A DNA stretch of 41,463 nt, taken from IMG/VR virus record IMGVR_UViG_3300031999_000069, positions 1 through 41,463 of that record, one strand, 5' to 3'. The stretch is from a virus. Positions 1 to 41,463 of this stretch are shown here, in pieces. A model generated the notes under the pieces. That model had not been told where the DNA came from, searched no databases, and was given only the letters and a program-made list of their open reading frames with translations. How positions within the stretch are numbered: position 1 is the stretch's first letter; every line of letters starts with the position of its first letter. The translations under genes were made by a program, and so were the position numbers.

Positions 1-1202
1 TCTGGCTTGTAAGCAATTTCACTGGTTAACGGAAAACGTTCAACAACTAAGTTTAAAGCTGAAAATGTACTTGGACTTGCCCCCAAACTACAAGTTCCCC
101 CTCCTGAGAATCTATCTGCAATAGCTGAAAATGTTGTATCTCCCCGAGCTGTTGTATAAGTGTAAAATTCCGAATATGTTGTTGCATCTTGAGGATCTGA
201 TGTGGATGTTGAATATAATGAAAATTCAGACTTAATCGTAGTTCCATCTGTAAATCCGAAACCACAATATCCACCAGTTGAAGAATAAGTATTTAGAGGA
301 CGTCCATATAAAGAAATTTTATAAATTCCAGAAGGCAATGAGGCAAATCTAATTCTAGGGTATTGCCCATCATTAGAAGCATCAGCAATTGCCCGTCCAG
401 TAAAAACTCTAGCGTTATCATCGCAATCAGCATCAGCGCTAAAAGCATTCCAATCATTTGATGTTTTACTCCAACTACAACTTGTTGTAGTGGCCCATGT
501 TTTTGTTCCATAAACTTCGGTTTGACTAATTTGTGAAATGTTTGTTCTATTTGCATCTCCTAATATTAAATCATCGAAATATCCAATTGCTGCGTCGCCT
601 TCTGCCTCTATTCTCGCCTTTATTGTTCCACTTGCAGGAAAGATAAAATTAACACAAAGATCAGTCCATCCAGTAGATGAATTTAGAGGAGTAGAACTAA
701 GTTCATTTGCTGATCCATCTATTAAATTCAATTCTAAATTAGAATCAGATCCATTGTATCTTATACAAACAACTCCATTTCTTCCTAATAATCCAGAAGG
801 AATTGTATAAGCACTTGTTTCAACATAATTTCCATCAGCGGCAGCATCAAAAGACAAAGCGTATAAACCTGTTCCAACATATGTTCCCTGAACACTTGCG
901 GTTCCACCAACATTTGTCCATCCAGTTAAATTTCCAGCTTCAAAATCAGAATTATCAAGAGCAATTCCTACTGATCCGCCGCTGCCACCAGAACCAAAAT
1001 CTTTATAACTTCCACCAGCATCATTAGAAAATTTAAACTTAGTTGTAGATCCATCCCATTTTAATTTACCGTCGCCCATTGTAATAATTTTATTTGTTGA
1101 GGGATTTTTATCACCTAAAATCAAATTATTATCTGTTATTTTTGCCGCCATTAAGAAAATACTTGCAAACAATACTAAAAACAAACCAAATAACTTTTTC
1201 AT
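1..1202 (-). CDS. Partial exported domain-repeat protein (N-terminal 400 residues)
   Basis: This reading frame starts at the ATG at 1202, after a good ribosome site (AAGGAG), and runs without a stop off the left edge. It begins with a Sec-type signal peptide (MKKLFGLFLVLFASIF, then an Ala-rich cleavage region). A short segment follows with NNLILGDKNPSTNK and KLKWDGSTTKFKFSNDAGG, then a Gly/Ser linker. Next comes a jelly-roll-like domain (about residues 90-210) and a Cys-containing domain (about 215-400, NISQISQTEVYG to ERFPLTSEIAYKP). The second domain recurs in the gene at the right end of the window. It sits directly after a fibre-like gene, where a receptor-binding protein would be expected, yet a signal peptide is unusual for a virion protein. 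It could be an exported surface protein made in infected cells. The style resembles Bdellovibrionota surface proteins from memory. Function unknown. Confidence 0.8.
   Translation of the reverse strand, partial: MKKLFGLFLVLFASIFLMAAKITDNNLILGDKNPSTNKIITMGDGKLKWDGSTTKFKFSNDAGGSYKDFGSGGSGGSVGIALDNSDFEAGNLTGWTNVGGTASVQGTYVGTGLYALSFDAAADGNYVETSAYTIPSGLLGRNGVVCIRYNGSDSNLELNLIDGSANELSSTPLNSSTGWTDLCVNFIFPASGTIKARIEAEGDAAIGYFDDLILGDANRTNISQISQTEVYGTKTWATTTSCSWSKTSNDWNAFSADADCDDNARVFTGRAIADASNDGQYPRIRFASLPSGIYKISLYGRPLNTYSSTGGYCGFGFTDGTTIKSEFSLYSTSTSDPQDATTYSEFYTYTTARGDTTFSAIADRFSGGGTCSLGASPSTFSALNLVVERFPLTSEIAYKP
529..684. repeat. Left copy of 156-bp end repeat
   Basis: This stretch matches 41308-41463 with one mismatch (position 578 against 41357); the offset is 40779. 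Weaker similarity continues leftwards to about 293. It codes for the end of the jelly-roll domain and the start of the Cys-containing domain in the left-end gene. The window stops exactly inside the other copy. Confidence 0.95.
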
Positions 1203-1214
1203 ATTACTCTCCTT

Positions 1215-2381
1215 TTACTGTTTAAATCTAACAACATTTGTAATTCTCAAAGTTCCGCTATAGCTTGCACCAGCCATATTTGAACTAATATATTGTATTT
1301 GACCTGCTGAAGTTATAGAAAAAGTAACTTCAGCATCATCAAAACTTGACGATACTTCTATTCTCCATAAATCATCTGCTGTATCATGTGTTATTCTTAT
1401 GATGCCAGATTCCTGAACATTACTAGAGTCTGTTTGCCTGTGTATGTCAAAAGATATTTGAGCACCCTTATAATTAACTTTATCAAAAATAATTCCAGTA
1501 ACATTTGCTGGAGATGATTGATTGTTTGTTATTGATTGACTATATTGTAATGTTGCTAAATTAATTTGATTTTCTGCACCAGATGAATCTTTCTGATATA
1601 AAACGCCATCTTCCTTGAAATAAACTCTTCTATGATCTGCGCTTGGGTTCCCTGGAGCAGTATCCATTTCCTCAATATCACAATATTCATATTTTCCATT
1701 TTTTATAAAACCATCAATTTCACTGAATAATGTTGAAAGAGGAGTAGCCACTGAATCAGTTAATCTGTCATATCCAGTAGTATCAATCGTTGTTAATGCA
1801 CCGATGGGAATTATAGTTCTTGAATCAGTAATATCATCTTGACCCGATAAACCAGATACAGCAAACACATAACATTCTGCTATCTTTATATATCCTGTTG
1901 GAGTAGCTGGAGGAGTAGGAGATCCGCTAGGAGTTCCTGGTACTACTGAAATTTCAGCTTCCCATGTCTTTTGGGTAACAACCGTTTCATTTGTTATCGT
2001 TCCAGATCCAGCATCTTTATATTTTCTAGTATCAGATAAATCATTGACCAAAACTGCTTTTACAACCACAATATCAATTCTGTCTTGAGTAGCATGTGGT
2101 ATGTTTAAACTTTTATTAACATCAACAAGTCTTAATAATGGTCTTTTTTCTGGTTCTGGATTCGTCTGGCCTACATCACTTTGAAAACCTAATCCCTTTT
2201 TTATTACAATTGACGTAGCTCCAGAGTAAAGAACTGAAAAACTATCATCAAAAAATGCATTTTCTGATCTATTAAGTAATTCATAAATTACTTTGTCATA
2301 GAACATTCTTTCCATAGCTGACGAAATAGAATTAAGATCCTCCAAAACTATTTCAACGCCATCTTGCCAATTTCTTCTCAT
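1215..2381 (-). CDS. Putative tail fibre / baseplate-attached protein
   Basis: A 388-residue protein starting at an ATG behind AAAAGGAG. It lies directly downstream of the tail protein I-like gene, the usual place for a tail fibre. The first 70 residues (MRRNWQDGVEIVLEDLNSIS) look helical and could join the baseplate. The middle is rich in Thr, Gly and Pro (PGTPSGSPTPPATPTGY at about 150). The C-terminal third is beta-rich, with DHRRVYFKEDGVLYQKDSSG and a final Ser-rich sandwich-like part. No catalytic motif is visible. The assignment rests on gene order and composition. Confidence 0.6.
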   Translation of the reverse strand: MRRNWQDGVEIVLEDLNSISSAMERMFYDKVIYELLNRSENAFFDDSFSVLYSGATSIVIKKGLGFQSDVGQTNPEPEKRPLLRLVDVNKSLNIPHATQDRIDIVVVKAVLVNDLSDTRKYKDAGSGTITNETVVTQKTWEAEISVVPGTPSGSPTPPATPTGYIKIAECYVFAVSGLSGQDDITDSRTIIPIGALTTIDTTGYDRLTDSVATPLSTLFSEIDGFIKNGKYEYCDIEEMDTAPGNPSADHRRVYFKEDGVLYQKDSSGAENQINLATLQYSQSITNNQSSPANVTGIIFDKVNYKGAQISFDIHRQTDSSNVQESGIIRITHDTADDLWRIEVSSSFDDAEVTFSITSAGQIQYISSNMAGASYSGTLRITNVVRFKQ

Positions 2382-2393
2382 AATAAACTCCTT

Positions 2394-3005
2394 TTATTCT
2401 CCCCGTTCAACAATTCTATATAAAGTACCCAAAGCTTTTGCCCTATTCACCGCTTCAACAATTAAATCAAAAATATATTGACTTGAGTATATTGTACCAA
2501 CAAAAGCCCCTCTATTACAAAAATATTCTCTATCTACAAAAGAATAAGGTGCATGGAGTTGCTTGTCAACAATTATTGAAAATGTATTTTCGATTAATGG
2601 ATCGATTAATATCGCTGCTCTATTTACAAAATATTCACGATTGCAAAAGATTCCACCCTCAAAATCTTCAACAATTATGCATTGTCCTAACATTAATAAA
2701 CTATCAACTATTGCCTTAATAGCAACCTTATTGGATTGATTAGAAAGCCTTCTTATTCTTTCTCTGTATTGTGCATCAAATTCACCAGACAATCTGTCAA
2801 TACTTCTTTCTCCACCATGAGTATCTAAAAATAAACCTATTGCCGTACTTATAAAAGTTTCATCTATATGATTGTCAATATCTGTTTCTATTTCAGAAAA
2901 CATTTTTGCAATGCCTTGCAGCAAAGCAATTTGATTTTCCTCTTCTTGGAAAAACCATTTTGGAAAGGAAGTCTTTAATTTATTATACCATTGTTCTTGT
3001 GTCAT
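2394..3005 (-). CDS. Tail protein I-like baseplate protein
   Basis: A 203-residue protein immediately after the baseplate J gene, the place of P2 gpI in contractile-tail modules. The N-terminus (EQWYNKLKTSFPKWFFQEEE) and the following helical part fit the family that joins fibres to the baseplate. The motif GLFLDTHGGERSIDRLSGE, then DAQYRERIRRL, is typical of these wedge proteins. The C-terminal half contains two related pieces, GIFCNREYFVNRAAI and DREYFCNRGAF. These are an internal duplication of an NREYF-type motif, of unknown meaning. Assigned by position and motif. Confidence 0.7.
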   Translation of the reverse strand: MTQEQWYNKLKTSFPKWFFQEEENQIALLQGIAKMFSEIETDIDNHIDETFISTAIGLFLDTHGGERSIDRLSGEFDAQYRERIRRLSNQSNKVAIKAIVDSLLMLGQCIIVEDFEGGIFCNREYFVNRAAILIDPLIENTFSIIVDKQLHAPYSFVDREYFCNRGAFVGTIYSSQYIFDLIVEAVNRAKALGTLYRIVERGE

Positions 3006-3007
3006 AT

Positions 3008-4168
3008 TTATACCGTTTCAATATCTCCTGGTATTATTTTTTGTGTATCACTTGGATCAATATCTCCTGCTGGTGCCTGTGTCTGGAAATTTGTTAAGTC
3101 ATTGGTTCCACTTGGCCCCCAAAGTGCCATTATTGCGGCATCTGCATATACTCTTATAAATGATTCCCCTATGTCCAAATTTTCAATATAATCTCGCATA
3201 CTGTCCGTAATAATCGTTGTATCGCTTTGTAGTGTGGCATAATTCGGCCCTGCTGGATTAAGTGTAATATTTGCTGTCCAATCCAAGGAAATTGCTGTAG
3301 CGCCCTTTATTTCAATATAAACACCAGCCGCTCTTTGTCCTGCAACTGCTGTTTTAACTAAATCAATTAATGCGTCATTGGCCGTTCCATTTGCGTCTGC
3401 AATATATAATTTTACCCTTGGGATTCTAAAAGCATCACCAATTGTAACTTCACCACTCTCGTCCCATTCTTTCACAACTGTTATAAATTCTTTTGCTGTT
3501 GCATATTCAACACCAGAAACATTTAATACTGTTGATCGTATCGCGTCAAGTGTTGCTCCAGCTAATTGCTGAATAAGTCTTTTTATTGTTTCCCTATATT
3601 CCGCATCTATTTCTTCTTCTGCTCCTCCAGATAATGCTTCTTCATTTGTTACAATAATGCTAGGATCGGTCAATGATGTTTCAACAACATTTATTTCATC
3701 TGCTAAAACATTTCCAGCAATTCCAGCCTCCATTGCACGAACAGAAGCATTTATCTCTAAAGCAACCAAAGTCACAGCGGAAAGGGTTTCATATCTTTGT
3801 GAATTACCATTAGCATCAATTGTAGTTTTAACAATTGAACCAGCATCTATAAAAACATCTCCACCCAAGGCGTTAGGTCTTGAAAATTTAACAATTCCAA
3901 TTGCTTTTTGTGCTTTTGGTCTAGCAAAAGCATCTCCAAAATGATCTACCGCAAGATTCTCCAGGTCATTGTTGTCAGCACTTGCAAACATTGTTTTTTT
4001 GAATTTATCTAATAACAATCTGGTTATTTCTTGTGCAAACACAGAAGGAACACCTATTATAATATCATTTATTGATCCGTCATTAAAATCTGTTAATGCT
4101 GGTTGTCTTATTTGTGTTTCGTTTTTTCCTATATCATAATATTCTTTTTGGGATCTTGGCGTAGTCAT
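3008..4168 (-). CDS. Baseplate J-like protein
   Basis: A 386-residue baseplate wedge protein of the gpJ / Mu gp47 family. The core includes FIDAGSIVKTTID, AIEAGIAGNV-like AMEAGIAGNVLADEIN, and GGAEEEIDAEYRETIKRLIQ, followed by GATLDAIRSTVLNVSGVEYA. These are typical of Baseplate_J domains. The start is placed at the ATG at 4168: the upstream in-frame TTG is itself part of the ribosome site (TTGGAGAATAAC before ATG), which overlaps the stop of the upstream gp25-like gene. The protein would form the periphery of the baseplate with the W-like and I-like proteins on either side. Confidence 0.9.
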   Translation of the reverse strand: MTTPRSQKEYYDIGKNETQIRQPALTDFNDGSINDIIIGVPSVFAQEITRLLLDKFKKTMFASADNNDLENLAVDHFGDAFARPKAQKAIGIVKFSRPNALGGDVFIDAGSIVKTTIDANGNSQRYETLSAVTLVALEINASVRAMEAGIAGNVLADEINVVETSLTDPSIIVTNEEALSGGAEEEIDAEYRETIKRLIQQLAGATLDAIRSTVLNVSGVEYATAKEFITVVKEWDESGEVTIGDAFRIPRVKLYIADANGTANDALIDLVKTAVAGQRAAGVYIEIKGATAISLDWTANITLNPAGPNYATLQSDTTIITDSMRDYIENLDIGESFIRVYADAAIMALWGPSGTNDLTNFQTQAPAGDIDPSDTQKIIPGDIETV

Positions 4169-4169
4169 G

Positions 4170-4565
4170 TTATTCTCCAAATGGTTTAAAATTTATTTCT
4201 GTTTCTCCATAACCTATTAAATCAATTCTAACTTTTAAAATAAATTTATCTGGTTCCTTATTAGTAGTATCAAACGATACTCCTAAAACTTCTTTTATTC
4301 TTGGATCTTGTATTAATTGATCTTGTATTTCTAGGGCAATTTTTCGTTTATTTGCCAAAGAAGCAGGAGCATTTTGATAATTGCCTAAACTGCAACCATA
4401 GTTTGGCCTATGAATAATTGTTCCTTTTGTTGTCATTATTCTTCTGAAAATAGCTTCTTTTATATTATCTAGTCCTGAAATTGTTTCCAAATTACCAGTA
4501 TTTGTACGAACAAAATCCTTATAATGTCTTATATCTGTTCCATACGTTTCTGTTATATCAGCCAT
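4170..4565 (-). CDS. Baseplate W / gp25-like protein
   Basis: A 131-residue protein of the GPW/gp25 family, which connects the tail tube and hub to the baseplate wedges. Visible family features are NIKEAIFRRIMTTKGTIIHRP followed by YGCSLGNY near residue 55, and a C-terminal beta segment ending ETEINFKPFGE. Length is normal for the family. The start ATG overlaps the stop of the preceding gene (TAATG). Directly followed by the J-like gene, the canonical W-J order. Confidence 0.88.
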   Translation of the reverse strand: MADITETYGTDIRHYKDFVRTNTGNLETISGLDNIKEAIFRRIMTTKGTIIHRPNYGCSLGNYQNAPASLANKRKIALEIQDQLIQDPRIKEVLGVSFDTTNKEPDKFILKVRIDLIGYGETEINFKPFGE

Positions 4566-4786
4566 TATGCCACCGTTCCAGTTCCAGTAGTGCTTCCAAT
4601 ACCAGAATCAGGATTAACTTGAACCGCAATACCAGAAGGAATTATAGCATTTGTTGTAAATTCATCAAATATTGCTTGTGCAATTGCTCCACAAGCTTTA
4701 TCTAAGGTACTCGCATCTATAATATTAAAAACAGATGATAATTCTGTCTTTAATTTTCCTTTTAAACTTGCTTGTGTTAATGCCAT
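4565..4786 (-). CDS. Small baseplate-cluster protein, unknown
   Basis: A 73-residue protein between the spike and the gp25-like gene. It has an amphipathic N-terminal half (QASLKGKLKTELSSVF; LDKACGAIAQAIFDEF) and a Gly/Thr-rich tail (GIGSTTGTGTVA). Small proteins with a Gly-rich end are often found here in contractile phages. It may be a baseplate or spike accessory protein, but no family was recognised. Confidence 0.6.
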   Translation of the reverse strand: MALTQASLKGKLKTELSSVFNIIDASTLDKACGAIAQAIFDEFTTNAIIPSGIAVQVNPDSGIGSTTGTGTVA

Positions 4787-4806
4787 ATTTTTATTATACC
4801 TCCTTA

Positions 4807-5451
4807 TTATTTTTCAGTAAATGATATATCTGAATTTATCGCATTATTGTCAACTGGATTAGCTTTTTTAGCCTCTATGTTTGATTTAATTGTAACAAAA
4901 TCAGAAGCATTTGTCGGGATACTTGTTGGATAACCAAGATTTCCAGCATGATAATGTTGTGCTATTTTTTCATTCATTGTTGATATTTCTCCTAGCACAT
5001 AAGAAAGCAATGATTTCATTACATTACCCAACAATACTGGTTCCGTTGGATCTTCATTTAATCTTGAAAGAAAAACTTTCGTATCTGAAGCAATATATGT
5101 TTTTTTACCAGGATTTGACTTAATCACTACATTGTTATTCCCTGCTTGTTGTGGAATAGAATCTTCCCTAGAGGAAAGTCTTTGAATAACAAAAGATTGA
5201 TTAATTTCTGGAGCTATTGCAATCAAAACAAGATCATTGACCTCTGGGGGCCCAAATATTCCAGAATTTGGCCCAACCATAGGCCAGGTTATTCTACATA
5301 TTAATTCATAATTTTCTGGAAATATTTGTACTTTAGCGTTCCATATACTTCTATCTGATAAAAGTTCTAACTGTTTAATTTGTCCTGCTGCAATATATAC
5401 TTTTCCAGCATCCAATATTTTGCGTAAAGCTTCTATATCATTTGATCTCAT
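4807..5451 (-). CDS. Baseplate spike (gpV-like) protein
   Basis: A 214-residue protein between the hub and W-like genes, the usual position of gpV / gp5-type spikes. Residues about 50-100 (ICRITWPMVGPNSGIFGPPEV, NDLVLIAIAP) look like an OB-fold, in which the P-x-V-N-D-x-V motif is common. A short C-terminal part (KTYIASDTKVFLSRL; EPVLLGN) could form the beginning of a beta-helix needle. HYHAGNLGYP at about 165 may bind a metal at the tip, as His-rich ends do in other spikes. It overlaps the hub gene by four bases (ATGA). Confidence 0.72.
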   Translation of the reverse strand: MRSNDIEALRKILDAGKVYIAAGQIKQLELLSDRSIWNAKVQIFPENYELICRITWPMVGPNSGIFGPPEVNDLVLIAIAPEINQSFVIQRLSSREDSIPQQAGNNNVVIKSNPGKKTYIASDTKVFLSRLNEDPTEPVLLGNVMKSLLSYVLGEISTMNEKIAQHYHAGNLGYPTSIPTNASDFVTIKSNIEAKKANPVDNNAINSDISFTEK

Positions 5452-6971
5452 AATCCTTGATTGCTCACTTCTATAAAATTAATAAATTCTAAATTCATTG
5501 TAAAACCATCATCCCTATCCAAAGTAAATTCAATTGCTTTAGTATAAAACAAAGGATGAACCTTTCCTAATGTTTTTGCAAAAGTTTTTGCTACTATTGG
5601 TTCATAACCTCTTGAAATTAAAAAATTTTCTCTTGCAGAAACAAGACTTAGCCTATACAAATTTTCTTCTTCTTTATTTTTAAATTTTTTATTTTTATCC
5701 TCATCATATTTAGACAATCCTTTTAAATCTCCTTGTCCTATTTCTACTTTTATTGGTGTACCATTTCTAATCTTGGTTATATCAAATTCAACATCATCAT
5801 CTTGAGATTGTTTCATTTCTTTGGTTACAAGTTCACCCTCTATCTGTTGTCTGCCTATTTCTTCCCAAACAGATTGCCCTTTTTCAATTAATAATTCCTT
5901 ATTTCCTATATCTGAAACATTATAAGTTAAATATGGCGCTGGTTCTGGATCAAGAGCCTTTCCTTCAGAATCGAATTTTTCAATAGTTTGTTCTTCACGA
6001 CTTATTCCAAGCTCCTTGCACCACTCGATATTTGCTTCTTTGGGAATATCAACGGTTAATACAGGTTCAGTTTTATTGGCTAGATTTACCGATCTAATGC
6101 GAACATTTACGCTTTTTTGACGGCCCAATTTACGTTTAAATGATAATGATTTTAAATTCTTGCCATATATAAATTGATATGCTTTTTTTTCTGTCTCTTT
6201 TAATTCAATTGCTTTCAATTCTTTACTAATTGCTTTATTTGAGTATAAATTTCTTGGTTTTGTTATAATTAATTTGTCCAATTCAACAAATACAATTAAT
6301 CCTGCCTGAGAAACAAGATCAGTTATTACATCCCAATAAGACTCGTCTTTGCTTTTTCTTCCCCTTTGTCCATCTAGCGAACCCTTACTGTAATTATATT
6401 GAGAAAGTGTTGGCAAATCTTTGTCTGTTCTATTTATAATTTGTATTTTTTTAGTTGCTTCTAATTCATCCAATAAGCCCCTAATAACCTTATCTAAAGA
6501 TCTAGTATAATCAACAACTTCTCCAGAATGAGGCGAATCAATCAATAATGCAGTATAATCACGCCCTTCTATTTTGATGGTTCTGGTATCTTCATCAAAA
6601 TCAATACTTTCTTCGTCTGCAAATCCAACAAATATAGTATTTCCAGAAATTCTTTTACCATTTTTATCATATTTATTATCTTGTGGTTTAATAAGTTCAA
6701 GTATTCCATCTTTATTAAATATTTTTTGTTTATCTTCCATGTGAATCGTTATTCCTAGTGCCCTGATTGTTCTAGGATCAAAAGGAAAATTTCTATAATC
6801 AAGAGTGCAACTAAAAGTATCGGCCTCTCTATAACTATTTATATTGACATTTACTCTCTTCGCTATTCCAGTAAATTTAGATAATTTAATTAAATCTGGA
6901 TCATCTTTTCTTCCGAAAGTTTCCCATCTAATATTAAAAGTAATTACTGCTTGAGGGAAAAAATAACTCAA
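5448..6971 (-). CDS. Tail hub protein (gpD / gp27-like)
   Basis: About 507 residues. The start is placed at a TTG at 6971, with GGAGGAA six bases upstream, overlapping the stop of the small CWC gene; a longer reading would run through that gene in another frame. The protein opens FFPQAVITFNIRWETFGRK. It contains a hub-like beta segment (NINSYREADTFSCTLDYRNFP, GRDYTALLID) and a late-control-D-type middle (YWDVITDLVSQAGLIVFVEL). These fit the cylindrical hub that holds the spike. It lies between the LysM tail protein and the spike, as in many contractile phages. Confidence 0.72.
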   Translation of the reverse strand: MSYFFPQAVITFNIRWETFGRKDDPDLIKLSKFTGIAKRVNVNINSYREADTFSCTLDYRNFPFDPRTIRALGITIHMEDKQKIFNKDGILELIKPQDNKYDKNGKRISGNTIFVGFADEESIDFDEDTRTIKIEGRDYTALLIDSPHSGEVVDYTRSLDKVIRGLLDELEATKKIQIINRTDKDLPTLSQYNYSKGSLDGQRGRKSKDESYWDVITDLVSQAGLIVFVELDKLIITKPRNLYSNKAISKELKAIELKETEKKAYQFIYGKNLKSLSFKRKLGRQKSVNVRIRSVNLANKTEPVLTVDIPKEANIEWCKELGISREEQTIEKFDSEGKALDPEPAPYLTYNVSDIGNKELLIEKGQSVWEEIGRQQIEGELVTKEMKQSQDDDVEFDITKIRNGTPIKVEIGQGDLKGLSKYDEDKNKKFKNKEEENLYRLSLVSARENFLISRGYEPIVAKTFAKTLGKVHPLFYTKAIEFTLDRDDGFTMNLEFINFIEVSNQGL

Positions 6972-7117
6972 TGTAATTCCTCCGATTGTGGAGAAAAATG
7001 TATATAATAAATAATTCCATCTTCGCCTACTACCATAAGAGGATGGCACCAACATAAAATATTTGTTTCATGGATATTTTCTTCTCCTTTAGGAACCACA
7101 TGTAATAATTCATCCAT
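6968..7117 (-). CDS. Small CWC-motif tail-cluster protein
   Basis: A 49-residue protein. The ATG overlaps the stop of the LysM gene (TAATG), and the stop overlaps the TTG of the hub gene. The sequence runs LLHVVPKGEENIHET, then CWCHP, then IIYYIHFSPQSEEL. A short protein with HVVP, CWC-x-P and a C-terminal His is common in phage tail and head clusters, from memory. The Cys and His residues could bind a metal, but the function is unknown. The tight overlaps on both sides support it. Confidence 0.75.
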   Translation of the reverse strand: MDELLHVVPKGEENIHETNILCWCHPLMVVGEDGIIYYIHFSPQSEELH

Positions 7118-8280
7118 TAAATCCTTGGTATTTCTAAAAATGTTCCTGGGTTTAATTCGGTAGATGTTAATTTATTATGGTCATAAATTTTTTCCCATTG
7201 ATTTACATCATTATAAAATTTAATTGAAATTTTTTGTAATGTATCTCCGTTAATGGTTCTATATCTTGCAAGTGGAAGAGTAGCTATTAATGCTCTTAAT
7301 TGTGTCAATAATAAGGCAAGATAAATTCCTATATCATTAGTAGATCCCATTAGATTGTTAACATAACTAGACGCTGTGTATTCTCTTGGTTTTTTTGCTA
7401 TTGCCGTTCCAGTAATATATGGCCCAAGATCACGTTGAATTGATATTCTTCCTATTCTTTCTTTAAATTTATATGCTTGGATTTGAGCATATCTAACCAA
7501 TCCTATTGCCTTATTTATTGTATTGGCAACATTTTCTGCTGTAGAAACAACGGCCTCAACATATCCAGTAACGGCATTTAATGCTCCAGCAAAAATATTA
7601 ATTGCATCATTTAAAATATCTGCAATTCCTATCGGTATTGAATCAGGAATATTGCTGGCGTTAAATTGAAAATCTTCTGCTGCAATAATTAAAGCTTGAT
7701 TAATTTCAATTGGAACATCCTTTGATTCTTTTATCTTTTGATAATTTATTGGTTTATTAAATCCTATTATTGAAAATGATATCTGATAATCAATATCTCC
7801 CAATGTTTTCATACTAAATTTAACTTCTTCTATAAAACCATATCTTTTCCATTCGCCAAGTACTATCGATACCATATTGCCACGCAATCTCATTGCTTCA
7901 ATTTGTTTTTGAATTTCATAGACTACGCCTTTAAACTTTGAATCATTATATCTTTTTTCACGAAGTTTTCCACGAATAGAAATAGAATCTTCTTCTGGCC
8001 CCAAAATATGAACCACTGGTTCCGAGTTGCCAGGATAATAATCTTTTACAATTCTTTGTTTTCCACCATATTCAAAAGGTTGAAGAGGAAGCATGTTTCC
8101 AATAAGTTTAATTCTGTTTGAATCTTGCTCTCCTGGTTTACCATCTATATATTCCCAGATTTCCATTCCTTCTTTAAAGTCTGGCTGATATGGCAAGGGT
8201 TTTATTTTTTTTGAAAATGGATTTGATAAAAAATCTTTTCCAGTTGCCTTTGAAGATCCATAACTATCTAACAATCCCAT
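7117..8280 (-). CDS. LysM-containing tail protein (DNA-circularisation N-domain type)
   Basis: A 387-residue protein after the tape measure gene. The N-terminal 180 residues include EVVHILGPEEDSI-like PVVHILGPEEDSISIRG and GNMVSIVLGEWKRYGFIEEV. This matches the domain often called DNA circularisation protein N in Mu-like phages and found in tail initiator proteins. A hydrophobic, Ala-rich central helix follows (ADILNDAINIFAGALNAVTG). The C-terminus is a LysM-like domain (YRTINGDTLQKISIKFYN ... NPGTFLEIPRI), probably binding peptidoglycan or anchoring the hub. It resembles gp53-type proteins that join hub and baseplate. Confidence 0.8.
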   Translation of the reverse strand: MGLLDSYGSSKATGKDFLSNPFSKKIKPLPYQPDFKEGMEIWEYIDGKPGEQDSNRIKLIGNMLPLQPFEYGGKQRIVKDYYPGNSEPVVHILGPEEDSISIRGKLREKRYNDSKFKGVVYEIQKQIEAMRLRGNMVSIVLGEWKRYGFIEEVKFSMKTLGDIDYQISFSIIGFNKPINYQKIKESKDVPIEINQALIIAAEDFQFNASNIPDSIPIGIADILNDAINIFAGALNAVTGYVEAVVSTAENVANTINKAIGLVRYAQIQAYKFKERIGRISIQRDLGPYITGTAIAKKPREYTASSYVNNLMGSTNDIGIYLALLLTQLRALIATLPLARYRTINGDTLQKISIKFYNDVNQWEKIYDHNKLTSTELNPGTFLEIPRI

Positions 8281-10160
8281 TATATCCCTCCAGCCATCGA
8301 AGGCATTAATGATGCGCCTCTAGCTTGAGTCTTATTTCTGTCTGCTTTAGACAATTGTTCTATTAATGTAAATGCTATCCTGTCAGGTTCCTGGTTCTCT
8401 TTAAATTTATTTTCTATCTTAATTCCACCATGAAAATGCTGGACATTGGAAACAACTGGAGCATTTTCTCCGGCAAATTTTTTATCAAAATCTTTCCATG
8501 TTTCTTCAAAACCAAACATAAAGGATTCTCTAACACCTTCTCCAAATTCTTTTCCCCAAGAGGACAATAGATTTCCTGCTCCAGTAAAATCTAAACTGGT
8601 AAGTCTATCTATCATTTGAGGAACTATTTGCATTAAATTAGTAAAATTTTCAATTAAAAATGCTATTAAAGATCCTAAACCACCAAAAATTGAATAAAGT
8701 CTAACAAATAAATCAGCAATATCTTCTAAAACAACAATAAATTGTTCTAATATCCATAGTCCAGCTTGTAGAAAGATTGTTTTTCTAAATAAAATTGATA
8801 ATTTATCAGTTAACCAATCAAATGCTTTTGCAAATGGATAAATAATTTTTCCAATTGCATTTTTTGCTCTTAAAACAAGTTCACTAAATTTAGCCAATAT
8901 TTCTGGTAACGCTTTTAAATCTTTTATTTTAGCTATTGCCGCCGCTCTCGAAAATAATTGAAACATTCCCAATATTATAGTTAAAGGAAAAAATAATTTT
9001 GTAACTACAAAACCTAATATTCTCAAAATAAAACCTAATCTAAAAATATTAGATCCCAAGAAAAATATTCCACCTATAACTGGTTTTAAAAGTTTAGATA
9101 AATATGGGAATATTTTAAGTAATGTTCCGAAACCTCCGATTATGGAGATGATGCCCAAAACACCAAAAGTCTTGGCTGATTTGTGTAAGTCAGATGATAT
9201 TCTTTTTAGTTGCAATGCTAATACAATTAAATCCTCAATGCTTCCTGACATTGGTTTAATAAATTTTGTAAAGTTATCGATAACTGTTCTTCCATGAATA
9301 TGTATTGCACTTTCTATTTGTTTAAGAAAATTTACTCCTAATTTATTTAATAATTCACCAAGTGGTAACAATGCTCCATTAACTCCGACAAAAACATTTT
9401 TAATTCTTTCAAATTGAGCACTTATTAACTCTGTTCTTCCTGTCAAAACATCAACATCTTTAGAAAATTGATCTAATGCTTCATTAACAAGTCTAAATCT
9501 TTTATCAGGAGCAAGTTTATTGAATTTTTCTGTTTGTCCTGCAAATTCTCTCATTGCCTTTGTTTCTACTGTTAATCTTTGAAAAAATGTTTGTGATTGT
9601 AAAGCTCGCCCACCCACAGCACTTTGTAATTGAAATGTACTTTCTTCTGGAGCAATACCAAAGGATGGAGCAGCTTTTAAAAATTTTCTTGATAAATCAA
9701 TAGCTCCTTTAAAATTAGCTCCAGCAAGTCCCTCTGGAATTAACATTGGAGCTAATAGTTTGGTCATATTAACTAATTCTTTTTCTGGGAGGGCAAATTC
9801 TCTTGCTACCTTTCCAATATCTTTCAGAATTATTCCTGAAACTAACAATTTTTCGTTAAAAGTATCAATTGGCCCTATTAATTTTTCTCTGTTTGCAGAT
9901 ATTGAGTTAACAAAAGTTAATTGAGCATTGCGAAAATCTTCAAAAGCGGAAACAGATTTAGTTATTATTCCTAATAAACCCCCTCCTCCCATTCCAAGAT
10001 TTGCAACAACTCCTATACCTAATCGTTGAAAATTTATTATTGCATTATCAACTGAATTTGATAATTTATCTACTGAATCAGTTAAAGTTTTAGTTCCTAA
10101 TACTGCGTGACCTATTTCAAACCTAAATTCAGTAGCAACTTTAAATAGATTTGGAATCAT
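8280..10160 (-). CDS. Tail tape measure protein
   Basis: A 626-residue protein, the longest in the tail cluster, directly after the frameshifted chaperone pair, which is the classic tape measure position. The N-terminal 250 residues are helical (LTDSVDKLSNSVDNAI). Several very hydrophobic segments lie at about 340-400 (FGVLGIISIIGGFGTLLKIF; LGFVVTKLFFPLTIILGMF) and 460-500. These fit membrane insertion during DNA entry. At 626 residues it would imply a short contractile tail. The start ATG overlaps the stop of the frameshift extension by four bases (ATGA). Confidence 0.9.
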   Translation of the reverse strand: MIPNLFKVATEFRFEIGHAVLGTKTLTDSVDKLSNSVDNAIINFQRLGIGVVANLGMGGGGLLGIITKSVSAFEDFRNAQLTFVNSISANREKLIGPIDTFNEKLLVSGIILKDIGKVAREFALPEKELVNMTKLLAPMLIPEGLAGANFKGAIDLSRKFLKAAPSFGIAPEESTFQLQSAVGGRALQSQTFFQRLTVETKAMREFAGQTEKFNKLAPDKRFRLVNEALDQFSKDVDVLTGRTELISAQFERIKNVFVGVNGALLPLGELLNKLGVNFLKQIESAIHIHGRTVIDNFTKFIKPMSGSIEDLIVLALQLKRISSDLHKSAKTFGVLGIISIIGGFGTLLKIFPYLSKLLKPVIGGIFFLGSNIFRLGFILRILGFVVTKLFFPLTIILGMFQLFSRAAAIAKIKDLKALPEILAKFSELVLRAKNAIGKIIYPFAKAFDWLTDKLSILFRKTIFLQAGLWILEQFIVVLEDIADLFVRLYSIFGGLGSLIAFLIENFTNLMQIVPQMIDRLTSLDFTGAGNLLSSWGKEFGEGVRESFMFGFEETWKDFDKKFAGENAPVVSNVQHFHGGIKIENKFKENQEPDRIAFTLIEQLSKADRNKTQARGASLMPSMAGGI

Positions 10161-10315
10161 TTTCCAGATTCCTTTCTTAGAATCTCTTCCAATTGGTCAC
10201 ATACTATTTTATATTTCCATTGTTCCATATTCATTATATCATCAAGCCTCAAACTTGTATAGCGAGTTATCCAGGTTATTTGTCTCCAGAGATTTTCACT
10301 AGATTGATTTGAGGC
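10157..10315 (-). CDS. Frameshift extension of tail assembly chaperone (T part)
   Basis: A -1 frameshift at A-AAA-AAG (10315-10321) in the chaperone gene would continue into this 52-codon open frame, from ASNQSSENLWRQITW to LEEILRKESGK. The extension ends at a TGA overlapping the tape measure ATG, so the frame fills the otherwise unexplained 115-bp gap exactly. This is the usual G / G-T arrangement of tail assembly chaperones. The fused protein would be about 147 residues (95 from the 0 frame). The extension does not need its own start. Confidence 0.82.
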   Translation of the reverse strand, partial: ASNQSSENLWRQITWITRYTSLRLDDIMNMEQWKYKIVCDQLEEILRKESGK

Positions 10316-10599
10316 TTTTTTACTTCCCCCAATATGTCTTTAATCCCCATTTGCAATTCACCATATTCTTGATATGTAAAAACTTGATCTAGTTGATCTT
10401 TTTCAAGGCCAGATAAAATTTTGCCATTAACTGAAATAATTAACATTTTAATTATTTCCGATTGCAACATCATTGCAAAAGACATTGCATTGTCGCCAGA
10501 TTTAACAGCAACAAGTTGTGCTGCCATATCCTGATCTTTTATTTCGGGTTCCCTTACTTCTACTTTCTTTCCAGTAGATAATACCATTTCGTAATTCAT
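10276..10599 (-). CDS. Tail assembly chaperone (G part)
   Basis: A 107-residue protein between the tail tube and tape measure genes, starting at an ATG behind AAGGAG. The sequence (YEMVLSTGKKVEVREPEIKD; LLIISVNGKILSGLEKDQLD-like part) and size fit the small chaperones that coat the tape measure during tail assembly. Near its end GTA-AAA-AAG forms a perfect slippery heptamer. A minority of ribosomes would shift and add the T extension. Confidence 0.85.
   Translation of the reverse strand: MNYEMVLSTGKKVEVREPEIKDQDMAAQLVAVKSGDNAMSFAMMLQSEIIKMLIISVNGKILSGLEKDQLDQVFTYQEYGELQMGIKDILGEVKKPQINLVKISGDK
10315..10321 (-). promoter_or_regulatory. -1 ribosomal slippery site A-AAA-AAG
   Basis: In the frame of the chaperone gene, codons GTA-AAA-AAG give the heptamer A AAA AAG, among the most efficient known -1 sites. 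An 8-bp inverted repeat (GCCTCAAA at 10246-10253 with its complement at 10308-10315 on the plus strand) closes a loop of 54 nt starting at the slip site. It could help stalling, although stem and site have no spacer between them. Confidence 0.8.
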
Positions 10600-10618
10600 T
10601 TGATTCTCCTTTTTATAT

Positions 10619-10768
10619 TTACTTTTTATATTTATTTGCCATTATTGCTCTATGGATTTGTTGAGCCTTTTTTTTGCTAACTGGCTTTTTAGTTGCCTTA
10701 ATTCTTTTTCCTTTATCCGTTCCATGACAATGAACAATAACGTAACCACCCTTTACCTTTTTAATCAT
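10619..10768 (-). CDS. Small basic protein between tail tube and chaperone
   Basis: A 49-residue basic protein. The start is placed at the ATG at 10768, which has AGAGGA six bases upstream; an in-frame ATG 48 bases earlier lacks a ribosome site and lies in a stem-loop. The sequence MIKKVKGGYVIVHCHGTDKG followed by KKAQQIHRAIMANKYKK resembles short phage or archaeal-style proteins with a CHG core and a KAxxQxxAI helix. Such proteins are common near head or tail genes and have no known function. Confidence 0.65.
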   Translation of the reverse strand: MIKKVKGGYVIVHCHGTDKGKRIKATKKPVSKKKAQQIHRAIMANKYKK

Positions 10769-10787
10769 TGCAAGTCCTCTTTTAATA

Positions 10788-10814
10788 GGGGAAATATAGT
10801 CAATATATTTCCCC
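10788..10814 (-). terminator. Stem-loop after tail tube gene
   Basis: A perfect 11-bp stem (GGGGAAATATA with its complement) has a 5-nt loop, 14 bp past the stop of the tail tube gene. On the transcribed strand TATTAAAAG follows, not a good U-run. It is therefore more likely an mRNA-stabilising or partial-termination element than a full terminator. A similar hairpin follows the capsid gene. Confidence 0.55.
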
Positions 10815-10828
10815 ATATTTAAAATTAA

Positions 10829-11248
10829 TTATAATTTAATTCTTCCCGAAGCTTGCCAATCTAATCTTTTAGTTACTTTTTCGTTTAATCCACCAGATCT
10901 TTTTGACATTTTAAGTTGCATATCATAATAAACATAACTTGCCGTTTGTCCATTAGGATATTCTTCCGTTAACAACATTGATATTTCATCAACGCCAATA
11001 CCAACAAGATTTCCAGCAATAATTGAATCAACAATATCTTCAACTGTTGCATCCTTCACTTCAAGGTCAACGCTTCCGCTCCATCCTAGAATTGCCTGAT
11101 CCCCTTCTGGGATTTGATTGCCAACATAGTTTGATCTTGAAAAATCAGAATCTTGATTTGCTTCAAAAGAAGTTATGTTTAGCAAATTAACTGGTTGCCC
11201 ACTTTTAAAAAGTCTCAATTTGTTTTGATGTCCTCTAATACTTGCCAT
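10829..11248 (-). CDS. Tail tube protein
   Basis: A 139-residue protein directly after the sheath gene, the standard place for the tube of contractile tails. It opens MASIRGHQNKLRLFKSGQPV and continues with a beta-rich core (ILGWSGSVDLEVKDATVEDI; SYVYYDMQLKMSKRSGG), ending in TKRLDWQASGRIKL. This matches the compact beta-barrel tube proteins of P2/Mu-like and DUF3277-type phages. Probably among the most strongly expressed genes here. A stem-loop follows it. Confidence 0.85.
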   Translation of the reverse strand: MASIRGHQNKLRLFKSGQPVNLLNITSFEANQDSDFSRSNYVGNQIPEGDQAILGWSGSVDLEVKDATVEDIVDSIIAGNLVGIGVDEISMLLTEEYPNGQTASYVYYDMQLKMSKRSGGLNEKVTKRLDWQASGRIKL

Positions 11249-11249
11249 A

Positions 11250-12722
11250 TTATTCCCCTTCCGTAACGACTACTGATTCCCCTATCTCAGCAGTGAGCAC
11301 AATATATCTCATGCTTGAGTATATGCGCCTCTTGTATAGAAGTTTAAAATAACCTAATCCAATACTTGTATCAGTATTTAAACTTTCTGAATCAACCAAT
11401 CTGGCATTTCCACCAGCAACCTCATCATCACCTGGTAAAATTCCATTAAGAATTAAACCATTATCCCAAGCTAACAGTGCTGCTTTAACCGCTGATCTAT
11501 TACTTTCAGAGTTAACAGCGTTTTGATAATTCTTTAAGAAATAAGTTATTGAATCTTGTAAATAATCAGCCATGCGCCTTCTCAAAATTGTTAATTTTGA
11601 TGAATTTGAAATTTGAGTAACAATTCCTGATTTTAATTTAATTCCAAAATCAGCATCATTCTCAAAAGCGGCAACACCAGCATCTTTTAGGGAAACATAG
11701 TTTGCCCTATTTAATTTATGATAAACATCTGATGCGCCCAGGGTAAAGGCTATATTTTCCGTAAAAGCTGGATCAATGTGTGGAGAGGTATTGCTTATTA
11801 TTGATGCAACCCAGGAAGCAGGAGATTGCCATGTGTCTACGCCATCAACAACCGTTTTAAGATGATTAAAAGCATAGATAATGCGCCCATCTGAATCTCT
11901 ATATGTTGCTGCATCTGAAACCGTAGCCGAATATGTAATTGTTTCATCATTTGGAGCAAGAATAACCATTTTGTCTGGAGCGTTTACCAGATGTGTTTTA
12001 AGATACCCACGAATTGCGGTGTTATATTTGTCTGTCCACAAAACATTTCCAGATCTTTCTTGTTCTGCAACTGCAATTGCTGTCTGATAATCAGTGTCAG
12101 CAACCGATCCATCACTTCCACTTGTTAAACTTGTAAAAGTTACAACATTTTCTGGTTCTTCGGAAGTAGCGGCTGCGACATAAACTGGAACTATCAACTT
12201 AGAAGATCCGAAAATCTCATTTAATTGTGTTTGCGTTTTACTAATTATTGATACATTGTCAAACACTTCATCTGGCAGTACTGCACCATCATTGTTATCA
12301 TGGAAAGTATATTTCTTTCCAGAAGTAGATCCAGCTTCAACCTTGTACTTAATATTGTTGCCATAAGCACCCTTATATTTTGCTTTAAGGGTTAAAACTG
12401 TTTCTGGATCATTGTCTGCAAGACTTGCACTTGCTTGCGTTGCTCCAGAAGCAGCACTAAGTCTGATTATCTTTAAGATACCAAACTTTTTGTTTTTAAG
12501 CTGTAAATTTCCCGAAAATCCAGATTTCCCGAAAATTTCATGAAATTCACCAATTGAACCAGCCAATGTTAATTCATTTACTGGCCCCCTCTCAAATTCT
12601 CCAACCAAAATTGCAGTGTTAGCGGCAACCCCTTGAATGTTAGGAGAAGGGGTCTGCTCGTTAATGACTATGCCGTCAACATCGTCAAATTCGGCAGGAT
12701 TCGTCGTTCTGTAAATACTCAT
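11250..12722 (-). CDS. Tail sheath protein
   Basis: A 490-residue contractile sheath protein, the key evidence for myovirus morphology. The N-terminus contains QTPSPNIQGVAANTAILVGE, then ERGPVNELTLAGSIGEFHEIFG, the characteristic start of phage tail sheath families. The C-terminal domain includes LRRRMADYLQDSITYFLKNY and LLYKRRIYSSMRYIVLTAEIG, matching the conserved domain that packs on the tube. Length is typical. Confidence 0.93.
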   Translation of the reverse strand: MSIYRTTNPAEFDDVDGIVINEQTPSPNIQGVAANTAILVGEFERGPVNELTLAGSIGEFHEIFGKSGFSGNLQLKNKKFGILKIIRLSAASGATQASASLADNDPETVLTLKAKYKGAYGNNIKYKVEAGSTSGKKYTFHDNNDGAVLPDEVFDNVSIISKTQTQLNEIFGSSKLIVPVYVAAATSEEPENVVTFTSLTSGSDGSVADTDYQTAIAVAEQERSGNVLWTDKYNTAIRGYLKTHLVNAPDKMVILAPNDETITYSATVSDAATYRDSDGRIIYAFNHLKTVVDGVDTWQSPASWVASIISNTSPHIDPAFTENIAFTLGASDVYHKLNRANYVSLKDAGVAAFENDADFGIKLKSGIVTQISNSSKLTILRRRMADYLQDSITYFLKNYQNAVNSESNRSAVKAALLAWDNGLILNGILPGDDEVAGGNARLVDSESLNTDTSIGLGYFKLLYKRRIYSSMRYIVLTAEIGESVVVTEGE

Positions 12723-12735
12723 AATTTACTTCCTC

Positions 12736-13314
12736 CTATATAGATTTTATTTCTTCAACCTCATGCGGTATTTCCGTATGAGACTCAAGACTTTCCACAA
12801 TGTACTCATTTTTCTCAAGAAGAGCATCACAATTCGCCAATAATCTTATTTTTATTCGCCATTCTCTTGTTTGACTTGTCACTTCTGAATCCTCTTTCAT
12901 AAAAGAGATCATATCATATCTACATATTATATTATAATAGTCTGTGAAATTTAATGAAAGCCCCATTTTCGGGAATTGTGAATTAAATGCTTTAAAAAAT
13001 TCCTGATAAAGATCGTTTCTTTCTTTTTTATTACGACACCATATGTCTAATTGTAGTTTAAAATCATATTTTCCCACTACATATCTAATGTCGGCCTTAT
13101 GATTGATAATTGATCCTTGACTATGTATATATGGATTCATTTCTGGAGCATAATCGGCATCTCCAACCTGTATAATTGATAAAGAAGGATATTTAAGTTG
13201 CGTATTTGCTGTAGGAAATTCATAAATTATTTGTTCTAAGGTAGGCATTCTTGCCCCTAAATAATCTCCTATTTTTTTTATAATCTCTTCGCTTACACTT
13301 TCAACATCAAGCAC
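12736..13314 (-). CDS. Tail terminator / completion-like protein
   Basis: A 192-residue protein starting at a GTG (13314) with GGAG seven bases upstream, overlapping the upstream gene by eight bases. Between the gp10-like neck gene and the sheath gene, this is where tail terminator proteins lie. The sequence has a helical start (SEEIIKKIGDYLGARMPT) and a beta core (YPSLSIIQVGDADYAPEMN; FKLQLDIWCRNKKERND), a pattern seen in tail completion proteins. No clear family signature; the call is by position. Confidence 0.6.
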   Translation of the reverse strand: MLDVESVSEEIIKKIGDYLGARMPTLEQIIYEFPTANTQLKYPSLSIIQVGDADYAPEMNPYIHSQGSIINHKADIRYVVGKYDFKLQLDIWCRNKKERNDLYQEFFKAFNSQFPKMGLSLNFTDYYNIICRYDMISFMKEDSEVTSQTREWRIKIRLLANCDALLEKNEYIVESLESHTEIPHEVEEIKSI

Positions 13315-13765
13315 GTTTAAGCTCCATTTCGATATTTTCCAAAATTACAGATATATTATTTTCCATTATATGTTTTGGCACTTGTCCATATTTGGATATT
13401 TTAATTTGCGTTCCCTTTGCTAATTGCCAAACATCAGAAGAATATTCTGGAGGCTGTGAGGAATCGCGTAAAACACGTTTGGCCCATTCTAGCAGTGGTT
13501 TTATTGGTGGCGTGTAGGGTCTAGTACCATATTCTATTATTGGCGCGTGTGGAGCAAAATTGCCAACGGTAATTGAATTTTCATCCTTAATATAGTCCCA
13601 GGAGTTAGCATATTGCCCAGTGTCAACTGGAGAGGATCTAACTAATTCTGGAATACTTCTAAAAATTCCTTTTGTAATTGCATTTTTAACTTTTTCAATT
13701 TGGGTTTCATTAAATCTGCCAAGTTCTTTGCTAAATTCACTAAGTTTAATAGTTTTTGTTGGCAC
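13307..13765 (-). CDS. HK97 gp10-like neck protein
   Basis: A 152-residue protein with the typical gp10-family motif SSPVDTGQYANSW at about residue 50, followed by FAPHAPIIEYGTRPYTPP and a Pro/Ser-rich end. The VDTG...NSW plus YAxxxEYGT pattern is diagnostic for this head-tail joining or tail completion family. It sits with two other neck genes between head and sheath. Confidence 0.85.
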   Translation of the reverse strand: MPTKTIKLSEFSKELGRFNETQIEKVKNAITKGIFRSIPELVRSSPVDTGQYANSWDYIKDENSITVGNFAPHAPIIEYGTRPYTPPIKPLLEWAKRVLRDSSQPPEYSSDVWQLAKGTQIKISKYGQVPKHIMENNISVILENIEMELKRA

Positions 13766-13776
13766 TATTTTCCCTT

Positions 13777-14199
13777 CTAATACCTAGTTTGGTCAGATAA
13801 TCTTCTAACGTGGACATTCCAAGTGGCATAATCCTTCCTTACATTAATAACTTGATATAGATCATCATCAATTTCATAAAATTTTTCTATCTTAGAATCA
13901 TTAGAAAAACAATTCACATCATTCTCATTGGGATAATTATATTGACTAATCATTCGTAATATTAAATCACCTTGTTTAAATATACCTCCCTCTACAAGTC
14001 TTAAATCATGTGACAAATCATAAATAAGAGGAGTAGGCAATATTTGTGTTTTTATTTCCGTTGCTGTTCCATCTCCAGGTTCCGAACCTGTCCATGTTCT
14101 AGTTATTTGATAGACATAAGATTTTATTGCCCCAATTTCATCAACCGCTTGCAATGCATCGTTGGCAATTGCTTTAATATCTTCAATAAAATCAGTCAT
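13777..14199 (-). CDS. Putative head-tail connector protein
   Basis: A 140-residue protein whose ATG overlaps the upstream stop (TAATG). The sequence begins with a helix (DFIEDIKAIANDALQAVDEI) and continues as a beta-rich part (TQILPTPLIYDLSHDLRLVE; DDLYQVINVRKDYATWNV). This layout resembles stopper or head completion proteins. Assigned only from position between connector-like and gp10-like genes. Confidence 0.5.
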   Translation of the reverse strand: MTDFIEDIKAIANDALQAVDEIGAIKSYVYQITRTWTGSEPGDGTATEIKTQILPTPLIYDLSHDLRLVEGGIFKQGDLILRMISQYNYPNENDVNCFSNDSKIEKFYEIDDDLYQVINVRKDYATWNVHVRRLSDQTRY

Positions 14200-14561
14200 T
14201 AAACAATTACTCCAACATTTATGTTGTTTTTGTTTATATATTCTATGTCTAACAAATTAGATAATTCTTTAAGAACTCTAGTTCTTTCTTTTTTCAAATC
14301 AACAAAAGATTGTCCTTCACCATAAAACTCAATATCCCCTATTCTACTAAGCCCTGCCTTTCCCAAGGAACTTACAAGTTTAGTATCAATTGCATCAATT
14401 TTTGTTAATGTTGCCTTTACCAATGTTTCTATTTCCAGCGTAAGATTTTCAAGTCTATCGTGAACTAAACTATTATAATGAGTGCTTGCTGGAACAAGTG
14501 TTTTTCCAGGCCATCCAAGCAGAGTTATTATTTTCATTTTTTTTGAATCAGATAATGCCAT
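14199..14561 (-). CDS. Putative connector / adaptor protein
   Basis: A 120-residue protein. The start is placed at the ATG at 14561 (MALSDSKKMKIITLLGWP), which has AAGGA eight bases upstream and lies four bases after the previous stop. The ITLLGWPGKTL start followed by helices and a beta part resembles small adaptor proteins of the head-tail interface. The rest is helical (LENLTLEIETLVKATLTKID; LKKERTRVLKELSNLLDIEY). No firm family match. Confidence 0.55.
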   Translation of the reverse strand: MALSDSKKMKIITLLGWPGKTLVPASTHYNSLVHDRLENLTLEIETLVKATLTKIDAIDTKLVSSLGKAGLSRIGDIEFYGEGQSFVDLKKERTRVLKELSNLLDIEYINKNNINVGVIV

Positions 14562-14565
14562 AATT

Positions 14566-14763
14566 TTATCCTTTTCTTTTTTTCCAAGATTGTCCACTTT
14601 CCGACATAGCAATGGCAATTGCTTGTTTCCTCGAAGTGACAATATTACCTTGTTTATCTTTAAGTGTTCCGGCTTTAAATTCTGCCATTACTTTATGAAC
14701 TTTATTGTTGTTGTTTTTCTTTTTTCTTATAACTTCGTTTAATTTTTTGTTCGGGTTTCTCAT
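14566..14763 (-). CDS. Small basic DUF6496-like protein
   Basis: A 65-residue basic protein behind GGAGGA. Its end, KVMAEFKAGTLKDKQGNIV followed by TSRKQAIAIAMSESGQSW, matches a common short family in phages and bacteria (K-V-M-x-E-F-K-x-G-x-L then V-T-x-R-K-Q-A-I-A-I-A-x-S-E). The family is often annotated DUF6496 and its function is unknown. The N-terminus is Lys/Asn-rich. Confidence 0.7.
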   Translation of the reverse strand: MRNPNKKLNEVIRKKKNNNNKVHKVMAEFKAGTLKDKQGNIVTSRKQAIAIAMSESGQSWKKRKG

Positions 14764-14842
14764 CTTTAATATCCTCCGTAGGATTAATTTTGTTAACCTT
14801 TATTTTTTTATTTTTTATTCTTCTTCTGCTCATTATGCTCAT
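14702..14842 (-). CDS. Possible 46-residue Lys/Arg-rich peptide
   Basis: A short frame starting at an ATG (14842) with AAGGGAG six bases upstream: MSIMSRRRIKNKKIKVNKIN and a polar KKKEKQQQ end. It overlaps the DUF6496-like gene by 62 bases in another frame. The good ribosome site and the otherwise empty space before it favour translation. The long overlap and simple composition argue for caution. Confidence 0.4.
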   Translation of the reverse strand: MSIMSRRRIKNKKIKVNKINPTEDIKDEKPEQKIKRSYKKKEKQQQ

Positions 14843-14866
14843 TTTAGTCTCCCTTTTTATTTATAT

Positions 14867-14918
14867 ATATTATGAAAACGAACTATCTCTTTTAAGGAAA
14901 TAGCCGTTTTCATAATAT
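14867..14918. other. Large stem-loop with 14-bp perfect arms
   Basis: Arms at 14867-14880 and 14905-14918 (ATATTATGAAAACG and its complement) are perfectly paired. Inside the loop CTATTTC and GAGATAG on the transcribed strand can pair with one G-U. It lies 21 bp past the stop of the decoration-like gene and 25 bp before the next start. Neither strand has a U-run after it, so RNA processing or stability is more likely than termination. Confidence 0.6.
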
Positions 14919-14938
14919 GCGGAAAAGTTTATCAGTCA

Positions 14939-15349
14939 TTAAGCTGATTCTTTCCACCATCCATAAAGCAATAATACTGCATTTGTTAATGCAACATTTG
15001 TTCCTGCATCTGTTTCGTCGTAAGCAACTGTTAATGTTGATCCTGCCGCAACTTCAGCTTTCGCAGCAACAAGATTCAATGCTTTGGCAACATCAGCAAC
15101 AAGCCCGTTCTCATGAGCTGCCCTGGTGTCAATTTCTGCTACAACATCAGATCCATTTTTTAAAGAAACCTGAGTATAATTAGTATCAGAAGCAGCAAGT
15201 GTCGCTCCATTTACAATTACAACATCAGTTACTACACATTTCCTGTGTGCATAAAAATACGCCCCTGCGATTATGGCATCATCAGCACTCGGAGATCCGA
15301 GTTGTAACGATACGCAAAAAGGGGTTCTTTCTTGATTCTGTGCGCCCAT
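14939..15349 (-). CDS. Decoration-like protein, short paralog
   Basis: A 136-residue protein paralogous to the next gene upstream. Both begin MG(A/V)(Q/K)NQ and share GSxSADD(A/V)(I/V)IAGAYFY, then NGATL, then NGSDV(V/I)A and TLTV-YxET, ending in LLLYGWW or IILYGFF. The beta-rich composition and position just after the capsid gene suggest a head decoration protein or head fibre, made in quantity. This is an inference from place and composition; no family was recognised. Confidence 0.6.
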   Translation of the reverse strand: MGAQNQERTPFCVSLQLGSPSADDAIIAGAYFYAHRKCVVTDVVIVNGATLAASDTNYTQVSLKNGSDVVAEIDTRAAHENGLVADVAKALNLVAAKAEVAAGSTLTVAYDETDAGTNVALTNAVLLLYGWWKESA

Positions 15350-15362
15350 TTAAAACCTCCAA

Positions 15363-16124
15363 TTAAAAGAAAAATCCATATAAAATAATAATTGCATCTG
15401 TTAAAGCTGTTGATACTGCATCTTCTCCATCTTGAACTACTTCAATCGTAAAACCAGTATCTCCATCAACCGCATCTGTTCTTTCTCCAACGGAAACATC
15501 TGTTACTGTAACAACATCTTCTGTTGCTGAAGCAGAAAATTTACTATCATTATCAACCGCTGTTGCAACCTTCGCTGCAACTGTTTCTGCATCATCATCT
15601 GTTGCTATAGTAGTAATTTCGACGGCTCTATCAGCACCATGAACAGGAGCACTTGTTCCGTGATTATCAATATCTATCCAAAAAGCAACCGTTCCAACAT
15701 TATCTGATAATATAAAGTAAGTTCCGTCTAAACTACCTGAGTCATCGGCTAAGGTTTGAATAGTTGTTATTTCTTTATATCCTTCAGTTTCTTCATATTT
15801 AACGGTTAATGTTGATTTTTGAGCAACAATGGAATTGTTCTCGTTTAAATTCATTTCAACACCTTCGTCAGCACTTAAGCCACCGTCCTTAGAAGGTCTG
15901 GTATCAAACGAAGCAATTACATCACTACCGTTTAAAACAGAAACTTGAGCAAAGTTATTTTCATCTTCGCCCAACGTAGCGCCATTTATTAAAATTGCCT
16001 TCTTTATTTTACATTTCTTATGATTGTAAAAATAAGCTCCAGCAATTACAACATCATCGGCGCTTGTAGATCCTAGTTTTAAAGGAATAGCAAAATGTGT
16101 TAAATCTTGATTTTTAACTCCCAT
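15363..16124 (-). CDS. Decoration-like protein with inserted domain
   Basis: A 253-residue paralog of the downstream gene, about 117 residues longer. The extra part lies between VKYEETEG and ALTDAIIILYG, exactly where the short paralog has a few residues. The insert (GTYFILSDNVGTVAFWIDID, then APVHGADRAVEITTIATDDD, then VVTVTDVSVGERTDAVDGD) is a Thr/Asp/Val-rich beta domain of a type seen in many phage structural proteins. It probably projects from the capsid surface and may bind an external partner. It follows the capsid gene after a stem-loop. Confidence 0.6.
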   Translation of the reverse strand: MGVKNQDLTHFAIPLKLGSTSADDVVIAGAYFYNHKKCKIKKAILINGATLGEDENNFAQVSVLNGSDVIASFDTRPSKDGGLSADEGVEMNLNENNSIVAQKSTLTVKYEETEGYKEITTIQTLADDSGSLDGTYFILSDNVGTVAFWIDIDNHGTSAPVHGADRAVEITTIATDDDAETVAAKVATAVDNDSKFSASATEDVVTVTDVSVGERTDAVDGDTGFTIEVVQDGEDAVSTALTDAIIILYGFFF

Positions 16125-16149
16125 TAAAACCTCCCAAATTCATATATTT

Positions 16150-16174
16150 GGGGAAAAGAATTACTCTTTTCCCC
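16150..16174 (-). terminator. Stem-loop after major capsid gene
   Basis: A perfect 10-bp stem (GGGGAAAAGA with its complement) and a 5-nt loop, 14 bp past the capsid stop. On the transcribed strand it is followed by AAATATATG, so it is not a classic U-run terminator. It could protect the capsid mRNA from 3' decay or cause partial termination. Confidence 0.55.
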
Positions 16175-16188
16175 ATTATATGTTTAAA

Positions 16189-17085
16189 TTAAGCCGCAAC
16201 TGCTGTGGTTGTAGTAATACGGCAAATCTTTTTATCGTCTGCGGAAACTTTCGCATGGAAGGCTTTAACAGCGTACCAATGTGTTCCTGCAAAAACCCAT
16301 TCCCTATGAAGAATATCATAATCACTTTCGATTTCCATTTCTTCAGCGGTCATGAAACCATATGCATTGGCCTTGCAAACAAAAGCATGATAGGCTTTTT
16401 TGCTATCAATAGCTGTGCTTGCTGGAACAGTATCAACAACAACTAGGGCCATATTTCCGATACGTCCCTTGAAACCAGGAACATTGTACCAAGGATCATT
16501 TGCATCTGCCTTAATGAATCCACTGGTTGTATCGGTTAACATGCTTAGATATTGTTGGCTATGCATAAAACATACCATTGCATCTGGAGCCTTGTCACCA
16601 AAAGCGGTTATGATTCCCTGATGCAATACTGTCATAGACATTACATGTCCTGCTGCTGTAGCTAAGTAACCCTGTGTATAATTTCCAGAACCATTTATCT
16701 CAGCAATTAGCTTTGCGTCAACTTTTTCAGCCAAAACTCTCGCAATTTGATCTTGAACTGCGGAAAAAATCTTTTCTTGTGTTGCAGCACTTTTACGAAG
16801 TGCAGCCCTACGAACACCAACCGCTTTTCCAGCTTCAAAAATAGTAGCTGAAAATGAATCATCTTGCAACTTATCTACTGTTAAAGCTTCATCCGCTGCT
16901 GGTTCCTCTGCGTCACCAATAGCCTTGAAATATGGAAAATTGATTGTAGTTCCTGGTTCTCCTGTTAACGTATCGTCGGTAACAGCAAAAGCACCATAAA
17001 CTAATTTTTTATCAAAATAAGCGTCAATATGGTCTTTCCATACTTTCGGCTCAAAAGCAAAATCTGCTGGCAATGTAGCACCCAT
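16189..17085 (-). CDS. Major capsid protein (HK97 fold)
   Basis: A 298-residue protein downstream of the scaffold gene. The sequence matches short HK97-fold capsid proteins: PADFAFEPKVWKDHIDAYFD at the start, INFPYFKAIGDAEEPAADEA, then FEAGKAVGVRRAALRKSA, AEKVDAKLIAEINGSG, and a central FMHSQQYLSML. The C-terminus (HREWVFAGTHWYAVKAFHA) fits the axial domain and last strand. No protease gene is present, so assembly probably uses the separate scaffold without cleavage. Confidence 0.9.
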   Translation of the reverse strand: MGATLPADFAFEPKVWKDHIDAYFDKKLVYGAFAVTDDTLTGEPGTTINFPYFKAIGDAEEPAADEALTVDKLQDDSFSATIFEAGKAVGVRRAALRKSAATQEKIFSAVQDQIARVLAEKVDAKLIAEINGSGNYTQGYLATAAGHVMSMTVLHQGIITAFGDKAPDAMVCFMHSQQYLSMLTDTTSGFIKADANDPWYNVPGFKGRIGNMALVVVDTVPASTAIDSKKAYHAFVCKANAYGFMTAEEMEIESDYDILHREWVFAGTHWYAVKAFHAKVSADDKKICRITTTTAVAA

Positions 17086-17101
17086 TTTAAACTCCTTGTA
17101 A

Positions 17102-17851
17102 TTAAATTAATCTTTTTTCTCTTGCCTCCGCCATGAGAGATTTATAAAGAGAAGGATTTTTCCCATACAAATTACCTTTTTCGGCAAGTGTCATCTTGAC
17201 AAATTGCTGTAAGGTTAATGTATTACCACTGTCGGGATTATGATTTTCAGATCCACCTTTATCATTTTCAACGGTAGTGCTGGAAGTTCCAGCCTGGTTA
17301 TTCCCAAATGCTTTCTTGGCTTGATCTGCAAATCCAAGAATTTGCTCATCCGAAAGCTCATCATTTTCTTCAAGTTCATTAACAGCTTCGCTAATTAAAA
17401 ACTTGAAATAATTATAAGCCTTTTCCCCTTTTAATTCATGTTCTCTGGCAATGCTTCCCATAGCATTTTCAAATTGCAGGGAATCAACAGTCTTGGTTAA
17501 AACACCAATTTGTTCTTCTGGAGAAGCATTCTCCTCCTCAATTCCCAATGCCTTCTTTAGTCCACCTTCCAAATTGCCAAATTTTGTACTTAAATCATCG
17601 AATTTAGTCCGTAAATCCTTGTTTTCGGTACGATACTTGGCACTTTCTTTGCGAAGATCTTGCACATAGCTTTTAACCTTCGCTGAATCTTTCCAGAGAG
17701 GATCATCATCACCAGGAGGATTTTCCCCATCTTGTTTAGTTGGAGGTTGATTCCCAGAATCACCCCCTTTGCCCTTATTTGGGGCATTATTGTTTGAAGA
17801 ATCATCTTGATTCCCCTTACTTGTGTCTACGTTCTCCACTGTAATAGTCAT
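17102..17851 (-). CDS. Scaffold protein
   Basis: A 249-residue acidic protein with a low-complexity start (GNQDDSSNNNAPNKGKGGD), a long coiled coil (about 60-110, LRKESAKYRTENKDLRTKFD and DLSTKFGNLEGGLKKALG), and a C-terminal helix (LQQFVKMTLAEKGNLYGKNP). This matches GP20/DUF4355-type scaffolds, which use the C-terminal helix to bind the capsid protein. It lies just before the capsid gene. A promoter-like site lies upstream. Confidence 0.85.
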   Translation of the reverse strand: MTITVENVDTSKGNQDDSSNNNAPNKGKGGDSGNQPPTKQDGENPPGDDDPLWKDSAKVKSYVQDLRKESAKYRTENKDLRTKFDDLSTKFGNLEGGLKKALGIEEENASPEEQIGVLTKTVDSLQFENAMGSIAREHELKGEKAYNYFKFLISEAVNELEENDELSDEQILGFADQAKKAFGNNQAGTSSTTVENDKGGSENHNPDSGNTLTLQQFVKMTLAEKGNLYGKNPSLYKSLMAEAREKRLI

Positions 17852-17902
17852 TTTTGTCTCCTTCTTTAATTATACTATTTCAATCTGTGAAACACAACAA
17901 AT

Positions 17903-17931
17903 ATAATACATATGCATATAATTTGTGGCAA
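17903..17931 (-). promoter_or_regulatory. Sigma70-like promoter before scaffold/capsid genes
   Basis: On the minus strand, TTGCCA at 17931-17926 and TATTAT at 17908-17903 are separated by exactly 17 bp, giving a start about 45 bp upstream of the scaffold ATG. It lies in an intergenic gap and could boost scaffold and capsid expression. No experiment supports it. Confidence 0.6.
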
Positions 17932-17932
17932 G

Positions 17933-18142
17933 TTAAATTTTTATTCTTTCAAATAAATTTCTAAACAGCTTTGCACTAATAAAATAATTATCATATTGGC
18001 CACAAAAGGGACATTGTAATTTGTTTTTATTTGCCGAAGTATGTTTTTTTGAAATATATGATTCTCTGCATTTTTTACAAATTACTATTCCCATTTCCCA
18101 TTTATCTTCTTTATAATCATCAATATCTAATATACTACTCAT
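17933..18142 (-). CDS. Small zinc-ribbon protein
   Basis: A 69-residue protein. The start is placed at the ATG at 18142 inside the end of the head morphogenesis gene (8-base overlap). Two Cys pairs, ICKKC and QCPFC about 20 residues apart, form a zinc ribbon, and the C-terminus is a basic helix (AKLFRNLFERIKI). Possibly a nucleic-acid-binding or structural mini-protein. Function not recognised. Confidence 0.65.
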   Translation of the reverse strand: MSSILDIDDYKEDKWEMGIVICKKCRESYISKKHTSANKNKLQCPFCGQYDNYFISAKLFRNLFERIKI

Positions 18143-19220
18143 TTTCCCATGATTCTTGATATGGAATAACAACTGCTCTATCATTTGGCCTATCATTTGC
18201 CATAAATATTCGTTTTTCCATTACAATACTTCCATCTTTTCTTTTTCTGCGATAAATATATGTAAAAGGTTCATTTAATTCAACTATAGGATTTTGTTGA
18301 GCAGCTTGTTTTGAATCCTCTCCTGTCCTGGCATCCATCGGATGAAATAATGCTTTCATCAGTTTCGGCATTTGTCCTGAATCTTTAATATCCTGCATTG
18401 TTTGTTGTTTACTTAAATTATAAATATTGTGCAATTCTGTTCTGGCAATCCTGTGCAATTTCCATTCCTCTAATTGAAAAGACTCTGACAATCTTCTTAT
18501 TATCTCTGAATAGCTTATTTGCTCAATGGCGGCCGTTGTTAAATTCATGGCTATTCTTGATCTAACATCTTCAGAATAAGCATCTAGGGAAGCCTCGTAA
18601 CGATTAACAAGCAGATTGTTGGTGTCCTGGGATATTTCAACTACATTTATATTAATTGGAGTAATTGCTCCAGTAAACTTTTCTTCAAACTTCTCTATCT
18701 CAGCATGTGTGTCATTAATTCCTTTTATACTTATTTCTTTGCCAGCATCAGTCATTTCATTTTTAAGCGTACCACTCATTTGAAGTAGTGCTGTGTCAAT
18801 CTGAATCATTACACCACGAAGTTTCTGAGCAGTAAAAGTATCTCCTTTAAGCATGTCCAGTCGATCTCTAAGATCTTGCCTTATTTCCCTATATTTTCGC
18901 ATCATTTTAATTGCTTTTTTATCTTCTAATTTTTCTATTCCATTTATATGGTTTGCTATCATTTTTATTATATCTTCATTTTGGAAAAGGCTAGTTCTTC
19001 TTTGTTCTTTTTCTAAAAGTTCTATTTCTCTAGAAGCTTGTTTTTCTTGTGTTTTTTGTATAAAATCATCTATTTCTTCTTTAATATAGTCTTGTTCATA
19101 ATCTTTTCCACCTGCAACCTTTTGAACCGATCTATACTTATTATTTCTTATTGCTAAGGCTCGCCTTAAAGTCATGCCTGGAGTTACACCTTTGGCTCCA
19201 GTTTCAGGTTTTCTTGCCAT
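18135..19220 (-). CDS. Head morphogenesis protein (SPP1 gp7 / Mu gpF-like)
   Basis: A 361-residue minor head protein. The C-terminal half holds the family core: QISYSEIIRRLSESFQLEEW, then RIARTELHNIYNLSKQQTM, then ALFHPMDARTGEDSKQAAQQ and a final PFTYIYRRKRKDGS. R-x-E-x-x-x-x-x-N in the second part and the DARTGE-type loop are diagnostic. The N-terminal half is long and helical with many charged residues. It probably sits inside the head on the portal. Confidence 0.85.
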   Translation of the reverse strand: MARKPETGAKGVTPGMTLRRALAIRNNKYRSVQKVAGGKDYEQDYIKEEIDDFIQKTQEKQASREIELLEKEQRRTSLFQNEDIIKMIANHINGIEKLEDKKAIKMMRKYREIRQDLRDRLDMLKGDTFTAQKLRGVMIQIDTALLQMSGTLKNEMTDAGKEISIKGINDTHAEIEKFEEKFTGAITPININVVEISQDTNNLLVNRYEASLDAYSEDVRSRIAMNLTTAAIEQISYSEIIRRLSESFQLEEWKLHRIARTELHNIYNLSKQQTMQDIKDSGQMPKLMKALFHPMDARTGEDSKQAAQQNPIVELNEPFTYIYRRKRKDGSIVMEKRIFMANDRPNDRAVVIPYQESWENE

Positions 19221-19787
19221 TTATATTCTCTTTACTGTGCGAAGAAACTTGAATCCAGTTTGCAATGCTTTGATTGTTTTTCTTCTTATTTTATATTTTC
19301 CAGCAACCGCCATTAAGGCTGTTCCTGAAAGAATAGCTCCAGATGTTATTGCAAATTCTTTTTGAATAGAAGGTTCTTTTACTTTACTTGATATAATAGA
19401 TTGTATTCCAGCAGCAAAAAGTCCACTTGATATTGCAAAAGTTCCTATTCTAAGTCCTTTTGCAATTTTGAGTGCTCCCTTTGTTCCTAAAGTTGTCTTT
19501 CTAACAAAACGCAAAGCTTTTGTCGCAACCGTAGTTTTTTTGCGTTTTAATGCTTTATTTAATACTTTATAACCTCTTTCAGCTAAAACATATTTATCTT
19601 TAGCTACTCTTCTAAAAAATCTTGATGCAACTCCTCCGCCAAGAGCAACTCCAAATCCAGCAGCAAATTCATATTTAGCACTTCCACCCATAATTTTCGT
19701 ATAATTACTTGGTTTATTTTTGACTTTAATTGGAACAATGTGTCCTTTTATTCTTCGAAATATAATATCTTTTTGTTGTTGCATCAT
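19221..19787 (-). CDS. Basic head-region protein with FRRIKGHIVPI tag
   Basis: A 188-residue, very basic protein, overlapping its upstream neighbour by four bases. Residues 8-20 read IIFRRIKGHIVPI, a motif shared by four neighbouring genes. After it come Gly/Ala-rich hydrophobic stretches (EFAAGFGVALGGGVASRF at about 40; FAISSGLFAAGIQSIIS at about 120; TSGAILSGTALMAVAGKY near the end) separated by Lys/Arg-rich helices. The pattern would suit a membrane-active or internal head protein delivered with the DNA. No family recognised. Confidence 0.6.
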   Translation of the reverse strand: MMQQQKDIIFRRIKGHIVPIKVKNKPSNYTKIMGGSAKYEFAAGFGVALGGGVASRFFRRVAKDKYVLAERGYKVLNKALKRKKTTVATKALRFVRKTTLGTKGALKIAKGLRIGTFAISSGLFAAGIQSIISSKVKEPSIQKEFAITSGAILSGTALMAVAGKYKIRRKTIKALQTGFKFLRTVKRI

Positions 19788-20182
19788 TTTTTCCTAAATT
19801 TAGAAAATCCTTTTTTAATTTCTTTTTTATATATTTTTTCATCAAAGGCTTTTTTCTGAGTTAATCCTGCTAATGTTCCTAGTGCTGCAAAACCAGCTCC
19901 AAATCCCAATGCTACTTTACTTCCTGCTTTTAATTTTAATTTTTCTCCTCTTGCCACAAGAGCACCAGTTAATGCTCCCAAGACTCCAGATGCGGCCCCA
20001 ATTTTAAAAACAACTTTTTCCTTTTCACCTTTTTTGAAAGATCTTTGTGCTCTTTTTGAAGCAACATTATATACTTTGAGAGTCCTTTTTGTTGTTACTT
20101 CAAGTTTCTTTCCTGTTTTTTTACGAATAGGAATAATTTTTCCATGTTTACGGATAAATGTCACATCTTTATTATTCTGCAT
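19784..20182 (-). CDS. Basic head-region protein with FIRKHGKIIPI tag
   Basis: A 132-residue basic protein. The start is placed at the ATG at 20182, within the end of the portal gene, with GGGAG upstream. Near its N-terminus is VTFIRKHGKIIPIRKK, the head-region tag. A Lys-rich part and two Gly/Ala-rich hydrophobic segments follow (GAASGVLGALTGALVARG; VALGFGAGFAALGTLAG). It ends KKGFSKFRKK. Like its neighbour it may be an internal or membrane-active protein. Function unknown. Confidence 0.6.
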   Translation of the reverse strand: MQNNKDVTFIRKHGKIIPIRKKTGKKLEVTTKRTLKVYNVASKRAQRSFKKGEKEKVVFKIGAASGVLGALTGALVARGEKLKLKAGSKVALGFGAGFAALGTLAGLTQKKAFDEKIYKKEIKKGFSKFRKK

Positions 20183-21713
20183 TTTGTTCTTCTCCCTGCT
20201 CACCTATTCCTGGCATCCATCCACCACCAAAAGGATTAAATGCTGGCTGTGACAATATTTTTTGCATTTCCTCATCTAAATCTTCAATACCAAAATCTTT
20301 TGCTATATATCTCATTCCTGTTTCTCTTGAAATAAGATTTCCAGTAACAGCTTGGGAAACTAAACTTATTTTTTGCTGTAAATCTGTCATTGTCAACGGG
20401 AAAATAGGAGACCAAACTATTTCTATGTTAAAACTTTGCGGCTTATATCCTTCTGGAACTGTCACTGGAACTGATTCATTGTGTTCAACCAAAATTAAAT
20501 TTGTAATTGCAAGTTTAAGAACTAAATCTTGTAAATTTTTAGCCAAGGGTGCTCTTAGTTCGTCTATAAGTTCAATCATTGGGCCATGCAATACTTCCAT
20601 TGCTTTTGCGCTTTGTGCGTGACCAACGGCTTTTTCTGGATCTAATAAAACTATCCTGGCAATATCTTGTAAATGAAGTCTTACTTTGTCCCTCATTGCC
20701 ATTGCTACCTGAACACCATTCATATTTGTTTCCAGGGCAGCAGCCTTGCCTTCTTTTCCCAAATTCCATGCTTTTGATGCACTTCTTATTAAAGCATCAA
20801 TTTCTTCTTCGTCCATGCCACTAATCATAATCTGAGGATCTTGATTATAACCTACCGCTTGAGAACTTTGAGAAAGCGAATAATTCAATTCATCAATAAA
20901 ATCAAGAATATCTTCAATTACACTATATCCGTCAACTGAATTTTTTTCATCTGAAGTTCTGAACCATTCTGCCTGAACAAAACCAAGCCCATGTTTTGCA
21001 ATATTATCAACCATAAAGGGAATGTCTTTTTGATTTTCTTTATATTCTGGATTATTATATAAAGTATCTTCCATTTTACCCAAAATTAATCTATACCATT
21101 TTAATTTTGGATTTCCCTTTTCGTCTTTATCGTTTTCATCACTATAAACATATTTTATTTCAACTTGTTCTAGTTCTCCATCTGGAGAAAAAACAGGATA
21201 ACAATATTTAGACAAATAATGTTCTATTTTAAATTTTCCATTAATTACATAAAATCTAACAAGACATGCACCTGCAATTAATTCCCTTCTAATTGGTTCC
21301 AATAGTTTAGATTTAAGATCTGCCGCTTTTATTATAAATTTTAAATAATTTTCAGTTTCAGGATCTTCTTCTATTCTAAATTTAGGAAAGACTTGTTCTC
21401 CGATTAATTTTGAAGTTAATCTACTTACCAATACGGCAGAAAAATTATATAACAATCTTGGCTTTCTATTTCTAACTGGAACATAAGTTCCATCAAAATT
21501 TTTCGTTTCATCCCACTCTAGTAAATGATCATATTGCCTTGATTCATAATATGCATCATACATTTCAAGCATTGGTTTTCTTAATTTAATTTCAGCATCT
21601 TCAGGAAGTGGAACACGGATTTTACCGAGATTATTTTTAACACGTTGACTAGTTCTGCTTAACATTCCAGCAAATCTGCGTTTCATATGTCCGAAATAAT
21701 ACCATTTATCCAT
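20172..21713 (-). CDS. Portal protein (SPP1 gp6-like)
   Basis: A 513-residue portal protein. Evidence includes LLYNFSAVLVSRLTSKLIGE (about 85), LELEPIRRELIAGACLVRFY-like ELIAGACLVRFYV (about 145), the crown-wing part, and the C-terminal WSPIFPLTMTDLQQKISLVS followed by SRETGMRYIAKDFGIED, typical of SPP1-type portals. The start ATG has GAGG six bases upstream. It forms the DNA channel and docking site for terminase. Two of the tag-bearing basic genes directly flank it. Confidence 0.88.
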   Translation of the reverse strand: MDKWYYFGHMKRRFAGMLSRTSQRVKNNLGKIRVPLPEDAEIKLRKPMLEMYDAYYESRQYDHLLEWDETKNFDGTYVPVRNRKPRLLYNFSAVLVSRLTSKLIGEQVFPKFRIEEDPETENYLKFIIKAADLKSKLLEPIRRELIAGACLVRFYVINGKFKIEHYLSKYCYPVFSPDGELEQVEIKYVYSDENDKDEKGNPKLKWYRLILGKMEDTLYNNPEYKENQKDIPFMVDNIAKHGLGFVQAEWFRTSDEKNSVDGYSVIEDILDFIDELNYSLSQSSQAVGYNQDPQIMISGMDEEEIDALIRSASKAWNLGKEGKAAALETNMNGVQVAMAMRDKVRLHLQDIARIVLLDPEKAVGHAQSAKAMEVLHGPMIELIDELRAPLAKNLQDLVLKLAITNLILVEHNESVPVTVPEGYKPQSFNIEIVWSPIFPLTMTDLQQKISLVSQAVTGNLISRETGMRYIAKDFGIEDLDEEMQKILSQPAFNPFGGGWMPGIGEQGEEQNAE

Positions 21714-21715
21714 AA

Positions 21716-22066
21716 TTACCTCTTCTTCTTCATTTTCTTTAACATATTCTTGATAATTTTTGTTTTTTTACTAATGTTTTTATGACTTTTATAATGTTCT
21801 GCCTTGCTAACTGTTTTAATTGTTTTCCAACCACCTTCCCATAAATTCCTTAAATGCCAATCAATATGTTCAATTGATTCCGCAACTGGTAGAGTGTGGT
21901 GTTCATGATATTCTTTTGCAAATCCATATCCAATTTTTTTTGTTTTTTGAATATATCTTTTTTCTAATTCAAGACTATAAATTATTGACTTTCTATCTTT
22001 AATGAATGGAATTATTCTTCCGCCTATTCTTCTAAAAATTATTGATCCTGATTTATACTTCTTCAT
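21716..22066 (-). CDS. Basic head-region protein with FRRIGGRIIPF tag
   Basis: A 116-residue basic protein between the portal gene and another basic gene. Near the N-terminus it has IIFRRIGGRIIPF, the clearest form of the tag. The middle contains EYHEHHTLPVAESIEHIDWH, a His/Glu-rich part that could bind metal. The end is Lys-rich (KTKIIKNMLKKMKKKR). No recognised family. Confidence 0.6.
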   Translation of the reverse strand: MKKYKSGSIIFRRIGGRIIPFIKDRKSIIYSLELEKRYIQKTKKIGYGFAKEYHEHHTLPVAESIEHIDWHLRNLWEGGWKTIKTVSKAEHYKSHKNISKKTKIIKNMLKKMKKKR

Positions 22067-22782
22067 TTTTTCCTGATAGCCTTTATTTTACCGCCAATCT
22101 TCTTAAATGTAATCCCTTTTCCCTTAGCTGTTATTTTTCTATGAATTAATGCTGGTTTTGGCAATTGTGTCAATATTTCTTTTTGATACTTTAAGGCATC
22201 TCTTTTTCTTTGTTTTGAAAATGTTTGTATAAATTTCTTAACACCATAACCTCCACGTTCAGGAAGCTCAAACATTTCAGCTCCAGCCTCTTTTACATAT
22301 CTAGGAACATTCATAAAATGATATTCTTGACTTAGAGCTTCTGAGAATTGCCTTTTACTTATTCCTGCTTTTGCTTTCTTAATTATTTGTTCTTTTGTAA
22401 GATGTTCAGCTTCTTTAAATCCATGAAATAAATCATGTGTGGCATCCACAAATTTTTTAGCTTTTTGTGCTGCTGCTTCTCCCAGTCTTTGACTTATTTG
22501 ATCTTTTCCATATCTCATCTTTATATTACCCATCATTTGTTTTGATGTATAATCTCTAAATATTTTTGATTCTTCTCTTATTGTAACAGGATCAAATATT
22601 CCACCAGGTTTATAAAACTCGGCTCTAGCAAATATACTTGATTTTATCTTTTTCCAAAGCCCGAAAGCAGCCTTGCCGCCCAATACTTGTTTATTGCTGT
22701 GATATAATCCGCTTTGGGTAAATTCTCCAATTTTAAATGGTCTTAATTTTCCACCAATAAATCTAAATATTGTTTTTTTCAT
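22063..22782 (-). CDS. Basic head-region protein with two tag copies
   Basis: A 239-residue basic protein. The start is placed at the ATG at 22782 (an in-frame TTG lies four codons earlier). The tag occurs twice: TIFRFIGGKLRPF at the N-terminus and ITFKKIGGKIKAI at the extreme C-terminus. Between them lies a mostly helical region with DATHDLFHGFKEAEHLTKEQ and a possible structural part around YHFMNVPRYVKEAGAEMFEL. Tags at both ends suggest a domain that carries a short binding peptide at either end. Function unknown. Confidence 0.6.
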   Translation of the reverse strand: MKKTIFRFIGGKLRPFKIGEFTQSGLYHSNKQVLGGKAAFGLWKKIKSSIFARAEFYKPGGIFDPVTIREESKIFRDYTSKQMMGNIKMRYGKDQISQRLGEAAAQKAKKFVDATHDLFHGFKEAEHLTKEQIIKKAKAGISKRQFSEALSQEYHFMNVPRYVKEAGAEMFELPERGGYGVKKFIQTFSKQRKRDALKYQKEILTQLPKPALIHRKITAKGKGITFKKIGGKIKAIRKK

Positions 22783-22790
22783 TTTTAAAA

Positions 22791-23081
22791 TCAATATTTT
22801 CCACGTAAAACCTTAAAACCTTTACCAATTATTTTAAATTTTTTGTTTAACAATGTCAACCCTCCAGCCGTTGCACCTATTTCAAGAGCAGTATTGGGAA
22901 TTAAACCAAAACTTTTTTTGCCTTTGCCTTTAATTGATTCTGCTAGTTTTTGTCTGGCCTTTATTGCCATTGTTCCAATTCCCATAGTGGCACCAATTGC
23001 TGCTCCAGCATATAAGGGCTTTTTATTAATTACTATTATTCTTCCCCTTACATATCTAAATATATAATTATTAGGATTCAT
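22791..23081 (-). CDS. Small basic protein with FRYVRGRIIVI tag
   Basis: A 96-residue basic protein, the first gene after the large terminase gene. Near its start it has YIFRYVRGRIIVINKK, the tag. Then comes a Gly/Ala hydrophobic segment (LYAGAAIGATMGIGTMAI) and a Lys-rich end (KGFKVLRGKY). GGAG precedes the ATG. Likely works with the three to four other tag proteins in the head cluster. Confidence 0.6.
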   Translation of the reverse strand: MNPNNYIFRYVRGRIIVINKKPLYAGAAIGATMGIGTMAIKARQKLAESIKGKGKKSFGLIPNTALEIGATAGGLTLLNKKFKIIGKGFKVLRGKY

Positions 23082-23146
23082 GTCTTTTCTCCAATAATAT
23101 AATTTAATTCCCTATTTAAAAATACGACGTTGCTCACTTTATATTT

Positions 23147-23175
23147 ATTATATAAGGTTTTATTTAATATTTCAA
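23147..23175 (-). promoter_or_regulatory. Sigma70-like promoter after terminase gene
   Basis: On the minus strand TTGAAA (23175-23170) and TATAAT (23152-23147) are spaced by 17 bp, just beyond the terminase stop. The predicted start, near 23140, precedes the tag-bearing basic genes and the portal. It is the best -10 match seen in the window. Confidence 0.65.
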
Positions 23176-23178
23176 GAT

Positions 23179-24831
23179 TTACCTTCCGCTCATCGCCGAA
23201 ATGGATAATGGACTAGCTTTATATTTATTATGCACTAAATTCCAAATCATTTCCAAACAATCTGGACAATCATCATGATCTGCATGGGGATATTCTGTTA
23301 TTTGATTAATAAATTCATGGGATAAAGCTTTATTAAACAAAATCCATTTGTGAGCAATTTTGGGTTCTAATCTGTGAATACGTTTATCCTTGTTTTCAGT
23401 ATTTATAATATCATAAAATGGAATTTTAATAATCTTATTTTCCTTTCTTTCTCTTAATTTCTTTTCTGCTATAATGTTCGGCAATAATAATTCTCGATAT
23501 AAATTTGTTTCTACACCAAATTTTTCAAAATTAAATCTATGGTGTGCTTCGAAAATTTGTTCTATTTGTTGAGTAGGAGGTATTCTTTTTGTCCAATCCC
23601 AATGAATTAATAACCGTCCCTTGGGTTCCTGGTATGCCACAAGCAAACAAGCAAAATCTCCAAGCCTACTTTGAGATGATTTAGTTTGTCCAGTACTAGG
23701 ATCTAATGCACCACAACATCTGTTTTTAATATAATCCCATTCTATTATTTCTTTTGTTTCTTCAATTTGGATCCCCTGGGGAATTTCCACATACCAAGCA
23801 ATATTTTCAAACACTCTATCATCTGCACCAAGAGGATCATTTTGCTTTTCCTTCATAAAAGCTCGCTTGCCTATTTCCATCAATTCTTTCATTAAATGCA
23901 CATAAGATTCTTTTTCTGGCCACATAACGCGAGTATTTTTAAGCATTGCGTCTTTATTTTGTTCAAAAAACGCATTAGCGTTTTCTAATCTAGTTTCATC
24001 CATTATGTTCATATAAATCTTTTCCCATTCATTCCATAATTCTTTTTCCCCTGACCATTCAATGATTGATTTATATTTTTTGCTGGAATAAGCAGGATTT
24101 ATTAACAATTTGGCCAACAATGATTGTCTGTGTAAAATAGTGCCCACTACTTCAATATTTGTGTTCTCATCTCCAACCTTGCCTATATCTTCCTTGAAAT
24201 AACTTTCTGTTTTATCTCTTTGCTTTTCAGAATAAACTTTTTCGCTATGTTCTATGTCATCACAAATTATTTTTGTTGGTCTATGTGGCCCAAATCTAAC
24301 CCCTCTAATTTGTGCCCCTCTACCCACCGCCATAAAATAAATTTTGGAATTTTCAGTATTAACAATAAAAGCCGTTTCCCCTGGATTCCTTTTGTCAAAA
24401 GAGATTCCATAAATACATCTAAGCAAGTCATTAGACAATATTTCATCTCGTATATCTTTGAGCTTTTGCACTGCAAGAGAATCTGTTGCGGAGATGATAA
24501 GGATGAATTGTTCAAGCGCATAGCAAGCATCATGGATAGGTTTAATGAGGGAAACTTTGACGCTCTTAGCTGAACCTCTCGGAGCAGCCCAAGCCCTACG
24601 ATATCCCCTAACAATCTTTTCTGCTTGTTTTTCAAAATCTCTATGAAATTCATTGGGTTTATGCGTACAATAATGTTTGAAAAAATAAGTAGAAAATAAA
24701 TCAAGATCAGTTTCGCATCTATCTTTAATCGCTTGCCAATATGTTTCATTATCATGATTTTCCCGTATGTCTTTCAACATATTCCAAAAGTCTTGCCGTG
24801 ACATCGCCTGGATCTGGCTTTTTATCTTCAT
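23179..24831 (-). CDS. terL: Terminase large subunit
   Basis: A 550-residue packaging motor. The ATPase has a Walker A-like AAPRGSAKS (about 82-90) and Walker B TKIICDDIEHS (about 187-196), then VVGTILHRQSLLAKLL. The nuclease domain has CCGALDPSTGQT (first Asp), KFGVETN and HADHDDCPDCLEM (later acidic residues). The order of motifs fits a headful- or cos-type TerL of normal length. It overlaps the small subunit gene by 80 bases. Later in-frame ATGs at 24804 and 24780 are alternative starts, and the first 17 residues are doubtful. Confidence 0.93.
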   Translation of the reverse strand: MKIKSQIQAMSRQDFWNMLKDIRENHDNETYWQAIKDRCETDLDLFSTYFFKHYCTHKPNEFHRDFEKQAEKIVRGYRRAWAAPRGSAKSVKVSLIKPIHDACYALEQFILIISATDSLAVQKLKDIRDEILSNDLLRCIYGISFDKRNPGETAFIVNTENSKIYFMAVGRGAQIRGVRFGPHRPTKIICDDIEHSEKVYSEKQRDKTESYFKEDIGKVGDENTNIEVVGTILHRQSLLAKLLINPAYSSKKYKSIIEWSGEKELWNEWEKIYMNIMDETRLENANAFFEQNKDAMLKNTRVMWPEKESYVHLMKELMEIGKRAFMKEKQNDPLGADDRVFENIAWYVEIPQGIQIEETKEIIEWDYIKNRCCGALDPSTGQTKSSQSRLGDFACLLVAYQEPKGRLLIHWDWTKRIPPTQQIEQIFEAHHRFNFEKFGVETNLYRELLLPNIIAEKKLRERKENKIIKIPFYDIINTENKDKRIHRLEPKIAHKWILFNKALSHEFINQITEYPHADHDDCPDCLEMIWNLVHNKYKASPLSISAMSGR

Positions 24832-25198
24832 CTTCTAGTCCATTTCTATATTCTCCATATTTTTTAGGTTTTATCTTTCCAGCATACCATGATAATGCTT
24901 GAAATTTTGCTCTTGCTGCTGCTGCTGAATCCTTATCCGTGGCCAATAGAGATTCGTCAACAAGAAGCTCTGCATAATAATCTGCTTGTATTTGACGCGC
25001 GCGCGCGTAATTGTCAGAAAAGTCTTTGTATTTCAATAACCATTGATAAATAGTTTCCCTGGTTGGCATATCTTCTTTTTTGCATATTTTTATAAGGCTT
25101 TCGCCATTCATAAGTAAAACACATATATGATCTGCAAGTATGTTAGAATATTTTGTCGGTCTGCCACCCTTTGACAAGTCCCCTCCCTTTTCAAGCAT
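24752..25198 (-). CDS. terS: Terminase small subunit
   Basis: A 148-residue protein directly before the large subunit. Residues 12-80 form a helix-turn-helix DNA-binding domain (GRPTKYSNILADHICVLL; SLIKICKKEDMPTRETIYQW), typical of terminase small subunits. The C-terminal half has YYAELLVDESLLATDKDSAA and the family motif WYAGKIKPKKYG. It should recognise the packaging site. A GGGGAG ribosome site lies six bases before the ATG, in the loop of a tiny hairpin. A 12-base alternating CG run inside the gene is a conceivable packaging site. Confidence 0.88.
   Translation of the reverse strand: MLEKGGDLSKGGRPTKYSNILADHICVLLMNGESLIKICKKEDMPTRETIYQWLLKYKDFSDNYARARQIQADYYAELLVDESLLATDKDSAAAARAKFQALSWYAGKIKPKKYGEYRNGLEDEDKKPDPGDVTARLLEYVERHTGKS
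24995..25008. repeat. 14-bp CG-alternating palindrome in terS
   Basis: A perfect palindrome (A, twelve alternating C/G bases, T) in a genome of about 30% GC. It codes for Ala-Arg-Ala-Arg. Position within the small terminase gene is where pac sites occur in some phages, but the coding use could also explain it. Confidence 0.4.
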
Positions 25199-25223
25199 CT
25201 GGCTCCCCAGGGCATTTGTGTAT

Positions 25224-25250
25224 ATTATATATTATATATTGTTTTTACAA
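25224..25250 (-). promoter_or_regulatory. Candidate late promoter before terminase
   Basis: On the minus strand a TATAAT (25229-25224) lies 26 bp before the terminase small subunit start. Upstream are TTGTAA at a 15-bp spacing or TCTTGT at 17 bp. A second TATAAT lies seven bp upstream. The late genes begin here, so a promoter is expected. The -35 is weak and may need a phage activator. Confidence 0.45.
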
Positions 25251-25262
25251 GAAAAAAAAGAA

Positions 25263-25418
25263 TTATAATTCAAATTTCTTTTTTAATAAAGAAATCAAAT
25301 GATTTTGATAGTTTGCCAATTTTTTTTCATTTAGACAAATTGAAAGATTTTCATCTTCTTTTATTATGTTAATTATTTTTTCAACAATTTTTTTTATTAT
25401 TTCATGATTATCATTCAT
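25263..25418 (-). CDS. Small 51-residue Lys-rich helical protein
   Basis: A short frame whose ATG overlaps the stop of the upstream gene (ATGA). The peptide reads NDNHEIIKKIVEKIINIIKE, then a polar break, then NYQNHLISLLKKKFEL: two amphipathic helices. A weak AGAGG lies about 12 bases upstream. Translational coupling and lack of other content support it. Function unknown. Confidence 0.5.
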   Translation of the reverse strand: MNDNHEIIKKIVEKIINIIKEDENLSICLNEKKLANYQNHLISLLKKKFEL

Positions 25419-26239
25419 TCTAAAATTATTCCTCTTTCAAAAGCCGCCAAAGCTAAAGTATAAATATCTTCCTCTATTCCTGGAACTGGATGATATTGTG
25501 GATTAAGATAATATTTTTTTATAATATCTAACAACCCACGCTCGTATAATTTATTGATTTTTCTTTTCCATAAACAATAAAACGGTTTAATATACCATTT
25601 GTGACCTATTGCGGCAAATGTTATCCATTCCAACAAATGAGAACTTTCATTTCCCTTGCCTTTGCACAAAAGAATTAAAACTGAACCTATCCACCATAAA
25701 TACCACTGCCCACAAATTCCCCAACAATATTTATTTGCACAACATCGATATATAAAAATATCAAATCCCTGTCTTACACATTCAAAATAATTTAACGCTT
25801 CCCTAAATTGACCTTTTAAAAAGGGTTTCCAAAACGGATTAATACTAAATTTAAAAGGAACACGATTGTCATAAGAAGGCCAAAGGAATTGTTTCCCATA
25901 TTTATCAATTTCATCTGCATATCTTTGAAATTCTTTTCCGAAATAAGAAGTACAAGCAATTGCCGTATAATTATCATGCTGATCTTTTCTTTCATCGGCT
26001 CCAGGGCGTCTATTATATAATCCAAATATTACTCTATCATAGATTTTTCTTGCAATAGCAAATAAAGAATTCTGCAATCTGTTTTTATCTTCTTCATCAA
26101 ATAAGCCCATCTTTTTTAATAAAACATAACACTGAATAGTAAACAAAATAGGATTGTCTGATTTAGAAATATATAAACCATTTTTGTCTAAATGAGAAAG
26201 CCAAATATTTTTTAATTCTTTTATTTTTTTATCATTCAT
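25415..26239 (-). CDS. Phage protein of unknown function (274 aa)
   Basis: A 274-residue protein just before the terminase genes. It includes NRRPGADERKDQHDNYTAIA at about 75, a conserved-looking R-x-P-G...D-x-Y motif. A hydrophobic, Trp/Cys-rich centre follows (FIYRCCANKYCWGICGQWYL WW) and a C-terminal part with YYLNPQYHPVPGIEEDI. Proteins with a D-Y/N motif and Trp-rich middle occur in other phages near head genes, without known function (from memory). The centre could associate with membranes. Confidence 0.55.
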   Translation of the reverse strand: MNDKKIKELKNIWLSHLDKNGLYISKSDNPILFTIQCYVLLKKMGLFDEEDKNRLQNSLFAIARKIYDRVIFGLYNRRPGADERKDQHDNYTAIACTSYFGKEFQRYADEIDKYGKQFLWPSYDNRVPFKFSINPFWKPFLKGQFREALNYFECVRQGFDIFIYRCCANKYCWGICGQWYLWWIGSVLILLCKGKGNESSHLLEWITFAAIGHKWYIKPFYCLWKRKINKLYERGLLDIIKKYYLNPQYHPVPGIEEDIYTLALAAFERGIILE

Positions 26240-26390
26240 CGTCTGTGTCCTCTATATCAATTTCTTCTTCATATGAATTTTCAACAATATCAGAAGTATT
26301 ATAAATAAAAAATTCACCACCGCATCTTTCACATTTATTTGTGCTCATGGGACAGATACCGCCACATACTCGACATGATTTTTCACACAT
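26232..26390 (-). CDS. Small zinc-ribbon protein
   Basis: A 52-residue protein. The start ATG overlaps the stop of the DUF1566-like gene (TAATG), and the end overlaps the next start. The N-terminus is CRVCGGICPMSTNKCERCGG: two CxxC pairs, a rubredoxin-like zinc ribbon. An acidic tail follows (EEEIDIEDTDDE). The context suggests it is cotranslated with the lectin-like protein. Function unknown. Confidence 0.7.
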   Translation of the reverse strand: MCEKSCRVCGGICPMSTNKCERCGGEFFIYNTSDIVENSYEEEIDIEDTDDE

Positions 26391-26707
26391 TATTTTTTCT
26401 CCTTTTTTATATCCCTGACACAGCGAACTCTATCATTGCTGCTCCTGTAGTCCCAATACTGGAGGCCATTGTAGAGGCTCTGGTAGTACGCGCAGAGGTT
26501 ACCGTCCGTAGTAGAGGACCAGTACCAAGTCTTTCCAAAACTACCTAGTTCTTCCCTATGTTCATACATCAACAATAATTCCATCCTAGTTGGCAAACGC
26601 CATCCTTCGGGATTATTCTTGAACTTCTCCATGGCTTCGTTCCATGTCATCTTGCCAGGCTCATCTTTTTCTGCTACTTCAAAATTAAATGTTTCATTTA
26701 TTATCAT
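26390..26707 (-). CDS. DUF1566 / C-type-lectin-like protein with hypervariable-looking end
   Basis: A 105-residue protein with a complete DUF1566 (Lcl-type) core: TWNEAMEKF at 21, GWRLPTRMELLLMYEHREEL at 35, KTWYWSSTTDG at 59, and RVRCVRD at 93. This fold is a known target of diversity-generating retroelements (DGRs). From W61 onward half of the codons (19 of 38) end in C, against 5 of the first 60. The residues here are Asp, Asn, Leu, Cys, Tyr, Ser and Gly encoded by NNC codons, the products expected when AAC codons are mutated at adenines. It overlaps the upstream gene by four bases. No signal peptide. No reverse transcriptase, Avd or template repeat was found in the window. It lies away from the tail genes, which is odd for a DGR receptor-binding target. 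Confidence 0.82.
   Translation of the reverse strand: MIINETFNFEVAEKDEPGKMTWNEAMEKFKNNPEGWRLPTRMELLLMYEHREELGSFGKTWYWSSTTDGNLCAYYQSLYNGLQYWDYRSSNDRVRCVRDIKKEKK
26412..26527 (-). repeat. Candidate DGR variable region (VR)
   Basis: The 3' part of the DUF1566 gene, codons 61-98. GC content is well above the surrounding DNA. TAC, GAC, AGC, CTC, TGC and GGC codons alternate with invariant-looking GCG, CAG, TGG and AGG codons. In an AT-rich genome that mostly uses T-ending codons this is a strong local anomaly. The 3' end, about CGCTGTGTCAGGG, would correspond to the initiation-of-mutagenic-homing end. The template itself is not visible in the window. Confidence 0.65.
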
Positions 26708-26985
26708 TTTTCACCTTCTTTTAATGCTTCTTGGGCTAATTCATAACCATTATTTCTTGAATACCAATGACAATTTACTTTTGGCTCCATTATATCTCCA
26801 CTCCAATTTAATTGATTTGCATATTGTTCAAGCACTTCCCTATATTTTTTATTTTGTTTTTCAAGTTTTTCTATATATCCATTGCATTCATACATTGCTG
26901 TTTCATATGGATTAACACCTTGATCACTATATGAACCCTTGTATTCAATTGCAGTTTTCCTTATGACTTGTAAATATTTATTCAT
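26704..26985 (-). CDS. Hypothetical coiled-coil protein
   Basis: A 93-residue protein behind AGGAGG, preceded by a possible pseudoknot. It contains a helix NGYIEKLEKQNKKYREVLEQ that could form a short coiled coil, and a C-terminal part with HWYSRNNGYELAQEALKEG. It does not resemble the DGR accessory protein Avd. Its end overlaps the DUF1566 start. Unknown function. Confidence 0.6.
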   Translation of the reverse strand: MNKYLQVIRKTAIEYKGSYSDQGVNPYETAMYECNGYIEKLEKQNKKYREVLEQYANQLNWSGDIMEPKVNCHWYSRNNGYELAQEALKEGEK

Positions 26986-26999
26986 TTTTCCTCCTCTTC

Positions 27000-27078
27000 C
27001 CTAGGGCGAGTAGAGAACTGTTTTTACACAGGAAGCCCTAGGTATGCACTACAATAAATTTAATTAAATTCTCTACTC
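27000..27078 (-). ncRNA. Possible H-type pseudoknot before 93-aa gene
   Basis: On the transcribed strand the order is GAGTAGAGAA (27078-27069), CCTAGGGC (27042-27035), TTCTCTACTC (27017-27008), GCCCTAGG (27007-27000). The first and third pair over 10 bp and the second and fourth over 8 bp, so the stems cross. The third and fourth arms are directly adjacent, as for coaxial stacking. The first arm includes the stop codon of the upstream gene, and the last ends just ahead of the AGGAGG of the next. The 17-nt inner loop contains a CTGT/ACAG mini-hairpin. Confidence 0.6.
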
Positions 27079-27681
27079 ATCTTTAATTTCTCTCTCTATT
27101 TCTTTCAACAATAAAGCATTGGGTAATTGTTTCAAAATGTTTCCTAATATTTGTTTTGTTTCTTCTTGAGACAAATCTGGCAAAAGCAACTTTGCTTTTT
27201 CTGGAGAAATACATCCTTGCTTTATTGCTTCACAAACAACTTCCTGCCTTTTATTTTTATCTAATCCTAATGATAATTCATATTTTGCTTTTTTATTGTT
27301 TGCCCTTGCTTCAAAAATTAAATTTTTATATTTTTCCAGAAATGTAACTCTTGCTGCAATAAAATCTCCAGACAAAATAATTGGCCTTGCCGTAAAATAA
27401 GCTTCTTTCATTTCTTGTGTCCAACAAACTGAATCGTTTTCGTTTAATGGTATCATTGCCCAAGCTTCATTGGGAGAAAGATGTCCGTCATTAATTCTAT
27501 CTTTTATATCTGAAATAGTAGGAAAATGTTTTAATTCTAATCTACATCTTTTAAAAGCATCGAGTAATTGATTCTCTGAATAAACAGATAAATCAACTAG
27601 AAATAAAACAATTGCTGCTTCAGATAATTTTTTATCATAAATTTCACACATTGCTTTAATTACATTTTTTATTTTTTGCAT
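27073..27681 (-). CDS. Putative helicase-loader-like replication protein
   Basis: A 202-residue protein two genes after the replication initiator. The N-terminal half is helical, with LSVYSENQLLDAFKRCRLEL and FPTISDIKDRI, then SPNEAWAMIPLNENDS. A helical N-terminus with FPT and PNEAW motifs is familiar from phage genes beside O-like initiators, from memory, and such genes are often helicase loaders. The C-terminus includes GDFIAARVTFLEKYKNLIFE and a domain ending LLKEIEREIKDE. No ATPase motifs. Call by context and partial pattern. Confidence 0.5.
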   Translation of the reverse strand: MQKIKNVIKAMCEIYDKKLSEAAIVLFLVDLSVYSENQLLDAFKRCRLELKHFPTISDIKDRINDGHLSPNEAWAMIPLNENDSVCWTQEMKEAYFTARPIILSGDFIAARVTFLEKYKNLIFEARANNKKAKYELSLGLDKNKRQEVVCEAIKQGCISPEKAKLLLPDLSQEETKQILGNILKQLPNALLLKEIEREIKDE

Positions 27682-27880
27682 ACATTTTATTCCATTTCTC
27701 TTTTAAAATATTTTGGGTTGATTCAGAAGATTTAAAAAACAAATATGAAAAATCCTTAGTTTTAATATAATTATTCCATGTAGGTTCTATGTTTTTTCTT
27801 TCCATTTTTTCTATTTGCCAAATTATATACTCATCAAGTAAATGTGGTTTCCACAATTTTTTATCTATGCTAGTTCTCAT
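27656..27880 (-). CDS. Small hypothetical protein in replication operon
   Basis: A 74-residue protein overlapping the genes on both sides (11 and 26 bases). Sequence highlights are KLWKPHLLDEYIIWQIEKME and YIKTKDFSYLFFKSSES. AAGGAAG lies upstream of the ATG. Charged and aromatic, probably helical. Its place between initiator and loader-like genes suggests a replication accessory role, nothing more. Confidence 0.55.
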   Translation of the reverse strand: MRTSIDKKLWKPHLLDEYIIWQIEKMERKNIEPTWNNYIKTKDFSYLFFKSSESTQNILKEKWNKMYAKNKKCN

Positions 27881-28784
27881 CTTTTTCTTCCTTTATTTTT
27901 TTAAATATTTTAAAACCTCTATCTATAGAATCATTTGTGGATTGTGTTTTTTCAATTTGATACGCTCTTAAATTTGTCATTTTTTGACCTGAATTATATT
28001 CAGTAGCTAATTTTTCAGCATCTTGCAATAACAATCCAACCTTATGGCAATTTTTTACATAATTATAATTATCATGCATAACATAAAATCTTGCCACCAA
28101 TGGAGAAAGTTCTATTCCTAGTCTTTTGACAAAATTAAGCATCTGGGAGTTAACGGTAGTATTTCTAATTGGATCTACTGTATATCTAATCTTATAAGCA
28201 TCAATATAAGCATCCCAGGTTGCCTTGGTATTTATTTTTGAAATATTATTTTTTTTATCCATGTGACCTTTTAAGGTCACTGGAAGAATATTATTATTCC
28301 CTGAATTATGAATATTAGAAATAATACCATTACTTGATATATTAGTATTACTTGATATATTAATATTATCTTCTTCTTTATCTTTATCTTTATCTTCTTC
28401 TTTATCTAGAGTCGGAAATCCCGATTTATGAGATCGGAAATTTTTATCATATTTTGAATCCTTATCCTGTATTTTCAATAATTTGGGAAATTCAAATTCC
28501 CATATCAAATCATTTGTAAACAACTTTACATTGCTTTGACAAAGCATTGTGAATAACTTGTCAATGGATTGTAAACCACATTTAGAACCAATTCTCAATA
28601 TCTTTGGAAGTTCTTTTTTAGGTATTTTAAACCTATAATGCTCTGTCCCGTCCCATATCGAATGACAATATTCTATAAACATAAAATATATAGCATATCC
28701 CTTATGATCTCCAAACTCAGTCATTAATTCAACTAACAAATCAGATTTATTCGCATTATTGTAATGTTTAAACCAAGGTTTCAA
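27870..28784 (-). CDS. O-like replication initiator protein
   Basis: A 304-residue protein starting at a TTG (28784) with GAGGAAC upstream. The N-terminal 110 residues look like a winged-helix initiator domain (GDHKGYAIYFMFIEYCHSIW; SIDKLFTMLCQSNVKLFTND). A low-complexity Asp/Lys and Asn/Ser linker follows at 125-175. The C-terminal domain has TWDAYIDAYKIRYTVDPIRN, then LVARFYVMHDNYNYVKNCHK and VGLLLQDAEKLATEY, typical of phage replication proteins in Gram-negative hosts. The linker-coding DNA holds repeats, as in lambda O with its internal origin. Confidence 0.75.
   Translation of the reverse strand: MKPWFKHYNNANKSDLLVELMTEFGDHKGYAIYFMFIEYCHSIWDGTEHYRFKIPKKELPKILRIGSKCGLQSIDKLFTMLCQSNVKLFTNDLIWEFEFPKLLKIQDKDSKYDKNFRSHKSGFPTLDKEEDKDKDKEEDNINISSNTNISSNGIISNIHNSGNNNILPVTLKGHMDKKNNISKINTKATWDAYIDAYKIRYTVDPIRNTTVNSQMLNFVKRLGIELSPLVARFYVMHDNYNYVKNCHKVGLLLQDAEKLATEYNSGQKMTNLRAYQIEKTQSTNDSIDRGFKIFKKIKEEKDEN
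28263..28280. repeat. 18-bp inverted repeat in initiator gene
   Basis: GTGACCTT, two bases, then its complement AAGGTCAC. It lies inside the initiator gene near the tandem repeats and could be a protein-binding site. It also codes for VTLKGH, so chance is possible. Confidence 0.4.
28330..28365. repeat. Two tandem 18-bp repeats (iteron-like), possible origin
   Basis: Two copies of TTACTTGATATATTAGTA, differing at one base, lie end to end, followed by a TCTTTA-repeat tract to about 28407. They fall in the linker region of the O-like initiator gene. Lambdoid phages carry their origin iterons in exactly this place. Simple coding repeats (NISSNT, NISSNG) are the alternative explanation. Confidence 0.5.
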
Positions 28785-28798
28785 AAGTTCCTCACCAC

Positions 28799-28903
28799 AA
28801 AAAAGGAGGGCGCATATGTTTTGGCTGAAAGAATGCGCCCCACCTTAACCTGGTTTACTTTCGTGAAGCAACCAGAAATTTTTCGGCTTTGTAGCCAAAA
28901 CAT
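28799..28903 (-). ncRNA. Structured leader RNA with terminator and pseudoknot potential
   Basis: The predicted transcript from the promoter at 28937-28910 would start near 28903. Its first bases, ATGTTTTGGCT (28903-28893), are perfectly complementary to AGCCAAAACAT (28826-28816). The latter is the loop of an 8-bp GC-rich hairpin, GGGCGCAT (28840-28833) with ATGCGCCC (28815-28808), followed by TCC and six Ts: a good intrinsic terminator. The 5' end can also form a local GGCT/AGCC hairpin. Between them a CTGGTT/AACCAG hairpin sits at 28875-28850. The result is a likely attenuator, or a short RNA of about 105 nt. It matches no riboswitch class I know. Confidence 0.65.
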
Positions 28904-28909
28904 GAAGTC

Positions 28910-28937
28910 ATTTTATAAAAAATATATCATTTGTCAA
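28910..28937 (-). promoter_or_regulatory. Sigma70-like promoter for replication genes
   Basis: On the minus strand TTGACA (28937-28932) and TAAAAT (28915-28910) are 16 bp apart. A start about seven bases on falls at the first base of the structured leader. It lies in the largest gap of the window (28785-29054), which has no gene. Confidence 0.7.
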
Positions 28938-28974
28938 TAAATTTGTTTGATTAAACTTTTAACAATAATTATTT

Positions 28975-29003
28975 TGAGGATATAACATCTGGCTATATCC
29001 TCA
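28975..29003. terminator. Stem-loop between RusA gene and replication promoter
   Basis: A perfect 10-bp stem (TGAGGATATA with its complement), loop of nine. On the plus strand it is followed by GTTTTT, on the minus strand by AAAATAATT. It looks like a plus-strand terminator, although no plus-strand gene lies upstream. It may act in both directions at the end of the early operon. Confidence 0.5.
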
Positions 29004-29054
29004 GTTTTTAAAAAGGAGACTTTTGTATTTATTATTATACTAAACAATTTATTA

Positions 29055-29456
29055 TTAGTCAATTTTCCACACTGATATTTTAATGCATGGCAAACAATCA
29101 TCTGCATAAAATTTTCTTATTCTTGAATCTATAATTTGACCATCATCTGCAAATAATATGCCATTTAATGAATCACAAATTGATTTTAAATAATTGTCAT
29201 TGTCTGGTTTAACACATGGAAATTTTCTCTTGACACTCTTAGGCCTAGTAATAAAGCAAACGATATCAATTCCAACAGAATCTAATAAGGGCAATTGTTT
29301 AAATTTTGATCTTACTAAAAAACTTAAAGATTGTTCAAATGTTGCCGTTTTTTTAGGCGTATAGAAATATCTTTTGCCTGTTCTTTTATTTGTTCCCTGT
29401 CTGGCTCTTAATTTCGGAAATGATTCTATTATTATTGTGAAATTATAATCATTCAT
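29055..29456 (-). CDS. rusA: RusA-type Holliday junction resolvase
   Basis: A 133-residue endonuclease. The diagnostic segment is KPDNDNYLKSICDSLNGILF followed by ADDGQI and a later RIRKFYADD. The Asp residues in KPDNDN and DDGQ bind the metal in RusA. The start (ITIIIESFPKLRARQ-like region) and length fit the family. It would resolve branched DNA before packaging and is the last gene of the early recombination operon. Confidence 0.9.
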   Translation of the reverse strand: MNDYNFTIIIESFPKLRARQGTNKRTGKRYFYTPKKTATFEQSLSFLVRSKFKQLPLLDSVGIDIVCFITRPKSVKRKFPCVKPDNDNYLKSICDSLNGILFADDGQIIDSRIRKFYADDCLPCIKISVWKID

Positions 29457-29502
29457 AATGTTTTATATTTTATTTAATATTATAATAACAAGAAAAATAA
29501 TG

Positions 29503-30276
29503 CTATAAATATTTTTTCCTTAAAAATTTACTATAAAATCCATTATTATCACAATGCATAACTTCCATGTCCCATTCATTATTTTTAAAATCTGTGATTA
29601 ACAAGCCTATACTTTGATCCCATTTTAAAGGTCTTGAAAATTTGCAGTTTTTATCTATTTGATTTTTATCAGCAGTATGTCCCAAGGAATACCATCTATA
29701 TTTTTTATCATGTCCTCTACGATAAGCTCTATCTGTTCGGTGAGAATGTCCAGAGACCCCGCTGCAAATTTCTTTATCAATTTCAATTTGTGAAGGATGT
29801 TTGCTTATACTTTCTCCATGCTTTATTAAAAAATCTAAATTAGGTTTATATTCTTGAACATACTTTATATTATATTTATTAATTCCGAGAAAATTTTTAA
29901 TTTCTAATTCTGGTATTCTAGAAAGTTGTTTTGCGTCACTTGACAAAAATTTGTCCCATCTTGCCTCATGGTTTCCTTCTATAAAAATGATCTTTGCTTT
30001 TTTACATACTTTTCTTAAATCTCTTAAAAATTCAAGAAAAGAAGTCCTTTCATATTGCACATTTTCTGGATCTATTTGTGAATTGATAATTTTTAAAAAT
30101 GGACTAATTGTAAAAAAATCAATCCCATCTCCTCCGATTATAAATTCATCTATAGAGGTTAATTTTAAATCTTTACAAAAGTTAAGAATATTTTTCCATA
30201 ATAATTTATCATGAAATGGAACATGAGGATCACAAGTGATTACGGATTTTTTTATTAAACCCTCTTTATAATCCAC
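29503..30276 (-). CDS. Calcineurin-like metallophosphoesterase
   Basis: A 257-residue protein with the full set of metallophosphoesterase motifs: CDPHVPFHD (D-x-H) at 15, GGDGIDF at 48, FIEGNHEARWDKF at about 98, a later KHGESISKHPS and SGHSHRTDR. The start is a GTG at 30276, with a TATAAT six bases upstream. This could mean a leaderless transcript, but the neighbouring stop is close enough for readthrough. The substrate is not visible. Related phage enzymes act on nucleic acids or cyclic nucleotides. It could be a DNA-processing or defence-evasion enzyme. Confidence 0.85.
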   Translation of the reverse strand: MDYKEGLIKKSVITCDPHVPFHDKLLWKNILNFCKDLKLTSIDEFIIGGDGIDFFTISPFLKIINSQIDPENVQYERTSFLEFLRDLRKVCKKAKIIFIEGNHEARWDKFLSSDAKQLSRIPELEIKNFLGINKYNIKYVQEYKPNLDFLIKHGESISKHPSQIEIDKEICSGVSGHSHRTDRAYRRGHDKKYRWYSLGHTADKNQIDKNCKFSRPLKWDQSIGLLITDFKNNEWDMEVMHCDNNGFYSKFLRKKYL

Positions 30277-30288
30277 AAGTATATTATA

Positions 30289-30612
30289 TCATTTATTTAA
30301 TGGGAAATGTTTAACTTTCTTTATTTGATTAGTTTCCTTGTCAAAACAATATTCTCCTGCCTCGATTAGTGGAAGGGCCTTTAAAAGAATATTTGCCGTT
30401 TCTTTCTTTACTGCTTCTGGAAGCGTTAACAAACAACATTTCTTAAATTTTTTACCGCTTTTACATGGACATGGCATGTTTCTTGCTAGTTTTTTCAATG
30501 GATTATAGGCATATCCTGGCAATAATTTATATACTATCTTAGAATTAAATTTTGTTTTTTCATCTATTTCGGGAAGATGACCTGTTTTATCTTTAGCAAT
30601 AAATTCTTCCAT
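30289..30612 (-). CDS. SEC-C motif protein
   Basis: A 107-residue protein. The start is placed at the ATG at 30612; the upstream TTG belongs to the ribosome site TTGGAG. Residues near 50 read MPCPCKSGKKFKKCC, a SEC-C zinc-binding motif (C-x-C-x-S-G-x-x-x-K-x-C-C). The N- and C-terminal parts are unremarkable. SEC-C motifs bind zinc and partners such as nucleic acid or SecB in other proteins. The role in phage is unknown. Confidence 0.8.
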   Translation of the reverse strand: MEEFIAKDKTGHLPEIDEKTKFNSKIVYKLLPGYAYNPLKKLARNMPCPCKSGKKFKKCCLLTLPEAVKKETANILLKALPLIEAGEYCFDKETNQIKKVKHFPLNK

Positions 30613-30613
30613 A

Positions 30614-31225
30614 TTATTCTCCAATTAAACCCTTTATTAAAGCATTTCCTATTCTTTGATTGTTTTTAAAATGTATATTGTAGACTTCCTTTATGTATCC
30701 CATGCTTGGCATTTTCTCATTTAATACATACAAAGTAGGCAACAAACTTATCTTATTTGTGGTGGTTTCGCTATTTAAGGTATTTATATTAAATTCAACC
30801 CAAAGCCTCCAAAATGGCCATAATAGGCAATATATAGGAAAAAGATACCAAATCATGCGAAACAACAAAATCATTGATTGTGGCTTAAATAAAACCAATT
30901 CTGTTAAGCAAGGGGAAAATCCCATCCTAAAGACATAACCCCAAAATATATTTTTAGCAATTTTCTTACTTTTAGGCGAATTTTTTGTCAAATATAAATA
31001 AATCAACAAAGCATGATACTGTGCGCAATCTAGTCCTCCAGCAAGTTTATTTTTATATATTTTTGATCTTCTATGTCCGAATAAATTGATTAACCTACAT
31101 TCTTTTATCATTTGACAAATTATATGATTGTCGATGCTGGAGAACTCTCCACTTAAAATTTTTCCAGAAATATATAAAGATGTTTTTCGACAATAATCAT
31201 ATGTGTCATATAATTCTGATTTCAT
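30614..31225 (-). CDS. Membrane-associated protein of unknown function
   Basis: A 203-residue protein. Residues about 120-150 (MILLFRMIWYLFPIYCLLWP, then FWRLWVEF) form a strongly hydrophobic, Trp-rich segment, perhaps one or two membrane helices. Before it come GGLDCAQYHALLIYLYLT and VFRMGFSPCLTEL. The organisation resembles a shorter version of the 274-residue protein at 25415-26239 (a D-x-Y/H-A motif followed by a Trp-rich hydrophobic part), so the two may be distant relatives. The stop codon is part of the next gene's ribosome site. Confidence 0.55.
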   Translation of the reverse strand: MKSELYDTYDYCRKTSLYISGKILSGEFSSIDNHIICQMIKECRLINLFGHRRSKIYKNKLAGGLDCAQYHALLIYLYLTKNSPKSKKIAKNIFWGYVFRMGFSPCLTELVLFKPQSMILLFRMIWYLFPIYCLLWPFWRLWVEFNINTLNSETTTNKISLLPTLYVLNEKMPSMGYIKEVYNIHFKNNQRIGNALIKGLIGE

Positions 31226-31608
31226 TTTTCTAATTCTTTTAATATTTTTTCTCTAAACTCATTTCTTAATTTTCCAATAATCATTGGTTTTAATTCTTTG
31301 AGAACAGTACCAACCACAATTATTTTCCAATCTTTGTTTTGCATAAGTTCACCAATGAAAGGATCATATTTTTTTTCAATTAAATCAACTGACTTATCAT
31401 ATACATGATGAATTGAATGATTATACTTTTCTTTTAATTCTTTCTCTATTTCCTCTTTTAATTGATTCGCGGCATGATCTACACCTTGAGAAATTGCTTT
31501 TATTGGTTTATCTACAATTTCATCTTTTAATTCCTTGGTAGCATGTCCAATACCCTTCACAACACCTTTTGCAGCCTTTTCAACTGCTTTAAATGGATTA
31601 AATCCCAT
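31222..31608 (-). CDS. Amphipathic helical protein, unknown
   Basis: A 128-residue protein made of repeating amphipathic helices (FKAVEKAAKGVVKGIGHATK, ELKDEIVDKPIKAISQGVDH, then AANQLKEEIEKELKEKYNHS). The end has a more hydrophobic part (WKIIVVGTVLKELKPMIIGK). It overlaps its downstream neighbour by four bases. The apolipoprotein-like periodicity suggests membrane surface association or coiled coil. No family recognised. Confidence 0.55.
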   Translation of the reverse strand: MGFNPFKAVEKAAKGVVKGIGHATKELKDEIVDKPIKAISQGVDHAANQLKEEIEKELKEKYNHSIHHVYDKSVDLIEKKYDPFIGELMQNKDWKIIVVGTVLKELKPMIIGKLRNEFREKILKELEK

Positions 31609-31945
31609 TACAAACCTCCCTATAATTAAATTTATTTATAATATCATTCCTGTTTGCTCTAATTAGCCAATGATATATCTGAGGATATATTTTAATCATT
31701 TGCATTATTCCTTTATCATGAAACTCCCTGTGATGAACAATACAAAGTGGCATTAAATTATTAACTGAGTCTAATCCTCCAGCTCCTCTAGTTGTAACAT
31801 GATGAGCGGCAATGTTTTGTTTTGTATTACATAAAAGACAAGGAAGAGATTTAATAAAATTAATTATTCCCTGGTCTGAATTTATGGCAACATCTTTCAC
31901 AAAAATACCAACCATCTTCCCACACATAACAACGATTATGTCCAC
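31598..31945 (-). CDS. HNH endonuclease-like protein
   Basis: The conserved part begins around NFIKSLPCLLCNTKQNIAA, followed by HHVTTRGAGGLDSVNN and LMPLCIVHHREFHDKG. This is the zinc-binding HNH fold (C-x-x-C ... HH ... N-L-x-P-L-C-x-x-H-H-x-x-x-H) of phage DUF968-like or recombination nucleases. The true start is uncertain: the first 29 residues of this frame overlap a zinc-ribbon gene in another frame, and AGGGA lies just before the HNH core near 31860, where only ATA or ATT codons are available. It probably processes recombination intermediates or packaged DNA. Confidence 0.75.
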   Translation of the reverse strand: MDIIVVMCGKMVGIFVKDVAINSDQGIINFIKSLPCLLCNTKQNIAAHHVTTRGAGGLDSVNNLMPLCIVHHREFHDKGIMQMIKIYPQIYHWLIRANRNDIINKFNYREVCNGI

Positions 31946-31994
31946 ACATAGGACATATTAAATTAGTTTTTCCAAAATCTATGAATAAAATCAT
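31860..31994 (-). CDS. 44-residue zinc-ribbon protein
   Basis: The frame reads MILFIDFGKTNLICPMCGHN, then CYVWEDGWYFCERCCHKF. CPMC and CERC spaced by about 14 residues, with Trp/Tyr between, form a classic zinc ribbon. It overlaps the start region of the HNH frame, and its own start lies inside the end of a tiny membrane protein gene. No strong ribosome site is seen, suggesting coupling. The motif makes chance unlikely. Confidence 0.7.
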   Translation of the reverse strand: MILFIDFGKTNLICPMCGHNRCYVWEDGWYFCERCCHKFRPGNN

Positions 31995-32067
31995 AACTTA
32001 TTATACCTATTATTATATAGAATAATATAAGAGGAATATATACAAAAAATAACATTAATAAAGTCAT
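31963..32067 (-). CDS. 34-residue membrane peptide
   Basis: MTLLMLFFVYIPLILFYIII followed by a short polar tail (SYDFIHRFWKN): one membrane helix, N-terminus out or in not clear. The ATG overlaps the stop of the annealing-like gene (ATGA), and AAGGAGAA lies five bases upstream. Very short, but start, ribosome site and coupling are all good. It may be a host-interaction peptide. Confidence 0.6.
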   Translation of the reverse strand: MTLLMLFFVYIPLILFYIIIGIISYDFIHRFWKN

Positions 32068-32876
32068 TTCGGTTCTCCTTCCTTTTCGTTAAATCTTTCA
32101 TTTAATTTGTTTTTGGTTTCAGATATTACATTAAACCAATTATTTCTATCACTTACCCCATCTTTAATAGAAGTATATATTTTGCGTAAACTTAAAAGTT
32201 CAACCTCATTTATAGCATCAAGTTTATGTTGTAATCTTTCTTCAAGCATTACCTGTGTCACGCCCATTTCAGAAAAAGCAATTATCATTTGTTTTGCTCT
32301 GTCCTGCAAAGGCATATCGGAACCAGTTTTAAGCGTTTTTTCACATCTAGTAACAGCATCCTCGACAATATCTGCTGGAATAACTTGCAATATACAAGCC
32401 CTTAATCTTCTTGTTGCTTGGGAAGCCACAACTTCATAAATATCCCTTGGATCATCAACTTTTTTTAATCCTTCTTTTTTTGTCCATCTTGCATGTTGCT
32501 GAGTAAATTCTCTTTCACTTCTAACATTATTTTCCATGTCCCAGGCAAAAGCAATATATTTTGTTTCACCAAATTTATTTGATACTTCCCTTATCCCATA
32601 ATTAATGTTTCCCCAACATCTAGCTATAACCTCAGCAAGTCTTATGCTTGGCCCTGTAACCATTTGACCGCCCCTAGGGAAAGCATACATGGCTTTTTCA
32701 GCCAAGGAAACACGTTTGCAAGCATTTGCAATTGCTAAAGCAGCATTATTTTCATCCCTCTTACATTTTTGAGCGACTAAAATTTGTCCCTGAACTTCTT
32801 GAATTGCTCTTGCTGAATTTGCATCCTGAATTATAGAAACTTGGTTTTCATCATGTTTTATTAATTCATTTTCCAT
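32064..32876 (-). CDS. Probable phage recombination (strand-annealing-type) protein
   Basis: A 270-residue protein with a well-conserved middle: EVQGQILVAQKCKRDENNAA, then EKAMYAFPRGGQMVTGPSIR, LAEVIARCWGNINYGIRE, AFAWDMENNV, and a later DPRDIYEVVASQATRRLRAC. This type occurs widely in phages, next to RecE-type nucleases (from memory), and is taken to work in DNA recombination. The sequence is not a plain RecT or Erf. Here the exonuclease gene is two genes upstream in the same operon, so single-strand annealing is the best guess. Confidence 0.65.
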   Translation of the reverse strand: MENELIKHDENQVSIIQDANSARAIQEVQGQILVAQKCKRDENNAALAIANACKRVSLAEKAMYAFPRGGQMVTGPSIRLAEVIARCWGNINYGIREVSNKFGETKYIAFAWDMENNVRSEREFTQQHARWTKKEGLKKVDDPRDIYEVVASQATRRLRACILQVIPADIVEDAVTRCEKTLKTGSDMPLQDRAKQMIIAFSEMGVTQVMLEERLQHKLDAINEVELLSLRKIYTSIKDGVSDRNNWFNVISETKNKLNERFNEKEGEPK

Positions 32877-32922
32877 TTTAATCTCCTTTTGTTCTGTTTT
32901 ATATCTAACAATTCAATTGTTG

Positions 32923-33144
32923 TCAACAACAAACATTTGTTTTTTTATCAAACACTTTAATTTTGTTGTCACCATAAACCTGTTTTAACGCCGCATCCAT
33001 GCAATTTGTTGCTTCTGTCATTAATTTCTTCATCATATTAAGATTATCCTCTTTAGATAAATCTTCAATTTGTATGGCCATAATTGAGTTCATTAACCAA
33101 TTTGTTAAATTAATTGCCACAAGATTTCTTTGTTCATTAGTCAT
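32923..33144 (-). CDS. Small hypothetical protein in recombination operon
   Basis: A 73-residue protein between exonuclease and annealing-like genes, behind AAAGGAG. Mostly helical (LVAINLTNWLMNSIMAIQIE; NMMKKLMTEATNCMDAALKQ) with a polar end containing CC. Possibly a partner of the recombinase pair. Unknown. Confidence 0.6.
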   Translation of the reverse strand: MTNEQRNLVAINLTNWLMNSIMAIQIEDLSKEDNLNMMKKLMTEATNCMDAALKQVYGDNKIKVFDKKTNVCC

Positions 33145-33168
33145 TTTTCACTCCTTTTATTCATTTAC

Positions 33169-34098
33169 TTATTCCCTTCCAAAAGTCCAATAAGGTAAAC
33201 TTATTGCTTCAATATCCCTTGAATATCCTGGGAAATTATTTGTTTCAATAGCATTTGCGTAATTGTTTAAATCTTGCCTGATCTCTGTTTCTCCTTTGTC
33301 CAGGGCACCATCATCAATATAATATAGGGCAATATCATAAGGTTCTTCCTTTTCTAAACATCCGAAAATGAAATATTTAAAATCAATTCCTGTTGCCAAT
33401 GTGCAAACAAGGTTATAATAAGCAGCCTGAGCATGATAACGATAATTCCAGATTGATTTTGAAAACTCTTCCATTGACGCATCTTTTGTCGTCTTTAAAT
33501 CAAAATTAATACCATCCGAAACAAACATATAATCAGGTTTACAACGAATTATTAGGCCAGTTTCAGGATCTCTGGCATAAATACATTTTTCTGCTTGTCC
33601 TTTTTTAAGTATATTTTGAAGTTTTTCGTGAGAGAAAACTTTCTGAATCATAGTATTTGCCATGGAAAAATCTTCATAATTAATGACATATTTGCCAGAA
33701 CTTTCAATTGCTGCCTTCGCTTCTTTATAATCCTTTTTTAATCTGCTCCCCGATGCTTTATAAATGGTTTCATCAGATACATACTTATTCATTAAAGCTC
33801 CTGGTTCCAAAACAGCTCTATGCACCATTTCGCCAATCTTAAAAGGATCTGGAACATCTTCTAATTGTGGATTAACATGTGCATGTAAGTATTTTAAAGG
33901 CGATTTCCTGAATTTATCTAAACGCCCTTTTGCAATACCAATACCATAATGATAAACATCATCATCAAATTTAAAAATACCTGTAAAATTGTTTTCTTCA
34001 AGTGTTTTATAAACCTCCTTTATTTTCTCAACTAAATCTGGAGAAAGTTTATAAAAGCACTTAGTCTGTAACTCCCATTGCTTTTCATGAATTTGCAT
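33169..34098 (-). CDS. RecE-type exonuclease (PD-(D/E)XK)
   Basis: A 309-residue nuclease. Motifs visible are FKIGEMVHRAVLEPGAL (His about 93), RCKPDYMF (Asp 189) and FDLKTTKDAS (Asp 200, Lys 202), the last two being the PD-(D/E)XK catalytic residues. HAQAAYYNLV follows, as in the C-terminal nuclease domain of RecE (exonuclease VIII). It would resect double-stranded ends for the annealing protein encoded downstream. GGGAGG precedes the ATG. Confidence 0.88.
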   Translation of the reverse strand: MQIHEKQWELQTKCFYKLSPDLVEKIKEVYKTLEENNFTGIFKFDDDVYHYGIGIAKGRLDKFRKSPLKYLHAHVNPQLEDVPDPFKIGEMVHRAVLEPGALMNKYVSDETIYKASGSRLKKDYKEAKAAIESSGKYVINYEDFSMANTMIQKVFSHEKLQNILKKGQAEKCIYARDPETGLIIRCKPDYMFVSDGINFDLKTTKDASMEEFSKSIWNYRYHAQAAYYNLVCTLATGIDFKYFIFGCLEKEEPYDIALYYIDDGALDKGETEIRQDLNNYANAIETNNFPGYSRDIEAISLPYWTFGRE

Positions 34099-34110
34099 TG
34101 TTTCCTCCCT

Positions 34111-34611
34111 TCAATTACGATAAAAATATAAGTACCACTTTTTACTAATAGGATCTTTTTGATCAATTAATTCATTTAAGAAATAATCTTTTTGAGATCT
34201 GGCAAATCGTACCTGTTTAATTGTTGTGTTGAAATAAAGCCAGGTAGCCACAAGATGAGCATCCAGTTTAGTGTCACAATCTAGTATCCGTTCATTTGTT
34301 ACAACTTCTACGATTCTTTTACCATCAAACTTGCTTTTAATTTTTAATCCATAAGGATCAATCAGTCTACTAAAAACAATCTTATTCATGTTCCCCCCCC
34401 TAAAAGGACAAATTGACCAAGTTCCATCAAGATCTTGAATGCCCTTACAATATAAAGCATCTATTAATCCTATTGCCTCCATTGCGGTTAATTTTTCAGC
34501 ATCCTTCTTATTTCTTGTCCAACAATTAAAAGAATCAAAAGAATCATCTGTTCTAACATAATAACCAGCAATATTACATAAATTATTTCTTACAACATAT
34601 TTTTTTTCCAT
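34111..34611 (-). CDS. Early hypothetical protein
   Basis: A 166-residue protein in the early operon, starting one base beyond the upstream stop with CAGGAAG as ribosome site. Possible folds cannot be told; highlights are RRNNLCNIAGYYVRTDDSFD-like start and KKDAEKLTAMEAIGLIDAL at 36. No motif recognised. Position suggests an early takeover or recombination accessory gene. Confidence 0.55.
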   Translation of the reverse strand: MEKKYVVRNNLCNIAGYYVRTDDSFDSFNCWTRNKKDAEKLTAMEAIGLIDALYCKGIQDLDGTWSICPFRGGNMNKIVFSRLIDPYGLKIKSKFDGKRIVEVVTNERILDCDTKLDAHLVATWLYFNTTIKQVRFARSQKDYFLNELIDQKDPISKKWYLYFYRN

Positions 34612-34827
34612 TTAATCTTCCTGTTTTTCAAGTTTATTAAGGGCACCGTTTATCTCTGCTTGCGCCTGTAAACAAAGACCTGTTTCCCTTGCCAGTTCCC
34701 TACAAACTTCCATGTCCTTATTCCAAAGAACATAGTCTGTTAAGATGTTTTGGAGCTGGTGGCGCCGTCCCTGAAGTTCCCGAACTATTAATTTTGCCTG
34801 TTCAACTGTAAGATTTACTGTAACCAT
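34612..34827 (-). CDS. First gene of early operon, small helical protein
   Basis: A 71-residue helical protein (TVEQAKLIVRELQGRRHQLQ; LCLQAQAEINGALNKLEKQ), behind AAGGAGG seven bases from the ATG. It is the first gene transcribed from the early minus-strand promoter. Probably dimeric through a helical hairpin. No known family. Confidence 0.6.
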   Translation of the reverse strand: MVTVNLTVEQAKLIVRELQGRRHQLQNILTDYVLWNKDMEVCRELARETGLCLQAQAEINGALNKLEKQED

Positions 34828-34857
34828 AAATACCTCCTTAATTAATCATTGTTTAAT

Positions 34858-34886
34858 TATTTATCGTACAACTTAAATCAAGTCAA
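34858..34886 (-). promoter_or_regulatory. Early minus-strand promoter
   Basis: TTGACT (34886-34881) and TAAATA (34863-34858) spaced by 17 bp on the minus strand; the start would lie about 25 bp before the ATG at 34827. AACTT and AAGTT at 34870-34889 form a weak inverted repeat over the promoter that may be an operator. Confidence 0.65.
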
Positions 34887-34907
34887 GTTATTTGTTTATT
34901 TTTTTTG

Positions 34908-34935
34908 TTGACAAAAATAAACTATTTGTTATCTA
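34908..34935 (+). promoter_or_regulatory. Promoter of the XRE regulator
   Basis: TTGACA (34908-34913) and TATCTA (34930-34935) with a 16-bp spacer on the plus strand. It points away from the early promoter, with 21 bp between the two -35 boxes: a classic divergent switch. Confidence 0.65.
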
Positions 34936-34942
34936 TATAGAT
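34931..34942. promoter_or_regulatory. 12-bp perfect palindrome, candidate operator
   Basis: ATCTATATAGAT is self-complementary and overlaps the -10 box and start region of the regulator promoter, well placed for autorepression. A similar core, CCTATAGG, lies at 34970-34977. No third copy was found by eye near the early promoter. Confidence 0.5.
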
Positions 34943-34991
34943 GTTTGATTATTTAAAACACTTGTTAACCCTATAGGTTTTTAAATTCAAA

Positions 34992-35029
34992 CCAGGGGGA
35001 ATATAAGATTCCCCCCTTGTTTCCCCTGG
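34992..35029 (+). promoter_or_regulatory. Two competing hairpins in regulator 5' leader
   Basis: Hairpin 1: GGGGGAAT (34995-35002) with ATTCCCCC (35008-35015), 5-nt loop. Hairpin 2: CCAGGGG (34992-34998) with CCCCTGG (35023-35029). The second stem covers the first two bases of the GGAGG ribosome site (35028-35032). Because the left arms overlap, only one can form: one leaves the ribosome site open and the other partly hides it. Confidence 0.55.
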
Positions 35030-35037
35030 AGGAAAAA

Positions 35038-35259
35038 ATGAAATTCTTTAAAAAGGTTATCATAAATCAGGAAAGATTAAGGGCAAACGGCTTAAGAGAA
35101 TTTAGAGAAAAACATAATATTGGATTAAGAGAATTATCCAGAGAAGCAAATATTTCTCCAGCCAATATTTCGTCAATTGAAAGAGGAAATACATATACTA
35201 AGGATAAAACTGCCATGAAATTAGAAACTGCTGTTATAAAACTGAGCGAAAACAAATAA
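35038..35259 (+). CDS. XRE-family transcriptional regulator
   Basis: The only convincing plus-strand gene, 73 residues. The start is the ATG at 35038, five bases after GGAGG; the TTG upstream lies within the leader. The helix-turn-helix spans about residues 18-60: LREFREKHNIGLRELSREAN, then ISPANISSIERGNTYTK. It is probably a small Cro/CI-like repressor. It is transcribed away from the early operon and is likely to act on the palindromic sites between them. It ends one base from the convergent gene. Confidence 0.88.
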   Translation: MKFFKKVIINQERLRANGLREFREKHNIGLRELSREANISPANISSIERGNTYTKDKTAMKLETAVIKLSENK

Positions 35260-35260
35260 A

Positions 35261-35593
35261 TTATTTTATTGTATCTAGGTATTTTTTAATTTCGCTTTTA
35301 GTCTTTTCGGTTAAGCCATCTTTATCAATCATTTTTATTATTTCAATTGGTTCCTTTGGTTTATTTACTTTTGATTTTATATATTTAATACACTCGGCAA
35401 TATCATTCTTACCTAAAAAAGTCATATCAATATATTTTATATCATCCTCATCCAATCCTTGTTTCCTAGAGAATTTTCTCAGTAATTCTTCTCCATATTT
35501 TATTGAATTAATTGCCTGTTGTTTTATTTCTTTAAATATATCTATTTCTTTTTCTACAATATTAGTTGCTTCAATGATTTTATTTTTTTCCAT
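35261..35593 (-). CDS. Hypothetical helical protein
   Basis: A 110-residue charged, helical protein; the start is the ATG at 35593, since the TTG upstream is part of TTGGAG. Highlights are IIEATNIVEKEIDIFKEIKQ and EEDDIKYIDMTFLGKNDIAE-like middle. It ends a right-hand operon that reads from the tail/lysis genes and meets the regulator gene head-on. Function unknown. Confidence 0.55.
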   Translation of the reverse strand: MEKNKIIEATNIVEKEIDIFKEIKQQAINSIKYGEELLRKFSRKQGLDEDDIKYIDMTFLGKNDIAECIKYIKSKVNKPKEPIEIIKMIDKDGLTEKTKSEIKKYLDTIK

Positions 35594-35607
35594 AATATTC
35601 TCCAATA

Positions 35608-37899
35608 TTAAGAAGCCATTGATATTCTACTGGTTAAATTTAATTCATCGGTATCATCTGGTATCGAAAACTCTATGTCCTCCCCATCTTTTTGAATAAG
35701 ACTAATTACACCAGCCTTTTCTATTTTTATTTTATAATTTATTGATCCCAAAGAATCAAATTCACTACTCCAAGGAAGATACGCAAACCAATATCCATCG
35801 TCATTTGTTGTTTTAATGATCTTCTTTGACATCATTTTGTTTGCCGCTTCGCAATATTCGTTTGCTCCAATATTTACCTCAATGGTAACTGTTGCTGCAT
35901 TTATTGGATTCTCTTCTAAGTCCTTAACATAACCATATACAAGCGCCATATTGCCCTCTGCTGGTTCCAAACCACCAAAGACATATGTAATGGTCAAATA
36001 GTCTATTAGCGGCGTTTCTGTGCCATCCTCGCTATCCAGAATGATGTAAAATTTAATTCTTTTGTTTTCTTCCAGTAAACTATCAATTTCTGCGCTTAAT
36101 TCTGCTAATGTATTTGATTGAACTATTGACTTATCTGATGCAACCCAATTTGCTCCATCATGATAAAGATAATCATTTCCTGCTTTGACAACAAAATATA
36201 CTTTATTGCTTCCTGATTCTGTTATTGATCCAACAATGGAAGAAATTGCACTTGCATCAAAGTAATTCAATGTTTCAAAAGAACCAATTGATGCATATTG
36301 TTGTAAAGTCATTGTGACTATAAGATTATCAACGTATCCCTGTGTGTTTGAATCTGTAAAATGTATTTTAAATTGTCCATAGGTTTTATTTAATACTGGC
36401 AATGTTGCTTTATTTGCCAAGAAAGTGGCCAAATCATTAGCCTGTGCATATGATCCATCACTAACAGTCCATGCGTTTCCATTCCAATATAAATAATTGC
36501 CTGATCTTTCAATTTGTAAACTATATCTTTCAGATCCCTGGGAAACCACAACTAAATTTGTCAATGCTTGGATTAATCCCAATCCAGTATGTTCCATTTC
36601 TGGTAAAATAACAGCATTGGTCACATAATGATTTTCATTTATTGTAAATGCAATAGAATCAATAGATCCTAATATATTTGAATCTTGAAATACAACTTTT
36701 ACTGTAACTCCATTTCCTAACTGAGCACCAGGAAATGTTGCTATATTCGCAATCCAAGCAGCAGCTGTCATTGCTGTTGCATAAGTATTTGAACTAGCGG
36801 CCCAAGCGGCACCATTCCAATAATATCCATTCACAATATATTTGGGTGCGTTTATACTTGTTATTGTTGGAGCGCCCAAAGAGGCGATATTGTATAAATA
36901 AGATTGTATCGGACATTGAACAATGGTTTCAATATAATCTTTTTCTGGCAAAATATATCCAGCTGCATGATTAGTTGTATGTTGAACCGTACTGAATATT
37001 TCTAGGTCTGAAAACTCACCATCGGCAGTCTGTGTGCCCTGCCTTCCACTTCCTATATTAAGAAAATTTACTGCTGATCGTGTTCCTGTTCCAGTTATAG
37101 TTGATCCTAATTGCTCCATTTGTCCATTTGATTTATTTTCTACGAATAGTCTAGTTTGGCTCGTAGAAAAATTAAAGTTCAGCTCCATCTGATATTCTGT
37201 TCCCGACACAGGGGACCATGCTCCGCAAGCGCCAGCAAAAATAATATTATTAGCAGAATCATAAATATTGAGTCGTAAAGCACCACTGTTAATATGCCAT
37301 AACTCCAAACTGTTAGTAGTCACGGCTCCGATATCATACTGAGATAAAAGATATTTGTCGGTTGCTGGTGCACCTGAATAGTTGGGTTTATATTTGAATC
37401 TAAAACAACCTATTTGAAGATTCGGAACATTACCTGCTGCTGGATAAGTAACAAATTTTACGGTACTGCCACGAAGATCAAGAGTTCCAGTAGGCGTTGG
37501 TATTATCCCCGTCGGAGTTCCAGTTAAAACACCATTTCCCCATGATCCATTAATACTATTTGTATATGTTGCCCCGAAGGTTGTATCAGTTGGCCTTTGA
37601 TTTTTTTGTCTTGCCAATCCAGAAGCAAATTCAACCAATGCTGAATTATATGTGAATCCAGAATCAGATGTGAAATTTTGCAAGTAAGATTCTGTTATAG
37701 CATTTATCTTTTGTTGTAATTTTCCTGCGCTAAATTCTGCTTTTGCAGCATCATATATAAAATCTGTATCATCTGCAAAATCTTCTGTAAAATTCTGTCC
37801 TGGCAAATCGACAAATGATAATTTTCCTTTTCCTGCATCAATTTTAGTATTTACTTTTGTATAATCAGCATCATTTAAAAAATCATGTGTTAATATCAT
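35608..37899 (-). CDS. Large appendage-like structural protein
   Basis: A 763-residue protein; the start is the ATG at 37899, after GGAGG that overlaps the previous stop. Residues about 130-310 form a LamG/concanavalin-like domain (GCFRFKYKPNYSGAPATDKY, then MELNFNFSTSQTRLFVE). About three repeats of roughly 100-140 residues follow, each with Y(Y/L)(W/H)(N/D)GxxWxxS and a later beta segment (TVKVVFQDSNILGSIDS; FKIHFTDSNTQGYVDNLIV; IKFYIILDSEDGTETPLID). An Ig-like, carboxypeptidase-regulatory-type domain closes it (VYGYVKDLEENPINAATVTI). Probably a fibre or adsorption protein, encoded away from the baseplate genes, with sugar-binding potential. Confidence 0.6.
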   Translation of the reverse strand: MILTHDFLNDADYTKVNTKIDAGKGKLSFVDLPGQNFTEDFADDTDFIYDAAKAEFSAGKLQQKINAITESYLQNFTSDSGFTYNSALVEFASGLARQKNQRPTDTTFGATYTNSINGSWGNGVLTGTPTGIIPTPTGTLDLRGSTVKFVTYPAAGNVPNLQIGCFRFKYKPNYSGAPATDKYLLSQYDIGAVTTNSLELWHINSGALRLNIYDSANNIIFAGACGAWSPVSGTEYQMELNFNFSTSQTRLFVENKSNGQMEQLGSTITGTGTRSAVNFLNIGSGRQGTQTADGEFSDLEIFSTVQHTTNHAAGYILPEKDYIETIVQCPIQSYLYNIASLGAPTITSINAPKYIVNGYYWNGAAWAASSNTYATAMTAAAWIANIATFPGAQLGNGVTVKVVFQDSNILGSIDSIAFTINENHYVTNAVILPEMEHTGLGLIQALTNLVVVSQGSERYSLQIERSGNYLYWNGNAWTVSDGSYAQANDLATFLANKATLPVLNKTYGQFKIHFTDSNTQGYVDNLIVTMTLQQYASIGSFETLNYFDASAISSIVGSITESGSNKVYFVVKAGNDYLYHDGANWVASDKSIVQSNTLAELSAEIDSLLEENKRIKFYIILDSEDGTETPLIDYLTITYVFGGLEPAEGNMALVYGYVKDLEENPINAATVTIEVNIGANEYCEAANKMMSKKIIKTTNDDGYWFAYLPWSSEFDSLGSINYKIKIEKAGVISLIQKDGEDIEFSIPDDTDELNLTSRISMAS

Positions 37900-37900
37900 A

Positions 37901-38314
37901 TTATCCTCCAATTAAAAATGGATCTGCAAAAACGGCACCTTCTTTAATTGGTCTTACTTTTATAAAGGCACCATCCCTGATGGCATCTTCCTTTGTGATT
38001 GTATTTGATCCACCACCAGATGCCCCTATTGTTTGCCATGTGTTTTTACAAAATTCCACATGAATAATTTTATCATGATTTTTGTTCCACCAAAAGGCTA
38101 AGACTCCCTCCCTTGGAGAAACTACTTTGGGAAACATATTATATAATTCTTGTGCTGTATAATCTGATTTTCTTTCTATTTTCCCTACTGATTTAAGGAT
38201 TTCATTAACAAATCCACTACAATCAAAACCATTGGGAGTATCTCCTCCCCATGAATACCATGTGCCTATAAAATGTATTGCATAGTTTAATGCTAAAATT
38301 CTAATTATTTCCAT
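37901..38314 (-). CDS. NlpC/P60-type cysteine peptidase (endolysin-like)
   Basis: A 137-residue single-domain enzyme. WYSWGGDTPNGFDCSGFVNE (Cys 32) and IIHVEFCKNTW (His 85), then a GASGGGSN segment, are the catalytic pieces of NlpC/P60 peptidases that cut peptidoglycan cross-links. No signal peptide. It lies near a holin-like peptide, a spanin-sized membrane protein and a lipoprotein, so endolysin is likely. A tail-associated enzyme is the alternative, as the next gene is structural. Confidence 0.82.
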   Translation of the reverse strand: MEIIRILALNYAIHFIGTWYSWGGDTPNGFDCSGFVNEILKSVGKIERKSDYTAQELYNMFPKVVSPREGVLAFWWNKNHDKIIHVEFCKNTWQTIGASGGGSNTITKEDAIRDGAFIKVRPIKEGAVFADPFLIGG

Positions 38315-38522
38315 TATTTTTCTCTTTTCTTTTTTCTAAAATTGCTTGTCTTTGGGCCATATATGACTTTCTTAGTCTAAGACAACTTTCATGATGTGGT
38401 TCCATTTCTTTTAAAAATTCTAAAAATTTTTCCTTGGCTTTATTATTTGCCTTTATTAAATCAAGATACCATAAAACTATTTTTACAACAATGGGTAATA
38501 CGGCGGTAAAGATTGCTGTCAT
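38301..38522 (-). CDS. Small N-terminal-anchored membrane protein (spanin-like?)
   Basis: A 73-residue protein with one N-terminal membrane helix (FTAVLPIVVKIVLWYLDLIK) and a charged helical remainder (EKFLEFLKEMEPHHESCLRL; RQAILEKRKEK). Short proteins like this next to endolysins may be holins or inner-membrane spanins. The position supports a lysis role, but nothing more specific is visible. Confidence 0.55.
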   Translation of the reverse strand: MTAIFTAVLPIVVKIVLWYLDLIKANNKAKEKFLEFLKEMEPHHESCLRLRKSYMAQRQAILEKRKEKNNGNN

Positions 38523-38535
38523 TTAAAACTCCTTC

Positions 38536-39246
38536 CTATAATTCACGAATTAACAATTCTTCATATCCTATAGTATTTAATCTATGAGTTCTATTTCCAT
38601 CTTTTTCATGAATATAATAAACACATTCACGATTCGGAGTCTTATAAAAAATTCTTTGTTCATTAATAATATTATACTCTATTTCTTGACATTCTTTTCT
38701 TATAGATTTTTCTGGCATCCATTCTATCTTGACATCAAAGTAAACACTCTGTTCTAAACCGTCTTTGGATTGACAAATGGTAACACCTTTTGAATCATAT
38801 GAATCACCATTACATTTTATATGTGCTGGCAATGTTGCATCCTTTGTTTCCATATCCATGAAAGCAAAAGAATGTTTTCCTTTTAAATCATATCCTGCAA
38901 TCTGAATCGGACAACTAAACAATGCTTCAATTTCAATGTCTGGACTATAGATTAATGAAAACTGTTTCTTGTTCGCAAATATTCCCCTAGTAGAAGCGTG
39001 TTCCTGGGTAATTTCTCTGTGACAGGTTGTAAATGTGAATAGATCAAGTTTTCCTTTTGTTTCAAATTCAATATCATAAGAAGGTTTTTCCATAAAAGGA
39101 AGAACTGCGATACCTTCATATTTTTGTTTATTAAACTTTATTGACATATCCCTTTTGTAATATATTTTAGGGTCAAGTTCTTGATGTATTGTTGTACAAC
39201 CAAGAAAGACACTTAAAAACAATAAAATACTAAATAATTTAATCAT
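38536..39246 (-). CDS. Phage-encoded lipoprotein
   Basis: A 236-residue protein with a clear lipoprotein signal: KLFSILLFLSVFLGC, the lipobox LSVFLGC placing the lipid on Cys 17. The mature part is beta-rich with several Cys residues (CHREI, FSCPIQIAGYD, IKCNGDSYDSK, ICQSK, KECQEIE, RECVYYI). It could be an outer-membrane spanin partner or a superinfection-exclusion protein. At this size the latter fits better. It overlaps the holin-like gene by four bases. Confidence 0.7.
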   Translation of the reverse strand: MIKLFSILLFLSVFLGCTTIHQELDPKIYYKRDMSIKFNKQKYEGIAVLPFMEKPSYDIEFETKGKLDLFTFTTCHREITQEHASTRGIFANKKQFSLIYSPDIEIEALFSCPIQIAGYDLKGKHSFAFMDMETKDATLPAHIKCNGDSYDSKGVTICQSKDGLEQSVYFDVKIEWMPEKSIRKECQEIEYNIINEQRIFYKTPNRECVYYIHEKDGNRTHRLNTIGYEELLIREL

Positions 39247-39422
39247 AGTTTTATTCCATTCTTGGTTATGATTCTTAAAAAAATAAATATAAATGATATA
39301 ATAGACATTATTATTGTAGGATGTTCTTGTGTATATTTTTCAATAAGAGGGGAAAAAGCCATAAGGGCAGCCCATGCCAAAGCCACCCATATAGTCTTTG
39401 ATTTCCAAAATGATTTTTCCAA
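39243..39422 (-). CDS. Holin-like small membrane protein
   Basis: A 59-residue frame missed by simple searches because it starts at TTG (39422; AAGGA lies upstream). The peptide begins EKSFWKSKTIWVALAWAALM, followed by AFSPLIEKYTQEHP and a second membrane helix, PTIIMSIISFIFIFLRIITK. Two membrane helices, short length, KSKTIW start (common in holins) and neighbourhood with the lysin suggest a class II holin. The stop overlaps the lipoprotein start. Confidence 0.65.
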   Translation of the reverse strand: MEKSFWKSKTIWVALAWAALMAFSPLIEKYTQEHPTIIMSIISFIFIFLRIITKNGIKL

Positions 39423-39434
39423 ATCTATATTTCC

Positions 39435-39710
39435 TTACTTTTTTTCAAAGGAAGTATAAATATCTTTTGCAGCAAGCAAAAAAGCCATCGTGAAAGCACT
39501 TTCGTCTTTCGATTCTTCCCCTAACTTGTCAAAACCATCAATTGCTGTAGGTAAAACAGCAAGAGCAGTTGTAACAATAATTGGAAGATCTTGACCTAAA
39601 TTCCAACCATCAGCCATTGCATTTTTAATTGCAATAACGATCTTTACTACACCATCGGCAAGTTCACTAACTTCTTTTGGTACAGAAACCTTTTTTTCTA
39701 CATATTCCAT
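39435..39710 (-). CDS. Small hydrophobic-core protein in lysis block
   Basis: A 91-residue protein behind AGGAG. It contains VSELADGVVKIVIAIKNAMAD, then DLPIIVTTALAVLPTAIDGF. The latter may be a hydrophobic core rather than a membrane helix because of Pro and Asp residues around it. Sits between two membrane proteins. Function not known. Confidence 0.55.
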   Translation of the reverse strand: MEYVEKKVSVPKEVSELADGVVKIVIAIKNAMADGWNLGQDLPIIVTTALAVLPTAIDGFDKLGEESKDESAFTMAFLLAAKDIYTSFEKK

Positions 39711-39732
39711 TTTGTTCTCCTTTAATTAAAAC

Positions 39733-39948
39733 TTAAACCATTTTAAGTTTTAAAACTGTTAAAGCAATTATAATAATTGCTGGTATTGATCCACTAATAA
39801 ATCCCCATATTGACGCTCTGATTTTTAATGCAACAAGATGTTTTCCTTGTTTACTTTGTTCTCGTTTAATTGCTTTTATTTCATCAATCATATATCTGCG
39901 CCATTCTTTTTCATTCTCCAACAATATTTCTAATGTTGACTCATTCAT
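39733..39948 (-). CDS. Coiled-coil / C-terminal membrane protein (XhlA-like)
   Basis: A 71-residue protein whose N-terminal half is a charged helix (LEILLENEKEWRRYMIDEIK; AIKREQSKQGKHLVALK) and whose C-terminal half is one membrane helix (IWGFISGSIPAIIIIALTVL). This layout matches XhlA-type holin-associated proteins. Start overlaps the preceding stop. First gene of the lysis block. Confidence 0.65.
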   Translation of the reverse strand: MNESTLEILLENEKEWRRYMIDEIKAIKREQSKQGKHLVALKIRASIWGFISGSIPAIIIIALTVLKLKMV

Positions 39949-41463
39949 TATTTATTCCCCGAACAAAAAATATCACAATCAGCCGAAGCCAAGTCTGAAC
40001 CGTCACTAGGTTTTGTTATATATAATGTTGCAGCAGTTGAACTAGTAGGATTTAATTGGCATCTAACATCTTTAGTGGTTCCCAAAGCATTAGCTTGACA
40101 TCTTGGTGTAGCTGAAAAAATCCCTGCAAAGGTTACAGCACAAGAACCCGAAGCCACATTTCCGATAGAAGCAACTCCAAAAATTGTTGATCCATCTTGA
40201 GAAGTTATAGCCGAACCAGAATCACAATTTAAGGTTGCTGTTAAATCATATTTCCCGCCAGAAGTAGGCGTTGCTTTATTATTTAAAATTACAGGCATGG
40301 GGAGGGATTGATTTACATTTAAAATTGTCCACTCGATAACTGTTCCGCCTGAACCTTGTATTGTTATGGCTCCTGATGCAGATTTTATCATTAATTTTAT
40401 AGTTTTAGATGTTATATCTGTGATATTATAAAATCCGCAATTAATTCTTTTTGAATAAAGGCTTACTGTATCTGAGTATAATATAGCTTCAGATATGATA
40501 TTTGCACTTCCATCGGTCATTTCTATTCCTGTATATTGGCTAGCGGTTCCTTGATTTGCTGTTGCATATGAACATATATAATAAGTTCCCGTAGTAGGTG
40601 GTGAAAATACTATTCCAGGCAATTTATCTGATCCACTTAAATAACTTGTTACGGTTCCAAAATTTTGATTTGTTCTTTCTACTAATACACAAGTTGAGTC
40701 AGCAGTAGGGTCACCGTAAGCGGTATTAGTTCTTGCCCATGAACAAGTTGAATCATGATAACCACTCCAAAAACTTGGACTAACTTTAGGACGAAAAGCA
40801 ATTTCAGAAGTCAAAGGAAAACGTTCAACTGATATTGTGAAACCCTGTACAGTAGAAATAAAATTGCATGATCCACCGCCAGAAAGTCTGTTCGACAAAG
40901 CACTAAAAGTTATATCTGATTGTGAAGTGGTATAGGTATAATAAACGATGGCCGTACCTATGTCGTGCTCAGTAACAGCAGAAGAGCTGTGAACAGTAAC
41001 AGCAGTTTTTTGTGTAGTTCCATCAGTAAAACCAAAACTACAATCGGTGGAAGTTGTAGCATATGTATTGTACATATACCCAATTAATGTGACTTTTATA
41101 ATTCCCGCTGGAATTGAAGCAAAACGTATATTTGGTAACTGTCCATCATTGCTAGCATCTGCAATTGCTTGTCCTGTGAGAGTTCTAGCATTATCATCAC
41201 AATCTGCGTCTACTGGATAAGCATTCCAGTTATTAGCACTTTTTGTCCATCCAGAGCAATTTGTCGTAGCAACCCATGATTTTGAGCCATAAACTTCAGC
41301 TTGACTTATTTGTGAAATGTTTGTTCTATTTGCATCTCCTAATATTAAATCATCGAGATATCCAATTGCTGCGTCGCCTTCTGCCTCTATTCTCGCCTTT
41401 ATTGTTCCACTTGCAGGAAAGATAAAATTAACACAAAGATCAGTCCATCCAGTAGATGAATTT
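39948..41463 (-). CDS. Partial domain-repeat protein (C-terminal 504 residues)
   Basis: The frame is open to the right edge of the window, so the N-terminus is missing. Its first visible part (NSSTGWTDLCVNFIFPASGT, then IGYLDDLILGDANRTNISQI) and the following Cys-containing domain up to ERFPLTSEIAFRP are homologous to residues about 170-400 of the left-end gene. It then has a second, different Cys-containing beta domain (FWSGYHDSTCSWARTN), and a C-terminal domain with DLTATLNCDSGSAITSQDGS, IFSATPRCQANALG and an end DCDIFCSGNK. The even spacing of Cys suggests disulfides, so the protein is probably exported, in line with the signal peptide of the left-end gene. Confidence 0.75.
   Translation of the reverse strand, partial: NSSTGWTDLCVNFIFPASGTIKARIEAEGDAAIGYLDDLILGDANRTNISQISQAEVYGSKSWVATTNCSGWTKSANNWNAYPVDADCDDNARTLTGQAIADASNDGQLPNIRFASIPAGIIKVTLIGYMYNTYATTSTDCSFGFTDGTTQKTAVTVHSSSAVTEHDIGTAIVYYTYTTSQSDITFSALSNRLSGGGSCNFISTVQGFTISVERFPLTSEIAFRPKVSPSFWSGYHDSTCSWARTNTAYGDPTADSTCVLVERTNQNFGTVTSYLSGSDKLPGIVFSPPTTGTYYICSYATANQGTASQYTGIEMTDGSANIISEAILYSDTVSLYSKRINCGFYNITDITSKTIKLMIKSASGAITIQGSGGTVIEWTILNVNQSLPMPVILNNKATPTSGGKYDLTATLNCDSGSAITSQDGSTIFGVASIGNVASGSCAVTFAGIFSATPRCQANALGTTKDVRCQLNPTSSTAATLYITKPSDGSDLASADCDIFCSGNK
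41308..41463. repeat. Right copy of 156-bp end repeat
   Basis: Matches 529-684 except at one base (41357). The window ends within this copy, as expected if an assembler stopped at a repeat. The frame is kept if position 41463 is joined to position 1. Confidence 0.95.

Follow-up and report, generated by a model that had tools for sequence, protein, structure and literature searches.

A probable terminated leader RNA upstream of a phage replication initiator operon

In the early region of the virus record IMGVR_UViG_3300031999_000069, a promoter-like site, a run of hairpins and a terminator-like structure stand directly before a gene for a putative replication initiator, raising the question of how transcription reaches that gene and what role the intervening RNA would play. 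The window analyzed here was the whole of this IMG/VR record, positions 1-41,463 (41,463 bases, 32% G+C), in which the minus strand carried nearly all long open frames. The element was located on the minus strand, inside a 270-bp gap between a RusA-type resolvase gene and the gene for a 304-residue protein, and the genes upstream of it were on the same strand. An initial annotation had described the leader with base-for-base accuracy, and each of its features was recovered in place on the minus strand. Our analysis suggested that the element is probably a terminated leader (attenuator) before the phage replication initiator operon, which would give a small RNA by default and the initiator mRNA by read-through.

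Two further features of the window were recorded. Approximately 150 bp of near-identical tail-fibre-like sequence occurred at both record ends (517-684 and 41290-41463); the fibre genes may be duplicated or the assembly broken at this point, and the record is possibly incomplete or circular. A small HNH nuclease-like protein was encoded at 31598-31945, with weak similarity to the DUF968/RecA-dependent nuclease and to the HNH part of IscB.

Promoters and downstream replication genes

The genes and predicted promoters surrounding the leader were as follows.

29055-29456: RusA-type resolvase gene, upstream edge of the 270-bp gap (PF05866 match)
29034-29062, minus strand: predicted upstream tandem promoter P1 (TTGACT, 17-nt spacer, TATAAT), at the very end of the RusA gene
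28910-28937, minus strand: predicted promoter P2 (TTGACA at 28937-28932, 16-nt spacer, TAAAAT at 28915-28910), predicted +1 at A28903
27870-28784, minus strand: lambda-O-like replication initiator gene, 304 residues, TTG start, ribosome-binding site GUGAGG at 28793-28788
27073-27681, minus strand: replication protein P or replisome-organizer-like gene, the next long gene downstream (phrog_6028, 2.5e-38)

The TTGACA-16-TAAAAT promoter that the initial annotation had proposed was present as P2, which matched 11 of the 12 consensus positions and ranked third in the window by weight matrix; P1, 125 bp upstream of P2, ranked second. Both were scored as sigma-70-type sites, a promoter type that is assumed. 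Because comparable scores arose 0-5 times in random sequence of the same composition, the support for these promoters rests on the occurrence of two of the window's top three sites within one 270-bp gap and on the right strand. No strong promoter was found between the terminator and the initiator start codon, and promoter-like sequences further down were located only inside the gene. Likewise, no strong plus-strand promoter was found over the leader, where the best plus-strand sites over or beside it ranked 101 or lower in the window.

A 10-12-bp hairpin or palindrome (TGAGGATATA...TATATCCTCA, 28975-29012) had a z score of -5.8 on the minus strand. On the plus strand it was followed by GTTTTTAAA and resembled a rightward terminator (28975-29010); to its left, neither a plus-strand gene nor a strong plus-strand promoter was found. 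This hairpin is a candidate for the end of an antisense RNA or for an operator between P1 and P2. Exactly opposite the leader, the plus strand contained a 58-codon frame (28764-28940) with no family match, inside which AAAAAAGGAGG, followed after 6 nt by ATG, opened a 10-codon frame (MFWLKECAPP).

The 304-residue protein matched no Pfam or NCBIfam model; its C-terminal half matched phrog_11527, and in tblastn searches its C-terminal domain matched a replication initiation protein (Erwinia phage Pavtok), a putative replication protein (phiC725A) and primosomal protein I. Its N-terminus could be aligned, from residue 1 on, with that of a distant relative in locus L002 (LKPWFKHYNNA / MQYFKHYHNAS), and because the two were in register, the TTG at 28784 was supported as the start. 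The product of the neighboring gene at 27073-27681 also matched proteins annotated as replisome organizer and replication protein P. Homology and gene order appear to make "replication initiator" a fair name for 27870-28784, and the initiator downstream of the leader that had been called at the outset was consistent with both the C-terminal matches to phage replication proteins and the P-like neighbor. Short direct repeats were observed at 28288-28407, in the linker region of the initiator gene; they are a candidate replication origin, which would lie inside the gene as in lambda O.

Leader RNA, terminator and 5'-end complementarity

The leader itself was resolved into the following predicted features.

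28799-28903, minus strand: predicted terminated leader RNA or small RNA, 105 nt, from +1 at A28903 to the last T at 28799
28893-28903, minus strand: RNA 5' end AUGUUUUGGCU, complement of the terminator-loop segment
28881-28900, minus strand: 5' hairpin UUUUGGCU-ACAA-AGCCGAAA (-8.5 kcal/mol, z -3.6)
28849-28876, minus strand: middle hairpin, CUGGUU/AACCAG stem (-9.4 kcal/mol, z -3.2)
28799-28841, minus strand: intrinsic terminator, GGGGCGCAU (28841-28833), 17-nt loop, AUGCGCCCU (28815-28807) and CCUUUUUU tail (-17.1 to -17.6 kcal/mol)
28816-28826, minus strand: terminator-loop segment AGCCAAAACAU, the last 11 nt of the loop, complement of the RNA 5' end

The minimum-energy fold of the 105-nt RNA consisted of three hairpins, at -36.8 kcal/mol. 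A 111-nt stretch with 6 nt more upstream (28909-28799) had the same minimum energy, with a z score of -3.7, and none of its shuffles (0/200) was as stable. The three hairpins that the initial annotation had named, a 5' hairpin of the GGCT/AGCC type, a CTGGTT/AACCAG hairpin and a GC-rich hairpin followed by six Ts, were all recovered in this fold, and each was more stable than its shuffles, the terminator hairpin with a z score of -3.6. The GC-rich terminator stem of 9 bp was lengthened by AGG/CCU, carried the 17-nt loop, was followed by six U and ended 5 nt before the initiator ribosome-binding site.

A promoter, a leader and an intrinsic terminator upstream of a gene, with no promoter in between, constitute the layout of an attenuator, and this layout was found in the sequence, in keeping with the attenuator-like position that had been noted before. 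Because the ribosome-binding site follows the terminator immediately and no promoter separates the two, the initiator mRNA would have to cross the terminator. Whatever the function of the leader RNA, this predicted obligatory passage argues most strongly for attenuation.

The sequence itself shows the promoter-like sites, the hairpins, the complementarity, the gene order and the lack of a strong promoter between the terminator and the start codon; the transcription start, termination in vivo, read-through and control of that read-through are inferred. Polymerase from P2, and from P1 further upstream, would transcribe the structured leader and by default stop at the intrinsic terminator (28799), setting free the 105-nt small RNA. 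The read-through fraction alone would reach the O-like initiator and P-like genes, with translation of the initiator beginning at its weak TTG codon. The same bases could enter either the 5' hairpin or a duplex between the first 11 nt and the terminator loop, two near-equal alternatives that would most plausibly tune read-through, either in cis, by transient pairing with polymerase on the U-tract, or in trans, by pairing of the loop of a released small RNA with the 5' end of another leader.

The complementarity between the first 11 bases of the RNA and the terminator loop, also claimed in the initial annotation, was perfect (28903-28893 with 28826-28816). When the leader was shuffled, 61 of 100,000 sequences (6e-4) had a downstream stretch of 11 nt complementary to part of the first 20 nt. 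Of 835 terminator-like sites with a long loop (3.7 Mb, mostly phage; the leader site counted twice, in the window and in its copy L001), only the leader site had an 11-nt loop match at most 130 nt upstream. In the whole window, 11-nt inverted repeats spaced 30-100 nt apart occurred at the chance level, with 2 seen and 2.5 expected in shuffled windows. By itself, the 11-nt match is modest evidence; the element is real and its arrangement is unusual, and it is unlikely, but not impossible, that this arrangement arose by chance.

These counts bear on the alternative of an ordinary terminator with a chance 11-nt inverted repeat, where the promoter would drive the operon with partial read-through and no switch. 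We considered this explanation unlikely. The chance-level number of repeats in the window agrees with it, as do the equally good promoter scores obtained from random sequence and the lack of any conservation found; however, one copy of the repeat lies exactly at the predicted start of the RNA and the other in the terminator loop, a coincidence that was rare among shuffles and unique among the 835 sites.

Just as doubtful was a stand-alone phage small RNA gene acting on other targets, with the initiator transcribed from upstream by a termination-resistant polymerase (N-, Q- or put-like); the initial annotation had offered an autonomous RNA as its own alternative. Such a gene would account for an RNA of 105 nt with its own promoter, its own terminator and a compact, stable fold, the tail CCCUCCUUUUUU could pair with ribosome-binding sites, and the genes upstream are on the same strand. 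However, no antiterminator gene was identified, and a terminator located so close to the initiator ribosome-binding site would have an attenuator effect regardless of any other role of the RNA.

Folding of the nascent RNA and further alternatives

Whether the leader could also switch was addressed by folding RNA of growing length without pseudoknots. The 5' hairpin was present from nt 23 to about nt 83. Long-range pairing was favored only for RNA ends of about 86-92 (p = 0.998 at 89-92), an interval that precedes the terminator 3' arm, and from 95-98 nt the terminator formed together with the returned 5' hairpin. The 11-bp duplex was calculated at -13.9 kcal/mol, against the -8.5 kcal/mol of the 5' hairpin; once a pseudoknot penalty is charged to the duplex, the two would be almost equal. 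In the finished RNA, the 11-bp pairing would cross the 8-9-bp terminator stem, which is the geometry of an H-type pseudoknot: on the 3' strand, the 8-9-bp stem comes directly after the 11-bp helix, and a 6-nt loop would have to span that helix. Pseudoknot stacking of about -18 kcal/mol with a penalty of 7-10 kcal/mol, our own estimate of the usual value, would come close to the energy of the 5' hairpin, so that the two states would be near balance within an error of several kcal/mol.

RNA leaves polymerase about 12-14 nt behind the active site. Because polymerase covers the last dozen bases, the long-range pairing would have little time and would compete at a point when polymerase has already reached the U-tract. 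The toehold of this pairing (AUG/CAU) was the last part to appear, and default termination of the leader therefore seems likely from the modeled folding. The 5'-end pairing need not change or abolish termination either, because it engages the loop of the terminator rather than an arm; in contrast to a classical antiterminator, it would not on its own rule out formation of the terminator.

The initial annotation had gone on to interpret the complementarity as a pseudoknot, or as a rearrangement that sets whether transcription reaches the initiator gene. The promoter, the attenuator-like position, the initiator-like gene and the absence from Rfam were all supported. The pseudoknot or switch fared less well, since folds of the finished RNA without pseudoknots favored the 5' hairpin (p = 0.999) and the partner of the 5' end is a loop; from the modeled energies, either a rearrangement or a pseudoknot is possible. 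A full self-timed switch, with the start of the RNA (11 nt) pairing with its own terminator loop and the initiator amount set by either the nascent fold or released copies (copy-number feedback), appeared to us distinctly unlikely.

The same bases can also be read as DNA. From +1 to +26 of P2 runs an imperfect 26-bp palindrome, ATGTTTTGGCTACAAAGCCGAAAAAT, and a third half-site would lie in the terminator loop; together these could bind a repressor or the initiator itself (autorepression). As DNA, the 5' hairpin belongs to this palindrome. Nine of the 11 arm positions are symmetric, the location is that of an operator, and a regulatory gene is present in the window:

35017-35259, plus strand: Cro/CI-like helix-turn-helix gene (PF01381, 2.5e-7)

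We nevertheless judged binding half-sites improbable, as no second copy was found in the window, where the best other match had two mismatches and was within chance, and as the third half-site in the terminator loop is left unexplained. The lack of a second site weakened the repressor operator in particular. The helix-turn-helix gene is divergent from the early genes and has a TTGACA upstream, near 34909; the region around it is the probable early control region.

Control by a leader peptide, where translation of a 40-codon frame through the terminator, from the possibly leaderless AUG with which the RNA begins, would block termination and be coupled to that of the initiator, was dismissed as highly improbable: the frame (28903-28781) is open, its TGA overlaps the initiator TTG start as TTGA and the loop pairing would cover its AUG, but a frame this long was open in 21% of shuffles, so that its length was not significant, and it had neither a ribosome-binding site nor a family match.

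Relatives, known systems and significance

A search of the window with all 4227 Rfam families, including riboswitches and phage RNAs, yielded 0 matches at the gathering level, and at E<=10 no match was near a gathering score, which agrees with the earlier view that the leader fits no known riboswitch class. Searches of IMG/VR with an exact 17-mer and three gapped patterns returned many matches, and in motif scans the same loop-terminator arrangement was absent among the matches listed. With blastn against GenBank phages and plasmids, just short AT-rich promoter-region matches were obtained, and no homologous leader. A covariance model built on the single leader recovered no sequence but its own in 1.05 Mb of related and 1.4 Mb of pattern loci, and its use on 767 genomes (369 Gammaproteobacteria, 398 Pseudomonadota) gave no convincing match; the one weak genome match (E 0.021) was rejected as an ordinary GC-rich terminator.

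None of 29 initiator homologues had such a leader, and in the 300 nt upstream of them a weak terminator-like site was seen in one locus only (L044). The leader was absent from initiator relatives by N-terminus (L002) and by C-terminus (L043-L070) and from terminase relatives (L030-L038). The failure to find a homologous leader, the 29 homologues without one and the lack of any sign of conservation are points against the attenuator reading. The initiator homologues share the N-terminal or the C-terminal domain, not both, with 30-47% identity over the shared part, and so are distant; the absence of leader relatives is not evidence against function.

By analogy, the terminated leader would work like the leaders of phage P4 and IsrK or like plasmid attenuators; no family match to any of these was obtained. 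The IsrK locus of the Gifsy-1 prophage encodes a small RNA with its own promoter and terminator, and read-through gives the mRNA of the next genes; the short form base-pairs with the long form of the same RNA. IsrK pairs with the orf45 region downstream, and translation of an antirepressor-like gene is under its control (PMC4825925). The present leader similarly has a predicted promoter and terminator of its own, and the gene behind it would be reached by read-through; the geometry of a short and a long form from one promoter is seen in the sequence. Unlike in IsrK, the match of the loop is to the start of the same RNA and the next gene is a replication initiator, and the searches made gave no sequence relation.

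In the phage P4 immunity leader (CI RNA, seqA, seqC), RNA-dependent premature termination controls the replication genes by means of complementary leader sequences (PMC4825925). Here, too, phage replication genes stand behind a leader with internal complementary sequences and a terminator. A separate CI RNA flanked by two complementary targets was not found in the leader, and there was no C4-type Rfam match; unlike P4, the leader has a single complementary pair, one partner of which is the terminator loop itself.

Plasmid pT181 attenuates its replication initiator by an antisense RNA from the opposite strand. In pIP501, RepR, the plasmid replication initiator, is subject to antisense RNA-driven attenuation (PMC4981023). 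The leader resembles both in that a structured leader and a terminator precede the initiator gene on its mRNA. It differs from them in the lack of a strong antisense promoter opposite the leader, although the plus-strand terminator-like site at 28975-29010 may mark the end of an antisense RNA. The HK022 put RNA, of about 70 nt, has long interacting stems, suppresses terminators and forms two hairpins at the transcript start (PMC9378689). Compared by layout from that paper alone, put and the leader are alike only in their two 5' hairpins; unlike in put, the two short hairpins of the leader directly precede a terminator.

If the leader terminates as predicted, the phage would meter its replication initiator through RNA, beyond a repressor alone, as P4 and some plasmids do. 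What would set it apart from P4 and the plasmids is the pairing of the RNA's own 5' end with its terminator loop, and the self-timed switch, if true, would be a novel design for controlling phage replication by RNA. This orphan leader is a lead and not a finding; as such, it would offer a compact case for how the folding of nascent RNA sets the start of phage replication.
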